Shown here piece by piece: positions 1 to 64,000 of a DNA stretch of 64,000 bases. A model generated the notes under the pieces. That model saw only the letters and a program-made list of their open reading frames with translations. It searched no databases and was not told the DNA's origin. This DNA is from Beijerinckia indica subsp. indica ATCC 9039. Lineage in GTDB: Bacteria; Pseudomonadota; Alphaproteobacteria; Rhizobiales; Beijerinckiaceae. A program made the position numbers and the translations under genes. The stretch is from assembly GCF_000019845.1 (NCBI RefSeq), contig NC_010581.1, positions 3,665,501 through 3,729,500 of the forward strand, in the 5' to 3' direction. The stretch's first letter is position 1. Every line of letters begins with the position of its first letter.

Positions 1-2012
1 CCGACGCGAACCGCTCTTTCCCAGAGAAGAATGAGGCCGGACACGAAATTATTGATGATCGATTGCAGGCCGAAACCGATACCGACGGAGAGCGCGCCGG
101 CGAGAAGTGCAAGCCTCTCAAAATTGAGGCCGAGATAGGCGGAAGAGGACGCCACCGCCAGGATGATCGCCAAATAACCGAGACTGGTGCCGATGGAATT
201 GCGTAAGCCAGCATCAAGCCGCGTTTTGGGCAGGAGTTGCTTGTCGAGCCATTTCTGAAAGGCCTTCACCGCGAGAAATGTCGCGGTGAAGACCGCAATG
301 CCCATGATGATGCTGGACAGCGAGATCGTCACCCCACCGACTTTGAAGCCGAAGAACGCCGCCCCGAGATCGTTCGAGACATCGTTGGACTGCAGCCCCC
401 AAGGCGCGAGCAGGAAGAAGATCGCAACGAAGAGCAAGAGGACCCGCATCGCGCCGGACAAGAGGATCGCACCGATTTCGATCGTCTGCCGATGCAGGCC
501 AACTTTGGTGATGAGGCGATGGCCGAACCGTGAGGTCGGATTGATCGAAGTGACAATGACGCTGTCGGACAGCATCATGGCCATGATGAAAATACAGACG
601 ACGCCGGTGACCCATAAAACCTGCTGCAGCAGGAAATTCGCAAAGGCGATGAAACCACTGAGCGTCGCCGCCACGACCACGATGGCGACGCCCCAGAGGA
701 GGATACGGGCAATGCCGATATAATCCGTATTGGCTTGCGGATCCTTCGCCTGGTTCCCCGCCGGCGCGTCACCGTCTTCATCCGCCTCCAGAGAGGTAGC
801 GCCCCACAGGGATACGAAAATCACCAGGGCGCCGAACAGCGCGCCAAATCCACGCGTCAGAATAGCGAAAGGCAGCGAGGCGACGATGATTTCGTTCAAA
901 GCCTCAACGACCTTGATGCTCGCGACGACAAAGGCAAGGATCAGGGCCGCGGTTAAAATGCGTTGCGCGCGGGCGTCATTGAGCTCGATCAGACGCCAGC
1001 TCGGGCGCCGCAGGGCGAGGAATCCATTGCCCACTGCCGCGACCGAGGTCAGATGCAGGGCCCCAAGTCCCAAGGCCGTGAAAAAAGGTTGCAGGCGCGT
1101 GCTGTTGATTCCGAAGCCGGCGAAAATCTGACCGACTCCGAACACCACCAGACCCGGCAGAATCATGACGACAAGCGCGCTCCACCAGGCGGCGGCAGCC
1201 TTCTGCAAATTATTCGGCGTGGTGATCTTCGATTCGCGGGAGAGAATTTTGAAGGAAAGGCGCCAAGCCGGCCAATAAAGAAGAGCAAGCCCCGCGAGCG
1301 AGCCCCAAAAGGCCGGCATGCGCCAGCCGATCAGCACCGCATTCATCTGCGCGAAGCCGTCTTTGAAAACGAGCTCCAGGGCGCCGATTTCGCGCGGGAC
1401 CTCTTGGATCATTTCCATCCAGACTGAAGGCGCGAGCGGGCTCTTAACCCTCGCGAAAAGGGATCGCGTGATCAGGCCACGCCGTTGTGAAATGATGAAA
1501 TTATTAGCCTGGTCGGCCTGAACCGCGAGCAGCTTGGCCCGTTTCAGCAGCTCATCCGTATCCGTATAGTTTTTTTGCTGATCGGCCCGATCAGCCGTCA
1601 CGGCCGGGCTTTCCGGGGGCGCGTCATCGGCAGGCTTTGGCCCCAATTGATCGAGCCGCTGCTTGACACCCGCCAGCCGTGGCGTGAGACGGCCGATCAC
1701 ATCATTGAGCTTGGTCTGTAAGGGCGGAATCTGGGCCTGAAGCGTATCGAAATCGTCGGCCCGCAAGTCATGGCGCTGCAGGCTCTGATCAATCTGGTCG
1801 AGCCCGGCATGCACTTGATCGAGATCGCGCCCCCATTGCGGGGGAAGCGCCGGCGTCGCGACCGCCAGGGGCGTCGGGGCAGAAGCGCTGTCGGGCGCTG
1901 CGGGTCCGGCAGGCGCGGCGGGTGCTGCTGGCGCCGTCTGTGCCGCAACACCATGCTCAATAGGCAAGGATGCGACGAGAAATAGACACAACAGAAAAGC
2001 AAGAAATTTCAC
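1..2012 (-). CDS. MscS-family mechanosensitive channel with DUF3772-type N-terminus (C-terminus beyond the left edge)
   Basis: Inner-membrane channel expected to open under hypo-osmotic shock. The frame is open from a GTG at 2012 to the left edge, at least 670 residues, so the 3' end is missing. The protein begins with a signal peptide (KFLAFLLCLFLVASLP), then an Ala/Pro-rich linker and a long periplasmic helical region (DLDQVHAGLDQIDQSLQRHD), typical of large DUF3772-containing MscS proteins. Membrane segments follow. The pore-helix signature of the family is readable close to the edge (GALSVGIGFGLQSIINNFVSG, near residues 640-660). A second in-frame GTG lies one codon upstream; I chose the one directly before KFLAF because AGGA lies about 14 bases upstream. 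Family assignment is firm; the gating and osmotic role is inferred from the family. Confidence 0.88.
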   Translation of the reverse strand, partial: MKFLAFLLCLFLVASLPIEHGVAAQTAPAAPAAPAGPAAPDSASAPTPLAVATPALPPQWGRDLDQVHAGLDQIDQSLQRHDLRADDFDTLQAQIPPLQTKLNDVIGRLTPRLAGVKQRLDQLGPKPADDAPPESPAVTADRADQQKNYTDTDELLKRAKLLAVQADQANNFIISQRRGLITRSLFARVKSPLAPSVWMEMIQEVPREIGALELVFKDGFAQMNAVLIGWRMPAFWGSLAGLALLYWPAWRLSFKILSRESKITTPNNLQKAAAAWWSALVVMILPGLVVFGVGQIFAGFGINSTRLQPFFTALGLGALHLTSVAAVGNGFLALRRPSWRLIELNDARAQRILTAALILAFVVASIKVVEALNEIIVASLPFAILTRGFGALFGALVIFVSLWGATSLEADEDGDAPAGNQAKDPQANTDYIGIARILLWGVAIVVVAATLSGFIAFANFLLQQVLWVTGVVCIFIMAMMLSDSVIVTSINPTSRFGHRLITKVGLHRQTIEIGAILLSGAMRVLLLFVAIFFLLAPWGLQSNDVSNDLGAAFFGFKVGGVTISLSSIIMGIAVFTATFLAVKAFQKWLDKQLLPKTRLDAGLRNSIGTSLGYLAIILAVASSSAYLGLNFERLALLAGALSVGIGFGLQSIINNFVSGLILLWERAVRV

Positions 2013-2262
2013 CACGCGCGATTTCCTAGAAGACGATCGATCATCGGCTTTCAAAAAAATCCGATGCTGCATGAAATGAAGAGGAAGGTTCGGCACATGT
2101 CGCCAGTCTGGTTTCCATGCACCCGATTTTTGGCAAAATTAATAAGCGCGTCGAGCCTATAGAGGATCTTGCGGGGAACAATGTTTTGTGACCGAAGTCT
2201 TAAAACACCACGGTCTTAAAGCACTCTGCGTCCAGCTGGAAGCGACTGAACTCTCCGTTGCT

Positions 2263-3333
2263 TTATGGTTTCGGCGGATAGGCATGCATCATTCCACGAT
2301 AATCCTCGACGCGCAGACCTTGATCATTTTCGGCCCCGAGATAATTGGGACCAACAGGCGATTTACCGAAACCACCGGGCAGGTCGAGCATATAAGTCGG
2401 CTGGCAGAGACCGGAGAGATGTCCCCGCAAGCGCCGCATCAAGGCTTGCCCCTCGGCAATGGAAAGACGGAAATGCCCCGTGCCGGGAGCAAGATCGGGA
2501 TGGTGGAGATAATAGGGTTTGATGCGGGTCTCCACGAAAGCGCGCATCAAATCGGCCAGAACCGACGCATCGTCGTTCACGCCGCGCAAGAGCACGCTCT
2601 GGCTCAGCATGGGAATGCCTGCATCGATGAAAGCGGCGCAAGCCTGACGCGCCTGCGGGGTCAATTCGCGCGGGTGATTGGCATGGAGCGCGAGATAGAC
2701 GGTTTTGCGGCTCCCGCGCAAAAGCGCGACGAGGTCCGGCGTAATCCGTTCAGGATCGACGCAGGGCACGCGCGTATGCAGCCGCAGGATTTTGACATGA
2801 TCGATCGCATCGAGCCGTTCGAGAAGTTCCGCAAGACGGCGCGGCGAAAGAATGAGCGGATCACCGCCGGTCAGGATTACTTCCCAGATTGAGGGGGTCG
2901 ACGCAATATAGGCAAAAGCGGCATCGAGCGCCTCGGGTGAAAGATGCATGGGGCTGCCGGGCCCAACCGTTTCGCGGCGAAAACAGAAACGGCAATAGAC
3001 CGGGCAAATATGCAGAAGCTTCAAAAGCACGCGGTCGGGATAACGGTGCACAATGCCCTCGACCGGACTGAAAGCCGCATCGCCAATCGGATCGTCGAGC
3101 TCTTCCGGCCGCCTGTCAGCCTCACGCGGATCGGGCAGGAATTGTCTCGCGATGGGATCCAACGGATCGTTTCTGTTGATCAAATCGGCCATGATCGTGG
3201 TCAGACCGATCGCATGGGTCTTTTCGAGTTCCGCCAGCGCCCGTTCCTGTTCGGGCGGGATCAGGCCCGCCGCCACGAGATCGGTCGTGCTGCGCAAAGC
3301 TGGCCGCATTTTTTCCTCGGGAGAGAACGTCAT
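2263..3333 (-). CDS. epmB: EF-P beta-lysylation protein EpmB (KamA-family radical SAM lysine 2,3-aminomutase)
   Basis: Converts (S)-alpha-lysine to (R)-beta-lysine, the donor that EpmA attaches to elongation factor P. At 356 aa it is about the usual size of EpmB rather than of the longer clostridial KamA. The radical-SAM cluster motif CPVYCRFC (CxxxCxxC) sits at residues 110-117, followed by GGDPL (SAM-binding type) and a PLP-enzyme C-terminal region. The ATG at 3333 overlaps the stop codon of epmA (ATGA), which fixes the start and implies translational coupling; a longer frame exists upstream but lies inside epmA. Together with epmA and the facing efp gene it forms a self-contained EF-P modification locus. 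I saw no EpmC hydroxylase gene in the window. Confidence 0.93.
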   Translation of the reverse strand: MTFSPEEKMRPALRSTTDLVAAGLIPPEQERALAELEKTHAIGLTTIMADLINRNDPLDPIARQFLPDPREADRRPEELDDPIGDAAFSPVEGIVHRYPDRVLLKLLHICPVYCRFCFRRETVGPGSPMHLSPEALDAAFAYIASTPSIWEVILTGGDPLILSPRRLAELLERLDAIDHVKILRLHTRVPCVDPERITPDLVALLRGSRKTVYLALHANHPRELTPQARQACAAFIDAGIPMLSQSVLLRGVNDDASVLADLMRAFVETRIKPYYLHHPDLAPGTGHFRLSIAEGQALMRRLRGHLSGLCQPTYMLDLPGGFGKSPVGPNYLGAENDQGLRVEDYRGMMHAYPPKP

Positions 3334-4415
3334 GCGCCTTCCCCCGGCGACTCCGCGACGGGCGTCCATAAAACCTCGGCAATATCATCGCTTCCCGTCG
3401 CCAGCATAGCGAGACGGTCGAAGCCGAATGCAATGCCGGAGGCTTCCGGCATTTGCGCGAGCGCGGCCAGAAAATCCGGGTCGATTGGATAGGCCTCGCC
3501 ATAGATCCGCAAGCGCTCGGCCATGGCAGCTTCAAAACGGCGTTCCTGTTCAACGGGATCGGTCAATTCACCAAACCCATTGGCGAGTTCGACGCCACAG
3601 GCATAAAGCTCGAACCGTTCAGCAAAACGCGAATCCGCGCGCAAGCGCGCAAGTGCCGCCTCGCAAGCCGGATAATCGGTCAAAAAGGTCGCCCTGCCCT
3701 GCCCGAGCTTCGGTTCGATCCGGTCAGACAGGATTTTGCTGAAAAGATCAGACCAATCATCGTCGGGAGCGACACGGAGGCCGAGTTCCCGTGTTTTCGC
3801 GGCAAAGGCTTCAAAGGTCTCCGGCCCGCCCGGCAAAAAAGCCTCAAGATCAATCCCAGCGTAACGCTGGAAAGCCTCGCAGACGGTGAGTTGTTCCGGT
3901 TCAGTGAAAGGATCGGCGACACGGCCCCGATAGGACAGGATTTTGGCCTCTGCCGCCTGGGCCGTCAGGGCCAGGAGCCGCGCACAATCGAACATGAGAA
4001 CTTCGAAAGGCGCCTCTGCGCGATACCATTCGAGCATCATGAATTCGGGATGATGCAGCCGGTCGCGCTCATCGTTGCGGAAAGCATGGGTGAAGGTGAA
4101 AATCCTCTCCTCCCCGGCGGCCAGCAATTTCTTGGCGGCAAATTCCGGCGAGGTGTGAAGATAAAGAGGCGCGCTGTTTCCGCCCAAGGGACGCCAGGCC
4201 GTGGCAAAAGCGCCGATATGGGTCTCATTGCCCGGCGAGACTTGTAAAATCGCCGTATCGACCTCGATGAAGTCCTGGGCCTTGAAGAATGTCCGAGTGG
4301 CCTCGATCATCCGGGCGCGGGCGAGGAGTTTCGGCCGCCGCAGATGATAAGCCTTTTTATCCCACCAGGGGGCATGAGAAAGGGCCCGAGTTTTTGCCGG
4401 ATGTTCGCTCGTCAT
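3330..4415 (-). CDS. epmA: EF-P lysyltransferase EpmA (PoxA/GenX, LysRS-like)
   Basis: A class II aminoacyl-tRNA-synthetase paralogue that lacks the anticodon-binding domain of lysyl-tRNA synthetase and ligates beta-lysine to a conserved lysine of EF-P. It is 361 aa, slightly longer than the E. coli enzyme. Visible features are the class II motif 2 region (FRNDERDRLHHPEFMMLEWY, around residues 112-131) and motif 3 (GIAFGFDRLAML) near the C-terminus. It is the first gene of a two-gene minus-strand operon with epmB (4-base overlap) and is divergent from efp across a 327-base gap that holds a double-hairpin repeat. The Shine-Dalgarno before the ATG at 4415 is weak. Confidence 0.94.
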   Translation of the reverse strand: MTSEHPAKTRALSHAPWWDKKAYHLRRPKLLARARMIEATRTFFKAQDFIEVDTAILQVSPGNETHIGAFATAWRPLGGNSAPLYLHTSPEFAAKKLLAAGEERIFTFTHAFRNDERDRLHHPEFMMLEWYRAEAPFEVLMFDCARLLALTAQAAEAKILSYRGRVADPFTEPEQLTVCEAFQRYAGIDLEAFLPGGPETFEAFAAKTRELGLRVAPDDDWSDLFSKILSDRIEPKLGQGRATFLTDYPACEAALARLRADSRFAERFELYACGVELANGFGELTDPVEQERRFEAAMAERLRIYGEAYPIDPDFLAALAQMPEASGIAFGFDRLAMLATGSDDIAEVLWTPVAESPGEGA

Positions 4416-4742
4416 GCTATTTCGCTTGAAAAAGGAAGCCGTTCGCGGCTAAGCGACTAAGCAAATTTTCAACTGGTTTGCTCAGGCAAAAATTCCGGAG
4501 CCGCATTCCAGGTCTTCGTTCGAATGCTTCTCTTAAATGCTTCTCTTGGGGAAGCAGCTCGCTCGTCGCCACGCGGCACCGCCTAGTATCGAGAATCACA
4601 GATTCTCGATACGTCACTTTTAAAACCGTATCCACTTGTCCTCATTGAAACGCGACGAGTCGCGCTTCAATGAGGGTGGATACTAGGGATTGTTTCCTCG
4701 ACGCGATCCCGGCCGCAATGCGCCCCATATAAAGGAAAGTCC
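4416..4742. other. epmA-efp divergent intergenic region
   Basis: This 327-base gap must carry the promoters of the epmAB operon (minus) and efp (plus). The dominant structure is the double-hairpin repeat at about 4583-4688, which leaves only about 55 bases before the efp start. I see no gene and no convincing -35/-10 pair. Confidence 0.5.
4583..4688. repeat. Double-hairpin intergenic repeat element, copy 1
   Basis: About 105 bases shared with a second copy near 13322-13426. Hairpin 1 has perfect 12-base arms (4586-4597 and 4601-4612, core GAGAATC-ACA-GATTCTC). Hairpin 2 spans 4628-4683: GTATCCAC pairs with GTGGATAC, CCTCATTGAA with TTCAATGAGG, and CGCGAC with GTCGCG around a GA loop. The ends form a short terminal inverted repeat (CCTAGTATC ... 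GATACTAGG). Differences between the two copies fall at paired positions and preserve pairing. No coding function is visible. It resembles a small non-autonomous (MITE- or REP-like) element or a structured leader. Confidence 0.85.
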
Positions 4743-5312
4743 GTGAAAGTCATCGCCAGTTCGATTCGCAAGGGCAATATCATCGAGAAGGAAGACGGCC
4801 AACTCTATGTTGTCCTGACCGCCGAAAGCTTCCATCCCGGCAAGGGCACGCCGACGACCCAGATCGACATGCGCCGCCTTTCGGATGGCGTGAAGACAAG
4901 CGACCGCTACAAGACCACCGAACAGGTCGAGCGCGCCTATGTCGAGGACATGAATTTCAGCTATCTGTACCAGGATGCCGATGGCTATACGTTCATGAAC
5001 ACCGAGACCTACGACCAGCTTGTCGTGCCGCCGGACGTGATCGGCGACCAGGCGGTCTATTTGCAGGAAGGCATGGTCTGCATTCTGTCGATCTTCAATG
5101 GCGTCGCTGTCGGCATCCAGCTTCCGGCCCGCGTCACGCTCGAAGTCGTCGAGACAGAGCCCGCAATGAAGGGACAGACGGCCTCCTCCTCCTATAAGCC
5201 GGCCAAACTCTCGAACGGGATGCGGGCCATGGTGCCCCCACATATTTCGGCCGGCACGCGGATCGTCATCCTGACGGAAGACGGCTCCTATGTGGAACGC
5301 GCCAAGGATTGA
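4743..5312 (+). CDS. efp: Elongation factor P
   Basis: Translation factor that relieves ribosome stalling at polyproline stretches; it binds between the P and E sites. It is 189 aa, with the three beta-barrel organisation of EF-P readable in the sequence. The loop that is post-translationally modified reads SFHPGKGTP, placing the target lysine at residue 34 exactly as in E. coli EF-P. A lysine here and adjacent epmA/epmB predict beta-lysylation. The start is GTG at 4743 with AAGGAAAG about five bases upstream. A palindromic repeat follows the stop. Confidence 0.96.
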
Positions 5313-5327
5313 GCTTTTTGACTTAAC

Positions 5328-5373
5328 GCATCCGATTTTTCCCAAAAGTGGTTCCCACTTTTGGGTCCGATGC
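5328..5373. repeat. Palindromic repeat, family A
   Basis: GCATCCGA, a short spacer, then CCCAAAAGTGG-TTC-CCACTTTTGGG and TCCGATGC. The 11-base inner arms are perfect. The element lies between the efp stop (5312) and the next start (5390), so it can act as the efp terminator and also forms part of the leader of the dehydratase gene. Other family members are at 18609, 20033, 21572, 24675 and 45795. Confidence 0.85.
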
Positions 5374-5389
5374 TCCAAATAGGTGATGC

Positions 5390-6340
5390 TTGTTCGACCT
5401 TGACGGCCTGCGGGCGGCGGCGGATCTCGTCCATAAAGTGGTGGCGCCGACCCCCACGCATGCTTGGCCCTTGCTCGCAGCGCGCACCGGCGCGCAAGTC
5501 TTCGTCAAACACGAGAACCATACGCCGACCGGCGCCTTCAAGCTCCGTGGCGGGCTCACCTATATTGATCACCTGTTGCGCGCTGGTGCGCCGCCAAAAG
5601 GCCTCATTAGTGCGACACGGGGCAATCACGGCCAGAGCCTTGCCTTTGCCGGCCGCCGCGCCGGGCTCAAAGTGGCGATCGTCGTGCCGGAAGGCAATTC
5701 AATCGAGAAAAACGCTGCCATGCGGGCTTTCGGCGCGGAATTGATCGAAAGTGGGCGTGATTTCGATGCCGCCGTGGAAACCGCCACAAGTTTGGCGCAG
5801 GAACGCGCCTGGCATAGGGTGCCATCCTTCCATCCGGAACTGGTGCGCGGTGTTGCGACCTATGCGCTCGAACTCTTCGAGGCGGTGCAAGATCTCGATA
5901 CGGTCTATGTGCCGATCGGTCTCGGCTCCGGCATTTGCGGGCTGATCCACACCCGCGACCTGCTTGGCCGCAAGACGGAAATCGTCGGCGTCGTCGCGGC
6001 CAATGCCGATGCCTATGCGCAAAGTTTCGAGACGGGCAAGCTAGTGACGACGGCGAGTGCTTCGACACTCGCCGACGGCATGGCCTGCCGGATCCCCATG
6101 GAAGAAGCACTCACCATGATCCGCAAGGGCGCGGCCCGCGTGGTGCGCGTCGAGGAGGACGAGATCAAGGCCGCGATACGCGCCTACCATGAAGATACGC
6201 ATAATCTCGCCGAGGGCGCGGGCGCGGCGCCGCTTGCCGCTCTCTTGCGGGAAAGGGATCGGCAGGCAGGCAAACGAGTCGGCCTGATCCTCACCGGCGC
6301 CAATATTGATCGCATGGTTTATGCGGGAATCGTGACCTGA
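5390..6340 (+). CDS. Threonine/serine dehydratase-like PLP enzyme (fold type II)
   Basis: Predicted cytoplasmic PLP enzyme that deaminates a hydroxy-amino acid (threonine, serine or a related compound) to a 2-oxo acid. It is 316 aa, the size of the short catabolic or serine-racemase-like group, with no C-terminal ACT domain, so no isoleucine-type feedback control is expected. The PLP lysine lies in GAFKLRGG (K51), the Asn-containing loop is ATRGNHGQS, and the phosphate-binding glycine loop is GLGSGICG. The start is TTG at 5390, directly after an in-frame stop, with AGG six bases upstream; no better start exists. Substrate specificity cannot be read from sequence. Confidence 0.85.
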   Translation: MFDLDGLRAAADLVHKVVAPTPTHAWPLLAARTGAQVFVKHENHTPTGAFKLRGGLTYIDHLLRAGAPPKGLISATRGNHGQSLAFAGRRAGLKVAIVVPEGNSIEKNAAMRAFGAELIESGRDFDAAVETATSLAQERAWHRVPSFHPELVRGVATYALELFEAVQDLDTVYVPIGLGSGICGLIHTRDLLGRKTEIVGVVAANADAYAQSFETGKLVTTASASTLADGMACRIPMEEALTMIRKGAARVVRVEEDEIKAAIRAYHEDTHNLAEGAGAAPLAALLRERDRQAGKRVGLILTGANIDRMVYAGIVT

Positions 6341-6377
6341 CCCTCGAGTCAGAGTTGGCCCCTGACCCGGCGGTCGA

Positions 6378-6692
6378 TCACATATTCAAAGCGCTCATAT
6401 AAAGGTCGAGAATGGCCTCCATTTCCATCCGCTCGGCGTGATCCTGCTTGCGCATGCGAACGATCTGGCGCACGACCTTGACGTCGAAGCCACGGCCTTT
6501 CATTTCCGCATAAACATCACGGATATCATCGGAAAGCGCCTTTTTTTCCTCTTCGAGGCGTTCCACGCGCTCGACGAATTGCCGCAATTCCTCGGCGGCG
6601 ACACCGGTTTCCGCAATATCGGCATGCGGGGAACCGCCATGACGGGACGCTCCATTGCCGCGAGAGGCCTCGCCCGGATTGCCTTCACTCAT
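6378..6692 (-). CDS. gapR: GapR-family DNA-binding protein (DUF2312)
   Basis: Small nucleoid-associated protein. In Caulobacter, GapR binds AT-rich or overtwisted DNA ahead of replication forks and is needed for normal replication and division. It is 104 aa from the ATG at 6692, which has an excellent GAGGAGAAC ribosome-binding site; an upstream in-frame start would add an unlikely leader. The DUF2312 region is residues 30-104: a coiled coil ([18 protein letters not shown]) followed by [22 protein letters not shown], the most conserved stretch of the family. The N-terminal 25 residues are Gly/Ser/His-rich and probably disordered. Confidence 0.9.
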
Positions 6693-6828
6693 CACGGTTC
6701 TCCTCAGCAAAGGCGGTGCTTGCCCAAGCGGATGAACCCCGCGCCCGCAAGACCTGACAGACATTCCAAAAAGCGAGGAATGGGTCTCAACACCTGCCCC
6801 GTCAAGCCATAGCGGAATTTAATCCCCG

Positions 6829-7350
6829 CTATTCTACGCCCATGGAAGAGCGCGCGGCTTCGTTCATGCTATGGCCCTCTTCAGCGGCGCGCTCGATCGC
6901 GGCAATATCGATACGCTTCATGGTGAGCATGGCCTCCATCACACGCTGTGCCTTTCCGGGATCGGATGCTTTCATCAGTCGTAACAGAACCTCCGGCACG
7001 ATTTGCCAGGAGAGGCCAAACTTATCCTTCACCCAGCCGCATTGCTCGGCCTCGGGAATAGCGGAAAGCGCATTGCTCAGCCTGTCGACTTCTTCCTGGT
7101 CCTTGCAGTGAATCTGGAACGAGACCGCTTCATTGAATTTGAAAAGCGGGCCGCCATTCAGTCCAACGAAGGGCCGTCCCGCCAGCGTGAACTCGACGGT
7201 CAGCACATCCCCCTTCCTGCCATCCGGAAAATCGGCTGGTGCGCGATTCACCGCATCAACATGGCTGTCGGGCAGCAAGGATGCATAGAAATGCGCCGCC
7301 TCTTCGGCCTGGCCATCAAACCAAAGGCAGGGGTTTATGATATCGGACAT
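6829..7350 (-). CDS. VOC-family (PhnB-like) protein
   Basis: A vicinal-oxygen-chelate fold protein of the PhnB group (often labelled 3-demethylubiquinone-9 methyltransferase-like, although catalytic activity is rarely shown). It is about 173 aa. The N-terminus INPCLWFDGQAEEAAHFY and the later GWVKDKFGLSWQIVP are diagnostic. The C-terminal 45 residues add a helical tail found in this subgroup. Two consecutive ATG codons exist; the second (7350) has better spacing from GGGAGAAG. It sits before the DUF1428 gene on the same strand, with a HxlR regulator divergent from the pair, so a shared regulon is plausible. Function unknown. Confidence 0.8.
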   Translation of the reverse strand: MSDIINPCLWFDGQAEEAAHFYASLLPDSHVDAVNRAPADFPDGRKGDVLTVEFTLAGRPFVGLNGGPLFKFNEAVSFQIHCKDQEEVDRLSNALSAIPEAEQCGWVKDKFGLSWQIVPEVLLRLMKASDPGKAQRVMEAMLTMKRIDIAAIERAAEEGHSMNEAARSSMGVE

Positions 7351-7423
7351 CATCTTCTCCCTTCGGGCGAAAAACCTCCCAAAATGATGCGCTCTCTGAT
7401 GGATTATCCGCGCCCCTTGGCAC

Positions 7424-7452
7424 TATCATGCATCATGCATCATGCATCATGC
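7424..7452. repeat. 7-bp tandem repeat (ATCATGC, about four copies) across a stop codon
   Basis: The plus strand shows four consecutive ATCATGC units that cover the stop codon and last three codons (His-Asp-Ala) of the DUF1428 gene. Because 7 is not a multiple of 3, gain or loss of one unit would shift the reading frame at the C-terminus. Confidence 0.85.
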
Positions 7453-8162
7453 AGTGGCGAAAAACCGCCGTGAATCATGCGCTGCCCATCAAACGGCATG
7501 GTTTCCTTGTCGGGTTGCATGCGCGCATCCGCCATGAACTTCTGCCATCCTTCGTCCCGGATTTCCTTCGATGGCCATTCGACCCAGGAATAGACGACCA
7601 CCTCATCCTCTTTCGCCTTCACCGCATGTTTAAAGTCAGTGATTTTTCCCTCGGGCACGTCATCGGCCCATGCCTCCACGACGCGAATAGCGCCATAGTC
7701 CTTGAGCATGGCCGCCATCTTGGAAGCCACTGCGCGATAAGCCTCCTTGTTCACACTTGGCACAGCGAGCACAAAGCCGTCTGTATAGCCCATGGCGCCG
7801 CCTGAGGCTTCGTCCAGGATCGGCGCGAAACCGCCAAAAATCATCCGCTTGCCATCAAAGGGCATGGCCGCGCCGATTTGCTTCATATGCGGATCGCTCA
7901 TGATCTTTTCATGCGCCGCGTCGCGGGCCGCCTTTGAGGGATATTCCAGCCAGCTGAACACAACGACTTCATCATCCTGTGCCTTCACCGCCCCCTTGAA
8001 GTCAGTGATCTCGCCAAGTGGAACATCATCTCCCCAGCATTCGACCATCCGGGTGGCCCCAAATTGCTTGAATAGGGGAAATGCTTCCTGGATATGCCGG
8101 CGATAGGCTTCCTTATTGGCGGCGGGCACAGCGGCCACAAAACCTTCCACATAATTCATCAT
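7440..8162 (-). CDS. Tandem DUF1428 (YbaA-like) protein
   Basis: A protein of 240 aa made of two homologous DUF1428 domains (about residues 1-117 and 124-240); most family members have a single domain. Each half repeats the same signposts: YVEGFVAAVP / YTDGFVLAVP, VVFSWLEYPSKAARD / VVYSWVEWPSKEIRD, and MPFDGKRMIFGGF / MPFDGQRMIHGGF. The fold is a ferredoxin-like dimeric alpha-beta barrel, so this fusion probably forms a pseudo-dimer. No enzymatic activity is established for the family. The start has GGGAGA upstream. It is divergent from a HxlR regulator, its likely controller. A 7-bp tandem repeat covers the stop codon. Confidence 0.86.
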   Translation of the reverse strand: MMNYVEGFVAAVPAANKEAYRRHIQEAFPLFKQFGATRMVECWGDDVPLGEITDFKGAVKAQDDEVVVFSWLEYPSKAARDAAHEKIMSDPHMKQIGAAMPFDGKRMIFGGFAPILDEASGGAMGYTDGFVLAVPSVNKEAYRAVASKMAAMLKDYGAIRVVEAWADDVPEGKITDFKHAVKAKEDEVVVYSWVEWPSKEIRDEGWQKFMADARMQPDKETMPFDGQRMIHGGFSPLHDA

Positions 8163-8243
8163 GGCATTTCTCCCTTGATTTTATGCGATTGATGGCGCTT
8201 ACAGCCGTGGCGGCCGCCGGCCATGCCGGGTTAATGAACCATT

Positions 8244-8280
8244 TTGACAAAAGTTGCTTAGTAGTTATTAAAGATAACTA
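8244..8280 (+). promoter_or_regulatory. Putative hxlR promoter with overlapping inverted-repeat operator
   Basis: TTGACA (8244-8249), a 16-base spacer and TATTAA (8266-8271) form a housekeeping-type promoter for the HxlR gene. An inverted repeat TAGTTAT-TAAAG-ATAACTA (8262-8280) covers the -10 and ends on the first base of the start codon, a typical position for auto-repression. The start codon would lie only about 8 bases after the -10, so the transcript may be leaderless. Confidence 0.55.
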
Positions 8281-8984
8281 TGCGATCAGAAAAAGAAATC
8301 ACTGCTGATAAATCGGTAGAAAAACGCCAATATGGCGATGCCTGCGCGGCGGCCCACGCCCTCGATCTTATCGGCGATCGCTGGGCCTTGCCGGTCATGC
8401 GCGAATTGATGTTTGGTCCCAAGCGCTTCACCAATTTACGTAGGGACCTGCCCACGATCAGTGCGAACGTACTCACCCAGCGGCTCGAGGGTCTTGAAGC
8501 CGCAGGCGTGCTCACCCGTCACAAATTACCCCCACCGGCCTCCGCCTGGGTCTATGAATTGACGGATTGGGGTTATGCGGCTGAAAAGATTCTTCAGGAA
8601 CTCGGGCGCTGGGGAACTATGTCGCCTCTGCACGATCCGACGAAACCGATCAGCGCCAATTCCCTGCTGCTCTCCTTGCGCACCCTGATCGACGCCAAAC
8701 GGGCGAAGGGCGTGAAGGCGCGGATTGGCTTTCGTTTCGGCGACGAGACTTTCGTCGGCAAGCTCGCGGACGGAGCCCTTAAGATCACTCGCGGCCAGGT
8801 GAAAAACTTCGACCTTCTCTTCGTCGGAGAGCCTCGGGCGCTTGCGGGTGCCGTCTATGGTGGCGTTCCTCTCAACGCCCTGATCGCCGAGGGGACGCTC
8901 AAGGTCGAGGGAGACAGGGCATTGGCCGAACGGTTTTTGGGATTATTTCCCCTGCCGGGAAAGATCGCCAAGCAGGGATCCTGA
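8280..8984 (+). CDS. HxlR-family transcriptional regulator with SCP2-like C-terminal domain
   Basis: A winged-helix regulator of 234 aa. Residues about 18-105 are the HxlR DNA-binding domain (ALDLIGDRWALPVMRELMFGPKRFTNLRRDLP, then ISANVLTQRLEGLEAAGVL). The C-terminal half (about 120-225) resembles the sterol-carrier/SCP2-like domain found in some HxlR proteins and could bind a hydrophobic ligand. HxlR proteins usually sense redox or small electrophiles and control a divergent gene; here that is the tandem DUF1428 gene. An inverted repeat overlaps its own start codon. It ends 8 bases before the convergent tolC-like gene. Confidence 0.87.
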   Translation: MRSEKEITADKSVEKRQYGDACAAAHALDLIGDRWALPVMRELMFGPKRFTNLRRDLPTISANVLTQRLEGLEAAGVLTRHKLPPPASAWVYELTDWGYAAEKILQELGRWGTMSPLHDPTKPISANSLLLSLRTLIDAKRAKGVKARIGFRFGDETFVGKLADGALKITRGQVKNFDLLFVGEPRALAGAVYGGVPLNALIAEGTLKVEGDRALAERFLGLFPLPGKIAKQGS

Positions 8985-8992
8985 ATTTGGCC

Positions 8993-10444
8993 TCACCGCC
9001 CGTCAGGTGTGCGCACGCCCACCCACTTGTCCTTGACCTGATCGAAATGCACGCTCGGATCGTAATGCACCACAGCGAGGTGCAGATTGGTGGCCGTCAA
9101 TTTCCCCATGGCCGCCATGACCACATAGGAGGCAACGACGCGATCGCGCTGCGCCGTGACGAGCGCAACCCGATTGCCCAAAAGAGTTTGCTGGGCATTC
9201 AACACGTCGAGCGTTGTGCGTTGACCGACCTGGGCCTCCACACGCACGCCTTCAAGCGCAATTTCCGAAGCCTTGACCGCGGCCATCGAGGATTCAATGG
9301 TCGCCCGCGCCGTCGTGAGCTGGCCCCAGGCCGAGACGAGAGCCGCGCGCACATTGGTTTTCTGGAGATCCGCCTGAAGTCGCGCCTGAGTCACTTGCTC
9401 CTTGGCCTGGCGAATACGGGAATAAGTCGTGCCGCCATTTTCATAAATCGGCACGGACATCTGCCCCTGGATCGTTCCATTGTACTGCTGATAGCCGGTC
9501 ATGCCATTAACATTGAAGGTTCTTTGCGTCGTGGCGTTGAGATCGACCTTTGGATAAAGCTGGCCTTCAATGATCTTCACTTGCGCGGCCGCCGCATCCA
9601 CATTGTGGAGAGCCTCCTGGATCGAGGGATGCTCGAGGAGCGCAACACTGATTGCCGTGTCGAGATTGGACGGCAGCAATTTCTCGACCGTCGCGGCCGC
9701 CTCAAGCTGCTTGGGCTGGCGGCCGATAACCTGCCGGAAATTGGCGATGCTCGTCTGCAGATTGGCCTGGGCGGTAAAATAATCCGAACGCGCGGTTTCC
9801 AAGCTCGATTCCGCTTGCGCCACATCGGTCCGCGTGACGTCCCCGACGTTGAAACGGTAGCGCGTCTGGCGCAATTGTTCCATGAGAACAATGATATTGT
9901 TGCGGCGTAATTCGAGAACGGCGGTATCGCGCAGGACATCCATATAAGCGGTGGCGCCGTTTTGCAGAACACTCTGCTCGGTATTGCGCAATGTTTCGCG
10001 CCCGCCGAGAATTGTCGATTCCGCCTGGCGAACACTATTCACGGTTTGATTGCCGTTGAAAATATTCTGGTTCAGTGAACCATTCACATAGCCGATATCG
10101 TTATTGAAGAGACCACCAAATGCGCCGTTTCGACCGGGTAGACTCGAAAAGCGATGGTTGAAACCATATTGTCCGCTTCCCATGATCGACGGCCGCCCGA
10201 GCGCCAAGGCCTGCGGCAACGATTCGTCGGTCGCGCGCAAGGAGGCACGCTGCTGATTCACGTCCGGATTGGTGGCATAGGCATTGGCCAAAGCGCTCGA
10301 CATCGTCTCGCTCTTCACGCCCGAGATGCCCGAACTCAGAATAAGCAGCACGCCGCCCAGAAAGACAGAGCGATGGAAAGCCGATTGATGACAGGCCTCC
10401 CTCTTGTCCCAGGTCTTCACTTTCAAGGAATGCAAAGCACGCAT
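8993..10444 (-). CDS. TolC-family outer membrane efflux/secretion factor
   Basis: An outer membrane trimeric channel component for type I secretion or tripartite efflux, about 483 aa. A signal sequence is visible (SVFLGGVLLILSSGISGVKSE), followed by two structural repeats of the OEP family, including LRNTEQSVLQNGATAYMDVLRD and the TRTDVAQAESSLETARSDYFTAQANL coiled coil. The second half repeats the pattern (VGQRTTLDVLNAQQTLL). No adjacent ABC/MFP or RND genes are present, so the partner is elsewhere. The start is uncertain: ATG 10444 is chosen, but a GTG five codons upstream is possible. Confidence 0.88.
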   Translation of the reverse strand: MRALHSLKVKTWDKREACHQSAFHRSVFLGGVLLILSSGISGVKSETMSSALANAYATNPDVNQQRASLRATDESLPQALALGRPSIMGSGQYGFNHRFSSLPGRNGAFGGLFNNDIGYVNGSLNQNIFNGNQTVNSVRQAESTILGGRETLRNTEQSVLQNGATAYMDVLRDTAVLELRRNNIIVLMEQLRQTRYRFNVGDVTRTDVAQAESSLETARSDYFTAQANLQTSIANFRQVIGRQPKQLEAAATVEKLLPSNLDTAISVALLEHPSIQEALHNVDAAAAQVKIIEGQLYPKVDLNATTQRTFNVNGMTGYQQYNGTIQGQMSVPIYENGGTTYSRIRQAKEQVTQARLQADLQKTNVRAALVSAWGQLTTARATIESSMAAVKASEIALEGVRVEAQVGQRTTLDVLNAQQTLLGNRVALVTAQRDRVVASYVVMAAMGKLTATNLHLAVVHYDPSVHFDQVKDKWVGVRTPDGR

Positions 10445-10825
10445 CCAGACGATTATCACCCAGGTTAGAGGCGGAGATCCACAAGCCGGCGGCTCGAGGC
10501 CTGACTGCGCGCCCTCGCCCCAATTCAGCAATGACGCGCGTCACGATGCAGTATAATGATAACCGGGTTTCCTTGGCTAGAGCACAGGCACAGCAAACCG
10601 GCATCTCGGGAGAAACACATTTTTGAAGTCATGCTCGTCAAAGATACGAAACGTGCAAATCAAGAAAATAATTGTGAGTTTCTATCCAGATTACCTTGTG
10701 TGTATCTTTTAAGTTGCCTGTCTCGAAGACAACGCTTGCAAAAAAGTGTGACCGGCTTTGGTAGTCCCACCGTAAACCCTTGAAAAACCTGTTTCCCTGA
10801 CAGATTTCCCCCTTCAGGCAAGACA
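10445..10825. other. Intergenic region without a recognised gene
   Basis: Between the tolC-like start and the end of the upstream amidohydrolase gene. It is more AT-rich than its surroundings around 10640-10760. I see no convincing frame, palindrome or RNA; it should hold the promoter of the tolC-like gene. Confidence 0.4.
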
Positions 10826-11656
10826 TCAATCCGTCGGCTCGACACAACATCCTGTCCTGCTGGGGAAAAAATCGATCGCATGTTGCGCCGGATCATCCGC
10901 CAGGGGTTTGAGAATGTCGGCGAGTTTCACGGCGAACTGATCCGCCTTGTCGGCACTGTCGATATGATCCTGGCGGATTTCGATCAGCACACCCGGCAGG
11001 CCGCGCTGGGTCGCCTCGACATTCAGCGTATCGCCGCACAAGGCGCCGTCATAGGGTTCATTATCGCCAACGCACAAACCCGCGGCGGCCAAACCCGCGA
11101 TAAGAGGCTCGGCAAAGCGCGGATCGCTGTCCCATAAGACGCCCACGTCCCAGGGTCGCGCTACATTTTTCCAGCACGGTGTAAAACTATGGACAGCGAG
11201 CAGGATGGGCACTGGCCCCTGTTCCAGCATCGCCTCGGTCTCGGCGCGGATCGCGTCGCGATAAGGCTGCCAGTATTGGCTGATGCGATGCGCGATTTCA
11301 GCCTCGCCCGCGCGGGCATTGCCCGGAATGATCCGGCCGTCGGACAGACGCATGACGAGGGTCGGATCATCGCTGCCACGATTGGCATCGATAACGAGGC
11401 GTGAAACGCGGGTGAGCAGGGCCGGAGCGGAAAAAATCCGCGCGAGGCTGCGCGTGACCCTTGCCGCACCAATATCATAAGCTATATGCCGCTCGAACTC
11501 GGCAGATTCGAGTCCAAGATTGCCGTAATCATCCGGCACATGGTTCGAAGCATGATCGCATAGAAAGAGAAGACCTGCGTCACGGCTTCCATCAACCCGC
11601 TCAACGGGTTTCACGGGGTCGGTTTCGACCAAGGACTCGTTCTTGAAATGTGTCAT
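10826..11656 (-). CDS. N-formylglutamate amidohydrolase family protein
   Basis: A zinc-dependent hydrolase of the HutG/NFGase family, 276 aa. Family signposts are LFLCDHASNHVPDDYGNLGL near residue 30, DIGAARVTRSLA, DANRG, and AVHSFTP (the metal- and substrate-binding His region), then GVLWDSDPRFAEPLIAGL. No other histidine-catabolism (hut) genes are nearby, so a role in histidine degradation is not supported by context; paralogues of this family with unknown substrates are common in Hyphomicrobiales. Monocistronic and divergent from the DUF1036 gene. Confidence 0.87.
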   Translation of the reverse strand: MTHFKNESLVETDPVKPVERVDGSRDAGLLFLCDHASNHVPDDYGNLGLESAEFERHIAYDIGAARVTRSLARIFSAPALLTRVSRLVIDANRGSDDPTLVMRLSDGRIIPGNARAGEAEIAHRISQYWQPYRDAIRAETEAMLEQGPVPILLAVHSFTPCWKNVARPWDVGVLWDSDPRFAEPLIAGLAAAGLCVGDNEPYDGALCGDTLNVEATQRGLPGVLIEIRQDHIDSADKADQFAVKLADILKPLADDPAQHAIDFFPSRTGCCVEPTD

Positions 11657-11775
11657 GGATCCGTTCTTGAAATACCGGCTCCGGCCGTCAGCAAAGGACT
11701 ATAGGATTTTATTAAGGATAAGCATCGAAAAGTTCGGTCTTGCTACCCTCCGCCACAGGAAGACGCACCCTTAAG

Positions 11776-12216
11776 ATGAAAACCCGGTCCACCTTTGTTT
11801 TTGGTCTTCTTCTCGCTTGTGGCCTGGTTTTGACCTGCCAGGAGCCCGCACGCGCCGATTTCCGTCTCTGCAACAATACCGACAGCCGGGTCAGTGTCTC
11901 CCTGGCTTATACGGATGGCGAGACCTGGGTGAGCGAGGGCTGGTGGAATCTTAAGCCGTCCGGCTGCGAGACTCTGGTCCGCGGACCTCTCGCCGCCGAA
12001 TTTTATTATGTCTATGCCATGGATGAACGCGGCGGGGAATGGAAGGGCAAGGCTTTCATGTGCACGCGGGACCGGGAATTCCGGATCAATGGCCGGCAGG
12101 ATTGTTTCGTGCGCGGCTTCGACCGGACTGGTTTTTTCGAGGTCGATACCGGCAAGGAAGCCAAGAATTGGACCGTCCAGCTCACCGATACGAGCGCCGG
12201 CCGGTCCACTCCCTGA
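11776..12216 (+). CDS. DUF1036 secreted protein
   Basis: An exported protein of 146 aa with a clear signal peptide (STFVFGLLLACGLVLTCQEPARA, cleavage near ADF). The mature region is the DUF1036 domain: FRLCNNTDSRVSVSLAYTDG, then EGWWNLKPSGCETLV and RDREFRINGRQDC. Cysteines at CNN, GCE, MCT and DCF may form two disulfides. Function unknown. ATG 11776 is chosen because the upstream TTG would add residues before the signal peptide. It converges on tal with only 13 bases between the genes. Confidence 0.85.
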   Translation: MKTRSTFVFGLLLACGLVLTCQEPARADFRLCNNTDSRVSVSLAYTDGETWVSEGWWNLKPSGCETLVRGPLAAEFYYVYAMDERGGEWKGKAFMCTRDREFRINGRQDCFVRGFDRTGFFEVDTGKEAKNWTVQLTDTSAGRSTP

Positions 12217-12229
12217 GGGCGGTTCCAGC

Positions 12230-13204
12230 TTAGGGAAGAGCTTCGGTCAGCGAGGCTTCCGCCGAGCGTTTGGATACGAGTTCCCGCAAGCTTTGCAGAT
12301 CGTTGGCGAAACTTCTGATGCCTTCCGCCAGTTTTTCCGTGGCCATGGCATCCTCATTCAGAAGATAGCGGAAGGTTTTTTCGTCCAGCGCGAGAGAGGC
12401 AGGCGCCGTCTCAGCGGCCGTCTTCGGATCGAGCTTTCGCTCCAAGGCACCATTATCCTTGGCGAGTTCATCAAGCAGAGCGGGGGAAATCGTCAGACGG
12501 TCGCAGCCGGCCAGGGCCTCGATCTCGCCTTTGCTGCGGAAGGACGCGCCCATGATGATCGTCTTGACGCCATGGGCCTTGTAATAAGCATAGATCTGGC
12601 GCACCGAAAGGACGCCGGGATCCGTCTCAGGCGTATAGGTCTTGCCTTCCTTCTTGCTGTACCAGTCGAGGATGCGGCCCACGAAGGGAGAGATCAGAAA
12701 AGCCTTGGCATCGGCGCAAGCGACCGCCTGGGCGAGCGAGAAGATCAGCGTCATATTGCAGTCGATCCCCTCGCGTTGGAGGATTTCAGCGGCTCTGATC
12801 CCCTCCCAGGTCGCGGCGATCTTGATCAGGATACGCTCGCGCGAAATGCCGCGTCGCGCATAATCCGCGATGATCGCTCGCGCTTTGGCGACAGTCCCCT
12901 CGACATCGAAGGAGAGATCGGCATCGACCTCGGTCGAGACACGGCCGGGCACGATCTTGGTCAATTCCTCACCGAAATTCACCGAAAGCCGATCGGTGAT
13001 CGCGCTCGTCGGCTGATTGTGGCTGAGGCCCCAGAGAATCGCCTCCTCGACGAGATTTTTATAGGCGGGCATTTGCGCCGCCTTGAGGATCAAGGTCGGA
13101 TTGGTCGTGCTGTCGACTGGCGAGAAAGCCCGGATCGCTTCCATATCGCCAGTATCGGCGACGATCGTCGTCATGGTTTTCAATTGGTCGAGCTTTGAGG
13201 ACAT
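12230..13204 (-). CDS. tal: Transaldolase
   Basis: Pentose-phosphate pathway enzyme that transfers a dihydroxyacetone unit between sedoheptulose 7-phosphate and glyceraldehyde 3-phosphate. It is 324 aa, the length of the classical TalB type rather than of the short MipB type. The N-terminal signature [14 protein letters not shown] is at residues 31-44, and the Schiff-base lysine lies in [10 protein letters not shown] (K128). ATG 13204 gives the canonical N-terminus ([19 protein letters not shown]). A double-hairpin repeat lies about 120 bases upstream. Apparently monocistronic. Confidence 0.95.
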
Positions 13205-13642
13205 GGCCGGAATCCGTTCTTTTGAGACCGACGGTCCAAGGCGCGACCGCCGGAACACTCTCGCATGTTCGCTTGTCACTTTGATTAACGGCAAAATGCG
13301 AGACAGAAACCAAGTGTCGCCCTGGATCGAGAATCACAGATTCTCGATCCGTCACTTTTTAAACCGTATCCACTTGCCCTCGTTGAACCGCGACGAGTCG
13401 CGCTTCGACGAGGGTGGATACTAGGGCGACCTCGGCCTAAAAGCGCCGTCCTTAGGATAAGAAAGTTTTCGTCCGGTTCAATGCTTATACCACCGGTCAC
13501 AAGAAATGAGCGGTGGAGCCAGTCCATAACCCCTATTTTTCAAAAGCTTAATGAGGCTCCAGAGAGAAACCAAAGGCTTGCCTTTATTGGCCTCTGGCGT
13601 CCTTTGGGGTTCACGTCTTCGTGCCTACCTTCGACGGAACCA
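13205..13642. other. tal upstream intergenic region
   Basis: Carries copy 2 of the double-hairpin repeat (13322-13426). The remaining roughly 200 bases up to the end of the hybrid kinase gene show no frame or structure I can support. Confidence 0.45.
13317..13430. repeat. Double-hairpin intergenic repeat element, copy 2
   Basis: Second copy of the element at 4583. Hairpin 1: 13324-13335 pairs with 13339-13350 (12 bases, perfect). Hairpin 2: GTATCCAC (13366-13373) with GTGGATAC (13414-13421), CCTCGTTGAA (13378-13387) with TTCGACGAGG (13404-13413, one T-G wobble), and CGCGAC with GTCGCG. Compared with copy 1, a T-A pair becomes G-C in hairpin 1 and an A-T pair becomes G-C in hairpin 2. The flanks GTCGCCCT (13317-13324) and AGGGCGAC (13423-13430) are also inverted repeats. 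Confidence 0.85.
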
Positions 13643-15586
13643 TTAAGCGACTTTTTGATCGATCTTCCGACGGCGCCATTGCGGCCAAACCGGCATGAGA
13701 GGATTGCGCGATGGGACAGATTGTTCTGTCGGCTCCTCCGCCAACAACGCCTGAATGAGGGTCTGCATCTGGGGAAAGGTCAAGGGTTTCGGCAAAAAGC
13801 GGTCGAAACCGGCGGCGAGCGCGGCCTGTTTGTCTTCCTCCAGGCCATTGGCGCTCATCGCAACCAGAACATTCGGCTTCGCCGCGATGAGATGCTCGGC
13901 TTGACGTATGCGGCGGGCGGTTTCGAGACCATCAAGCCCCGGCATGCGGATATCGAGGAACAAAGCGATAAAAGGCAAAGTATCGCCATCGCAGGTCCGC
14001 AGGAAACGCTCGAGCGCCGTGAGCCCGTCCCCCACGCGCTCCACCGCGACGCCCAAACTTTCGAGATAACGGGTAGTGAGCAGAGCACTGATATCATTAT
14101 CCTCGGCGAGCAGCACGCGCGGCGGCGCGGGCGTCACGGCGCAGTCTTTCGTCGCGCAAGCCTGACAATCGTCAAGACAGCGTTCGAGGCAGGCAAACAG
14201 TGAGGCGGCGCGCACCGGCTTAATCAGCCAGCCGTCATAACCCGGCACCAAGCCGCCCCGCAGGGCTTGCCGTTCGAAAGGCGAAAACATGAGGAGGGAA
14301 TGAGCGAGCCCCGCCCTCGCTCCGGTCTCGACCAGACGGCGGGCCAGGTCCGCTCCAAGGCTGATGTCTGCGATGAGAAAATCCGGACGAAAGTCCCCCT
14401 CGCCCCCTTGTGCCAGAAGAGCCAACGCCGCGCTTTCCGACGTGGCGAGGCGGGCATCAGCGCCAGCCTCGATCAAACGTTCGCGAAGAGCGGCGCCGGT
14501 AAAGGGGCCGTCGGTAACGATCACAACCGCATGCCCGGCATAACGGCCCGGCCGGACCCGCAAGGGCTGAGGCTCGCCCTCCACGCGCAGCGGTAGAGAG
14601 AAGGAAAACAGGGCCCCACCCTCTAGAGGCGACGCGAGATGGAGAGAGCCGCCCATGCGCTCCACGAGCCGTTTCGAAATGGCAAGACCGAGGCCCGTGC
14701 CGCTTTCGCACCCCTTTTGAGTCCCTTGTTCAAAATCCTGGAAAATGGTTTCGCGGCAAGTAGGGGGCACACCCGGTCCCGTATCGATCACCTCGAAACA
14801 CAGGCTATCGGCGCTCTCGCGAAACACTTTCACCCCAATGCCGCCCTGCTCGGTGAATTTGACCGCATTACCGGCAAGATTGAGCAGAACCTGACGCAGG
14901 CGCAAAGGATCGCCAACGAGCGTTTCCGGCACGTCGAGCGCGATGGAACTGGCAATATCCAATCCCTTGCCCTGGGCCTTGGGCGCAAGCAATTCGGTCA
15001 CACCCTCGACGAGGGGAGAGATGCCGAACGGCTCCTCGGCGAGAATCATCTTGCCGGCTTCGATTTTGGAAAAATCCAACAGCGCATCGGTCAGGGAGGC
15101 GAGGGCCGAGCCTGAGCCCCGGATCGCCTCAACATAGTTTTTTTGCTCAGGCGTCAGGCCAGTGGCGAGCAAAAGTTCGGTCAAGCCAAGGATGCCGTTG
15201 ATGGGCGTGCGGATCTCATGGCTGATCTTGGCGAAGAATTCCGTCTTGGCCGCGTGAGTGGCCTCGGCCTGTTCTTCTTGGGCCTGCGCGCACTGGCTTT
15301 CCCAGACGGCATCCTGCCAGGCTTCCTCCCGCGCCCAATCCCGGTCTTCCTCGCCCCTATCCGATGCAGCGCATGTTTCCCTGTCACCCTTGTTGGCAGC
15401 CATCGGCAACAAGGGGCTTGGAAGCGCGTCAGGGACTAACTGGGGTAGAGCGACACGCCTATTCTGCTCGCTCGCCTGCCTAATAATCGCGAAAACAGTT
15501 CCCATAAACAGCGCACCGCCGCCGCCGCAAACGACGACAGCGAGAAAGATGGTCATGAAATCATCGATATGCGAAGGCCCGGTCAT
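13643..15586 (-). CDS. Hybrid sensor histidine kinase with two receiver domains
   Basis: Membrane-anchored hybrid kinase, 647 aa. One N-terminal membrane segment is visible (about residues 9-35), then a short linker with no recognised sensor domain. The HisKA H-box [17 protein letters not shown] carries H123; N-box [11 protein letters not shown]1 DTGPGVP and G2 [12 protein letters not shown] follow. A first receiver-like domain (about 350-470) has an aspartate in IADISLG but lacks a clear acidic pocket and may be degenerate. The second (about 490-610) is complete, with LLAEDND, phospho-acceptor D545 in LDIRMPG, and a KPL lysine. There is no HPt domain, so phosphate must pass to a separate protein. 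It is a HisKA-type kinase, not the HWE/HisKA2 type that usually acts on PhyR, so its closeness to phyR does not make it the PhyR kinase. Confidence 0.9.
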
Positions 15587-15942
15587 AATGACGCAATCTT
15601 TCTTCCGATGCTTCCGGAATATTGCGTATGATTTTACGAGCGGAAGGCTTGTGATTTCCTTGTGCAAAAGATGAAAAATGATCGTAAACGACAATGATCA
15701 TCGATCGATCTCATATGCACGGATCAAGGCGCCCTTGAACGCTCACCGCAGCACATACACAACGCACTTTCTGACTCGTCGGATTTTCGCCCAAAACCAC
15801 ACGCTTTCTTCACAGCGATCGGCACGCCATTCCCATGGAGTCTCAGGGTGGGACATGATGTCTCCCTCTTGATAACCCGTACCGAAAACATGCGTGAAAA
15901 TACAGCGGATGCAGAGGGAAAGAGCACCCAAAAAAGGCCAAG
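15587..15942. other. Intergenic region upstream of the stress gene group
   Basis: Between the hybrid kinase start and the EcfG-type promoter at 15943. Short frames on both strands have no family resemblance and no good ribosome-binding sites. The kinase promoter should lie in the left part. Confidence 0.4.
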
Positions 15943-15968
15943 GGAACCTATAGAGCAAGCCCAGCGTT
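15943..15968 (+). promoter_or_regulatory. EcfG-type (general stress sigma) promoter
   Basis: GGAAC (15943-15947), a 17-base spacer and CGTT (15965-15968) match the alphaproteobacterial EcfG consensus GGAAC-N16/17-CGTT exactly. It is on the strand of, and about 68 bases before, the DUF3309 gene, followed by the DUF883 and holin-like genes. The EcfG gene itself is 3.3 kb downstream. Confidence 0.78.
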
Positions 15969-16035
15969 GCCCTATCGAAACGGGAACACCACCGAGAGGC
16001 GAGACGGGACCGGCCTCCTTTGGAGGAGGAAAAGA

Positions 16036-16197
16036 ATGTCCATTGAAACACTCCTCGTAATCATCCTCATTTTATTGCTCATCGGCGCGGTTCCATCTTG
16101 GCCCTATAGCCGTGGCTGGGGTTATGGTCCTTCCGGCGCTTTGGGGGTGATCCTCATCGTGGTGATTATCATTTTGCTGCTGCGCGGTGGAATTTGA
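16036..16197 (+). CDS. DUF3309 small membrane protein
   Basis: A peptide of 53 aa made of two hydrophobic segments (LLVIILILLLIGAVP and LGVILIVVIIILLLRGG) joined by the conserved SWPYSRGWGYGPSGAL loop that defines DUF3309. The ATG at 16036 has a strong GGAGGAGGAAAAG ribosome-binding site. An exact EcfG-type promoter lies upstream, so induction in stationary phase or under stress is expected. Biochemical function unknown. Confidence 0.9.
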   Translation: MSIETLLVIILILLLIGAVPSWPYSRGWGYGPSGALGVILIVVIIILLLRGGI

Positions 16198-16346
16198 ACC
16201 AATGGCAGGATACATCGTTTTATGACTGAGGCTTCGCGGGGACCATTCTCGCGAACCAAGTCCCATGGGCCAGCGACTGCCAATGGGGCCTTGAGGGTTG
16301 GATCTCGACGCGAAGATCTCGACCCGAAGATAGAATGGAGATGAAG

Positions 16347-16700
16347 ATGTCCATGCCCAAACCCCTGGATGAAGCGTCCCAGGAATTGTCCGCCGATCTG
16401 ACAGCGCTCAGGAACGACATTGCCAAGCTCAGTTCCTCTGTCGCGGAACTCGTGCGCTCACGCGCCCACGTCACCAGCGACACCGTATTCGGCGTCGTGG
16501 ATCAGGCGCGCCAAAAATTTACTGAATCTGCGCATGATGCCAAGGACAGGCTTTCGAATTCGGCAGCGCAGGCTCAGGAACAGGTGAGCGGCATCAGCGC
16601 CGATATTGAGGCGACGATCGAACGCAATCCCATCATCGCCGTGCTCATCGCTGCCTTTGCCGGTCTGCTCGTCGGACTGATCAGCCGGCCACGTGCATGA
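16347..16700 (+). CDS. DUF883 (ElaB/YqjD-like) membrane-anchored protein
   Basis: A protein of about 117 aa. The N-terminal two thirds form amphipathic helices (ALRNDIAKLSSSVAELVRSR and QARQKFTESAHDAKDRLSNS). The C-terminus has one membrane anchor (NPIIAVLIAAFAGLLVGLISRP) in the ElaB/YqjD arrangement, where family members bind ribosomes at the inner membrane in stationary phase in E. coli. ATG 16347 is chosen because GGAG lies six bases upstream; ATG 16335 is also possible. Probably co-transcribed with the DUF3309 gene from the EcfG-type promoter. Confidence 0.82.
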   Translation: MSMPKPLDEASQELSADLTALRNDIAKLSSSVAELVRSRAHVTSDTVFGVVDQARQKFTESAHDAKDRLSNSAAQAQEQVSGISADIEATIERNPIIAVLIAAFAGLLVGLISRPRA

Positions 16701-16752
16701 CGGCTTTGGCTTCGTACAAGCTTTCACCTGAACTTTTCTCCGAAATTTTACA

Positions 16753-17307
16753 ATGACTCCCTTCCTCCAGCGGCTCGCGCATGACGCGGCCGCCCCCCTT
16801 GTCGATTTCGGCGTGACCCTTGCTAAAAAGGTCGCGCTGCTTTTGTTCGCCGCCTTGTTTCTGCTTTCGGCCCTGATTTTCCTGACGATCGCGCTCTTCG
16901 GTTGGCTCGCCACCATGCTCGAACAGCCTTTGGCGGCCCTGACGATCGGGGCCATCTATCTGTTGGCTGCCGTTCTCACCCTGGTCCTTGCCTTGCGTAA
17001 GCCAGCGCCCGTTGCACCAGTGAGCCTGCAGGAGCGGCTCGCCGCCGCGCAGGCCGAGCAGGACAAAGCCGAAAAGAGTGAGGCCGAGCGGGCACAACAG
17101 ACCAAGACCGCGACACAAATCGACGAGATCGTCACCCCGCTTCTGGGTTTTCTCCAGGATGCCGGGCTCGAACGCGAAAAGCTGGCGGTTCTTGCCGGCG
17201 CCTCGGTCGCCAAGCAATTGCACGGCTATTCGCTTGTGCTTGCAGGCATGATCGCCGGCTTCTTCGCGGGGCGTTTCTATTTCACGAAAGGCCGCAAATT
17301 GGGATGA
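16753..17307 (+). CDS. Holin-like (DUF1469-type) membrane protein
   Basis: A protein of 184 aa with two closely spaced membrane helices (about residues 26-50 and 58-82), a charged coiled coil (LQERLAAAQAEQDKAEKSEAERAQQ) and a hydrophobic C-terminal segment (SLVLAGMIAGFFAGRFYF). This matches the phage-holin-family/DUF1469 group, which commonly sits next to DUF883 genes; no phage genes are present and lysis activity is not implied. It is the last gene of the stress group and stops 3 bases before the convergent phyR, with no room for a separate terminator. Confidence 0.72.
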   Translation: MTPFLQRLAHDAAAPLVDFGVTLAKKVALLLFAALFLLSALIFLTIALFGWLATMLEQPLAALTIGAIYLLAAVLTLVLALRKPAPVAPVSLQERLAAAQAEQDKAEKSEAERAQQTKTATQIDEIVTPLLGFLQDAGLEREKLAVLAGASVAKQLHGYSLVLAGMIAGFFAGRFYFTKGRKLG

Positions 17308-17310
17308 GGC

Positions 17311-18152
17311 TCACCCCACCGCAACCGGCGCCCGCGGTATCCCCGTGCGGTGTGATTTGCGATCGAAGAACAAGGCCTGGCTGATCACGGCCTTAAGACT
17401 ATCGACGCCAAAGGGCTTGGTGACGAGGAAGGCCGGCTCCGGCGGCGCCCCGGTCAAGAACCGTTCTGGATAAGCCGTGATGAAAATCACGGGAACGGAA
17501 CAATCGCCAAGAATCTGATTGACCGCCTCAAGGCCGGAACTGCCATCGGCGAGCTGGATATCGGCGAGAATGAGACCGGGGCGTTCCTTGGCCACGGCTT
17601 CCAAGGCCTCACGATGTGTGCGCGCCACGCCGACGACGCGATGGCCGAGCTCCTCGACCAATGTCTGGAGATCGAGGGCGATGAAAGGCTCATCCTCGAT
17701 GATCAACACATTGGTGCGGATCTGCTGGGTGATTTCCTTGCTCGCGGTATCGATCAGACTGGCCGCTTCCTGCGTCGAACAATCGAGCGCGCGCGCCACT
17801 TCTTCTGTCTTGAAGCCTTCCAGCGCGCTCAGCAGAAAGGCGATGCGCGGACGCAGGGTAATGGCGTCAAGATTGCGCCGCGCCCCCTGTTCATCACTTA
17901 CAAATTCAAACTGATCGACATGCTCATTGACGGGCATTGAGCCCCAAACCTTCAAGAACAGGCGATAAAGGGAAACCCGCAAATCCGCGCCAGCCGCATC
18001 CTTAGCCCCCTTCCCCAAGGCTGAAGGGTCGGCGACGATCGCCTCCAGCGTTGCCAGGACATAAGCATCGCCGCCGGCCTGATCCCGCTCAAGGCACGGG
18101 AAAACCGGCGCAGATAGGGAATATAGGAAGAAATGGCTTGCGATATGGACAT
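17311..18152 (-). pseudogene. phyR: phyR: general stress response regulator, apparently frameshifted
   Basis: PhyR is the anti-anti-sigma factor of the alphaproteobacterial stress response: when phosphorylated, its sigma-like domain sequesters NepR and frees EcfG. The true N-terminus starts at ATG 18152 (AGGGG upstream) as MSISQAISSYIPYLRRFSRALSG. After codon 23 the frame is lost: the DNA reads TTG-AGC-GGG-ATC-AGG, whereas one extra base would give DQAGGDAYVLATLEAIVADPSALGKG and continue through YRLFLKVWG. The rest is intact in the other frame: sigma-like region, then a receiver with IIEDEP, phospho-acceptor Asp in ILADIQLADG, ITAYPERF and VTKPFG. With one base restored the protein would be 280 aa, normal for PhyR. 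The cause could be a real mutation or a base-calling error in a GGG run. As written, no full-length PhyR is made. Confidence 0.85.
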
Positions 18153-18330
18153 GAAAAACCCCTGACCTCGCGCCCTGGCGTGGTTCGAGCTACGACCGAT
18201 TTTGCCCGCCTTCGCGCGGAAACGATGCTGCCCTGAATTTCAATGATATACGCCAACCTCTCGCGGTTTGCTTCTCGAAATTTGCTTGGGTGACGAAATC
18301 TCGGCGGGCACCTCGCACAGCTTCGCCCTC

Positions 18331-18355
18331 AATGCAAAAGCCCCAAAAAAGTTCC
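18331..18355 (-). promoter_or_regulatory. Possible EcfG-type promoter for phyR (imperfect)
   Basis: On the minus strand GGAAC (18355-18351) is followed after 16 bases by CATT rather than CGTT. It lies 180 bases before phyR and is back-to-back with the exact promoter on the other strand; the two GGAAC boxes form an inverted repeat separated by 7 bases. Confidence 0.35.
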
Positions 18356-18362
18356 TTTTGAC

Positions 18363-18387
18363 GGAACCTTACAAGATGGTGAGCGTT
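18363..18387 (+). promoter_or_regulatory. EcfG-type promoter facing nepR-ecfG
   Basis: GGAAC (18363-18367), a 16-base spacer and CGTT (18384-18387): an exact consensus match, on the nepR-ecfG strand. Autoregulation of nepR-ecfG by EcfG is usual in this clade. The distance to nepR is large (about 565 bases). Confidence 0.7.
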
Positions 18388-18401
18388 TAAGGAAAGCTTC
18401 A

Positions 18402-18458
18402 ATGTCGCGTGATCTTTGCCCCCAGATCAGCTTCATGAATTATATCAGAAGGGGTTAG
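18402..18458 (+). CDS. Possible 18-codon leader peptide
   Basis: ATG TCG CGT to a TAG at 18458 encodes MSRDLCPQISFMNYIRRG. AAGGAAAG lies about six bases upstream, but a transcript from the EcfG-type promoter would start inside or just before it. No homologue is recognised. Weak call, recorded because it is the first frame after the promoter. Confidence 0.2.
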   Translation: MSRDLCPQISFMNYIRRG

Positions 18459-18608
18459 TCGAGAGAACCCTGATCGAGACATCTCCCCCAAAGTGGGGAG
18501 TAAAGGAAGCCAGAGAGGCCCCGTTTGACTCCGTCGCCGCGGCATTGCTTGGCGAAGCGGGGCTCACTGAGAAGCGGGCCAAGAAGGGGGGCGATAAATC
18601 TTATAGCC

Positions 18609-18654
18609 GCATCAAATTTGACCAAAAAGCGGTGCCCGCTTCTTGGTCTGATGC
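18609..18654. repeat. Palindromic repeat, family A
   Basis: GCATCA, a spacer, then ACCAAAAAGCGG-TGC-CCGCTTCTTGGT and CTGATGC. One mismatch in the arms. It lies in the nepR-ecfG leader, where it could act as an attenuator or is simply an inserted element. Confidence 0.75.
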
Positions 18655-18951
18655 TATATAAAGCATGGAAAACCTTCGTGATGCGGATAGCCTCCGATCC
18701 ATAAGCGGGTTCGACGATAGACGCAAAAATCAGTCGAGGAAGCGCGGCGGCGAGACGCGACGGTAAGCCCCAAGATCGATCATGAGGGATGATGTCGAAT
18801 GGATCTGTGACAAAGCCCCGCCTGCGGCAACGACCGCGCCCCGGTTTTCCACCGCATGCGAACGGGGGCGGCAACAGACCAGGGGATCTCGTCTCAAGAG
18901 CCATTCTACCAAGGGCCGCCAGATCATGATCGGCAAATCAAAGGTAATCCA

Positions 18952-19296
18952 GTGAATCAGACAGGCAAAGCGGGCATTTCTCCGAACTCTCGGGAGGATG
19001 ATGCGGAGACGGAAGACGTTGAAAACCGTGCCGTGGCCGCTTCGGAACCAGTCGAGTTGAAACAGAATCCGGGGCCTTCAACCACCGTGACGCCCGGATC
19101 GGTCCAACCGTTTCCGATCCATCCCGGGATTCACGCGTCGAAACCGACTTTCGCGGATCAGATCGGCAAGGGCTTGCGCATGGTTTATGACGATGTTCTC
19201 GCGCAACCCGTCCCCGATCGTTTCCTCGATCTGTTGCAAGCCTTGGAAAACAAAGTCGACGAGTCGACGGACAAGACGGAAAAGGAGAAGCCGTGA
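18952..19296 (+). CDS. nepR: NepR anti-sigma factor
   Basis: Anti-sigma factor that holds EcfG inactive until phosphorylated PhyR binds it. It is 114 aa from GTG 18952, which has AAGG eight bases upstream; a longer frame from 18856 lacks a ribosome-binding site. The NepR core is near the C-terminus: IGKGLRMVYDDVLAQPVPDRFLDLLQAL, the two helices that contact the sigma factor. The first 60 residues are polar and probably disordered. Its stop codon overlaps the start of ecfG (GTGA), so the two are translationally coupled. Confidence 0.93.
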   Translation: MNQTGKAGISPNSREDDAETEDVENRAVAASEPVELKQNPGPSTTVTPGSVQPFPIHPGIHASKPTFADQIGKGLRMVYDDVLAQPVPDRFLDLLQALENKVDESTDKTEKEKP

Positions 19297-19967
19297 GCGA
19301 TCCTTCCGTGCCGGGCGTGCCCGCGTCTGCCTCCCCCACGACGCTTGCATCCGCGTCTTCTCCATCTGCGTCTCCTGCATCCACGTCTCCTACTGTGGCC
19401 AGCCGGCAGATGACCTCCGATCTCATCGCGGTCATTCCCAATCTACGCGCCTTCGCGGTCTCGCTCTGCGGCAATCTCGACCGCGCCGACGATCTCGTGC
19501 AGGAAACCCTGGTCAAGGCCTGGAGCAATCTCGATTCCTTCGTCGAGGGCACCAATCTGCGCGCCTGGCTGTTCACCATTTTGCGCAATATCTATTATTC
19601 CGAATATCGCAAAAGGCGGCGTGAGGTGGCCGATTCCGATGGGGCGATCGCGGCCAAACTGGCGACGGCGCCAGCCCAGAACGGTCATATGGATCTGCTC
19701 GATTTCCGCGAGGCGCTCCAGCAATTGCCGCATGACCAGCGCGAAGCCCTGATTTTGATTGGCGCCTCTGGCCTTTCCTACGAGGAAGCCGCCAATATTT
19801 GCGGCTGCGCCGTCGGAACCATGAAAAGCCGCGTGAACCGGGCGCGGGGCCGGCTTGCCGATCTCCTGTCGATTTCCTCAGCGGCCGAATTTGGAGATGA
19901 TGGAGACTGGCAAGCCGCCGATCCGAGCCTCATTGGCCAGCATTATTCCCGCGCCGGCAACGATTGA
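19293..19967 (+). CDS. ecfG: EcfG-type ECF sigma factor of the general stress response
   Basis: Directs RNA polymerase to GGAAC-N-CGTT promoters. It is 224 aa. Region 2 is about residues 45-110 (LIAVIPNLRAFAVSLCGNLDRADDLVQETLVKAW, then RAWLFTILRN), and region 4 about 135-190 (LLDFREALQQLPHDQREALIL, SYEEAANICGCAVGTMKSRVNRAR). The N-terminal 38 residues are an Ala/Ser/Pro/Thr-rich extension encoded by short imperfect DNA repeats and absent from most family members. The start is GTG 19293, overlapping the nepR stop. Confidence 0.95.
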   Translation: MSDPSVPGVPASASPTTLASASSPSASPASTSPTVASRQMTSDLIAVIPNLRAFAVSLCGNLDRADDLVQETLVKAWSNLDSFVEGTNLRAWLFTILRNIYYSEYRKRRREVADSDGAIAAKLATAPAQNGHMDLLDFREALQQLPHDQREALILIGASGLSYEEAANICGCAVGTMKSRVNRARGRLADLLSISSAAEFGDDGDWQAADPSLIGQHYSRAGND

Positions 19968-20032
19968 AACCAGAAAGCCTCGCCACCAAGCACGCCTGAA
20001 ATTTGTCATCGTGGTCGGCGACGCTTTCTGCG

Positions 20033-20080
20033 GCATCTCACTCATCCAAAATGCAACGGCTTTTTGGATGAGTGAGATGC
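20033..20080. terminator. Long perfect hairpin after ecfG (family A-like)
   Basis: GCATCTCACTCATCCAAAA (20033-20051) pairs perfectly over 19 bases with 20062-20080 around a 10-base loop. It follows ecfG by 65 bases and precedes fumC, so it can terminate the nepR-ecfG transcript. Its GCATC/GATGC ends and CCAAAA core resemble family A palindromes. Confidence 0.7.
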
Positions 20081-20152
20081 GTTTTCAAAGATCTACAGAG
20101 CATCGCCGGACGTCTGATCACGCAGCGATGCCCTGGACGCGCGGAGGAAGCG

Positions 20153-21550
20153 ATGCAGGAAGAAACACGCACCGAAACCGATACATTCGGGCCGATCGAG
20201 GTGCCGGCCAATCGCTATTGGGGTGCGCAGACGGAGCGCTCGCTCATCCATTTCAAGATCGGCAACACCCAAATGCCGCTGGCCGTGATTCATGCTTTGG
20301 CGCTCGTTAAGCGCGCCGCGGCCAGCGTCAATCAGCGTTCGGGACTGCTGCCTGAATCCCTCGCCACGCCGATCATCGCCGCCGCCCAGGAAGTGGAAGC
20401 GGGTCAATGGGACGACCATTTTCCCCTGCTCGTCTGGCAGACCGGCTCCGGCACGCAGACCAATATGAACGTGAACGAAGTGATCGCCAATCGCGCCAAT
20501 GTCCTGCTCGGCGAGGTGCCCGGTTCGAAACATCCGGTGCATCCCAACGATCACGTCAATCTCAGCCAATCCTCGAACGACGCCTTTCCGACCGCCATGC
20601 ATATAGCGGTCGTGCTCGCCCTGAAACAGAAACTCCTGCCCTCCTTGAGAGCCTTGCGCGACGCGCTGGAGACCAAGGCGCAGACTTACGCCTCCATTAT
20701 CAAGATCGGCCGCACCCATCTTCAAGATGCAACACCCGTTTCACTCGGCCAGGAATTTTCAGGCTATGCCGCCGCCCTCGATTATGACAACGAGCGTGTG
20801 GAGGCGACCTTGCCGGGTCTCTACCGCCTGGCGGAAGGCGGCACGGCGGTCGGAACCGGCTTGAACAGCAAAAAGGGGTTCAGCGAGGCTTTTGCCCGGG
20901 AAATTTCCACCCTCACCGGTCTACCCTTCGTCACCGCGCCCAACAAATTCGAGGCGCTCGCCACCCATGACGCCCTGGTCTTCATGCATGGCGCCTTGAA
21001 CACTCTGGGCGCCAGCCTCTATAAGATCGGCAGCGATATCAGGCTCGCCGGCAGTGGTCCCCGCTCGGGTCTCGGCGAATTGCATCTGCCGGAAAACGAG
21101 CCCGGCTCCTCGATCATGCCGGGCAAGGTCAATCCCACCCAGGTCGAGGCCCTGACCATGGTCGTGGCGCGCGTGTTCGGCAATCAGACGACGGTGAGTT
21201 TCGCCGGATCGCAAGGCCAGTTCGAGCTCAATGTCATGAAGCCGGTGATCGCTTATGCTTGCCTTGAAAGCATCACGCTTCTCGCCGATGCGATGCAGAG
21301 CTTTCAGCATTATTGCATTGAGGATTTGAGCGCAAATGAAGAGCGCATCAAGGAGCTTTTGAACAATTCCCTGATGCTGGTGACGGCGCTCAGCCCCAAG
21401 ATTGGCTATGATAAAGCGGCGGCCATCGCCAAGACCGCCCATAAGAATGGAACGACGCTGCGGGAAGAGGCCATCAAGCTCGGCCATGTCTCGGATGCGG
21501 AATTCGACGCATTGGTGCGGCCCGAGGCTATGCTCGCACCGGAAGATTAA
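20153..21550 (+). CDS. fumC: Class II fumarate hydratase
   Basis: Cytoplasmic, iron-independent fumarase of the TCA cycle. It is 465 aa from ATG 20153, which has an ideal GGAGGAAG site; the longer frame starting at 20072 would run through the preceding hairpin. Visible signposts are [12 protein letters not shown] at the N-terminus, [38 protein letters not shown] and the superfamily signature [17 protein letters not shown]. The short C-terminal domain is present ([21 protein letters not shown]). Confidence 0.96.
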
Positions 21551-21571
21551 GGTTCGATGTCGTTGCTCAAT

Positions 21572-21614
21572 GCATCAACTCAAACCAAAAGCGGCAGCCG
21601 CTTTTGGTTTGATG
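21572..21614. repeat. Palindromic repeat, family A, between convergent genes
   Basis: GCATCAA, spacer, ACCAAAAGCGG-CAG-CCGCTTTTGGTTTGATG. It fills the gap between fumC and the convergent amidotransferase gene and can serve as a bidirectional terminator. Confidence 0.8.
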
Positions 21615-21634
21615 TTGTCCTTCTCTGACAAATG

Positions 21635-22363
21635 TCACGCCGCGATGGCGCTGTCCTCGGCGATCCAGGTCCGCAAGAAAGCGTCGGACCAGCGGGCGAT
21701 CCGCCAATCATGCAGGCACCAATCTTGGAAATGCCGGTGCGGCGGACGCGCATTGGGCTGCCTGAGGCGCATCTTGCTGCGGGCGAGCCAGCGGCACATG
21801 ATCGAGATCGTGACCTCCGGGTGGAATTGAAGCCCGTAGGCCCGCTCGCCATAACGGAAAGCCTGCGCCTCGAAATCCACCCCTTTGGCGAGCAAGGTCG
21901 CGCCCTTGGGGAGGCAAAATCCCTCACGATGCCATTGATAGACGGTTTCAGGGAACCGGCAGTCGCAGAGCTCATGGCCCTGTTCAGTCGGATGGATGCG
22001 GTAATAACCGGCTTCAACCTTGCCCTGCGGATGCGGGCAGACCGTCTGACCGAGATGGCGGGCAAGCATTTGCGCGCCGAGGCAAATGCCAAGATAGGGC
22101 TTGTTTTCCTTGAGCGGCACGCCGATCCAGTCGATCTCGCGCTTGAGCCAGTCTTCCTCATCATTCGCGCTCATCGGACCGCCAAAAATGATGGCCGCCG
22201 CGTAATCGCGCATAGTGTCGGGCAGAGGATCGCCAAAGCGCGGCCGTCTCAGGTCGAGCTGGTAGCCCTGACACTCCAGAAGCCGGCCGATTCGGCCAGG
22301 CGTCGAATGCTGCTGATGGAGCACCACCAGGATTTTACTGGGATTTTCTTGTGTCGCTTCCAT
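21635..22363 (-). CDS. Class I glutamine amidotransferase-like protein
   Basis: A stand-alone GATase1-domain protein, 242 aa, of the GMP-synthase-like/YfeJ group. The nucleophile elbow is LGICLGAQMLA (cysteine near residue 93) and the His-Glu pair is in LQFHPEV. IIFGGPMSANDEEDWL is the oxyanion region. No synthetase domain is attached and no partner gene is adjacent, so the acceptor is unknown. ATG 22363 is chosen; the Shine-Dalgarno is weak and a TTG three codons upstream is an alternative. Confidence 0.85.
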   Translation of the reverse strand: MEATQENPSKILVVLHQQHSTPGRIGRLLECQGYQLDLRRPRFGDPLPDTMRDYAAAIIFGGPMSANDEEDWLKREIDWIGVPLKENKPYLGICLGAQMLARHLGQTVCPHPQGKVEAGYYRIHPTEQGHELCDCRFPETVYQWHREGFCLPKGATLLAKGVDFEAQAFRYGERAYGLQFHPEVTISIMCRWLARSKMRLRQPNARPPHRHFQDWCLHDWRIARWSDAFLRTWIAEDSAIAA

Positions 22364-22651
22364 AATCCACAAATTTACTAGAAAAATGGAAAAATGTCGA
22401 GCCTATTTTAAGGGTTGGCCGAACCGAAAAGCAGCCAAAAGAGGATCTGCGAAGTCAAAATCGGCAAAATCGAACGCGATGACAACCCTTCATCGAGATT
22501 TCCGAACCTTGCTGGGAAAGCCCAAGCCCAGGATACGAGTCAGAAGAGTACAACACGAAACATTTACCATTTTCTTGCTTTTATATTCGCCTCGAATTTT
22601 TTCGACGCCTCTCGGGGGACATCCCCTTATTAGGGCTTGCTCATTCGTCCC

Positions 22652-23440
22652 TCAACGCTTGCGTTGCATGGCCCCGATCAAAGGCAGGACCAGGGATGTC
22701 GGCAGAAGCGGGGCGAGCCACTCGGTCAATTTATTGAAGAAACCGGGTGTAATGACACCGCGTCCTGTCATGAGCCCGGCATAGCCGGCTTCAGCGACTT
22801 GTACCGCGCTGATCTGCGGCATCCAATCTAAAGCAATTCCTGGGCCAAAGCCAGCCCGTTCCTGAAATTCCGTCGGCGTCATACCGGGGCATAGAACACA
22901 AACCTCCACGCCATCGGCGCGCATTTCCTCACGCAGGGAGCGACTGAAGGACAGAACAAAAGCTTTGGAGGCATAATAGACGGCTAAACGGGGCCCGCCG
23001 GGCAGGAAAGCCACAACGGACGCGACATTCAAGATTTTGCCCCGTGCCTCCCGGATTTGGGGCAGAAAATGTAAGGTTAATGCGAGAAGGGCGCGTGTAT
23101 TGACATCGATAATGGCGAGTTGCGCGTCGGGATCGATCGTCGCAACCTCGCCGAGGAGACCAAAACCCGCATTATTGACAAGCATGATCGGGCGCGCACC
23201 CGCTGCCGCGACGGCCTTTCCCAGCGAGGCAACGGCATCAGGCTGCGCGAGATCACAAGGAAAAACGAGCGGCCGGGGGGCGCCTTGTGCCGCGATTTTA
23301 TCGGCCAGGGTCTCGAGCCGATCCTCGCGGCGGGCGACCAGGCCGAGATCATGGCCTTCCCGGGCGAAAATCTGCGCCAGTTCCGCACCGATGCCGCTGG
23401 AAGCCCCCGTGATCAGGACAATGCGCCGCTCCTCGCTCAT
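22652..23440 (-). CDS. Short-chain dehydrogenase/reductase
   Basis: NAD(P)-dependent oxidoreductase of the classical SDR type, 262 aa. The cofactor motif TGASSGIG is at residues 11-18, NNAG follows about residue 87, and the catalytic Ser and YxxxK pattern is in VASVVAFLPG ... YYASK. The basic residues after strand 2 (LVARREDRLE) favour NADPH. The C-terminal 40 residues (ITPGFFNKLTEWLAPLLP) are hydrophobic, as in the YqjQ/DltE-like subgroup that can act on lipids. Substrate unknown. RBS AGAGGTG precedes ATG 23440. Confidence 0.88.
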   Translation of the reverse strand: MSEERRIVLITGASSGIGAELAQIFAREGHDLGLVARREDRLETLADKIAAQGAPRPLVFPCDLAQPDAVASLGKAVAAAGARPIMLVNNAGFGLLGEVATIDPDAQLAIIDVNTRALLALTLHFLPQIREARGKILNVASVVAFLPGGPRLAVYYASKAFVLSFSRSLREEMRADGVEVCVLCPGMTPTEFQERAGFGPGIALDWMPQISAVQVAEAGYAGLMTGRGVITPGFFNKLTEWLAPLLPTSLVLPLIGAMQRKR

Positions 23441-23521
23441 AAACACCTCTGCGTCCAGGCACAGCGAATCGGCCCGCCGAACAGACCCATGAAGCCATCG
23501 GATTCAAGGAACTCTTCAGGC

Positions 23522-23995
23522 CTATCCTTCAGCCAGGGTTTGGGGATTTTCCGGTGGCAGATCCATGCCGGCACGTCTGTCCGCCACTGAAACATCAAGA
23601 AGCTCGGTCAGGCGTTTGATGATATTTTCTTCGAATTCATGAATCCGGCCGTCGGCGCCGGCAATGTCCCACATCATCGCCACGACCTTGCCCCGCGCCG
23701 GCCCATCGAGCCGCCGTTTCAAGACATCGGTAAATTCAGAAAAATCGGCCGTGACGCGATCGCTCGCCTCGGCCTGTCGGAGCAAGGCTCGGCTCGCCTT
23801 GCGATCAAGCCCGAAACGTTCAGTGACCAGGCTTTGCATTTTCTCGCGTTCGGCAGGAACGGTCTCGCCATCGACATGAGCGACATGCACCATGAGCGCC
23901 ACCGCGGCGAGGCGAAAATCATCCTCGTCGAAAACCGGATCGGGCTCGGGAAAATCGGCCAATTTATCGATGAACCGTTTCAAGGCGTCGAACAT
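23522..23995 (-). CDS. TerB-family protein
   Basis: A 157-residue protein with a TerB-like helical domain (DFRLAAVALMVHVAHVDGETVPAEREKM and AMMWDIAGADGRIHEFEENIIKRL). The two acidic D-G-E and D-G-R loops resemble the metal-coordinating motifs of TerB. It is alone rather than in a ter operon, so tellurite resistance is not implied. ATG 23995 is chosen because AAGGGA lies eight bases upstream; ATG 24001 is an alternative. Confidence 0.82.
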   Translation of the reverse strand: MFDALKRFIDKLADFPEPDPVFDEDDFRLAAVALMVHVAHVDGETVPAEREKMQSLVTERFGLDRKASRALLRQAEASDRVTADFSEFTDVLKRRLDGPARGKVVAMMWDIAGADGRIHEFEENIIKRLTELLDVSVADRRAGMDLPPENPQTLAEG

Positions 23996-24045
23996 GCCCA
24001 TGGTCCCTTGGAAATCATCGACCCCTGAAGGGCAGCCTTCCGATT

Positions 24046-24438
24046 TCAACGCAATTGCAGACAGGTCCAATAGCCTTCCGGCCGATGAAAAGCGCGCCGC
24101 ATCTTGGTCATATAGGCGTTGCAGGAGTGTTTGGAAGGAAAGCAGAAATGCTCGTCACGCCAATCAACGACCTCACGACCCACGACGTCCTGTACGCCGC
24201 TCGGCCGGCCACCGGAAAAATGACCATACCAGACATCCGACCAGGGCAAGCTCGCGGCATTGGTTTCAGTGAGAGAAAAACCATTGAGAAGACAGGCCAC
24301 GCCTTCCTCCGGCACCGTATCAGGGACATACACATCGACATCGGCAGCGAAGGCCGGCATGCCACCTGAAGCCAGGCCACTAGAAAACAAAGCGCCGGCG
24401 AGCAGGGCAGCGGCGAGAAAAGCTTTAGATGCGGCCAT
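24046..24438 (-). CDS. Small secreted protein of unknown function
   Basis: A protein of 130 aa with a signal peptide (SKAFLAAALLAGALFSSGLASG, cleavage probably after AFA). The mature part has an even number of cysteines (VACLLNG, HFCFPS, HSCNAY, WTCLQ) that could form two disulfides and many aromatic residues. I do not recognise the family. It lies just upstream of the terB-like gene on the same strand. The start at 24438 has GAGGA upstream. Confidence 0.7.
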   Translation of the reverse strand: MAASKAFLAAALLAGALFSSGLASGGMPAFAADVDVYVPDTVPEEGVACLLNGFSLTETNAASLPWSDVWYGHFSGGRPSGVQDVVGREVVDWRDEHFCFPSKHSCNAYMTKMRRAFHRPEGYWTCLQLR

Positions 24439-24788
24439 GCCGAGGGTCCTCGAAGAAAATGGGGAAGAAGAAGATGGGAAATTAACCTTGAACGTGAGTT
24501 TTGCAAAAAAAGCCACACTCTTTCAATCGCGAAACCGGACGCGCCGCAAGTCCATAAAAACCACACTGGTCCCATGAAAATCGTCTCAATCCCAGTATTT
24601 TCGCAAATGAAGGGGATTCTACTCAAAAATTGAAGGCCACTTTTGGGTTTGATATTCGACCTTTTTCGAAAAACGCATCAAATTGTCCCAAAAGTGGGTG
24701 CCACTTTTGGGTTTGATGCTCTAGAACCCTTGCCACAAGATCGTGCGAGGGACGATTTTCCCTCGCGCCAAGCCTGAGCAGGACGTCC
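24439..24788. other. Intergenic region upstream of pheT
   Basis: Contains a half family A repeat (24637-24653) and a full copy (24675-24719). No pheS remnant or tRNA gene is visible. It must hold the pheT promoter, either between the palindrome and the start or upstream of it. Confidence 0.5.
24675..24719. repeat. Palindromic repeat, family A (with a neighbouring half copy)
   Basis: GCATCA, spacer, CCCAAAAGTGG-GTG-CCACTTTTGGGTTTGATGC. A direct repeat of its right half (CCACTTTTGGGTTTGAT) occurs at 24637-24653. Located 70 bases before pheT. Confidence 0.85.
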
Positions 24789-27209
24789 ATGAAATTCACG
24801 CTTTCCTGGTTGAAGGATCATCTCGAGACCGAGGCCACTCTCCCGAAAATCGTCGAGACCTTGACGGATATCGGGCTCGAGGTCGAGGCGGTCGAGGACC
24901 CCGCGAAGGATTTGCACAATTTCATTATCGCTGCCGTCCTCGAAGCCGAACCGCATCCCAATGCCGATCGCCTGCGCGTCTGTCGTGTCGATATCGGCGA
25001 TGGCAAGCCCGTCCAGGTGGTCTGCGGCGCGCCCAATGCCCGGGCCGGCATGAAATCAGTCTTCTCGCCGCCCGGCACCTATATTCCCGGCAAAAAAATC
25101 ACGCTCGGCAAGGGCGTCATCCGCGGTGTCGAATCGGACGGCATGCTGTGCTCGGGCGCCGAACTCGGCCTCTCCGAGGATCATGACGGTATTCTCGATC
25201 TTCCCGCCGATGCTCCAGTCGGCCAGCCCTATGCAGTCTATGCCGGGCTCGATGATCCGGTCATTGACATCAATCTCCTCCCGAACCGGCCCGATGCCAT
25301 GGGCGTTGCCGGCATTGCGCGCGATCTTGCCGCCGCCAATCTCGGCGCGCTCAAGACACCCCGCATTGCACCGATCACAGGCGTCTTCGACGCCTCTGTC
25401 GAGGCGCGCATCGATTTGCCGTCCGAGAAGGCAGCGCTTTGTCCGGTCTTCGCTTTGCGTCTGGTGCGCAATGTCCGCAATGGACCGAGCCCGGAATGGC
25501 TGCAAAAGCGCCTGAAAGCCATTGGCCTGCGGCCGATCAATGCCCTTGTCGACATCACCAACTTCCTCGCCTTCGACCGGGCGCGGCCGCTGCATGTCTT
25601 CGATGCCGATAAAATTTCAGGCGCCATAGCGGTCCGGCTGGCGAAAGCCGGCGAAAGCCTCGTGGCGCTCGACGGCAAAACCTATCCGCTCGCCGAGACC
25701 ATGGTCGTCATCGCCGATGACAATGGCGTCGAATCCTTGGCCGGTATCATGGGTGGCGCGGCCTCCGGCTGCGACGAGAACACCAAAAATGTGCTGATCG
25801 AATCTGCGCTTTGGGACCCGGTCAATATCGCCCGCAGCGGCCGCGCGCTGGGGATCAATACGGATGCCCGCTATCGTTTCGAACGCGGCATCGATCCCGC
25901 CTTCACTCTGCCGGGTCTCGATCTCGCAACGGCATTGGTGCAGGAATTTTGCGGCGGCGAACCCTCAAAGACAATCATCAAGGGGGAGGTGCCGCAGCAC
26001 GACACCTATATTCAATTCCCCTGGAGCGAGGTCACCCGCCTGACCGGTGTCGAACTCGATCCGTCCACCATGGCGGGCATTCTGGAAAATCTCGGCTTCG
26101 CGCTCTCCGTGTCGCCTGGCAACAGCAATCTGGTTCTCGTCAGGGCGCCAAGCTTTCGCCCCGATATCGAGGGCAAGGCCGATATTGTCGAAGAGATCAT
26201 CCGCGTCGCGGGCCTCGACAAGGTCGCCTCGCAGCCTTTGCCGGCCGAGGGTGCCCCCCTTGCCTCCCCCGTGCTGACCCTCGCGCAAAAACGCGCCCGC
26301 GCGGCCAAACGATCGCTCGCCGCCAATGGCCTTGTCGAAGCGGTCACGTGGTCCTTCATCGACAAAACGCAAGCGGGCCTGTTCGGCGGTGGCGGCACCT
26401 CGACGACGCTCGCCAATCCGATCAGCGCCGATCTCTCGGCCATGCGGCCGAGCCTTTTGCCCGGTTTGCTCGCGGCCGCCAAGCGCAACAGGGCGCGCGG
26501 CTTCGCCGACATCGCTCTCTTCGAGGTCGGACAGATCTTTCTGGGTGATGGCGAGAAGGATCAGAAAACCGCCGCGACCGGTATCCGCCAGGGGCTTGCC
26601 CAAGAGAAACATTGGTCGGCATCCGCCAAGCCGGTCGATGCCTTTCTGGCCAAGGGCGATGCCATGGCTTTGTTGACGGCCCTCGGCGTCTCGCTCGGCG
26701 GTCTCCAGATCGTGCCCGGTGGCGCCGATATCTGGCATCCAGGCCGCTCGGCCACTTTGCAATTCGGTCCCAAAAATATCATTGGCACTTTTGGCGAGCT
26801 CAATCCGCGTCTCCTCGCGGCGCTCGATATGGAGGGGCCGGTGGTGGGCTTCGAGATCAGGCTCGATGCTTTGCCGCTTCCCAAAGCGAAACCGACAAAG
26901 GCCAAATCCAAACTCGATCTTTCCGATTTCATGCCCTTACGGCGTGATTTCGCTTTCGTCGTCGATCGGCAAGTCAAGGCCGCCGATCTCGTGAAAGCGG
27001 TCCAGGGCGCCGAACGCGCATTGCTCGCCGATGTCGATGTCTTCGACGTCTATGAAGGCAAAGGCATAGCGGACGACAAAAAATCGGTTGGCATTACGGT
27101 GGTTTTACAACCCCGCGAAAAAACCCTGACCGAGGCGGAAATCGAGGCCATCGCGTCCAAGATCGTCACCGAGGTAGGCAAGAAGACCGGCGCGGTTTTG
27201 CGGGCATAA
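24789..27209 (+). CDS. pheT: Phenylalanine--tRNA ligase beta subunit
   Basis: The beta subunit of the heterotetrameric synthetase, 806 aa, typical length. Domains in order: N-terminal MKFTLSWLKDHLE, a tRNA-binding OB-fold (about 39-148, AEPHPNADRLRVCRVD), B3/B4 editing domain (about 215-400, NRPDAMGVAGIARDLA at its entry), B5 (about 405-475), a catalytic-like core and a C-terminal anticodon-recognition FDX-ACB domain (about 712-806, DFMPLRRDFAFVVD). The alpha subunit gene pheS, which normally precedes pheT, is not present; the upstream gene is on the other strand. It ends 2 bases from a convergent flavoprotein gene. Confidence 0.97.
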   Translation: MKFTLSWLKDHLETEATLPKIVETLTDIGLEVEAVEDPAKDLHNFIIAAVLEAEPHPNADRLRVCRVDIGDGKPVQVVCGAPNARAGMKSVFSPPGTYIPGKKITLGKGVIRGVESDGMLCSGAELGLSEDHDGILDLPADAPVGQPYAVYAGLDDPVIDINLLPNRPDAMGVAGIARDLAAANLGALKTPRIAPITGVFDASVEARIDLPSEKAALCPVFALRLVRNVRNGPSPEWLQKRLKAIGLRPINALVDITNFLAFDRARPLHVFDADKISGAIAVRLAKAGESLVALDGKTYPLAETMVVIADDNGVESLAGIMGGAASGCDENTKNVLIESALWDPVNIARSGRALGINTDARYRFERGIDPAFTLPGLDLATALVQEFCGGEPSKTIIKGEVPQHDTYIQFPWSEVTRLTGVELDPSTMAGILENLGFALSVSPGNSNLVLVRAPSFRPDIEGKADIVEEIIRVAGLDKVASQPLPAEGAPLASPVLTLAQKRARAAKRSLAANGLVEAVTWSFIDKTQAGLFGGGGTSTTLANPISADLSAMRPSLLPGLLAAAKRNRARGFADIALFEVGQIFLGDGEKDQKTAATGIRQGLAQEKHWSASAKPVDAFLAKGDAMALLTALGVSLGGLQIVPGGADIWHPGRSATLQFGPKNIIGTFGELNPRLLAALDMEGPVVGFEIRLDALPLPKAKPTKAKSKLDLSDFMPLRRDFAFVVDRQVKAADLVKAVQGAERALLADVDVFDVYEGKGIADDKKSVGITVVLQPREKTLTEAEIEAIASKIVTEVGKKTGAVLRA

Positions 27210-27211
27210 AC

Positions 27212-28483
27212 TTACGCCATACGCCCGAGCCAGTTCACCACCCCCTCCCCTGCACGTCGGCCGGTCGCGAAACAAGCCTGTAACAAATAGCCTCCGGTCG
27301 GGGCTTCCCAGTCGAGCATTTCGCCGGCGATGAAAAGGCCCGAGCGCCGGCGCAGCATGAAATTTTCATCGAGTTCGGACAAAGCCACGCCGCCGGCAGT
27401 GGAAATCGCCTTGGCGATCGGCGCCATGCCGGTGAGCCGCAGAGGCAGCGCATGGATGCGCGAGGCCAGGCGTTCCGGCGTTAGCGAGACGGGCTTTTCT
27501 CCCAACATGCCGCAGGCTTCATTGAGAAGACCGATGGAAGCGGGTGAAAGCCGCAGGCTTTTGCGCAGGAATGTCGAAAGCGATTGTTTAGGGGAGCGGC
27601 CGGCTAAACGGCGGGTGATCTCCTCAACAGTCAAATCAGGCCGCAAGCTCAGGGTCAGCCAGGCCTCGCCATTGTTCAAAAAATCTTCGCGCAAGAAACG
27701 CCCGAGCGCATACAGGCCACCGCCTTCGAGACCTGTATGCGTGATTGTCACTTCGCCCAGACTTGCCTGCTCCACCCCCAAATGATCGCGGCAAGACAGA
27801 CGCAGATTTTTCAAAGGCGCCCCTTCGAAACGGGCGAGAAAATGCTCCGACCAGGGGACAAGAAAGCCGCAATTGGCTGGCTGCAAGGGAACGACGGCAA
27901 GACCCGCTTTTTCCAGAACCGGCACCCAGGCGCCATCCGAGCCAAGCCGGGGCCAGCTCGCTCCGCCGAGCGCCAGGACACAGGCTTGCGCCTCAACGCG
28001 GAATAGCCCCTCGGGCGTTGCGAAAATAAGCGCGTTTTCTTTTTCAAAACCGCGCCATTCATGCCGCAGAGCGAATTGAACCCCTAAATAACGCAGCCGT
28101 CCGAGCCAGGCCCGCAGCAAGGGAGAAGCCTTGAACGATTTTGGAAAGATGCGCCCGCTGGAGCCGACGAAAGTCTCTTGTCCGAGACCCTCACACCAAT
28201 CCCGCAACGCCTGCGGCGGAAAAGCCCGGATGGCTGAGGCAAGATCCGGCATGGCCGAACCATAACGGGTCAGCAAAATGTCCAGCGCTTCACTATGGGT
28301 CAGGTTGAGACCGCCGCGACCCGCCAGGAGGAATTTGCGCCCGACTGCCGGCATGCGATCATAAACGGTGACTTTCACGCCCGTGCCACTCATCTGCCGC
28401 GCGACGGTCTCGGCCGCCATGAGACCAGCGGGTCCAGCCCCGATGATAGCGATGTCAGGCGCGTTGGAGGAAGGCTCGCTCAA
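27212..28483 (-). CDS. HI0933-family flavoprotein (NAD(P)/FAD-dependent oxidoreductase)
   Basis: A Rossmann-fold flavoprotein of the HI0933/YhiN family, 423 aa, function not established. The FAD-binding motif IAIIGAGPAGLMAAE is at the N-terminus, VGRKFLLAGRGGLNLTHSE follows (family hallmark), and the C-terminal FAD contact is GLFIAGEMLDWEAPTGGYLLQ. The most probable start is TTG 28483, which overlaps the stop codon of rcdA (TTGA); a longer frame to ATG 28567 would lie entirely within rcdA. Translational coupling with rcdA is therefore likely. Confidence 0.85.
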   Translation of the reverse strand: MSEPSSNAPDIAIIGAGPAGLMAAETVARQMSGTGVKVTVYDRMPAVGRKFLLAGRGGLNLTHSEALDILLTRYGSAMPDLASAIRAFPPQALRDWCEGLGQETFVGSSGRIFPKSFKASPLLRAWLGRLRYLGVQFALRHEWRGFEKENALIFATPEGLFRVEAQACVLALGGASWPRLGSDGAWVPVLEKAGLAVVPLQPANCGFLVPWSEHFLARFEGAPLKNLRLSCRDHLGVEQASLGEVTITHTGLEGGGLYALGRFLREDFLNNGEAWLTLSLRPDLTVEEITRRLAGRSPKQSLSTFLRKSLRLSPASIGLLNEACGMLGEKPVSLTPERLASRIHALPLRLTGMAPIAKAISTAGGVALSELDENFMLRRRSGLFIAGEMLDWEAPTGGYLLQACFATGRRAGEGVVNWLGRMA

Positions 28484-29025
28484 AGAGTCGTATCGGCGGA
28501 AGGTGTCAACGCCGCCTGCAGCACCGCCAGGCTTTCCGCCACCGGATTGAGGCCGGGAGCCCGCCATTGGGCCTGGGTTTCCGGCCGATGAATCAGATCA
28601 TCAAGATGGAGAACGCGCGTCTGCAAACGGACCGAATGATCGATAAGTTCGCAAAGGCGCAAAGGCAGCGAGCGATACTGGTCTTCGTTGGTGGCGGCGT
28701 CCTGTGGCGTCAGCTGGATCTTGTGTTTGTCGCTCGAGGCTTCCTCGGCGGTCAATTCCCCCTCATTCACAGCGCGCTGCAACAGCAGCCAGGAGGCAAG
28801 TTGCAAAAGCCGTGTCGTGAGCCGCATGCTTTCGACCGAATAAGCAAGAGCGCCAGCGCGATTCAGGCGTTTCGAATCATCGCGCCCCTCGCCGTCGAGA
28901 TAGGCCGCAGCCTCCGCGACGAGGTCCATGCCTTCCTGAAACAGGCTCTTGAATTGGGCCGAAGACATGAGCTTGGCACCAAAGGAAATGGGTTGCGCGA
29001 CGGCCTGGTGAAAGAGCGCTTCCAT
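28480..29025 (-). CDS. rcdA: RcdA-family (DUF1465) protein
   Basis: A homologue of Caulobacter RcdA, an adaptor that helps ClpXP degrade CtrA and other substrates at the G1-S transition. It is 181 aa. The family core is SAQFKSLFQEGMDLVAEAAAYLDGEGR, followed by a helical bundle (SVESMRLTTRLLQLASWLLLQRAV) and SLPLRLCELIDHSVRLQTRVLHLD. The C-terminal tail is polar, as in RcdA, where it contacts clients. It overlaps the next gene by 4 bases. The adaptor role here is inferred from the family. Confidence 0.85.
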   Translation of the reverse strand: MEALFHQAVAQPISFGAKLMSSAQFKSLFQEGMDLVAEAAAYLDGEGRDDSKRLNRAGALAYSVESMRLTTRLLQLASWLLLQRAVNEGELTAEEASSDKHKIQLTPQDAATNEDQYRSLPLRLCELIDHSVRLQTRVLHLDDLIHRPETQAQWRAPGLNPVAESLAVLQAALTPSADTTL

Positions 29026-29124
29026 GGAACGGACTCTCGCTAAAAATAGAAAGTATCGAAGCAGGGTGGGATGAGAAACCTTAGCATGTTCCGAATCGAA
29101 GAAACGATCGAGGTCTAATCAAGG

Positions 29125-30033
29125 TTAACCTCCCTCACCTCCCATAATGGCGGCAATCGCCGCCTGTTTGCGACGGGAATGGCGCAGGATCGCGGCATTC
29201 AATTCGCCGCCGTAAATAAAGATGCAGGCCAGCATATAGAAGAACACAAGCGCGATCATCACCGAGGCGAGACCGGCATAAGTGGTCACATAATTACGGG
29301 CGAATTCGGCAAGGTAGGAGCCAAAGGCCATACCGCCGGCGATCCAGAGGACGAAGGTGAGCAAAATGCCGACGATAATATCGCGCAGGTGCCGCCGCCC
29401 CGCCGGCAGGTATTTATGCATGATGACAAGCGCCAGGAGCAGGATCGCGGTCACGATGGAAAAGCGCAGCACCGTCACATATTGCTGGAGCGGTGCCATG
29501 CCGGGCGCGAAACGCAGAATGATCTCCCAGATCAGCGGCGCGAGCACAATCAATAAAGCGAAGGTCAACAGACCGAACGCGCCGATAAACACATAGACAA
29601 TGGATTCAAGACGCAACAGATACCAAGGCCGCACATCCTTCACGTCATAAGCGCGGTTGAGCGCGATGCGCAAAGCCTCGACACCGCTCGAGGAAAAATA
29701 GATCGCCAGCACGACGCTGAGGGTCAAAAGGCCACCGCGCGCCTGAGTCAAGACATTATGGATTTCCTGCGCGAGGGGCCCCGCCACCTCGGCGGGCCAG
29801 GTATTGAACAGAAAGGTGACGGCCTCCTCGGGCAGATTTTGCGAGCCGAGAAAAGCCGCGAGCGCGGTGACAAAGATCAGAAAGGGAAACATCGACGTCA
29901 AGGCCGACAAAGCGATATGGCTCGCAATCGCCCAGCCGTCATCCTCGACAAACCGATAGAAGGCCTCGAGGAATAGGGAAAGAATAGGCAGGCGGGCCAG
30001 TCTGGCCCATTCTTTCGCGAGGCGAAATCCCAT
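29125..30033 (-). CDS. YihY/BrkB-family inner membrane protein
   Basis: A polytopic membrane protein of the YihY/virulence factor BrkB family, 302 aa, with about six hydrophobic segments. Recognisable signposts: DDGWAIASHIALSALTSMFPF, YFSSSGVEALRIALNRAYDV, and the C-terminal YAGLASVMIALVFFYMLACIFIYGGELNA. Despite the old RNase BN label, no nuclease activity is expected. The open frame extends upstream to GTG 30075, but an EcfG-type promoter covers that codon, so ATG 30033 is preferred. This makes the gene a probable member of the general stress regulon. Confidence 0.87.
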   Translation of the reverse strand: MGFRLAKEWARLARLPILSLFLEAFYRFVEDDGWAIASHIALSALTSMFPFLIFVTALAAFLGSQNLPEEAVTFLFNTWPAEVAGPLAQEIHNVLTQARGGLLTLSVVLAIYFSSSGVEALRIALNRAYDVKDVRPWYLLRLESIVYVFIGAFGLLTFALLIVLAPLIWEIILRFAPGMAPLQQYVTVLRFSIVTAILLLALVIMHKYLPAGRRHLRDIIVGILLTFVLWIAGGMAFGSYLAEFARNYVTTYAGLASVMIALVFFYMLACIFIYGGELNAAILRHSRRKQAAIAAIMGGEGG

Positions 30034-30057
30034 TGGTTCAAGACCACAAAATGCGGG

Positions 30058-30083
30058 AACGGAAGGACGCGTCACGAAGTTCC
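30058..30083 (-). promoter_or_regulatory. EcfG-type promoter for the YihY/BrkB gene
   Basis: On the minus strand GGAAC (30083-30079), a 17-base spacer and CGTT (30061-30058) match the consensus exactly. Transcription would begin near 30051, about 18 bases before ATG 30033. Confidence 0.65.
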
Positions 30084-30337
30084 GCGCGGCGACGAGTTGG
30101 CAACGACCCCGGCGCTTTCGAGGCCGGGTTTAACGGAAACAGGCTCCCATTGCACTTGGAAAAAATCCATCTGGAAAAGAGGCATTCCTCCATCAATACA
30201 AATATTTTGTTAAGGACAAGCCCTTAACATTTTCCGCGATCCCTCCCCAAAGCTTTCAGCCCGTATTGCCCCCTTTTTGAGGGGTGGACCCGTTTACGAA
30301 CGAATGTCCACGATATTGGCGCGTGCGGGACAAGAGA

Positions 30338-31570
30338 ATGGATCGATTTCCGGCTTGGATGGACGGCCTCGGCGCCGCTCAGACCGTATCCATTCTTGGT
30401 CTCGGCCTCGCTTTGGCCCTCATCCTGATCCTCGTCTTGACCATGCTCCTGCTGCGCTTTCGTCGCGAAGCCGAAGGCAATCATCTGCGCCAGCAGGAGA
30501 TGGAAAAGAGTTTGCTGACCCTTAACCGGCAAAGCGCCGAATTGACCGGCCGTTTACGCAGCATGGGCGAAATTCTGGGCTCGCGTCAGGCCGATCTCGC
30601 GCGTCTTGTCACTGAGCGGCTCGACCGGGTCGGCGCCAGGCTCGATGAGACCATCGATGTCTCCGCGCAAAAGACCGGCCTTTCCCTTGCGAAACTCAAT
30701 GAACGCCTTGCCGTCATCGATGCCGCACAGACCCGCTTGACCGGGCTGACACAGGAGGTTTTGAGCCTCAAGCACATACTCGCCAACAAGCAGGCGCGCG
30801 GCGCTTTCGGCCAGGGCCGGATGGAAGCCATCGTGCGCGATAATCTGCCGCCCTCCGCTTATGCATTCCAACCCGTGCTCTCGAACAGAACGCGGCCGGA
30901 TTGCCTCATCCGTCTGCCCGGCGATGAACGCGGCCTCGTGGTCGATGCCAAATTCCCGCTCGAATCTTTCACCGCCCTGAAGGAAGCCACACAGGACGAA
31001 GCCCGCAAACAGGCGGCAGCGCGCGTGCGCGCCGATGTCGGCAAACATATCAATGATATTGCCGAGCGCTATTTTCTGCCCGGCGAAACCCAGGATATCG
31101 CCATTCTCTTCGTGCCCGCGGAATCACTACATGCCGATTTGCATGAATATTTCGAGGATGTCATCGAGAAAGCGCATCGCCATCGCATCATCATCGTCTC
31201 CCCCTCCTTGCTGGTGATGGCGATCCAGGTCATGCAAGCAATCATTCGTGATGCGCGCGTCCGCGAACAGGCTCACGCCATCCAGGATCAAGTCCGCTTC
31301 CTGTTGGAAGATGTCGCCCGCTTACAGCAAAGAGCCGGTAAACTCGCCCAGCATTTCAAACAGGCGGGCGATGATCTCGATCAGGTGCTCTCATCGTCGG
31401 AAAAGATTACACGGCACGGCAACCGGATCGAGCAGATGGATTTTTCGGGCCCACGAGATGCGGCCTTCCAAACGGACGGCCGAGGCGCCGCCAAAGATGC
31501 CTTCACAGAAGATTTGTTTTGCGCGGGCAACCCGGCGGCAACCGATCAATTTAATGGGTGCAATGAATAA
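30338..31570 (+). CDS. rmuC: RmuC-family DNA recombination protein
   Basis: A protein of the RmuC family, which limits inversion of short inverted repeats and has a predicted restriction-endonuclease-like core. About 410 aa from ATG 30338. One N-terminal membrane anchor (SILGLGLALALILILVLTMLLL), then a long coiled coil (about 45-150), then the RmuC domain (about 160-360) with GQGRMEAIVRDNLPP, RPDCLIRLPGDERGLVVDAKFPLESF (the endonuclease-like D...DAK motif) and FVPAESLHADLHEYF. It ends 18 bases before the convergent exported-protein operon. An upstream GTG at 30284 is an alternative start. Confidence 0.9.
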   Translation: MDRFPAWMDGLGAAQTVSILGLGLALALILILVLTMLLLRFRREAEGNHLRQQEMEKSLLTLNRQSAELTGRLRSMGEILGSRQADLARLVTERLDRVGARLDETIDVSAQKTGLSLAKLNERLAVIDAAQTRLTGLTQEVLSLKHILANKQARGAFGQGRMEAIVRDNLPPSAYAFQPVLSNRTRPDCLIRLPGDERGLVVDAKFPLESFTALKEATQDEARKQAAARVRADVGKHINDIAERYFLPGETQDIAILFVPAESLHADLHEYFEDVIEKAHRHRIIIVSPSLLVMAIQVMQAIIRDARVREQAHAIQDQVRFLLEDVARLQQRAGKLAQHFKQAGDDLDQVLSSSEKITRHGNRIEQMDFSGPRDAAFQTDGRGAAKDAFTEDLFCAGNPAATDQFNGCNE

Positions 31571-31588
31571 TTTGCGGGTACTTACTTA

Positions 31589-32959
31589 TTAAAAGTCATG
31601 CGTAGAAGAAGCAGCCCCAGTATGCGCAGGGACTGCGGAGCCCGATCCTTTATAACGCTTTTTAGGGTCTGCTGAGGACGAGACAGGTACGGCGCCCTGC
31701 CCATTCATACGCTTTTCTATTGTTTGCATCATAGCAGCAGCCTGAACACTATCTACAGACCATTTGGGGGTCCACGCCATTGCCACGACCTGCATTTTGG
31801 CATTGGACCATGGATGTGTTCCCCGCCAGGAGGCGACTTCAGCAACTCCTGCCAGTTTCATGTCCTGAGAACGCGCCTTGACGTTATTGATGAACGCGCT
31901 TGTATCGAATGAACTGCTTTCCCCATTCGTATATTCCCTGCGTTCAAAACGCTCGTTTTCCTCCGAATTCGCTTCGACTTTTTCTCCGACGAAACGCTGT
32001 ATTGCAGCAAGAGCTTCAAGGCCAGCTCGCCTTTTGTCCACACTCATCATAGAAGATTGCGGGGCAACTCCGAAGCCTACAACAACATGTTCTCCCATTT
32101 CATCAGTGAAAACACGGGCTCCCATCGTGTAAGCGAGCCAATTTGGGTTTTCGTCGGCGAATGCAGCGAATTGTTCTGAAAGACTATGCTGTGGTGGCTC
32201 AGGTGACAATTTGAGACTGGGATTCCAAATCGCTTCAGCGATCTTCGCTAATTTCGGGCTCCAGATCAGGCCTACAAGAACCGAATATTTCCCGCCTTCT
32301 GAAGTGCTTTGGCCTTCGCACTGAGCAACGGTAAATGCTCCAGCGGCATAGAGCTCTGAGTGGGCAGCGATATCCTCTTGAAGCTTTGCTTGAAGCTTAA
32401 CGACGGCTTCTCTTTTTTGCTGCGTCGAGGCTGCATTATTCCAATCGGGAGCATATTTGGAAATCTCGTTATCTAGTACTTTACCAGCGAGGACCTGCGT
32501 TTTTTCGGCTATCGACAACTGCTTTACAGTATTCTCTAACGCGGGTGCGGCATCATCGCCACCAAACATACGCTGGGCCACACTTCGATCAGATTTGATT
32601 TCCGATGCCATTGTGCCAGCGAGCTGTGCCCGCGCATTCAATTCCGCAGTTTCGAAGGCGAGCTTACGCGCGGTGAGCCAACTTGCCGCTTCTAGTTCCT
32701 GGTTTATCGATTCCTGGCTATAAGATAAAAGAACCAGATGACCGCTGCGCTCATTTTTTCCCTCTTTCAAGCCTTCCTGATTTTTCCATTTTTCCCAACA
32801 AGCTTCCACAGAAGGTTGAACATCTTTGGTTGCACCCGATATATCGGGCTTCTGAAGGACGCTCATGTCGATGTCCTGCTCTTGCGCAAAGGACAATGCC
32901 GTCGGCATGAGGCAAAAATTGGCTGATAGTGATAACACTGCAAAGATCTTCTGTATCAC
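31589..32959 (-). CDS. Uncharacterised exported protein (second gene of the 31.6-34.3 kb pair)
   Basis: A protein of 456 aa with a signal peptide (KIFAVLSLSANFCLMPTALSFA). I do not recognise a named family with certainty. Residues about 75-125 (SWLTARKLAFETAELNARAQLAGTMASEI) show the Ala-rich helix pattern of LPP20/FlgT-like envelope proteins, and a similar helix recurs near residue 315 (DKRRAGLEALAAIQRFVGEKVEA). Two segments with V-V/L-G and W-S/T-P-K patterns (SVLVGLIWSPKLA and VVAMAWTPKWS) suggest a duplicated domain. The C-terminus is Ser/Gly-rich. The GTG start overlaps the upstream stop (GTGA), so the pair is translationally coupled. DNA is more AT-rich than neighbouring genes, consistent with acquisition by transfer. 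Confidence 0.72.
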   Translation of the reverse strand: MIQKIFAVLSLSANFCLMPTALSFAQEQDIDMSVLQKPDISGATKDVQPSVEACWEKWKNQEGLKEGKNERSGHLVLLSYSQESINQELEAASWLTARKLAFETAELNARAQLAGTMASEIKSDRSVAQRMFGGDDAAPALENTVKQLSIAEKTQVLAGKVLDNEISKYAPDWNNAASTQQKREAVVKLQAKLQEDIAAHSELYAAGAFTVAQCEGQSTSEGGKYSVLVGLIWSPKLAKIAEAIWNPSLKLSPEPPQHSLSEQFAAFADENPNWLAYTMGARVFTDEMGEHVVVGFGVAPQSSMMSVDKRRAGLEALAAIQRFVGEKVEANSEENERFERREYTNGESSSFDTSAFINNVKARSQDMKLAGVAEVASWRGTHPWSNAKMQVVAMAWTPKWSVDSVQAAAMMQTIEKRMNGQGAVPVSSSADPKKRYKGSGSAVPAHTGAASSTHDF

Positions 32960-34338
32960 CGCCGTACCCCTCCAAGAACACCGCCTATAATTCCCATAAC
33001 AGCTTGAGCATTTCGTAAATCTTGTTGCTGCTGTTGTTCCAGTTGTCGTTGTGCCGCGAGCACGGATTCAATAGCTCTTTTTGCGTCTTCATTGCCCAAG
33101 GCCGCCGCCTTTTGAAATAGGCTCAAGGCTTCGTTAGGGTAATTTTCTTGAATCCGTCCTTGCTGCATAAACGTTGCAAGGCTGACCATCGCATCGGTAT
33201 CTCCTAATTCCGCTCCGCGCCGGAAGGAATTTGCCGCGCCTTGCAAGTTATTGAGCCCCAATCTGCGATCCAAAAGCCCCCATCCATAATTGTCAAACGC
33301 TGCTCTGTAATGTTGATCGCAAAGAACCTTAAAGAATGCGAGTGATCTTTTGGGATCTGTAACACTGTAGGCGCGCGCAAGCTGATATCTCAATCGCCGG
33401 TCCGAAGGCTCGATTGCAATTGCCGCTTCGCAGCTTTCGATCGCATCTGACACAGATGCTTTCAAATTGTCATAGGAAATGCCTGGCAAATTTCTGGGCT
33501 TATCAGGATCATTCGGATTGGCGGCGTATTTGTCGCAATTTTCTCGCGCGTGTTCGATCAAATCCGCATGCTTCTGTGCCGCAATTCGTTCTTTTTCGTC
33601 ATCAAGAGCCTTTTGAACCGCAGCGCGCTTGACCTCATTGACCCGGGCTATTTCTTCTTGTTTTCTGCGTTCCTGAAATACTCGCCATTCTTTCAAAGTT
33701 TTCGCGGAAATCGGTCTCAGTACAGCACCAGTATTAGGGTCATACCCTTGATTGTCGTAAAAGGAAAAGCTTCCGTCTTCCTGTCGGGAATACCAGATCT
33801 GCGGCTGACCGGAAGCCGGATTAAACCACGATACATTTGATGATGGATCAACAGCTTTCGGCGGGTGTTGAAGCCGCTCTTCTTGCTCTTTCTCAGCCTT
33901 CCGAACAGATGCCGACTTTGGTACACAAACTTTTACTTCAGCATCCAATGTAAATATCCGCTCATCAGATGCTTGCAATTGATTCTCACTAATAATGCTC
34001 ACTTTAGCTAGGCCATCAAGATAAGCCTTTTCAGCATCCTGAAATTTTTCTTCAATATCATCATTATGTATTTGAGTATTCCGTTCACGATTGGAGTGAA
34101 CCTCATACCCGATGACCTCAGCAAGGCCTTGCTTAATAATCTCTCGAGTGGCCTTAGCACGAATTTCTTCGATATTATCATTTTGCTTAAAAACAATACT
34201 GTATTTTTTTTCGACTTTCTCTATGCGGCTACAATCTTTATCTTCGAAGGCAAAAACGGTATCAGTGAACCAAATTGTATACGTAAAAACCGCAAAGATA
34301 TTGCACAATAAAATTCGTGCTTTGGTCAATGAAAACAT
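32956..34338 (-). CDS. Uncharacterised exported protein with Sel1/TPR-like repeats (first gene of the pair)
   Basis: A protein of 460 aa with a signal peptide (ILLCNIFAVFTYTIWFTDTVFA). Residues about 45-145 look like an LPP20/FlgT-type N-terminal domain (IRAKATREIIKQGLAEVIGYEV, ending TLDAEVKVCVP). A Trp/Tyr-rich linker (about 175-215, QPQIWYSRQEDGSFSFYDNQG) is followed by a coiled coil (about 222-275) and Sel1/TPR-like helical repeats (about 310-430, AANSFRRGAELGDTDAMVSLATFMQQG and ALSLFQKAAALGNEDAKRAI). The C-terminus has a Gln run and a glycine-rich tail. Periplasmic or surface scaffold roles fit the architecture; no catalytic motif is visible. AT-rich codon use, especially in the first third, contrasts with flanking genes. 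Confidence 0.75.
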   Translation of the reverse strand: MFSLTKARILLCNIFAVFTYTIWFTDTVFAFEDKDCSRIEKVEKKYSIVFKQNDNIEEIRAKATREIIKQGLAEVIGYEVHSNRERNTQIHNDDIEEKFQDAEKAYLDGLAKVSIISENQLQASDERIFTLDAEVKVCVPKSASVRKAEKEQEERLQHPPKAVDPSSNVSWFNPASGQPQIWYSRQEDGSFSFYDNQGYDPNTGAVLRPISAKTLKEWRVFQERRKQEEIARVNEVKRAAVQKALDDEKERIAAQKHADLIEHARENCDKYAANPNDPDKPRNLPGISYDNLKASVSDAIESCEAAIAIEPSDRRLRYQLARAYSVTDPKRSLAFFKVLCDQHYRAAFDNYGWGLLDRRLGLNNLQGAANSFRRGAELGDTDAMVSLATFMQQGRIQENYPNEALSLFQKAAALGNEDAKRAIESVLAAQRQLEQQQQQDLRNAQAVMGIIGGVLGGVRR

Positions 34339-34655
34339 TATCCTTTCTCCTCAGCCCTAAAATTGCCTTAAATAACGGCTCAGGTCAAGGAAGCCGCGCT
34401 CGCATGGTCTTTCGGCGGAGAAAAAGCGGACGCGAGTTTTATCCAGTACTGAATTTTGAGAAAAAAGAGCACACTTGCCTTTCAGTGAAGAAAGGCAGTC
34501 GATAAGTTAAAAACTCTGGGCACCAAGTGTAGACATTCAGTACGACTGATCAATCATATACTCTTATCACCCAGTTTGGGGCGTGTGGTGGAGCACTCAC
34601 GGCGAGCATACAGATCAGGGCCCAAGGACTGTAATTCCTCGGGCCTTCGTCTCCC
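34339..34655. other. Intergenic region between secA and the exported-protein operon
   Basis: All neighbouring genes read on the minus strand, so this gap holds the secA terminator and the operon promoter. A weak hairpin with GGCCC/GGGCC ends lies about 34618-34645. No gene is visible. Confidence 0.4.
34618..34645 (-). terminator. Possible secA terminator
   Basis: GGCCCAAGGA pairs with TCCTCGGGCC, with one mismatch, directly after the secA stop. There is no T-run, so the call is weak. Confidence 0.35.
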
Positions 34656-37526
34656 TCAACTGATCATGCCGTGACAATGTTTGTATTTCTTGCCCGAACC
34701 ACAGGGGCAAGGCTCGTTGCGCCCGACACGGCCCCAGGATTTCGGATCGTCCGCGTTGCGTTCCAAAGTCGGGATGGTGGGTTCGGCGGCGACCAAGACG
34801 TCGCGGCCGTTGAACGCTTCCACACCCTGTTGCGGCATGAAGCTCACGGCGGTCTGGCCGGTCTCCGTCGGTCCCTCCAGCGCGAGCGAGGCGGCGAGCG
34901 GCGGAACGGCGGGAACGGGATCGAAGGGCGCCGCAGCCGCGAGTGTTTCGAACGGCGATTGATCCGCGGATGGCGCGAAAGCCACTTCGACACGGCTCAA
35001 TTGGGCGGTTGTCGTTTCACGCAATTGCGTAATCAATTCATCAAAGAGCGCGAAAGCTTCCGACTTATACTCATTCAGCGGATCGCGCTGGGCAAGGCCA
35101 CGCCAGCCGATGACCTGACGCAAATGATCGAGCGTCACAAGATGTTCGCGCCATAGATGATCGAGCACCTGCAACACGACTTGTTTCTCGATATAGCGCA
35201 TAAGGTCCGGGCCGTTGCGCTCGGCCCGCTCAGCATAAGCTGTCTCGGCTGCCTGTTGCAGCCTTTCATGCATCGCCTCGTCGGTAATGCCTTCTTCCTT
35301 CGCCCAATCGGCCAGCGGCAGAGCGAGATTGAGAGCGGTTTCGAGACCCTGCGTCAGTCCCTCGATATCCCAAGCCTCTGGATAGGCGTCATGGGGCACG
35401 AATTTGCCCACGAGATCATCGACAACGCCGGTACGCATGTCGTGGATCATTTCTTCGAGCGAGTCCTGCCCCATCATTTCGCGGCGCTGCTCGAACACGA
35501 CTTTGCGCTGATCGTTCATTACATTATCATATTTCAAGATGTTCTTGCGCATCTCGAAATTACGCGCCTCGACTTTCTGCTGCGCCTTCTCCAAAGCCTT
35601 GTTGATCCAGGGATGGACGATCGCTTCATCTTCCTTGAGGCCTAGTTTCAAGAGCATGGATTCCATGCGGTCGGAGCCGAAGATCCGCATGAGATCGTCC
35701 TTGAGGGACAGGAAGAATTTCGAGCGGCCAGGATCACCCTGGCGGCCGGAACGGCCACGCAACTGATTGTCGATACGCCGGCTTTCATGGCGTTCCGTGC
35801 CGATAATATAGAGACCACCGGCGGCAATGGCCTGATCGCGGAAGCTATCGACTTCAGCGCGGATCTCGGCTTCCTTGGCATCGCGATCGGGGCCCGGCGG
35901 CAGGCTCGCGCATTCCTGTTCGACACGCATGTCGACATTGCCACCAAGTTTGATATCAGTGCCGCGACCGGCCATGTTTGTGGCAATGGTGATGGCACCC
36001 GGCACGCCGGCCTCGGCAACGATATAGGCTTCCTGTTCATGGAAGCGCGCATTCAGAACGGCAAACAGTTTCGACGGCTTGCCGGAGCGCGCCGCGGCAT
36101 AGAGCTTCTGCAGCGCCTTGGGCTCGGAGAAGTCGATCTGCTTATAGCCTTGTTGCAGCATGAAGGCCGCAAGCTGTTCCGATTTCTCGATCGATGTCGT
36201 TCCGACGAGCATGGGCTGGAGCGTCTGGCCCGCAGCCTCGATCTCACGGGTAATGGCCCGCAATTTCTCCTCGCCGGAGCGATAGACTTCATCATCTTCG
36301 TCGTGGCGCCGCACCGGATTGTTGGTCGGGATCGAAACCACTTCGAGACGATAGATTTCGGCGAATTCATCGGCCTCGGTCGCGGCCGTGCCGGTCATGC
36401 CCGCCAGCTTCTTGTAGAGACGGAAATAGTTCTGGAACGTAATGGAAGCGAGCGTCACATTTTCCGGCTGCACCTGCACATGTTCCTTGGCCTCGAGGGC
36501 CTGGTGCAACCCTTCGGAATAGCGCCGTCCCGGCATCATGCGGCCGGTGAATTCGTCAATGATGACGATCTCCCCGTTGCGCTCGATGTAATCCTTGTCG
36601 CGCTGAAACAATTTATGCGCGCGCAAGGCCTGGTTCACATGATGCACCAAAGTGACATTGACGGCATCATAGAGTGAGCCGTCATGCAAGGCGCCGATCT
36701 CGCGCAGAAGCTCTTCGATATGTTCGTTGCCGGCTTCCGTCAGATTGGTCGAGCGCTGCTTTTCATCGAGCTCGAAATCCTCATCATTCAATTTCGGGAT
36801 GAGCGTATCGACGAGATTGTAGAGATCGGATTTATCGTCCGAGGGGCCGGAAATGATCAAAGGCGTGCGGGCTTCATCGATCAGGATCGAATCCACCTCA
36901 TCGACGATAGCGAAAGCATGGCCGCGCTGAACCATATGGCTCAGCTCATATTTCATATTGTCGCGCAGATAATCGAAGCCGAATTCATTATTGGTGCCAT
37001 AGGTGATATCGGCGGCATAGGCTTCACGGCGCTGAGCATCGTCGAGCCCATGCACGATAATGCCGGTGGAAAGGCCGAGGAAGCGATAGACCTGCCCCAT
37101 CCATTCGGCGTCGCGGCGAGCGAGATAATCATTGACCGTGACGACATGCACGCCCTGCCCTGCCAGGGCGTTGAGATAAGTGGCGAGCGTGGCGACCAGC
37201 GTCTTGCCCTCGCCCGTCCGCATTTCGGCAATGCCACCTTCGTGCAGGACCATGCCGCCGATGAGCTGAACATCGAAATGCCGCTGGCCCAGTACCCGGC
37301 GCGCGGCCTCCCGCACTGTGGCGAAGGCCGGCACGATGAGATCATCGAGAGTCTTGCCCTCTGCCAATTGGGCGCGGAGCGTGATGGTCTGCGCGGCGAG
37401 CTCCTCATCGGAGAGTTTCTGGATCTCTGGTTCGAGAGCGTTGATCGCAGCAACTTTGGGGCGATATCCCTTCAAACGACGATCGTTCGCCGTTCCGAAA
37501 ATTTTTTTCGCCAGGGTAGCCCACAT
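34656..37526 (-). CDS. secA: Preprotein translocase ATPase SecA
   Basis: The motor of Sec-dependent protein export, 956 aa from ATG 37526. Upstream in-frame sequence exists, but [22 protein letters not shown] is the usual N-terminus. Walker A is MRTGEGKT (lysine near 108), Walker B/DEAD region [22 protein letters not shown], then the preprotein cross-linking domain, NBD2 with [12 protein letters not shown], helical wing and scaffold domains. The C-terminal zinc finger [13 protein letters not shown], which binds SecB and lipids, is intact. Divergent from the parvulin gene. Confidence 0.98.
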
Positions 37527-38111
37527 TATCGAGAAACCTTGTCTGTTGGGCTCGACCGAACGCCATGCCGGGAGCCACAGGAAAACCCAAAAGTGCGGCA
37601 TAATGGCCGCTTCCCGCATAGTCGGCCACGAGGACTCGGCTGCGGGCTCGCAACGTGATCACGCGCCAAAAAGGTCTGAAACCTTTTTAATCCCATGACG
37701 ATTTGCGTCCATGAAGATTTGCGCCAAGACGATCGCGGTTCCTGGCGGGAATGCGAGATCGGGCCGGCGCCCATCAGCAGACCTTGACCAGCTTGCCTAA
37801 CGTGAACCGAACCGCCTGGCCTTCCACCTCCCTCGCGCGGCCCGCGCTCCAGCTAAGCTCCGATGAAGACGGCAAGATGAACCTTTTAAGACCAACCGTA
37901 TTATTCAGAACACACCTTCTCCCAATAGACATGGGGAAAAAGCCTCCGCGAGAGATAAGATTGGGATACAGCCTTGTCAAATCCACAAGAGCATGCACTT
38001 TCTCGTTTCGTGCCGGGAATCGCCCCTGAGCGCCACCTTGGCCCATTTAAGCCCGATTCGGCGTGCAGGACGACGCCGATCTCGGAACGATCTCTCCGCC
38101 GGAGCCCACGA
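37527..38111. other. secA-parvulin divergent intergenic region
   Basis: About 585 bases with both promoters. A hairpin AAAAAGGT-CTGAA-ACCTTTTT is at 37668-37688. No convincing gene; open frames on both strands are extensions of the flanking genes. Confidence 0.45.
37668..37688. terminator. AT-rich hairpin of terminator type
   Basis: AAAAAGGT and ACCTTTTT form a perfect 8-base stem around a 5-base loop. It lies upstream of both flanking genes, so its role (terminator of an unseen transcript or regulatory hairpin) is unclear. Confidence 0.35.
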
Positions 38112-39011
38112 ATGTCCATGACGAAAGTTTCCCGCCCTGCCATGTTGGGGCTGACCTTGGCCTTGGGGCTTGGGGCCTTGGGGCTCGACCTGCCTTACGT
38201 GGCTCTGTCCACCCCCGCCGCGGCAAAGGTCCTGGCCAAAGTCAATGGCAAGGAAATTACTGACGAAGATCTCAAATATGCGACCGAGGATCTGGCCTCC
38301 AGCCTGCCGCCGCAACTGGAAGGCAAGGCGCGCGACAGCTATCTCCTCGATTATCTGATCGATGCGGAGCTTGTGGCGCAAAAGGCCCAGGCCGAGAAAT
38401 TGGACAAGACCACCGATTTCAACAACCGCCTCGCCTATTTCCGGGAAAAGCTTCTGATGGAGGTCCTCCTCTCACAGGTCGCCAAGGGCGCCGTGACCGA
38501 GGAAGCGCTGAAAACCGCCTATGACGAAGCCGCCAAGGCCCAAAAGCCCGAACAGGAAATCCATGCACGGCATATTCTCGTCGCCACCGACGACGATGCC
38601 AAGGCCGTGCTGAAACGCCTGAAGGCCGGCGAGGATTTCGCCAAGGTCGCCAAGGAAGTTTCGAAAGACCCGAGCGCCGACGGCGGCGATCTCGGCTGGT
38701 TCACCAAGGACCGGATGGTGCCCGAATTCGCCGATGCCGCGTTCAAGCTCGATGAAAACCAGCTTTCCGAACCGGTCAAGAGCCAGTTCGGGTGGCATAT
38801 CATCCAGGTCCTCGGCAAACGCCAAAAAACCTTCCCTCCCTATGATCAAGTCAGGGAGCAGGTCGCTCGTTTCGTGATCCAGCGCGCGCAAGGGGAATTG
38901 GTGGCGCAATTGCGCAAGGCCGCCAAGATCGAGAAGACAGAACCCGAGACCCCGGAAGCGGCTCCCGACGCCGCCAAGCCGGCGCCCGGCAAAGCCCCGG
39001 CGAAAAAATAG
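38112..39011 (+). CDS. Parvulin-type peptidyl-prolyl cis-trans isomerase, exported
   Basis: A periplasmic folding factor of the SurA/PrsA/PpiC type, 299 aa from ATG 38112 (GGAG eight bases upstream). Signal peptide PAMLGLTLALGLGALGLDLPYVALSTPAAA; N-terminal helical chaperone region (VNGKEITDEDLKYATEDLASSLP); one rotamase domain (about 155-250) with ARHILVATDDDAKAVLKRLKAGEDFAKVAKEVSKDP, GGDLGWFTKDRMVPEFADAAF and SQFGWHIIQVLGKR. The tail is Pro/Ala/Lys-rich. Located divergently from secA; probably assists exported outer membrane proteins. Confidence 0.93.
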   Translation: MSMTKVSRPAMLGLTLALGLGALGLDLPYVALSTPAAAKVLAKVNGKEITDEDLKYATEDLASSLPPQLEGKARDSYLLDYLIDAELVAQKAQAEKLDKTTDFNNRLAYFREKLLMEVLLSQVAKGAVTEEALKTAYDEAAKAQKPEQEIHARHILVATDDDAKAVLKRLKAGEDFAKVAKEVSKDPSADGGDLGWFTKDRMVPEFADAAFKLDENQLSEPVKSQFGWHIIQVLGKRQKTFPPYDQVREQVARFVIQRAQGELVAQLRKAAKIEKTEPETPEAAPDAAKPAPGKAPAKK

Positions 39012-39509
39012 CGCGAAAAAATACCGACTGAGTGAAAACTCCTTTTGTAAACGCCGGGCATTCTGTCCGGCGTTTACATTTCCGGCCATCGATCCCCGTT
39101 ATTCTGTCGCGCCATTGTCGTTTCGTGTTTCGATACGCAACACTACGCTACAGCCAACGCTCCATGATTCGCGGGCAGCGACAGTGCCAGCCTGGAATAA
39201 AGTTCTTTTTTCGCTTTGTTGAGATGTGTCGCAGCAAGAATAACGTAAAGAGAACGAATCCCAGTAAAAGACAGTCTCGTCACACGTCATTCTTTTGAAA
39301 TACCGACGATTCATACTTGTACTTCTGCAGCTTCTCCAAAGAGCTGGCTAGCAACAGAATCAATTTCCATTTACCTTTTTTCCAAACCTTCCCGTTCTTT
39401 CGAGGCGGGTGGATAGAAAATCATCCGCCATGGCAAGCTCCTTGCCCAGGTCCAGCGCGCATAACAAAGCCAATAAAGGCGCTCCATCATAACAAGGGGG
39501 GACGGAGCC
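39012..39509. other. Parvulin-porin intergenic region
   Basis: Starts with the terminator at 39047-39077. The remaining 430 bases show no gene; they should carry the porin promoter and untranslated leader. Confidence 0.45.
39047..39077 (+). terminator. Rho-independent-type terminator of the parvulin gene
   Basis: GTAAACGCCGG (39047-39057) and CCGGCGTTTAC (39067-39077) form a perfect 11-base stem with a 9-base loop, followed by a short ATTTCC tail, 36 bases after the stop codon. Confidence 0.75.
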
Positions 39510-40997
39510 ATGCGTTACAGGGCAATCAAGAAATTATCCCTGGCTAGGCAATGCGGGTTCATCGGTACGCTTCTGGGTTTTGCCTTGTTGACGGCTGGGA
39601 CCGCCAGCGCCGATACGACGGACATTCTGCTCAATCAGCTCAAGGCCAAAGGGATTCTCACCAAGGAGGAATATCGGAAACTGAAGGAGCGGCATGCCGC
39701 GGAAGTCGCGGCCCAGCACCAAAAACAGCATCAAATCGTCACGGCCCGCCGCGCGGTTCCGGCGGAGACAGCCGCGACGGACGATCGCTTTGTCACCCGC
39801 CTCGACCGCGGGATCGGCGTCAGGATCGGTTCGGTTGATGTCACCATTGCGGGTGACGCGACCTTCTTCGCGACGGAAGTCTTCAATCCTCATCACGGCC
39901 CGCAGATTGACGGATCCTTGATGAACACCGCCGCCAATAACAGCTTTTCCCTTCGCGGTGGCCTGCCGCCGAGCGCGTTCATCACCAATCTCGCAACGAC
40001 CCAGGAGGGCATGGACATTGGCTTCACACTCGGCCTCTATATCGGCGGCACGAATGTGAATGTCGGCCTGCTCAACGCCAATAGCCCCGGTATTACCGCC
40101 GCTCTCGGCACACCGGGCATTGATGTCCGCCAGATTTATGGCACGATCGGCACGCCAGATTTCGGCACGGTCAAGATTGGCCGCGACCTCGGCCTCTTCG
40201 GCGGCGATGCCATTTTCAATGACGACACGATTTTTGGCGCGGGCATCCCTTATTTCAATGGCGCGCCGCGCAATACGACGCTCGGCCGTATCGGCTATGG
40301 CTATATTTATGCCGATTATCTGCCGCAGGTCACCTATACATCGCCGAACATCAACGGCTTCACCGCCACGATCGGCGCCTTCTCTCCGCTCTCGACCTTC
40401 AGTTTCGCAGGCGCTCCCACCGGCTCCTCGGGGTCCTTGACCGCGCATGATCAGCCGATGTTCCAAGGGCGCCTGAAATATGTCGGCAATGTCACCGAAG
40501 GCGTCAAAATGACGGCCTGGGTCAGCGCGCTTACGCAGCAGCATCGCGCCGAGGTCGGCGATGCCGTCAATCTTACGCCTGGCACCAATGTGCGTTCCGT
40601 CGCCACCGATATGGGTGTACGGTTCGATATCGACAGGGTCAGTTTCTCTGGCTCGGCCTATTACGGCGTCGGTGTCGGCAATGCCGCTTTGTTCTTTGAC
40701 GGCGTGACCTATAACGGCGTCAAACGCAAATCCTATGGCGGCTATGCGCAGGCAAGCTACAAAGTGCTGGACAAGCTGAAGATCGGGGCCAGTTACGGCA
40801 TTAGCCTCCTAGAGGGTGTCTATGGAGATCCAGGAACACTCATCCGCTCCAGCGATGCCTATGTGGGCTTCGCCCGCTATCAATTGACCGATTGGGTGTC
40901 TCTGGAAGCGGAATATATCCATACGACATCGCGTAACCAGTTCTATCAGAGGCTCGACAATAACGCGCTCGTTCTCGGCTCGGCCATCGTGTTCTGA
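39510..40997 (+). CDS. Alphaproteobacterial porin
   Basis: An outer membrane beta-barrel for passive solute diffusion, 495 aa. Signal peptide FIGTLLGFALLTAGTASA; then a short helical segment (ILLNQLKAKGILTKEEYRKLKERHAAEVAAQHQKQ) that may trimerise; then alternating beta strands such as VKIGRDLGLFGGDAIFND, RIGYGYIYADYLPQVTYTSP and KSYGGYAQASYKVLDKLKIGASYGI. The C-terminus ends in a strand with terminal phenylalanine (NALVLGSAIVF), the recognition signal for BAM-mediated insertion. RBS AAGGGGGGA. Confidence 0.9.
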   Translation: MRYRAIKKLSLARQCGFIGTLLGFALLTAGTASADTTDILLNQLKAKGILTKEEYRKLKERHAAEVAAQHQKQHQIVTARRAVPAETAATDDRFVTRLDRGIGVRIGSVDVTIAGDATFFATEVFNPHHGPQIDGSLMNTAANNSFSLRGGLPPSAFITNLATTQEGMDIGFTLGLYIGGTNVNVGLLNANSPGITAALGTPGIDVRQIYGTIGTPDFGTVKIGRDLGLFGGDAIFNDDTIFGAGIPYFNGAPRNTTLGRIGYGYIYADYLPQVTYTSPNINGFTATIGAFSPLSTFSFAGAPTGSSGSLTAHDQPMFQGRLKYVGNVTEGVKMTAWVSALTQQHRAEVGDAVNLTPGTNVRSVATDMGVRFDIDRVSFSGSAYYGVGVGNAALFFDGVTYNGVKRKSYGGYAQASYKVLDKLKIGASYGISLLEGVYGDPGTLIRSSDAYVGFARYQLTDWVSLEAEYIHTTSRNQFYQRLDNNALVLGSAIVF

Positions 40998-41131
40998 GCC
41001 ACCCGGCGCATTCATTTAAGGATCGCGCAAGGATCGTGGGGGCTGGATTGGAGTGCAACCAAATCCAGCCCATCTGGCTTATCAATGCTATAGGTGCTTT
41101 CGATTGTCCGGTTCACCTTGGGGGCTCAACC

Positions 41132-41512
41132 ATGGCTTCAAGGAACGAATTACAGATCAAACGCGTCTACGAGCCTGCCGATGATGACGATGGGGCGCGC
41201 GTTTTGATCGATCGCGTATGGCCCCGGGGTGTAACGAAACAGGCTGCCGCCTTGAGCCTTTGGTTGAAAGAAATTGCGCCAAGCGCTGCTTTGCGCAAAT
41301 GGTTTGGTCACGACCCCACGCGGTTTCAAGAATTCCAACGCCGCTATCGCGCCGAGCTCGATCACAACGAAATCGCCGTCAGCCACGTGCGGGATCTATT
41401 GAAGAAAGGCCGTGTGACGCTCCTCTATGGAGCGCATGACATGACGCACAACAATGCCATTGTCCTGAGGGACTACATCGGCGAACAGGAACATAGCCCC
41501 TTGAAAGGCTAA
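41132..41512 (+). CDS. DUF488 family protein
   Basis: A cytoplasmic protein of 126 aa with the DUF488 hallmarks RVLIDRVWPRGVTKQAA, LWLKEIAPSAALRKWFGHDP, F..RYRAEL and LLYGAHDMTHNNAIVLRDYI. Function unknown; the family has been linked to stress-associated loci but no activity is established. The ATG at 41132 is preceded by a G-rich site. It converges on the M3 peptidase gene. Confidence 0.88.
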   Translation: MASRNELQIKRVYEPADDDDGARVLIDRVWPRGVTKQAAALSLWLKEIAPSAALRKWFGHDPTRFQEFQRRYRAELDHNEIAVSHVRDLLKKGRVTLLYGAHDMTHNNAIVLRDYIGEQEHSPLKG

Positions 41513-41546
41513 CGTTTTTAGGGGCTATGTCCTAGAAACGTGCCGT

Positions 41547-43616
41547 TCAAGCCTGCGCGTTGGCCGTATCGAGAAGACCACGCTTGCGCAAAAGTGCTGC
41601 CGGCTCCGGCGCGCGGCCACGGAAGCCGGCATAGGCTGTTTCCGGGTCCCGGCTATATCCTGCCGAATAGACATGATCATGCAGCCTTTTGGCGAGTTCA
41701 GGATCAAAAATATCACCCTTTTCCTCGAAGGCGTCGAAACCATCGGCATCGAGAATTTCTGACCAGAGATAGCTGTAATAACCGGCTGAATAGCCATCGC
41801 CCGTAAAGATGTGCTGGAAGTGCGGCGTGCGGTGGCGCATGCCGATCGCCTCCGGCATGCCGAGCTTGGCCAATGTTTCGGCTTCAAAGGAGATAATATC
41901 GATCTCCTCCTCGCCAGCCTTGAGGTGCAGGTCGAGATCGACCAAAGCCGAGGCCGTATATTCAACCGTCGCAAAGCCCTGGTTGAACTGCCGCGCCGCC
42001 AGAATTTTCTGCAGCAAGGCCTCCGGCATGGGTTCGCCGGTCTCATAATGCACCGCGAAGCGCCGCAGAATTTCCGGCTGTTCCAGCCAATGTTCATAGA
42101 GCTGAGACGGGAATTCGACGAAATCGCGCGCGACGCTAGTCCCGGAGATCAACGGATAGGTCACATCCGACAACATGCCATGCAGGGCATGGCCGAATTC
42201 ATGAAACAGAGTCCGCGCATCGTCGAAACTGAGCAGGCAGGCTTCCCCTTCCCCGCCGCGTGCGAAATTCAGCACATTGACGACAATCGGCAGGACCGTG
42301 CCATCAAGCTTCTGCTGTTCCCTATAGAGGCTCATCCAGGCGCCGCTGTGCTTCGAGGGCCGGGCGAAATAATCACCGATGAATAAGGCAATCTCGGCAC
42401 CATCACGGCTCACTGTCCAGGCGCGCGCATCCTTGTGATAAAGGGGGATGTCGAAACGCTCGGTGAATGTGAGGCCGAACAATTTTTCGGCCGCGTGGAA
42501 GGCCGCTTCGACCAGCTTTCCAAGCTGGAGATAGGGCTTGGTCTCCCCCTCGTCGAGATCATATTCGGCCTTGCGCTGTTTCTCGGCATAATAGCGCCAA
42601 TCCCACGCCGCAATCTCGAAATTGCCGCCTTCGCTCGCGGCCAGAGCACGCAAAGCCGCTTGCTCCTTCAAGGCGCGGGCCCGCGCAGGCTCCCAGACGG
42701 ATTGCAACAGATCGCGCGCCGCCTTGGGTGTCTTGGCCATCGTATCGGCCAATTTGAAATGGGCGAAAGTCTCATAGCCCAAAAGTTTCGCCCGCTCCGC
42801 GCGTAGCTTCACCATTTCAGCGGCAATGGCGCGATTATCGCTCGCTCCGCCGTTCTCACCCCGCATGGCCCAGGCGCGGAAAGCCTGCTCGCGCAGATCG
42901 CGCCGCGCGGAAAATTGCAGGAAAGGCTCGATGGACGAACGCGCAAGGGTGATCACATATTTGCCGGGCAGGCCGAGTTCAGCGGCCGTGCCGGCGGCCG
43001 CGGCAATAAGGGAAGGCGGCAGGCCCGCAAGATCCTCCGGGGTTTCCAGAACGAGCCGATAAGCTTTTTCATCCGCCAGGACATTCTGGCTGAACTGCGT
43101 GCCAAGCGTTGCTAGCCGTTCGGCGATGGCCGCGAGCCGCGCCTTGGCCTCTTGCGGCAGACCGCCGCCATTGCGGCTGAAAGCAATATGATAGCGCTCC
43201 AGAACGCGCGCCTGTTCCGCATCGAGGCCGAGCTTTTCACCCTGCTCTCGCAAGCTCTCGATCCTGCGGAATAAATCCTCATTCAGATAAGTCGCGCTGC
43301 GATGGCGGGACAAAAGCGGCGCAATGTCGCGCTCGACTTCCTCAAGGGCGTCGTTGGTATCAGCGCCAGCCAGATTGAAGAACGTCAATGAAACGCGGGT
43401 CAAATCCTCTCCGGCGCGTTCCAAGGCTGCGATCGTGTTTTCGAACGTCGGTTCTTCGGGATTGGCGGCAATGGCGTCGATTTCGGCGCGCGCTCTCACA
43501 AAAGCCTCGGTAAAGGCCGGCATGAAATGATCTGGCTTCAGACGATCGAAAGGAGGCGCCGCAAAAGGCCCAGTCCAGGCGGCCAGCAAGGGATTGTTTT
43601 CGGTCGTCGCGTCCAT
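41547..43616 (-). CDS. dcp: M3-family metallopeptidase (peptidyl-dipeptidase Dcp/oligopeptidase A type)
   Basis: A zinc peptidase of 689 aa that degrades short peptides in the cytoplasm. The zinc motif is LFHEFGHALHGMLS (HExxH) and the third ligand glutamate follows in DFVEFPSQLYEHW. The HxxTPHF..F region and SAGYYSYLWSEILDADGF near the C-terminus are typical of Dcp. No signal peptide. ATG 43616 has GAGGAGAACG upstream; seven upstream codons are disregarded. Distinguishing Dcp from OpdA by sequence alone is uncertain. Confidence 0.9.
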   Translation of the reverse strand: MDATTENNPLLAAWTGPFAAPPFDRLKPDHFMPAFTEAFVRARAEIDAIAANPEEPTFENTIAALERAGEDLTRVSLTFFNLAGADTNDALEEVERDIAPLLSRHRSATYLNEDLFRRIESLREQGEKLGLDAEQARVLERYHIAFSRNGGGLPQEAKARLAAIAERLATLGTQFSQNVLADEKAYRLVLETPEDLAGLPPSLIAAAAGTAAELGLPGKYVITLARSSIEPFLQFSARRDLREQAFRAWAMRGENGGASDNRAIAAEMVKLRAERAKLLGYETFAHFKLADTMAKTPKAARDLLQSVWEPARARALKEQAALRALAASEGGNFEIAAWDWRYYAEKQRKAEYDLDEGETKPYLQLGKLVEAAFHAAEKLFGLTFTERFDIPLYHKDARAWTVSRDGAEIALFIGDYFARPSKHSGAWMSLYREQQKLDGTVLPIVVNVLNFARGGEGEACLLSFDDARTLFHEFGHALHGMLSDVTYPLISGTSVARDFVEFPSQLYEHWLEQPEILRRFAVHYETGEPMPEALLQKILAARQFNQGFATVEYTASALVDLDLHLKAGEEEIDIISFEAETLAKLGMPEAIGMRHRTPHFQHIFTGDGYSAGYYSYLWSEILDADGFDAFEEKGDIFDPELAKRLHDHVYSAGYSRDPETAYAGFRGRAPEPAALLRKRGLLDTANAQA

Positions 43617-43720
43617 AATCGTTCTCCTCAGCCACAAGAGGCAATTTATGGACCGCTGGACGATTTGTCATCCCCATGGTGAATGGTCTAAAAGAGCCGG
43701 GAATCGAATGGGGAGAGACC

Positions 43721-44242
43721 ATGCTGCGCGCCTCCTCCGTCCTGCCACGTGGCAGTTGGCACGAGCCCGCCGCTGATGTCGTCGTACTGGATTATGATGC
43801 ACGTCATCGCCGCCGTATCCGTATGCGCGGTGTGCGGGGCCTGGATTTTTTGCTCGATCTGGAAAACGCTTTGATGCTGCGCCATGGCGATGCCGTGAAG
43901 CTGGACGATGGCCGCCTCATCGAAATCGTCGCCGCGCCGGAACATCTTGTCGAAATCACCTGTCCCGATGCGGCCAAGCTTGCAAAGATCGCGTGGCACC
44001 TTGGCAACCGGCATCTGCCGGTGGAATTCGCCGGCACGAAGCTGCGCATCCGCTATGATCCCGTCATTGCGTCCATGCTGAAAAACTTCTCGGCTCGCCT
44101 GCGCGAAATCGAGGCGCCCTTCGAACCGGAAGGCGGCGCCTATGCTGGTTCGGGACAAGATCATCATGATCATAGCCACGGTGAGCACACTCAAGGCGAA
44201 CACACCCACGACGAGGCGGCGGAGCCTCATCACCATGGGTGA
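43721..44242 (+). CDS. ureE: Urease accessory protein UreE (nickel metallochaperone)
   Basis: Delivers nickel to the UreG/UreF/UreD complex for urease activation. It is 173 aa. The N-terminal domain is followed by the metal-binding domain, with AWHLGNRHLPVEF carrying the conserved His. The C-terminus is a His-rich nickel-storage tail (about residues 145-173, HHDHSHGEHTQGEHTHDE). ATG 43721 has GGGAGAG at good spacing; a longer frame from 43676 is unlikely. It overlaps ureF by 8 bases. Confidence 0.93.
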   Translation: MLRASSVLPRGSWHEPAADVVVLDYDARHRRRIRMRGVRGLDFLLDLENALMLRHGDAVKLDDGRLIEIVAAPEHLVEITCPDAAKLAKIAWHLGNRHLPVEFAGTKLRIRYDPVIASMLKNFSARLREIEAPFEPEGGAYAGSGQDHHDHSHGEHTQGEHTHDEAAEPHHHG

Positions 44243-44921
44243 CACCCAGCCGTCCCTCCTGCCCCTCTTCGTCTGGCTCTCACCGGCGTTTCCTGTCGGC
44301 GGCTTTGCTTATTCGCATGGGCTCGAATGGGCCGTGGAAACCAGAGCGATCCACGATGCCGCAAGCCTCGCCCGCTGGATCGAACCTTGGTTCAAGCAGG
44401 GAGTATTGCGCAATGAGGCGATCCTTTTGAGCCTCGGTTGGCGGGCGGCCATGGCGCGTGATCCTCATGGCTTTAGCGCCCTCAACGCCCTGGCGCTCGC
44501 CTTGAGCTCCAGCCAAGAACTCCATCTCGAAACCAGCCAGCAAGGCAGTGCTTTCATCGCGGCGGCCCGGGCTGCCTGGCCTTTCGCCGATCTCACCTTG
44601 TTTGACGATTGCCTTGAAGAGGAGATCGCCTATCCCCTGGCGCTTGGCCTTTTCGCTGCCGGGCACAAGATCGCAGCCAATGTGCTGATTGCGGCCTTTG
44701 TGCTCGCCTTTTGCGGCAATCTCGTCGCCGCCGTGCAAAAGCTCGGCATTATCGGGCAAGCCGACGCGCAAACCCTGCTCGCCCATTGGCGAGGCAAAGC
44801 CGAGGCTCTGGCGATTTTCGCTGAGACAGCGCAAGAGGCTGATCTTGGCACCTGTTCCTATTTCGCCGATATCGCCTCGATGCGCCACGAAACGCAATAT
44901 TCCCGCCTGTTTCGTTCTTGA
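44235..44921 (+). CDS. ureF: Urease accessory protein UreF
   Basis: An all-helical protein of 228 aa that bridges UreD-bound apourease and UreG and gates nickel insertion. Signposts: LSPAFPVGGFAYSHGLEWAVE near the N-terminus, SSQELHLETSQQGSAF in the middle, LVAAVQKLGIIGQADAQTLL and the C-terminal MRHETQYSRLFRS. ATG 44235 lies 8 bases inside ureE, so translation is coupled. Confidence 0.94.
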   Translation: MGDTQPSLLPLFVWLSPAFPVGGFAYSHGLEWAVETRAIHDAASLARWIEPWFKQGVLRNEAILLSLGWRAAMARDPHGFSALNALALALSSSQELHLETSQQGSAFIAAARAAWPFADLTLFDDCLEEEIAYPLALGLFAAGHKIAANVLIAAFVLAFCGNLVAAVQKLGIIGQADAQTLLAHWRGKAEALAIFAETAQEADLGTCSYFADIASMRHETQYSRLFRS

Positions 44922-44932
44922 GAGCATCGCGT

Positions 44933-45020
44933 TTCGTTCAAACGCATGAACGAGCTTATAAGCTATTATAATTACGCGAAATTGACCCTAAAAGAACTAT
45001 CCCCTTTCAGGTTTGATGCT
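44933..45020. repeat. Degenerate palindromic element between ureF and ureG
   Basis: Ends AGCATC and GATGCT with nested imperfect palindromes: CGTTC...GAACG, AGCTTATAAGCT, and ACCCTAAAAG...CTTTCAGGT. The right end (GGTTTGATGCTTGAG) matches family A. It separates ureG from ureEF and could attenuate transcription. Confidence 0.5.
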
Positions 45021-45035
45021 TGAGAAAGACCGAAC

Positions 45036-45701
45036 ATGACGAACGCTTCCCTTTCGCCTCAGCTTTCCCCGCATGGACCGCTTCGGGTTGGCATTGGCGG
45101 TCCCGTGGGCAGTGGCAAAACAGCTTTGATGGAACAGCTCTGCACAAGGTTTCGGAGTCATTATGACCTCGTTGCAATCACCAATGATATTTACACCAAA
45201 GAGGATGCGCGCATCCTAACCTCGACGGGAGCTCTCGACGCCGAACGTATACTCGGCGTCGAGACCGGCGGCTGTCCACATACGGCGATCCGAGAGGACG
45301 CTTCGATCAATCTCGCGGCGATCGCCAGTATGCGGCGGCGCTTTCCAAAGCTTGATCTCATTCTCATCGAATCCGGGGGCGATAATCTTGCCGCGACCTT
45401 CTCACCCGATCTCGCCGATCTCACTCTTTATGTCATCGATGTCGCCGGGGGCGAAAAGATTCCGCGCAAAGGCGGGCCTGGCATTACACGTTCGGATCTC
45501 TTGATCATCAACAAGATCGACCTCGCCGATCACGTCGGCGCTTCCCTTGCGGTGATGGAAAAGGATGCAAGGACGATGCGTGGCGATAAGCCTTTCGTTT
45601 TCACCAATATGAAGACGGGAGAGGGCATGGATGTGGTGACGCATTTTATCGAACAGCAGGGAGGCCTTGTGGCATCCTTTTCTCCCGAACATCACGATTA
45701 G
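45036..45701 (+). CDS. ureG: Urease accessory protein UreG (GTPase)
   Basis: SIMIBI-class GTPase that powers nickel insertion into urease. It is 221 aa. P-loop GGPVGSGKT at residues 21-29, the nickel-binding CPH motif at 80-82 ([11 protein letters not shown]), G3 region [16 protein letters not shown], and base-recognition NKIDLADH. Followed by a GC-rich hairpin. Urease subunits ureABC and ureD are absent from the window, so they must be encoded elsewhere. Confidence 0.96.
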
Positions 45702-45727
45702 AGCCCGCCTGGGGAGTGGGCTCTTTA
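45700..45727 (+). terminator. ureG terminator
   Basis: AGAGCCC (45700-45706) pairs with GGGCTCT (45718-45724), followed by TTTAGG, overlapping the ureG stop codon. Confidence 0.65.
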
Positions 45728-45794
45728 GGAAGAGTCCCTCATCGCGGATTACCCGTGGCGCTATCGCTCGGCTGGGCGATAGCGCCTTTAAAAA

Positions 45795-45833
45795 GCATCG
45801 AACCCAAAGGAATATCCTTTCTGGGTTCGATGC
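45795..45833. repeat. Palindromic repeat, family A
   Basis: GCATCGAACCCAAAGG-AATAT-CCTTTCTGGGTTCGATGC, one bulge. It lies between ureG and the convergent small stress-type gene. Confidence 0.75.
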
Positions 45834-45860
45834 CATGATCCTCCTCGCCATCAAGGATCA

Positions 45861-46175
45861 CTACGAAGCCCGTTGCTCGGCATTCCGCTTTCGCGTCGCG
45901 GCCGCCTTTTTGGCGGAGGCTGAACGCTCGGCAGCCGAGCGCGAGGCTGAGGCTTCACCGCCCTTCGTGCCCCCTTTATGCGCCGCCGGATGACCCGTCT
46001 CGACACCACGGCCAGAACCTGATTTCTTGCCGCCCGCATCATCCTTGTTCACGGTCGCCCAGGCGCGCCGTTCCGCTTCTTTTTCCGGAACACCACGCTC
46101 TTCATAACTTTCCTCAATATGCTGGGCCTTGCGTTCCTGCTTGTCTGTATATTTCGATTTGTCGCCGCGCGGCAT
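45861..46175 (-). CDS. Small basic protein of the KSKYTDKQ / plasmid-stabilisation-like family
   Basis: A protein of 104 aa, highly charged and probably disordered. The N-terminus PRGDKSKYTDKQERKAQHIEES and GVPEKEAERRAWATVNKDDAGGKKSGSGRG are strongly conserved in a family often annotated as plasmid stabilisation protein without evidence. The tail is Ala/Lys/Ser-rich. ATG 46175 has AGAAGGAGA upstream. Function unknown. Confidence 0.8.
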   Translation of the reverse strand: MPRGDKSKYTDKQERKAQHIEESYEERGVPEKEAERRAWATVNKDDAGGKKSGSGRGVETGHPAAHKGGTKGGEASASRSAAERSASAKKAAATRKRNAEQRAS

Positions 46176-46279
46176 GGGAAGTCTCCTTCTGTCAGCTCCC
46201 CCGAAACGAGTGACCCCTCTCATTTCATGCTATGCACTTTATGGCTTGCTCCGATTCCATGATGTTTGCGCCTCAAACA

Positions 46280-46660
46280 TCATGGCTTTGCGAGATGCCA
46301 AACATTACCTTCGGCCCCATCGCCCTTGGTTTCTCCGGGGCCATCCTTCATCCAAGTATAGAGCGGCCGCCCTCTATAGGCCCATTGCTTCGAACCATCC
46401 TCGCGCGCAATCAAGGACCAGTCGCCAGACGCGTGTGCTTTATTATCCGCCAGATAAGGTGGCCAAAGGGCTGCGCACCCCTTGGTGCAATTGGATCGCC
46501 CCTCTCCTATATGATCGCCATCATACACATAAAGTGTCTTGCCATCGGGTGTGTGCAAGACTGACCCCATCAGATCTCCTTCCGGTATAGCCGGCTGCGA
46601 ATGGAGGAGTGTCGGCGCCAGCATGACAAATGCACTCACTGCGACACGGGATATCATCAT
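46280..46660 (-). CDS. Secreted YX4D-repeat protein (Lipoprotein_15/COG4315 type)
   Basis: An exported protein of 126 aa. Signal sequence SRVAVSAFVMLAPTLLHS without a lipobox cysteine. Two copies of the repeat typical of this family are visible: GKTLYVYDGDHIGEGRSNCTKGCAALWPP and KQWAYRGRPLYTWMKDGPGETKGDG, each with Tyr-x4-Asp spacing. The cysteine pair NCTKGC may form a disulfide. Function unknown. Confidence 0.85.
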   Translation of the reverse strand: MMISRVAVSAFVMLAPTLLHSQPAIPEGDLMGSVLHTPDGKTLYVYDGDHIGEGRSNCTKGCAALWPPYLADNKAHASGDWSLIAREDGSKQWAYRGRPLYTWMKDGPGETKGDGAEGNVWHLAKP

Positions 46661-46712
46661 GGCCTACCCCATCATTAGGAATCCGCATTATCTCTTGCAA
46701 TGAACAAGTCAG

Positions 46713-47702
46713 TCATTTCATTGGCCTGTCGCTGTCCGTGACTCTCAAGACATGAACACTGAAGAGATCATCCTCATCTGTCCATGCCGCGATTTTTTCA
46801 TAACCTGCAGCCTTAACGAGACGAATGAAATCGCTGATGGTATATTTGTAAGAATTTTCCGTGTGGATCTTTTCGCCAGGGAGAAAGTCGAAACGATACC
46901 CATTCAGTTTGACACTTTGCCGGACCAAACTGACGAGATACATTTCGACCCGGCTTGCAGCCGCATTCCATTGCGCCTCATGCTTGAACGCCGAGACGTT
47001 GAAATTCATATACAATTCCCTATTGGCGCGGCGCAGCAAATTGAGATTGAATGCCGCCGTCGCTCCTTCCCGATCATCGTAAGCCGCTTCCAGAATGTTC
47101 TTGTCTTTTGGAAGATCGACACCAACGATCATTAATGAACCGGGCCCCAAGAGCCGAGCACTCCGGCGAAAAAAGTCCTGCATTTCAGAGGGCATGAAAT
47201 TGCCGATGGTCGAACCGGGGAAAAAACCGACAAGCCTGCCTGCTTTCTTGTTCTGCTGCCAGGGAATGGTGAAGGATCGCGTATAATCCGCGCAAACCGG
47301 CATGATGGGCAAGTTCGGAAAGTCCTCGGCGAGAGCTTCCGCCGCCCTTAAAAGATGCGTCCGAGAAATATCGATCGGGACATAAGCGGAAGGGTCGGAC
47401 AAAGCGTTCAACAGCCGTCTGACCTTGATGCCGGCACCAGAGCCAAACTCGACCAGGCGAGCACCCGGCCCCGCGAATTCAGCAATGTCTGGAGCATGGC
47501 GCGCGAGTATGGCGCATTCGGTCCGTGTCAGATAATAGGCCGGCACTTCACAGATGCGGTCAAACAAAATGGAGCCTTCCGTGTCATAGAAGAATTTACA
47601 CGGCAAGGTTTTCGGTACGCTCGTTAGACCTTCGATCACTTCATCCCGAAAATCCGCGACACTCGGTTCGAGATCTTGAAGTTTGCGCAGGGAGCGAAAC
47701 AT
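46713..47702 (-). CDS. egtD: L-histidine N-alpha-methyltransferase EgtD
   Basis: SAM-dependent enzyme that trimethylates histidine to hercynine, the first step of ergothioneine synthesis. It is 329 aa, the usual length. Methyltransferase motif I is LVEFGSGAGIKVRRLL, followed by YVPIDISRTHLL, and the histidine-binding region includes GFFPGSTIGNF and the C-terminal FSVHVLRV. It starts 2 bases after egtB ends and forms an operon with it. Confidence 0.95.
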   Translation of the reverse strand: MFRSLRKLQDLEPSVADFRDEVIEGLTSVPKTLPCKFFYDTEGSILFDRICEVPAYYLTRTECAILARHAPDIAEFAGPGARLVEFGSGAGIKVRRLLNALSDPSAYVPIDISRTHLLRAAEALAEDFPNLPIMPVCADYTRSFTIPWQQNKKAGRLVGFFPGSTIGNFMPSEMQDFFRRSARLLGPGSLMIVGVDLPKDKNILEAAYDDREGATAAFNLNLLRRANRELYMNFNVSAFKHEAQWNAAASRVEMYLVSLVRQSVKLNGYRFDFLPGEKIHTENSYKYTISDFIRLVKAAGYEKIAAWTDEDDLFSVHVLRVTDSDRPMK

Positions 47703-47704
47703 GG

Positions 47705-49018
47705 TTATCGATCCTTCGCGAGACGGAAACCAGAAAATTGCCAGCGCGCCTGCGGTGGAAAAAAGTTGCGATAGGTAATTCTGTCATGGCCCACAGGGGT
47801 CGCGCAGGATCTTCCCCGCAAGACCATCTGATTGATCATGAATTTGCCGTTATATTCCCCAAGCGCCCCGGCTTCCGCATGGTAGCCTGGATAGGGAGCA
47901 TAAGCGCTTGCGGTCCACTCCCAGACATCCTGGCGGATTGCTTTTTGCCGCGAAGACGTCAATGACGCGGGGTGAAAATGTTGAGAATGCGTATGTTCAT
48001 GGTCAGAGTGGAAACGCCTGGCCGCCACTTCCCATTCGTGTTCCCTTGGCAGACGGCATCCAGCCCAGAGCGCATAGGCCGCAGCCTCGAAATAACTGAC
48101 ATGGCACACGGGCTCGTCGTCCCTCACGTCTTGCATCCCATGTAAAGTAAAGACTTGCCATGCCGAGCCCTCGCGGCGCCAATAAGCCGGCGCGTCCCAA
48201 TGTTCCGCCTGAACAATTGCCCAGCCGTCGGAGAGCCAGAATTCCGGCCGTTCATAACCGCCATCGTCCATGAAGGCGCGATATTCGCCATTGCTGACCG
48301 GACGATCGGCGAGCGCATAATCCTCCAAAAAGACTGTATGCCTTGGCATTTCATTGTCGAAGGCAAAGCCTTTTTCAGAAGCATCGTGGCCGATTGGGTA
48401 GAGACCGCTTTTGATAGGCCACCAATCGATTTTCGGCGGAAGGGTTACATTGGGCGGAGAGGGCGCGGCTTTATAAATCGGAAATAGCGGCGAGCGGGAA
48501 AAGGCATGTTTGATATCGGTCAGAAGCAATTCCTGATGCTGCTGCTCATGATTGAGGCCCAGAATGATCAAGTCCAGGATCGGCCGATCCGCCGTTTCCA
48601 GGAGACATTCCATGGCTCGATCGACATGAACACGATAGTCGGCCACGCGATCCATTCCAGGACGACTCAAAAGGCCACGCGAAGGACGTGGATGGCGAGG
48701 CCCGATGGCTTCGTAATAGGAATTGAAGAGATAATTAAAAGCCGGATCGAAAACAGAATAGCCCTGTAAGAAGGGTTCGAGGATAAAGGTTTCGAAAAAC
48801 CATGTTGTATGCGCGCGGTGCCATTTGGTGGGGCTGGCATCAGGCATCGACTGGATGGTTTGATCCTCAGCCGAAAGTGGCGCGGCAAGTCTCTCGGTTT
48901 CCGCGCGTATGGATCGATAAAGATCGGTGATCCGCTTGCTTTGCGGCCTCTTCTTCAGAGAGCCTTGCGGAAAAGGCAGATCACCCTCATCGAGGAAAAA
49001 AGTCGCATTGCTTTTCAT
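47705..49018 (-). CDS. egtB: Hercynine oxygenase (sulfoxide synthase) EgtB
   Basis: Non-haem iron enzyme that joins a thiol to hercynine with oxygen. It is 437 aa. The N-terminal DinB-like domain gives the iron ligands: H70 in WHRAHTTWFFE, and H157 and H161 in NHEQQHQE. The C-terminal formylglycine-generating-type domain contains PVSNGEYRAFMDDGGY, PVCHVSYFEAAAYALWAG and VWEWTASAYAPYPG. No egtA (gamma-glutamylcysteine ligase), egtC or egtE is present, so the sulfur donor cannot be deduced from context. ATG 49018 is chosen on family length; its Shine-Dalgarno is weak. Confidence 0.94.
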   Translation of the reverse strand: MKSNATFFLDEGDLPFPQGSLKKRPQSKRITDLYRSIRAETERLAAPLSAEDQTIQSMPDASPTKWHRAHTTWFFETFILEPFLQGYSVFDPAFNYLFNSYYEAIGPRHPRPSRGLLSRPGMDRVADYRVHVDRAMECLLETADRPILDLIILGLNHEQQHQELLLTDIKHAFSRSPLFPIYKAAPSPPNVTLPPKIDWWPIKSGLYPIGHDASEKGFAFDNEMPRHTVFLEDYALADRPVSNGEYRAFMDDGGYERPEFWLSDGWAIVQAEHWDAPAYWRREGSAWQVFTLHGMQDVRDDEPVCHVSYFEAAAYALWAGCRLPREHEWEVAARRFHSDHEHTHSQHFHPASLTSSRQKAIRQDVWEWTASAYAPYPGYHAEAGALGEYNGKFMINQMVLRGRSCATPVGHDRITYRNFFPPQARWQFSGFRLAKDR

Positions 49019-49143
49019 CTTGGTGGTTTCCCGATCCACCGCGAGGTAACGGGAAAACCTGATATTGGTTGCCAATAACAGATCGAACACACGGTCAATA
49101 AACAGTTCATTTATTCTATAAACTGTATGCTTTCAGCGGTGCC

Positions 49144-49174
49144 GGGATGGATCCGGCTAAAACGGATCCATCCC
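49144..49174 (-). terminator. Terminator of the cytochrome c gene
   Basis: GGGATGGATCCG (49144-49155) and CGGATCCATCCC (49163-49174) form a perfect 12-base stem with a 7-base loop, just after the cytochrome gene and before egtB. Confidence 0.75.
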
Positions 49175-49180
49175 TTGTGA

Positions 49181-50581
49181 TCAAAGCGTTTTCAAGAAAA
49201 GGACGAGATCCTGCTTTTCCGCACTCGTCAGTTTGGTGCCGAGAACCAGGTTGAAGAATTCGACACTATCCTCGAGAGTCAGCAAACGCCCGTCATGCAG
49301 ATAGGGCGGCGAATCCTTGATCCCGCGCAGCGGGAAGGTCTTGATCGGCCCATCGGCACTGGCCATGATCCCATTGATCAACACCGGCTTATAGAACCGC
49401 TCCGCCTTCAAATTATGCATGAGATTGTCGGTATAATAGGGCGCCGTGTGGCAAGTACCGCATTGTCCCTTGCCGAAGAAAATCTCCTGGCCGCGAAGCT
49501 CAGCCGGCGTCGCCTTGGCGGGATCGAGCTTTCCGAAAAGATCGAGCTTTGGCGCTGGCGGAAAATCCAGCAATTCCTGAAATTCCGCCATGAAATGGAC
49601 CTGACTGCCGCGCTCCAGAATATTGACGCCCTTTTTCGTCGCGATCACCGGATCGCCGTCGAAATAAGCCCCCCTCTGCTCGAATTCCGTGAAATCCTCG
49701 ACCGTCTTCAAGGCGCGCTGCGAGCCGAATAAACGTTGGATGTTCACGCCCCGCAGCGAGGGCGTATCGATCCGGTGACGAAATTCCTGCGGTCTGATAT
49801 CGCCAACAAGATGCGTTCCCGCATTGGTATGACCATTGGCATGACAATCGAAACAAGCCACACCCCGGCTGATCTTCTCCGAGCGGCGATCCTCCGTCTG
49901 ATTGAATTGCTGCTGCGGGAAGGGTGTCAACAGCAAGCGCAGCCCTTCCAATTGTTTCGGATTGAGGAGACCGTTGAAGAGTTCGTAATAATTGGCAATG
50001 GTGACGAGCTTGCCCTTGGATACGTCTCCAAGGTCTGGGCGGGTCGTCAGAAAAATCGGTGCGGGGAAGACAGGCAGGAAGTGATCGGGCAAATCATAAT
50101 CGAGATCGAAGCGGGTGAGATCGCGGTCTTCCTGTTTCTTGACCTCATCAATCATGAATTTGGGAAAGACCATACCGCCTTCTGAATGGTTTGGATGCGG
50201 CAGCGGATAAAAGCCCTTAGGAAAGAGATTTTTGTCCTGGATTTCAGACGGCGTCATGGCCGCGAGCTTGTCCCAATCCGTGCCCGCCGGCAATTTCACA
50301 CGCACGCCCTCCTGCAAGGGCTTGCCACCCGTCATTTTGTCATTCTGTGAAGGCCGGTTGCTCAAGTCATACCGTTCCTTAAGCAGATCATCATGCTGCT
50401 TGGCGATATCGGGCTTGGCCGCTTTCATGCGGGCCATGATCGATGAAAAAGATTCCTTGATATCGACAGGCATATAACTTGTGACGCCCTGGCTCGCCTG
50501 CTGGGCGAGCGCCACGCTGACAGCGAACAAGAAAACCACGCCCAAAAGCGCGGCATAATGCGTATGTCTCATAGATTTCAT
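49181..50581 (-). CDS. Periplasmic dihaem cytochrome c (peroxidase/MauG-like)
   Basis: An exported c-type cytochrome, 466 aa, with signal peptide YAALLGVVFLFAVSVALA. Two haem-attachment motifs are visible, CFDCH (about residue 250) and CGTCH (about 378), placed as in bacterial dihaem cytochrome c peroxidases, whose C-terminal signature PPYLHDGRLLTLEDSVEFF is also present. The N-terminal 150 residues are an extension. A methionine distal ligand cannot be assigned with confidence. Starts at ATG 50581, next to a LysR regulator on the same strand. Confidence 0.85.
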   Translation of the reverse strand: MKSMRHTHYAALLGVVFLFAVSVALAQQASQGVTSYMPVDIKESFSSIMARMKAAKPDIAKQHDDLLKERYDLSNRPSQNDKMTGGKPLQEGVRVKLPAGTDWDKLAAMTPSEIQDKNLFPKGFYPLPHPNHSEGGMVFPKFMIDEVKKQEDRDLTRFDLDYDLPDHFLPVFPAPIFLTTRPDLGDVSKGKLVTIANYYELFNGLLNPKQLEGLRLLLTPFPQQQFNQTEDRRSEKISRGVACFDCHANGHTNAGTHLVGDIRPQEFRHRIDTPSLRGVNIQRLFGSQRALKTVEDFTEFEQRGAYFDGDPVIATKKGVNILERGSQVHFMAEFQELLDFPPAPKLDLFGKLDPAKATPAELRGQEIFFGKGQCGTCHTAPYYTDNLMHNLKAERFYKPVLINGIMASADGPIKTFPLRGIKDSPPYLHDGRLLTLEDSVEFFNLVLGTKLTSAEKQDLVLFLKTL

Positions 50582-50749
50582 GATTGTGTCTTTCTCAAAA
50601 TCTATCGACAAGGGTATCGATTAGCTTGGACAGCTTGGCTGTCCTCGTGGGCAAATGCACCAGGCCAGCTTCCGTTGCACAGGCCGCGATAATTTAGGAT
50701 TTCACAGCGCTGTGACGGAGCCATTCCCGCGAGAAAATGTTATCTCCGA

Positions 50750-51658
50750 TCAGTCTATGTCTTTTTCGTCATACACTGGCCCAGGAACCAGCTTGTGGGC
50801 TTCATCGGTAATCCAATCCACCACCACGCGTGTGCGCGGCGGCAAGGTCCGATAGGCGGGATAAGTCATGTAAAAATGAATGGGCTCGATCGGCATATCC
50901 GGCAACAGGCGGATAAGACGTCCACTTCTGACATCCTCATCGACCTGGAACCAGGGAAACAGGCTGATCCCCATGCCATTGCGCACCGCCTCGAACTGCG
51001 CAATGCTGCTATTGGTCCGAAAGGAGCCGGATACACGCACGAGACTGCCGCCGACATTCCAAACCTGCCGTGTCGCGCCATAACTGAACAGAACGCATTC
51101 ATGATGCTGCAATGCGGAAGCATCTTCCGGCGCGCCGTGTTTGGCGAGATAGGCGGGTGATGCCACGAGTGAACGCGGCACATCGCCGAGATGGCGGGCG
51201 ACGACCGAGGATTCAGTGACCTCGCCGATCTTTAAGGCAAGATCGAAACCGTCCTCGATCAGATTGATGAATCCATCGCCGAGCACAAGGTCGATATGGA
51301 GACCCGGATAGCGTTCGTTGAATTGCGCAAGGCCTCGGATCAGATATTGGCCGAAGGCATTGGTCGAGGCGACACGGACGCGACCCTTTGGCTCGGCGCT
51401 ATGGCGGCCAAGAGCGTTTTCCGCGGCCTCGAACTCCTGCAGAATGCGCCGGGCATAAACGAGAAAGCTCTGGCCGGCATCGGTCAGGACGATTTTGCGC
51501 GTCGAGCGATGGAACAGGAGGATCTTGAAATGATCCTCGAGCGTCCCAATCCGACGCCCGATCGTTGCCTGGCTCACCATATTTTCCCGGGCGACGATCG
51601 AAAAGGAGCCGCATTCCGCGACACGGACGAAACAATGAAGATCTTCGACGAGTGGCAT
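50750..51658 (-). CDS. LysR-family transcriptional regulator
   Basis: A regulator of 302 aa. The N-terminal winged helix is residues 1-60 (DLHCFVRVAECGSFSIVARENMVSQATIGRRIGTLED), followed by the linker helix and an effector-binding domain (about 90-295) of the CrgA/PcaQ-like subclass that ends PPRTRVVVDWITDEAHK. It lies between the cytochrome gene (same strand) and the divergent ETF-QO gene; either could be a target. Effector unknown. Confidence 0.9.
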   Translation of the reverse strand: MPLVEDLHCFVRVAECGSFSIVARENMVSQATIGRRIGTLEDHFKILLFHRSTRKIVLTDAGQSFLVYARRILQEFEAAENALGRHSAEPKGRVRVASTNAFGQYLIRGLAQFNERYPGLHIDLVLGDGFINLIEDGFDLALKIGEVTESSVVARHLGDVPRSLVASPAYLAKHGAPEDASALQHHECVLFSYGATRQVWNVGGSLVRVSGSFRTNSSIAQFEAVRNGMGISLFPWFQVDEDVRSGRLIRLLPDMPIEPIHFYMTYPAYRTLPPRTRVVVDWITDEAHKLVPGPVYDEKDID

Positions 51659-52040
51659 GATTTCGACGTTTTATGAAAAAATGGCTTTCAGGTGTAGGGG
51701 GTAGTCTCAAACAAGGAACAGAGATAGCGTCCAGCCGCGACCAATAAAATCGATAAGCTTCCCTGGAAACGCACCATGCCGGCCCCTCCTTATCGCAAGC
51801 ATCCATTTCCCCCTGTTTTTGCACAGATGCGGGATTGCTCGCCGTTTTACTTCATCCAAAATGCGATCACGACAGCCATTTGCCGCCGCCTCGAAATCAC
51901 ATTCGAGCCAATACCCGCCAAGCTGAAGTAAACCCACCCTTTCAGGGGATCTTCTTTCTTTCAAAACTTGGACATATGCTCGACCCCAACCCTGGACGCT
52001 ATTCGTCCTATTATCGTCATTGAATGAAAAGGAACAAGCA
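51659..52040. other. LysR-ETF-QO divergent intergenic region
   Basis: About 380 bases that hold both divergent promoters. I see no gene, no strong palindrome and no T-N11-A site that I would defend. Confidence 0.4.
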
Positions 52041-53732
52041 GTGACGGAAGAGCAAACGCCTCGCGAGACGATGGAATTTGATGTCGTCATCGTGGGAGCC
52101 GGGCCAGCGGGGCTCGCGGCGGCGATTCATCTCAAGCAACTCGCAACGAAAACAGGCAAGGATCTTTCCGTTCTCGTCGTCGAAAAAGGCAGTGAGGTCG
52201 GGGCGCATATTCTCTCCGGCGTCGTCGTCGATCCGCATGGCCTCGACACTTTACTGCCGGAATGGCGGCAGGACGAAGACCGCCCTCTGCGTACACAAGT
52301 CACCGAAGACACATTCGTGTTTCTGACCGAGACGAAAGCGCAGGCCCTGCCCATGGCTCTGCTGCCAAAGCTCATGGGCAATCATGGCAATTTCATTGGC
52401 TCGCTCGGCGATGTCACGCGTTATCTCGCTGCCAAGGCCGAGGCGCTCGGCGTCGATATCTATCCAGGCTTTGCCGCCACCGAGATTCTCTATGACGAGG
52501 CCGGCACTGTGGTCGGCGTTGCGACCGGCGATATGGGTATCGCCAAGGACGGCACGCAGCGTTCCGACTATACCCGAGGCGTCGAATTACGGGCGCGCTA
52601 TACTTTATTTGCCGAAGGCGCACGCGGCTCGCTGAGCAAGCAAATCATCGCCCGTTTCCAGCTCGACAAGGATCGCGAGCCACAGAAATATGGCATCGGA
52701 TTCAAGGAATTATGGGAAATACAGCCGGAAAAATTTCATGCCGGCCGCGTCCAGCACAGCCTCGGCTGGCCGCTTGATCGCGAGACCGGCGGCGGCTCCT
52801 TCCTCTATCATTTCGGGGAAAATCTCGTCTCCATCGGCTTCGTGGTGCATCTCAATTACACCAATCCGACCCTGTTTCCATTCGGAGAATTCCAGAAATT
52901 CAAGTCACATCCCGCTATTCGCACGGTGCTCGAAGGGGGCAAGCGCCTTTCCTATGGCGCACGCGCTTTGACCGAGGGCGGCTGGCAATCCGTCCCCAAG
53001 CTCACCTTTCCAGGCGGCGCCTTGATCGGTTGCGCGGCAGGCTTCATCAATGTGCCGCGCATCAAGGGATCGCATAATGCCATTCTCTCCGGCATACAGG
53101 CGGCGCAAGCGATCATCGATATTTGGGATACACAAGCCTCCGCGCCCATCGCCCCCGAATTGACGGCCTATGAGCAAGGCTGGCGAACCTCGGCCATCGG
53201 GGCCGATCTCTATCCCGTGCGCAATATGAAACCGCTCTGGTCGCGCTATGGCACACCACTCGGCATCATGCTCGGCGGACTGGATCTGTGGACCAATGTC
53301 CTGTTCAACAAATCCCTGTTCGGTACGCTGCCGCATGGCAAGCCGGATTATGCCTGTCTGAAGCCACTGTCGCAGGTCAAGCCATTGACCTATCCCAAGC
53401 CAGACGGCGTCATCACTTTCGATCGTCTATCGTCCGTCTTCGTCTCGAACACTCATCATGCCGAGGATCAGCCCAGTCATTTGCAGCTGAAGGATCCAAG
53501 CATTCCGATCACGGACAATCTGCCTCTCTACGGCGAGCCGGCGCGGCTCTACTGCCCGGCGGCGGTCTATGAAGTCGTCTATGCCGACGAAGAGAACAAA
53601 AAAGATCCGCGTTTCGTCATCAATGCGCAGAACTGCGTTCATTGCAAAACCTGCGACATCAAGGACCCGGCGCAGAACATCAATTGGGTGCCCCCCGAAG
53701 GCGGCGGCGGGCCGAATTATCCAAATATGTAA
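52041..53732 (+). CDS. Electron transfer flavoprotein-ubiquinone oxidoreductase
   Basis: Membrane-associated iron-sulfur flavoprotein that moves electrons from reduced ETF to ubiquinone. It is 563 aa. FAD-binding GAGPAG at residues 19-24; VVEKGSEVGAHILSGVV; ubiquinone-facing middle region; C-terminal 4Fe-4S ligands in LYCPAAVYEV and NCVHCKTCDIKDP; and the family's terminal PPEGGGGPNYPNM. GTG 52041 is chosen because AAGGAAC lies upstream. It opens the acyl-CoA oxidation block. Confidence 0.95.
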   Translation: MTEEQTPRETMEFDVVIVGAGPAGLAAAIHLKQLATKTGKDLSVLVVEKGSEVGAHILSGVVVDPHGLDTLLPEWRQDEDRPLRTQVTEDTFVFLTETKAQALPMALLPKLMGNHGNFIGSLGDVTRYLAAKAEALGVDIYPGFAATEILYDEAGTVVGVATGDMGIAKDGTQRSDYTRGVELRARYTLFAEGARGSLSKQIIARFQLDKDREPQKYGIGFKELWEIQPEKFHAGRVQHSLGWPLDRETGGGSFLYHFGENLVSIGFVVHLNYTNPTLFPFGEFQKFKSHPAIRTVLEGGKRLSYGARALTEGGWQSVPKLTFPGGALIGCAAGFINVPRIKGSHNAILSGIQAAQAIIDIWDTQASAPIAPELTAYEQGWRTSAIGADLYPVRNMKPLWSRYGTPLGIMLGGLDLWTNVLFNKSLFGTLPHGKPDYACLKPLSQVKPLTYPKPDGVITFDRLSSVFVSNTHHAEDQPSHLQLKDPSIPITDNLPLYGEPARLYCPAAVYEVVYADEENKKDPRFVINAQNCVHCKTCDIKDPAQNINWVPPEGGGGPNYPNM

Positions 53733-53775
53733 ATCATATCAAGGGGCGCTGTTTGCGGCCTTTGGTTTCTTTTCC

Positions 53776-53813
53776 GAATTTTCGAGCAAAACCCGCGCGG
53801 CGCTCGAAAATTC
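53776..53813. repeat. Palindromic repeat, family C
   Basis: GAATTTTCGAGC (53776-53787) pairs perfectly with GCTCGAAAATTC (53802-53813). The same GAATTTTCG core recurs at 59966 and 61529. Located between the ETF-QO gene and the next gene. Confidence 0.75.
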
Positions 53814-53843
53814 CGCTCATCCCAGCAACGAGGATCAAGTCAG

Positions 53844-56117
53844 ATGTCGACGATTGCTTTCAGGAAGGGTGCCGTCATCGGCGCGGGCACCATGGGCTCT
53901 GGAATCGCCGCGCATCTTGCCAATGCGGGGCTTGAAGTGGTTCTCCTCGATCTCGATGCCGAGGTCGCCAGTGCCGCTATCGGCCGGCAATTGAAGGCCG
54001 GCGGCTTTATGTTGCCTGATTTCGCCAAGCGCATCAAAACGGGAAGCACAAAGACCGATCTTGGCCTTCTCGCCGATGCCGACTGGATCATTGAGGCAGT
54101 TGCCGAACGGCTCGATATTAAACATGCCCTGTTCAATGCGATCGATCAGGTGCGCAAGCCCGAATCCATCGTCAGTTCCAATACTTCTACCCTCCCCTTG
54201 CATCAATTGGTCGAGGGCCTGTCCCCGGCGCTCGCCAGCCGCTTCTTGATCGCACATTTCTTCAATCCACCGCGTCAGATGCGGCTCCTCGAACTGGTGA
54301 GCGGTCCCAAAACCGCGCCCGAGGTGACGGCCGCGATCCGCCAGTTCTGCGATGTCAATCTTGGCAAGGGTGTCGTGTCTTGCAAGGATACGCCCGGCTT
54401 CATCGGCAATCGCATCGGCTGTTATTGGCTCGCCGCCGGTCTCAACGAGGCGATCAAGCTTGGTCTTGATGTGGAAGCCGCCGATTTCGTCATGGGCAAG
54501 CCTTTCGGCTTTCCGAAAACCGGCATTTTCGGGCTCTATGATCTCATCGGCAATGATCTGATGCCGGCTTTGATCCGCTCCTTGCAATCGAGCCTGCCCG
54601 CCACGGATCCGGTTCATGCCTATGCGGCGGAACCAGAGCTTCTCGCCGGGATGCTCAAGAAAGGCCTCACCGGCCGTAAGGGCGGCGGCGGCTTTTACAA
54701 ACTCTCCGCCGATCGCAAAACGAAGGAAGTCATCGATCTTTCGACCGGCGACTACCGGGCCCAGAAAGGTGTCGAGGCCGAGGTGCAGGAAGCCGCCAAG
54801 GGGGATGGCCGCGCCCTGCTCTCCTATGCCGGCCCGGCCGGATTGTATGCCAAAGCGGTGCTGATCCGTACACTCTCCTATGCGGCGGCTTTGGTGCCGG
54901 AAATTGCCGACCGGCCCGACGAAGTCGATGAGGCGATGCGCATCGGCTATGGCTGGAAATATGGCCCGTTCGAATTGATCGACCGGATCGGCGCTTCCTG
55001 GCTCGCCGATCAGCTGAAGGAGGAAGGCACACCTGTGCCGCCGCTGCTTGCTGGCGCAACCTCCGGCCAAGGCTTCTACCGCGTCGAAAAGGGCGAGAAG
55101 GAATCCTTGACCGAGGCGCCCTCCGGCCCGGCCTATAGCCCGATTCCCGTGCCGGAAGGCGTCATTTCCCTGGCCGCGCTGAAACTCAAGGCGAAGCCCG
55201 TCACGCAGAGCGAGGCGGCGAGCCTATGGGATCTTGGCGATGGCATTGGCCTCTTCGAATTCCACACCAAGATGAATGTCTTCACGCAAGGCCTGCTCGA
55301 AGCGGTCGGCGCCATGGTCGTGGAGGCACCGAAGCATTTTTCTGGTGTGGTCATCGGCAATGAAGGCCCAGCCTTCAGCGCTGGTGCCGATCTCTCCGCC
55401 ATTCTCGCTTTGTCGGAAAAAGGCGATGGCGCGGCGATCGAATCGTTCATCCGCACCGGCCTCGCCTCGTTCAATGCTGTGAAATATGCCCCCTTCCCGA
55501 TCGTCGCGGCACAATTCGGCGCAGCACTCGGTGGCGGCTGCGAAATCGGCCTGCATGCCCATGCGATCGCCGCCCATGCCGAGGCGACGATCGGCCTCGT
55601 CGAGGTCCGCGTCGGCCTCATTCCGGGCTGGGCGGGCATTATCGAATTGCTGATCCGTCTCCTGGAACAAGGCTTGGCTGCGGACGTTGCGGTGGCGGAA
55701 ACCCTGGAGCGCGTTCTGGGAGCCGCCTCCTCGGCTGGCGCCTATGATGCGCAGGCGCGCGGCCTATTGCGCCCCACCGACAAGGTCACCATGAACCGGG
55801 ACCGCCTCATCGCCGATGCCAAGGCCATCGCGCTTTCCCAAAAAGCAGCGTTCAAACCCTTCACGCCGCCGACCTTCACTTTGCCGGCGGCCTCCCTGCT
55901 CGAAGACAGACTCACAGCGCTCGGCGACAAACTCGCTCCCCATGACAAGGAAATCGGCAAGGTGCTTGTCGGCGTCCTGTCGGGTTCCGGTGCGCCCATC
56001 AGCGAGCAGGAGCTCAATGAGCGCATCACCAAGGCTTTTGTGGCGCTTGCCCTGACGCAGCCCTCGCGCGACCGGATCGCCCAAATGATCAAGACCGGCA
56101 AACCTTTGCGTAACTAA
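53844..56117 (+). CDS. Fused 3-hydroxyacyl-CoA dehydrogenase / enoyl-CoA hydratase (FadN-like order)
   Basis: A bifunctional beta-oxidation enzyme, 757 aa. The dehydrogenase comes first: NAD motif GAGTMGSGIA (residues 11-20), SSNTSTLPL, catalytic His in IAHFFNPPRQMRLLE, then two C-terminal dehydrogenase helical domains up to about 420. The crotonase domain follows (about 460-700) with both catalytic glutamates in place (GGGCEIG and GLVEVRVGLIPG). This order is opposite to FadB/FadJ and matches FadN-type proteins. No thiolase gene accompanies it. Confidence 0.93.
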   Translation: MSTIAFRKGAVIGAGTMGSGIAAHLANAGLEVVLLDLDAEVASAAIGRQLKAGGFMLPDFAKRIKTGSTKTDLGLLADADWIIEAVAERLDIKHALFNAIDQVRKPESIVSSNTSTLPLHQLVEGLSPALASRFLIAHFFNPPRQMRLLELVSGPKTAPEVTAAIRQFCDVNLGKGVVSCKDTPGFIGNRIGCYWLAAGLNEAIKLGLDVEAADFVMGKPFGFPKTGIFGLYDLIGNDLMPALIRSLQSSLPATDPVHAYAAEPELLAGMLKKGLTGRKGGGGFYKLSADRKTKEVIDLSTGDYRAQKGVEAEVQEAAKGDGRALLSYAGPAGLYAKAVLIRTLSYAAALVPEIADRPDEVDEAMRIGYGWKYGPFELIDRIGASWLADQLKEEGTPVPPLLAGATSGQGFYRVEKGEKESLTEAPSGPAYSPIPVPEGVISLAALKLKAKPVTQSEAASLWDLGDGIGLFEFHTKMNVFTQGLLEAVGAMVVEAPKHFSGVVIGNEGPAFSAGADLSAILALSEKGDGAAIESFIRTGLASFNAVKYAPFPIVAAQFGAALGGGCEIGLHAHAIAAHAEATIGLVEVRVGLIPGWAGIIELLIRLLEQGLAADVAVAETLERVLGAASSAGAYDAQARGLLRPTDKVTMNRDRLIADAKAIALSQKAAFKPFTPPTFTLPAASLLEDRLTALGDKLAPHDKEIGKVLVGVLSGSGAPISEQELNERITKAFVALALTQPSRDRIAQMIKTGKPLRN

Positions 56118-56126
56118 ACGGAAGAC

Positions 56127-56157
56127 CGGCGCCGCATCCTTCGAGGAAGCGGCGCCG
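56127..56157 (+). terminator. Strong intra-operon hairpin
   Basis: CGGCGCCGC (56127-56135) pairs with GCGGCGCCG (56149-56157), and the inner TCCT-TCG-AGGA extends the stem. No T-run. It lies between the dehydrogenase/hydratase and acyl-CoA dehydrogenase genes and may reduce read-through or stabilise the upstream mRNA. Confidence 0.55.
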
Positions 56158-56197
56158 TCAGTTCAATTCCATCCGACATCAGCCACAAGAGAGAGAA

Positions 56198-57967
56198 ATG
56201 CCCGATTATCAAGCGCCCGTCGATGACATGGTCTATCTCCTGAAAGAGGTCTTCAAGGCGGACGAAGTGTTTGCGCAATTGCCCGAATATAGCGAGATCA
56301 ATGTGGATCTCGCCCGCACGGTCCTTGAGGAAGCCGGACGGCTTTGCGCCAATGTGCTGCGCCCGATCAATCTCAGCGGCGATATCGAGGGCTGCCACCT
56401 GGAAAATGGCGTCGTGCGCACGCCAAAGGGATTCAAGGAGGCCTATAAGGCCTATGTGGATGGCGCATGGCCTGGCCTTTCGGCCACGCCGGAATTCGGC
56501 GGCCAGGGCCTGCCGCGCACCCTTCAAATCCTTGTCGATGAAATGCTGTCGGGCTCGAATCTCTCCTTTGGCCTCATCCCCGGATTGAGCCGTGGCGCCG
56601 CCGAGACCATCGAAGCCCATGCGACGCAGGAGCTGAAAGAGAAATATCTGCCCAAGATGATCGAGGGCATCTGGACCGGCGCCATGGCTCTCACGGAAGC
56701 GCAGGCCGGTTCCGATCTCGGCCTTTTGAAAGCCACCGCCACGCCACGCGAGGATGGATCCTATACGGTCTCGGGATCGAAAATTTTCATTTCGTCCGGC
56801 GATCAGGACCTTTCGGAAAATGTCATCCATCTGGTGCTGGCCCGCCTGCCCGGAGCGCCCGCTGGATCGCGCGGCATCAGCCTGTTCCTCTGCCCGAAAT
56901 TTCTCGTCAACGAGGATGGTTCGCTTGGCAGCCGCAATAATGTGAATGTCGGCTCGCTGGAGCATAAAATGGGCATTCACGCGCAGCCGACCTGCGTGAT
57001 GAACTATGACGACAGCCAGGGCTGGCTGGTCGGCGAACCCAATCGCGGCCTCAACGCCATGTTCACCATGATGAATGCCGAACGTCTGTTCGTCGGCGTC
57101 CAGGGTCTTGGCCTTGCCGAGGCCTCCTACCAGACCGCTGCCTCTTACGCCAAGGAACGCAAGCAGGGCCGCACGCCTGGCGGTAAGGACACGACCTCGA
57201 TCATCGAACATCCCGATGTGCGCAAAATGCTGCTCACCATTTTGAGCTTCGTCGAAGCGGCGCGCGCGCTCACCGTTTTCACCGCGCTCGAAATGGATAA
57301 GGAAAAGGCGCATCAGGACGAGGCGACACGCAAGACGGCCTCTGGCCTCATCGCTTTGCTCACACCGGTCGTCAAGGCAGCCTTTACCGATTTTGGTTTC
57401 GAGGCAACGGTCCTTGGCCAGCAGGTTCTGGGCGGCCACGGCTATATTCGCGAATGGGGCCAGGAACAATTCGTGCGCGATGCCCGTATCGCCATGATTT
57501 ATGAGGGGACCAACGGCATTCAGGCGCAAGATCTTGTCGTGCGCAAGCTCATCCTCGATGATGGCGCGCCGGTCAGCACCTTCTTCGCCCTGATCTCCCA
57601 GACCCTCTCGGAAAGCGCGAGCCAGCCGGGCGCTGCCGCGATCGCCGCGAAGCTCGGCGCGGCGCTGGAACTTCTGCAAAACGTGACCAAGAAGCTGCAA
57701 AAGGGCGATTTCGCCAATGCCACCGACCAGAATGCCGCTGCGACCGATTATCTGCGGCTCTTCGCGCTGGTGACCTTCGGCTGGTTCTGGCTGCGCATGG
57801 CCCTGGTGACGCTCGCCAAGGGTGATGGAGCCGACGCGCGCGATAAACGCAAACTGACCCTTGCGGAATTTTTCACAACCCGCATCCTGCCGCAGACCGC
57901 CTCGCTCGCCGAACAGATCGAGGCTGGCTCCAAAACCTTGCTGGCTCTTGAAGCCGACGCGTTCTGA
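56198..57967 (+). CDS. Acyl-CoA dehydrogenase (long form with C-terminal extension)
   Basis: FAD enzyme that introduces the 2,3 double bond into acyl-CoA and passes electrons to ETF. It is 589 aa, the long type of about 590-600 aa with an extra C-terminal domain, distinct from short/medium-chain enzymes of about 380 aa. Signposts: GLSATPEFGGQGLPRTLQ, AMALTEAQAGSDLGLLKATA, SGSKIFISSGDQDLSEN, QVLGGHGYIREWGQEQFVRDARI and the catalytic-base region IYEGTNGIQAQDLV. Chain-length preference cannot be read. Followed directly by etfBA, its electron acceptor. Confidence 0.94.
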   Translation: MPDYQAPVDDMVYLLKEVFKADEVFAQLPEYSEINVDLARTVLEEAGRLCANVLRPINLSGDIEGCHLENGVVRTPKGFKEAYKAYVDGAWPGLSATPEFGGQGLPRTLQILVDEMLSGSNLSFGLIPGLSRGAAETIEAHATQELKEKYLPKMIEGIWTGAMALTEAQAGSDLGLLKATATPREDGSYTVSGSKIFISSGDQDLSENVIHLVLARLPGAPAGSRGISLFLCPKFLVNEDGSLGSRNNVNVGSLEHKMGIHAQPTCVMNYDDSQGWLVGEPNRGLNAMFTMMNAERLFVGVQGLGLAEASYQTAASYAKERKQGRTPGGKDTTSIIEHPDVRKMLLTILSFVEAARALTVFTALEMDKEKAHQDEATRKTASGLIALLTPVVKAAFTDFGFEATVLGQQVLGGHGYIREWGQEQFVRDARIAMIYEGTNGIQAQDLVVRKLILDDGAPVSTFFALISQTLSESASQPGAAAIAAKLGAALELLQNVTKKLQKGDFANATDQNAAATDYLRLFALVTFGWFWLRMALVTLAKGDGADARDKRKLTLAEFFTTRILPQTASLAEQIEAGSKTLLALEADAF

Positions 57968-58051
57968 ACCCTTTAAACCGGGCCATGCGTTTCTCTCCTC
58001 TCGTGATTTCTCCGAGGCTTTGAGAGAGCCATGGCCCAAAATTGAGATTCG

Positions 58052-58801
58052 ATGATGAAAATACTCGTTCCCATCAAACAGGTGATTGATGCCAATGTCC
58101 GACCGCGCGTGAAGGCAGACGGCACCGGCGTTGACCTGAGCAATGTCAAATTGTCCATCAATCCTTTCTGTGAAATCGCCGTCGAGGAAGCGCTTCGCCT
58201 GAAGGAAAAGGGCAAGGCGAGCGAAATCGTCATCGTCTCGATCGGCCCGGCCAAGGCGCAGGAAGCTGTGCGCTCCGCCTATTCGATGGGTGCCGATCGC
58301 GGCATTTTCGTCGAGACGGATCAACGCGTCGAACCGCTCGCTGTGGCCAAATTGCTCAAGGCGATCATCGACCAGGAACAACCGAGCCTTGTCATCCTTG
58401 GCAAGCAGGCGATCGACGATGATTCCAACCAGACCGGCCAAATGCTCGCGGGCCTCACCAACTGGCCACAGGCGACTTTCGCATCCAAGGTCGAAGTCGA
58501 CGCCGGCAAGGTCGATGTCACGCGCGAAGTGGACGGCGGCCTCCAGACCCTGTCCCTCACCTTGCCCGCCATTGTGACGACGGATCTGCGCCTCAATAAT
58601 CCGCGCTATCCGACCTTGCCGAATATTATGAAGGCCAAGAAAAAGGCGATCGATGTCAAAAAGCCTGAGGATTTTGGTGTCGATATCACGCCGCGCCTGA
58701 AAGTTCTCAAGGTCACCGAGCCGCCGGCACGCAAGCCTGGCATCAAGGTCGCCTCGGCCGAGGATCTAGTGAAGGATCTCAAATCCGTCGGCGCGCTCTG
58801 A
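58052..58801 (+). CDS. etfB: Electron transfer flavoprotein beta subunit
   Basis: A 249-aa subunit that holds AMP and, with EtfA, accepts electrons from acyl-CoA dehydrogenases. [20 protein letters not shown] at the N-terminus, [22 protein letters not shown], and the family recognition loop [28 protein letters not shown], including the leucine-containing docking segment near residue 195 region, are present. Two ATG codons are adjacent at the start; the first is used. Confidence 0.96.
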
Positions 58802-58877
58802 TTTTTGAGCCTGTCAGTCTTGCGCCCTCTTATCCCGCGCGGCGACAGGCATCTGAAAAAGTTTTTCGAGGTCTTCC

Positions 58878-59813
58878 ATGACAAGTCTTGTGATCGCAGA
58901 TCATGATAATGCCACGCTCGGCAGCGCCACGGCACGGGCACTTACAGCCGCCCTCGCGCTTGGCTCCGACGTGTATGTGCTGGTTGCCGGTTTCAACGCC
59001 AAACCCGCCGCCGAGGCAGCCGCCAAGCTCGAAGGTGTCAAAAAGGTTCTGTTCGCCGATGATGCGTCCCTTGACCATCAGCGCGCCGAGCCTGTTGCCG
59101 CGCTCGTCATCGCGCTCGCCAAGGATTATGATGCCATTCTGGCGCCGGCGACATCCTCCGGCAAAAACATCCTGCCCCGTGTCGCCGCGCTGCTCGATGT
59201 GATGCAGCTTTCAGACATTACCAAAGTGGTCTCGCCGGATACATTCGAGCGGCCGATCTATGCTGGCAATGCGATCGAAACCGTGCAGAGCCTGGACGCC
59301 AAAAAAGTCATCACCGTGCGCGGTGCGGCTTTCACCGCTGCCCAAGAGGGAACCGCCAGCGCTCCGATCGAGACCATCGCCCCCGTCGCTGGGGTTTTTG
59401 GCTCAACCTTTGTCGGAGAAACTCTGTCAAAGAGCGAAAGGCCGGAATTGACCTCGGCGCGCATCGTCGTCTCCGGCGGTCGCGCCTTGGGCTCTGCGGA
59501 AAAATTCAACGAAGTGTTGCTGCCGCTTGCCGACAAGCTGCATGCCGCCGTTGGCGCTTCCCGCGCCGCGGTCGATGCCGGCTATGCGCCGAATGACTTC
59601 CAGGTGGGCCAGACCGGCAAGATCGTGGCGCCGGAACTCTATATTGCCATCGGCCTTTCGGGCGCGATCCAGCATCTGGCCGGCATGAAAGATTCCAAAG
59701 TGATCGTCGCGATCAACAAGGATGAAGAAGCGCCGATCATCCAGATCGCCGATTATGCGCTCGTCGGCGATCTCTTCAAGATCATCCCCGAACTCGAAAA
59801 GGCACTCGGCTAA
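58878..59813 (+). CDS. etfA: Electron transfer flavoprotein alpha subunit
   Basis: A 311-aa FAD-binding subunit. The C-terminal FAD domain is clear: [94 protein letters not shown] sequence (here [15 protein letters not shown]). The gap to etfB is 76 bases. A strong hairpin follows the stop. Confidence 0.96.
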
Positions 59814-59849
59814 AACCGAACCTTTCGTGACGCGGCAAGCGAAGGAAAA

Positions 59850-59890
59850 GAGCAGTATCTCCCCCGGCCCACCGGGCGGAGATACTGCTC
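59850..59890 (+). terminator. etfA terminator hairpin
   Basis: GAGCAGTATCTCC (59850-59862) pairs with GGAGATACTGCTC (59878-59890), extended by CCCGG/CCGGG around a CCCA loop. It separates the ETF block from the CoA-transferase genes. Confidence 0.75.
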
Positions 59891-59931
59891 CGTTCATACT
59901 GTTCTAGAAAACTGAAAGCCCATCGGTTTAT

Positions 59932-60040
59932 ACCAAAGGTCGTAAAGAACGACCTTTGGTTCCTTTTTTGAATTTTCGCTTTTTCAAAGCGATAGCGAAA
60001 ATTCAAAAGCGGTCCAACGGTCATTGATTATGACCGTTGG
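59932..60040. repeat. Three consecutive palindromes (families B and C)
   Basis: Hairpin B: ACCAAAGGTCGT (59932-59943) with ACGACCTTTGGT (59949-59960). Hairpin C: TTTTGAATTTTCGCT (59966-59980) with AGCGAAAATTCAAAA (59994-60008). A third: CCAACGGTCAT (60014-60024) with ATGACCGTTGG (60030-60040). All arms are perfect. The cluster fills most of the gap between etfA and the CoA-transferase genes. Confidence 0.85.
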
Positions 60041-60147
60041 TATTATCTCTAAAGTCATATCCAAATTTGTATCCGATGCACAAAAATTTCCGATAAGAAC
60101 AATCTGCAATCAAAACTTCGTGCTCACTACAGGAAACGGCCCTTGCA

Positions 60148-60825
60148 ATGAAACACCCCGTCACACCCGCAGAAGCGGTCGCCCAGATACCGGACGGCGC
60201 CAGTCTGATGATTGGCGGATTTATGGGATGTGGCGTTCCTTATACATTGATCGAAGCGATCATTGCGGCCGGCAAAAAAAACCTGACGATCATTTCCAAT
60301 GATAATGATCGCGTCAATCAGGGAATCGGCCGGCTGATCCATGAAGGCTGCGTGAGCCATGTCATCACCTCGCATATCGGCCTCAACCCAGAAACCCAAA
60401 AAGGCATGATCGACGGAACCATCCAGGTCGATCTCGTGCCGCAGGGAACGCTTGCGGAACAGATCCGCTCCGCCGGCCATGGGCTTGGCGGCGTCCTCAC
60501 CAAGACAGCTCTCGGCACGATTGCCGCCAAAGCCGGAGAAACCGTGCATTTGAACGGCGAGGATTGGCTTTATATGCCGCCGTTGAAAGCGGATTTCGCC
60601 GTGATCCATGCCGATCAGGCCGATCACATCGGCAATCTCTCCTATCGCCTTACTGCGCAGAATTTCAGCCCTTTGATGGCACTCGCTGCCGATCATGTCA
60701 TCTGCGAAGTCAGGGAATTCGTGCCTGTTGGGATCATTCCCCCCGATCTCGTGAAAACACCGGGAATCGTCGTCGATACACTTGTGCCGGCCATCACCAA
60801 TAAGCCAATCAAGCCAGCGCAATAA
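60148..60825 (+). CDS. 3-oxoacid/acetate CoA-transferase subunit A (AtoD-like)
   Basis: Alpha subunit of a family I CoA transferase, 225 aa. GASLMIGGFMGCGVPYTLIEAII, NDNDRVNQGIGRLIHEG, ITSHIGLNPETQK, VDLVPQGTLAEQIRSAGHGLGG and DWLYMPPLKADFAVIHADQAD follow the AtoD/ScoA pattern. It lies 13 bases before the beta subunit. Acceptor could be acetoacetate, butyrate or another short acyl group; context with acyl-CoA oxidation genes suggests fatty or keto acid activation. Confidence 0.9.
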   Translation: MKHPVTPAEAVAQIPDGASLMIGGFMGCGVPYTLIEAIIAAGKKNLTIISNDNDRVNQGIGRLIHEGCVSHVITSHIGLNPETQKGMIDGTIQVDLVPQGTLAEQIRSAGHGLGGVLTKTALGTIAAKAGETVHLNGEDWLYMPPLKADFAVIHADQADHIGNLSYRLTAQNFSPLMALAADHVICEVREFVPVGIIPPDLVKTPGIVVDTLVPAITNKPIKPAQ

Positions 60826-60838
60826 GGGGAGCAGCAGC

Positions 60839-61495
60839 ATGGGCCATCAACAGATCATTCAAGAGCGCACCGCCCTGGAACTGCGGCCGCATACACTCGT
60901 CAATCTCGGCATCGGCCTGCCGACTGGCGTTGCCTATTATGTCAAACCAGACAGCGGCATTCTGTTTCAATCGGAAAACGGCCTCATCGGCATGGGCGCG
61001 CGCGCCCATGCCGGCACCGAGAATCCCTATCTGACCGATGCCGGCGGCTTCTGCATCACCGCTGTGCCGGGCGCCATGTCCTTCGACAGCGCCTTGTCCT
61101 TCGGTCTCATTCGCCGGCACGTCGATACATGCGTTCTTGGCGGTCTTGAAGTGGACGAGACCGGCCGCCTTGCCAATTGGATGGTGCCCGGCAAACTCGT
61201 GCCCGGCATGGGCGGTGCCATGGATCTCGTGGCCAATGCCAATCGCATCATTATCGCCATGCAGCACACTGCCAAGGGCGAGCCAAAGATCGTTCCCAAA
61301 TGCACCTTGCCCTTGACGGCGGATCGGCGCGTGGATCTGATCGTGACCGATCTCGCGGTGATCGAGCCAACCGAGGCAGGGCTCGTGCTGCGCGAACGCG
61401 CGCCGGGCGTGAGTGTCGAGGATATTATCGCCAATACATCGGCAAAACTAATTGTTGAAGGCGATATCCCGGAAATGCCGATTACAGCCTACTAA
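60839..61495 (+). CDS. 3-oxoacid/acetate CoA-transferase subunit B (AtoA-like)
   Basis: Beta subunit, 218 aa, carrying the catalytic glutamate in QSENGLIGMGARA, which forms the glutamyl-CoA intermediate in this family. Other signposts are NLGIGLPTGVAYYV and GLEVDETGRLANWMVPGK. ATG 60839 follows AAGGGGAG. Forms the holoenzyme with the adjacent subunit A. Confidence 0.91.
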   Translation: MGHQQIIQERTALELRPHTLVNLGIGLPTGVAYYVKPDSGILFQSENGLIGMGARAHAGTENPYLTDAGGFCITAVPGAMSFDSALSFGLIRRHVDTCVLGGLEVDETGRLANWMVPGKLVPGMGGAMDLVANANRIIIAMQHTAKGEPKIVPKCTLPLTADRRVDLIVTDLAVIEPTEAGLVLRERAPGVSVEDIIANTSAKLIVEGDIPEMPITAY

Positions 61496-61528
61496 TTCCA
61501 ATCATCAGGAACGATGCCTGTTGGAACA

Positions 61529-61604
61529 TTCTCGAATTTTCGCTATGTTTTGAAAAGCGAAAATTCGAGAACGGAATCAAAAGTCGCGTTGCGCGACTTT
61601 TGAT
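61529..61604. repeat. Two palindromes (family C and a second type)
   Basis: TTCTCGAATTTTCGCT (61529-61544) pairs perfectly with AGCGAAAATTCGAGAA (61556-61571). ATCAAAAGTCGCG (61576-61588) pairs with CGCGACTTTTGAT (61592-61604). They occupy the gap before the crotonase-fold gene. Confidence 0.85.
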
Positions 61605-61625
61605 ATACAGGAACAGCCCCATAGA

Positions 61626-62435
61626 ATGAGCAGCTCCGACCTTTCCGGTACAGCACCCATCCTGATCAAGGAAGGGCCTCGTGTAACCCTGCGCCTCAAT
61701 CGGCCGGCTTTTCACAATCGCCTCGAACGCGATGATGTCCTGCTCATCCCCAAGCTGATCGACAAGATCGAAGCCGACACGTCCAACCGCGTGCTGATCT
61801 TGACCGGTACCGGCCGCACCTTTTCCTCCGGCTACGACATGCAGGCCATGGGGAAAGCGGAAAAGCCGGGGCACGAGTCAGACAATGAAGCGCGTGGTGA
61901 ATTGGTTTTCGGTAATCTCTGCGACCGTGTCGAAAAAATCCGGATCCCGACGATCTGTGCCTTGAACGGCTCGGTCTATGGTGGCGCCACTGATCTCGCG
62001 CTCGCCTGTGATTTTCGCATTGGTATCGATGGCATGAAACTGATCATGCCGGCGGCGAAACTCGGCATTCATTTCTATTATTCAGGCCAGCGCCGCTATG
62101 TCAGCCGGCTCGGCCTTGCCGCCGCCAAACGCCTGTTTCTGACAGCGCAACCGATAGAAACCAAAGACCTTTTGCACATCGGCTATCTGGACGAAATTGC
62201 CACTCCAGAGACCTTCGCCACTCGTGTCGAGGCCCTTGCCACGCTGCTCGCCGAGAATGCGCCCCAGGCCGTGCAAGGCATGAAGCAGAGCCTCAACCGC
62301 ATCGCAAGAGGCGAAGACTGCCAGGACGAAACCGACACCGCCTTCGCCGCGAGTTTCAAGGCACACGAATTTGCCGAAGGCATGCGCGCCTGGGGCGAAA
62401 AACGCAAACCCGCCTTCAAAGATCCCCTGCCCTGA
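61626..62435 (+). CDS. Crotonase-superfamily protein lacking usual catalytic glutamates
   Basis: A 269-aa enoyl-CoA hydratase/isomerase-fold protein. The CoA-binding and oxyanion elements are recognisable (RLNRPAFHNRLER, GRTFSSGYDMQAMG, ICALNGSVYGGATDLALACDFRIG). At the positions of the two catalytic glutamates of hydratases, it has Asp (GGATDL instead of GGGCEL) and Ala (MPAAKLG instead of xPExxLG). It is therefore unlikely to be a standard hydratase; isomerase, hydrolase or binding roles are possible. Last gene of the plus-strand block; converges on the His/Tyr-rich gene. Confidence 0.85.
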   Translation: MSSSDLSGTAPILIKEGPRVTLRLNRPAFHNRLERDDVLLIPKLIDKIEADTSNRVLILTGTGRTFSSGYDMQAMGKAEKPGHESDNEARGELVFGNLCDRVEKIRIPTICALNGSVYGGATDLALACDFRIGIDGMKLIMPAAKLGIHFYYSGQRRYVSRLGLAAAKRLFLTAQPIETKDLLHIGYLDEIATPETFATRVEALATLLAENAPQAVQGMKQSLNRIARGEDCQDETDTAFAASFKAHEFAEGMRAWGEKRKPAFKDPLP

Positions 62436-62463
62436 AAATTGCGACCACGCTGCTATCGCCTGC

Positions 62464-62907
62464 CTAATAGGGATAATAACCATAGGGATAGGGATAGGGA
62501 TAATAGTAGCGATAATGATAGCGGCGATAATATGGATGCCAATATCCATAGTGGTGATAACGACGATAATGGTGATAGTAGCGATAGTGATGGTAGTGAT
62601 GGTAGCGCCGCCAGTATCCGTGATGCCAATGATGATAGTGCCGATGATGATAGTAGTGATGGTGGCGGTGGTGGTGATGATGATGGTAATGATGGTAATA
62701 TCGGGCCGGCTGCACCAAATTAGGCAAGGGAACAGGCGTTGCGCCAACTGCAGGTAAGAGCGCCGTAGCATTTGGAATGGGGCCGGGCCGCTCAGCATAA
62801 GGCTGGACCCGTAAAACATCGCTTACGTTCTGCGGCATTGCCTGAACAGTGCCCGAAACCACGAGTACAGTGAACACGCTGACCAAGCTTACGATTGTCT
62901 TATTCAT
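62464..62907 (-). CDS. His/Tyr-rich secreted protein
   Basis: A 147-aa protein with a signal peptide (TIVSLVSVFTVLVVSGTVQA). After a short Pro/Ala-rich stretch, the last roughly 80 residues consist almost only of His, Tyr and Arg with a few Trp, Pro and Gly, in patterns such as HHYHHHHHHRHHH and YYPYPYPYGYYPY. The DNA is correspondingly repetitive. GGAGGC precedes ATG 62907. Binding of metal ions or polyanions at the envelope is plausible; no family with known function is recognised. Confidence 0.82.
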   Translation of the reverse strand: MNKTIVSLVSVFTVLVVSGTVQAMPQNVSDVLRVQPYAERPGPIPNATALLPAVGATPVPLPNLVQPARYYHHYHHHHHHRHHHYYHHRHYHHWHHGYWRRYHHYHHYRYYHHYRRYHHYGYWHPYYRRYHYRYYYPYPYPYGYYPY

Positions 62908-63269
62908 TTTTGCCTCCAGGCTGGATCGCCGTCGACAAAACAAACCTTTTTGATTGCCATCAAGGCTCACCGGCCCGACAGGCGTATGTACCCATCTAAA
63001 CAATTCATAAGCAGGGAGCGAAGTTCCTCTGTCTAACCCCAACCATCTCGACAATCGAAGGCATTACACCAAAGGTCGCGGATAGCGACCTTTGGTGTCA
63101 GATCGGAAACATTCAGGAACTTGATCTCCTGGTGACGTTAGCCGATGAGGTTCGATCCTATTGCGTAAATCACCCATTTGACGACAAGACAATAAAATAG
63201 GCGCGCCTGGGATGAAAAGCGCACGCCGGCTTCAAAGAGCTTCCTCTGAAATCCACCGCATCCAAAAAG
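62908..63269. other. Intergenic region with family B palindrome
   Basis: Contains the palindrome at 63066-63098. A GGAAC (63116) and CGTT (63136) pair occurs with a 15-base spacer on the plus strand but faces no gene. No coding frame is supported. Confidence 0.4.
63066..63098. repeat. Palindromic repeat, family B
   Basis: ACACCAAAGGTCGC (63066-63079) pairs perfectly with GCGACCTTTGGTGT (63085-63098). It matches the hairpin at 59932, with the inner T-A pair replaced by C-G. Confidence 0.85.
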
Positions 63270-64000
63270 CTATCGCACCCGTTCCGCAAGATGCGCGGCG
63301 AGATCCGCCGCCTGTTGCCGGATTTCGGGGATAGCGATGGACTCGAACAAGGTTCCTAGCCGCGCCGGACCGAGCGTAAACAAAGTGTCGGAAATTCTTC
63401 CTTCTCGACCGTAAACGGCACCACTGCCATCAATTTTCAGCCCATTGCCCAGGGGACCCGCAATAATCATACCTTGCTCGAGCAAGCCGTTCAGCAAGGA
63501 GGAAGCGACACGGCGATAATTGAGATCGGAGCCGGTGCAATTGATCACACGGGCGGCCGGCAGGTTTTGTGTCGATGCGCCCTTCTTGATGACAACCTCA
63601 CCGCGGCCATTGCTCAGCGAGATGCCATGCACGTGGCCATGGCACACGAGCAGTGTTCCGTCAGCGCGCTCGGCCTCAATGATATCAGCGATCGAGGGCG
63701 CCATGCGGTGGCGGACGATATCCCAACGCCGCTGAAGATGACGGCGAAAGCGCTTCTGCTCGATCAAGGGCAAAGCCAGCCACAAAGCATTCGTCCTGGC
63801 CCGCAAACTGTCAACGACCGAGCGCCACGGCAGACCGCTGCGAAGCGCCCGCCGAAAAGCTCGGAAATAGGCCAAGGCACTGGCGGGGACCTCGTCCGGC
63901 AGGGCGCAATGATCGAGCTTCTCATAGGTCTCATGACGATTGGGGAAGAGCCCATGACGGGAGATGGTCGTTATCACGGCACGATGCCCCAGCTCACGGA
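63270..64000 (-). CDS. FAD/NAD(P)-binding protein (COG4529 type), N-terminus beyond the right edge
   Basis: Only the C-terminal about 243 residues are in the window; the frame is open to the edge. The upstream codons read RELGHRAVITTISRHGLFP, which matches the second Rossmann segment of COG4529-type FAD/NAD(P)-binding proteins, so the GTG at 63977 is internal. The remaining sequence has the helical LIEQKRFRRHLQRRWDIVRHRMAP segment, LLVCHGHVHGISL, VINCTGSDLNYRR and the C-terminal GRISDTLFTLGPARLGTLFESIAIPEIRQQA, all typical of the family. Substrate unknown. Confidence 0.8.
   Translation of the reverse strand, partial: RELGHRAVITTISRHGLFPNRHETYEKLDHCALPDEVPASALAYFRAFRRALRSGLPWRSVVDSLRARTNALWLALPLIEQKRFRRHLQRRWDIVRHRMAPSIADIIEAERADGTLLVCHGHVHGISLSNGRGEVVIKKGASTQNLPAARVINCTGSDLNYRRVASSLLNGLLEQGMIIAGPLGNGLKIDGSGAVYGREGRISDTLFTLGPARLGTLFESIAIPEIRQQAADLAAHLAERVR

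Follow-up and report, generated by a model that had tools for sequence, protein, structure and literature searches.

In the model of the general stress response outlined in PMC8103513 and PMC5898713, PhyR that has been phosphorylated captures NepR with its sigma-like domain, which sets EcfG free, and PhyR loci are generally divergent from nepR-ecfG (PMC8103513). Members of the PhyR family (NCBIfam NF006623; PDB 4g97, 3n0r, 5uxw, 4qic) combine a sigma-like with a receiver domain.

Interrupted coding sequences, conserved genes that are split by one base and otherwise undecayed, are known from other deposited genomes, and two sets have been resequenced. As outlined in the respective reports, sequence errors explained 28 of 73 interrupted genes of M. 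smegmatis and the other 45 were not errors (PMC1852416), while in V. fischeri 75 of 82 suspect loci, which had been chosen as likely errors through comparison with a conspecific strain, contained errors (PMC2330054). Our literature search found no work joining Beijerinckia indica with the general stress response and, among titles and abstract openings, no report of phyR loss.

Here, we characterize the phyR locus of Beijerinckia indica subsp. indica ATCC 9039 within a stretch of 64,000 nucleotides (contig NC_010581.1, positions 3,665,501 to 3,729,500; hereafter the window). We show that phyR as deposited carries a frame break, is present in a single copy next to open partner genes, and lacks signs of decay. 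The gene appears to have been ordinary and intact at least until very recently, and we give about an even chance to the reading that the shortfall is a base-calling or assembly error, which we regard as slightly likelier than a mutation.

Results

The phyR gene is split over two frames on the minus strand, one base short near codon 23 (Table 1), as the original prediction had stated. The frame opened by ATG 18152 encodes the PhyR N-terminus (MSISQAISSYIPYLRRFSRALSG) followed by unrelated residues, 66 in total, and stops at TGA 17954-17952. The remainder, from QAGGDAYVLATLEAIVADPSAL as far as the receiver domain, lies in a downstream frame that is free of stops from 18189 to 17314, and reading this frame revealed no further stop or frame break within phyR; its first ATG, GTG or TTG codon is the TTG at 18018, which opens a 235-aa ORF. 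When PhyR of B. mobilis was used as a tblastn query, the window answered with two pieces in separate frames, covering residues 1-23 at 91% identity and residues 21-283 at 78%. The frameshift is therefore confirmed as real in the sequence as given. Counted as codons, without building a joined sequence, the 23 upstream and 256 downstream codons (from 18081) are compatible with the continuous 280-aa PhyR that restoring one base had been predicted to yield.

Table 1. Features of the phyR-nepR-ecfG locus, in positions of the window
Feature	Position	Strand	Remarks
phyR N-terminal ORF	17952..18152	-	23 native and 43 out-of-frame residues; PF22029 (PhyR_sigma2) 21.8 bits, residues 7-25, cut-off 27
One-base shortfall	18081..18086	-	end of codon 23 and following bases; exact base indeterminable by alignment
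Rest of phyR, other frame	17314..18081	-	PF22029 positions 15-54, sigma4-like PF22233, receiver PF00072
235-aa ORF from TTG 18018	17311..18018	-	form in the protein database (P0001); passes NCBIfam NF006623, model positions 1-47 of 258 unmatched
Possible restart product, 208 residues, ATG 17937	17311..17937	-	14 nt past the stop of the N-terminal ORF; putative restart
nepR, anti-sigma factor, open frame	18856..19296	+	PF18557 52.9 bits
ecfG, general-stress sigma factor, open frame	19293..19967	+	PF04542, PF08281; dN 0.08 vs dS 1.1 to B. mobilis
EcfG-type promoter match (GGAACC...CGTT), upstream of nepR-ecfG	18363..18387	+	pattern match
GGAAC...GCATTG element, upstream of phyR; possible EcfG-type phyR promoter	18328..18355	-	kept in B. 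mobilis

The break had been placed more precisely, in a GGG run at 18082-18084. The neighbourhood of codon 23 holds, but the run itself lies two bases away, at 18086-18084, and the placement is not unique. The codon directly after the glycine codon of this run encodes Asn at position 24 of B. mobilis PhyR, and among 119 database PhyR proteins this position is T in 48, S in 45, N in 14 and D in 7, the five unscored ones being shorter predictions that lack the stretch. Because the residue after the glycine varies, the GGG run is not singled out as the break site; the alignment does not fix the exact base, and the shortfall could lie at any of several neighbouring bases. Reads with four G residues in the run, proposed as the refuting observation, are thus too narrow a test, as the missing base could be a neighbouring one. 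The site is also without a long homopolymer, the longest run between 18060 and 18110 being one of four T at another place.

Taken jointly, the two pieces cover the sigma-like and receiver domains as in the PhyR family, and the solved PhyR sequences are matched by the downstream piece; the difference is that here the pieces are in two frames, so that no single product as written holds the whole sigma-like domain with its sigma2- and sigma4-like parts. The ATG product matches only positions 1-19 of the 55 of PF22029, under the cut-off, and the 235-aa ORF matches PF22233 with no Pfam match to PF22029, whose remaining positions were recovered in the downstream frame by a profile search of the genome. 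The receiver domain (53.5 bits) has its phospho-acceptor site, and the receiver columns EDEP, ADIQLADGSSG, TA and KP are invariant in all 28 rows of our alignment, the window row included. Against the NCBIfam PhyR model the 235-aa remainder scores 281.7 bits (cut-off 240). Since the sigma2-like part (residues 9-69 of B. mobilis PhyR) is cut after residue 23, phyR as written is expected to have lost the capture of NepR.

Comparison with phyR of relatives, which had been recommended, found the N-terminus in frame with the best-scoring stretch in 80 of 80 fetched loci, searched by tblastn with the B. mobilis query (a set that includes B. mobilis, the source of that query), the best-scoring frame reaching query residue 6 or lower in every one. 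Across the family, a PhyR match at E <= 1e-40 is present in 168 of 199 genomes, and in all 149 non-window rows inspected by eye, among the 150 rows listed, the match starts at residue 1-4. Two rows from single-contig assemblies contain an internal stop (G063:C1:2886158-2886937, TAA; G189:C1:1991890-1992675, TAG, a second copy in that genome), and a third match ends early, at residue 238 (G035:C1:2349951-2350637). Broken or shortened PhyR rows are thus rare in the family, yet not unknown. In the protein database (8000 candidates sharing most words were scored, of which 6429 passed), no second phyR allele of the same species occurred among the 120 matches listed, where the next best after the 235-aa protein of the window had 84% identity; the database cluster of the window protein has three members. 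Five database PhyR proteins of relatives (P0015, P0038, P0076 with 243 aa, P0036 and P0067) are also without the N-terminal stretch, four of them starting at 'VLATLE', which may reflect start miscalling or further frame breaks.

The age of the break was addressed by comparing substitution in phyR of B. indica and B. mobilis. Codons 1-23 gave pS 0.41 and pN 0.04, the 21 codons from the break to TTG 18018 gave 0.59 and 0.07, the next 100 codons 0.77 and 0.16, and the receiver 0.59 and 0.11; the control gene ecfG gave 0.58 and 0.08. Both sides of the break therefore look like constrained coding sequence, and because the 21 constrained codons precede the start of the 235-aa ORF, it was the full phyR frame that was in use. 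The 235-aa part was also aligned with 25 outgroup rows, excluding the near-identical row P0006. Of 168 columns that at least 80% of the outgroup rows conserve, 6 differ in the window only, 8 in B. mobilis only and 6 in both; of the 109 columns with full conservation, 0 differ in the window only and 2 in B. mobilis only. At the 90% level the window has four differences, three of which are at columns 48-50, where its start was called, and have the look of an alignment artefact. As phyR shows no further decay, the break is either very recent or not real, and selection acted on the full frame until very recently.

To set the break against the background of the assembly, we compared 400 kb of the B. 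indica genome with 400 kb of that of B. mobilis, matching 138 non-overlapping ORFs over 45,158 aligned codons, 41 of them (13,539 codons) in the window. Candidate breaks numbered seven on the B. indica side (forward rows) and five on the B. mobilis side (reverse rows) when shadow ORFs were included, and three and one after removal of overlaps; only the forward rows were interpreted. The sole frame break confirmed among the 138 genes is that of phyR. An ffh-like candidate was rejected since its frame change lies upstream of the conserved MFEGLS start and hence outside the gene, and another, near C3:3566535-3566967, runs into the end of an adjacent gene that aligns in full. The sample also contained 13 partial matches, two being phyR and the C3:3566535-3566967 case. 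Three more (218557, 163430, 366448) have the gene proper in one frame, two (231374, 200570) represent no convincing gene, and in the other six the N-terminal part is unmatched, where a break in the diverged stretch is possible. No other confirmed break in 45,158 codons makes the error rate of the assembly look low, for a method that is blind to breaks near gene ends and in genes without a B. mobilis match. A single confirmed event over about 135 kb of aligned coding DNA is as compatible with a low error rate as with a few fresh mutations.

The rest of the switch is in place. As had been predicted, nepR and ecfG are both open and pass their Pfam cut-offs, nepR scoring under the NCBIfam NepR cut-off (26.9 vs 100); a profile search found one NepR in the genome, that of the window. 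The phyR gene adjoins nepR-ecfG in divergent orientation, as PhyR loci generally do. Upstream of nepR-ecfG lies a match to GGAACC...CGTT, which we take to be the EcfG promoter consensus; the window contains nine such matches where chance would give 5.45, so that this one is weak by itself and stands out only by its position. The GGAAC...GCATTG element upstream of phyR, possibly also an EcfG-type motif, is matched in 10 of 143 loci, every one a stretch of the B. indica genome or of B. mobilis, the sequences from which the pattern itself was drawn. The genome encodes four kinases of the HWE type, the type usual for PhyR kinases, one of them on contig C2. Near phyR, at 13646-15694 of the window, lies a hybrid histidine kinase (HisKA, HATPase, receiver) of the HisKA and not the HWE type.

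A second PhyR, which the original prediction had suggested might exist elsewhere, was not found in the closed genome (4,418,616 bases, 3 contigs) by a protein search (10 matches) or by profile searches with both PhyR sigma-like families. The other protein matches cover the receiver part alone, or with little before it, at 25-35% identity. Besides phyR and ecfG, both sigma-like families match only C3:1273365-1273901 (27.1 and 28.4 in the genome scan against a cut-off of 27; 26.0 and 26.5, just under it, as a protein), which we rejected as a second PhyR because it encodes an ECF-type sigma protein of 179 aa that has no receiver domain. At 1e-8, this protein is matched in 42 of 99 family genomes, a count that includes its own; a relative in B. 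mobilis stands at 64%, and those elsewhere in the family are more distant. The 288-aa ORF that follows it could be an anti-sigma factor; its assignment as a membrane anti-sigma factor was made by eye only and was set aside, the Pfam zinc-finger score being 12.3 bits against a cut-off of 22.2.

Co-occurrence of PhyR and NepR was assessed by comparing the lists for the 199 family genomes by eye. All 168 genomes with a PhyR match at 1e-40 also have NepR, 26 have neither, and five (G007, G031, G153, G159 and G168; completeness 83-100%, 150-870 contigs) have NepR only. In G159, PhyR is in fact present, spanning a scaffold gap of N. G168 has NepR and a PhyR whose receiver part is interrupted by a gap of about 25 residues and changes frame (G168:C117:16200-17400); this genome is a draft of 150 contigs, in which an assembly error is possible. 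In the fragmented genomes G007, G031 and G153, where NepR is accompanied only by receiver-type PhyR matches at E 1e-10 or weaker, either contig gaps or true PhyR loss may be responsible. The five genomes make it too strong to say that PhyR and NepR are always retained or lost together. A NepR that lacks a working PhyR is rare in the family, though not without possible further cases, and the family pattern is for that reason just a mild argument for a sequence error.

Discussion

With its orthologues unbroken and its remaining sequence undecayed, B. indica phyR belongs among the interrupted coding sequences. The published examples were resequenced, whereas this one is known from the deposited sequence alone, in which a fresh mutation and an error leave identical traces and are not separable. 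The alternatives set out in the original prediction, assembly error or loss in this strain, were the right ones, and we hold them to be nearly even.

An error, to which we give the even chance stated above, would mean that the cell has the base and only the record lacks it. The 80 fetched loci in frame, the constrained codons on both sides of the break, the lack of decay, the co-occurrence of PhyR with NepR and the errors that resequencing uncovered in M. smegmatis and V. fischeri argue for it; the site without a long homopolymer, the low background of frame breaks, the 45 of 73 M. smegmatis cases that were not errors and the further cases of NepR without a working PhyR argue against it. The five NepR-only genomes brought our estimate for an error down from slightly above even to even, and raised that for a true mutation slightly, to just below even. 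If the shortfall is an error, the PhyR-NepR-EcfG partner switch of the strain would be normal: stress would lead a kinase to phosphorylate the PhyR receiver domain, the sigma-like domain would be freed and bind NepR, and EcfG would be released.

Alternatively, and with a probability a little short of one half, the loss of the base is genuine and very recent and arose in the stock that was sequenced, perhaps while it was passaged in a culture collection. Without a working PhyR, EcfG would stay bound to NepR and the general stress response would be uninducible, with growth in culture unharmed or favoured. The deposited closed sequence reads that way, the 400-kb sample yielded no second confirmed frame break, a recent event predicts the absence of decay that was seen, and G168 pairs NepR with a gapped and frame-changed PhyR. 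In M. extorquens, phyR mutants are obtainable and stress-sensitive, according to the outline given in PMC4814048. Against such a loss stand its rarity in a family where PhyR accompanies NepR in 168 of 199 genomes, and the many comparable cases that resequencing exposed as errors, as the outlines in PMC1852416 and PMC2330054 report.

It is very improbable that the break is real and that a shortened PhyR, begun at TTG 18018 or restarted at ATG 17937, has a role of its own, such as kinase binding without NepR binding. Both starts exist, the second close behind the stop of the N-terminal ORF, and the sigma4-like part and receiver are present. However, the constrained codons between the break and TTG 18018 would be in neither product, no ribosome-binding site was seen at TTG 18018, the N-terminus is in frame in all fetched loci, and the products would be without most of the sigma2-like domain, or all of it in the case of ATG 17937. 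Programmed frameshifting or slippage that joins the frames into a full-length PhyR is less probable still: both frames are open over the site, but inspection by eye with the motif rules for slippery heptamers found neither such a heptamer nor a long run there, and the split, seen in 0 of the 80 fetched loci, is not conserved in relatives.

Either way, the matter is a local one. The 235-aa remainder passes the PhyR model, so that model-based annotation would call a PhyR without warning and hide the break. If the shortfall is an error, the deposited record needs correction. If instead, as we judge only slightly less than evenly probable, one recent base loss really did deprive the strain of PhyR, then NepR, EcfG, the divergent promoter region and four HWE-type kinases would have been kept in a strain, natural or derived in the stock, with its general stress response locked off. 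Such a condition would be of the same kind as rpoS loss in laboratory enterobacteria, and measurements of stress physiology in this reference strain would be unrepresentative of the species.
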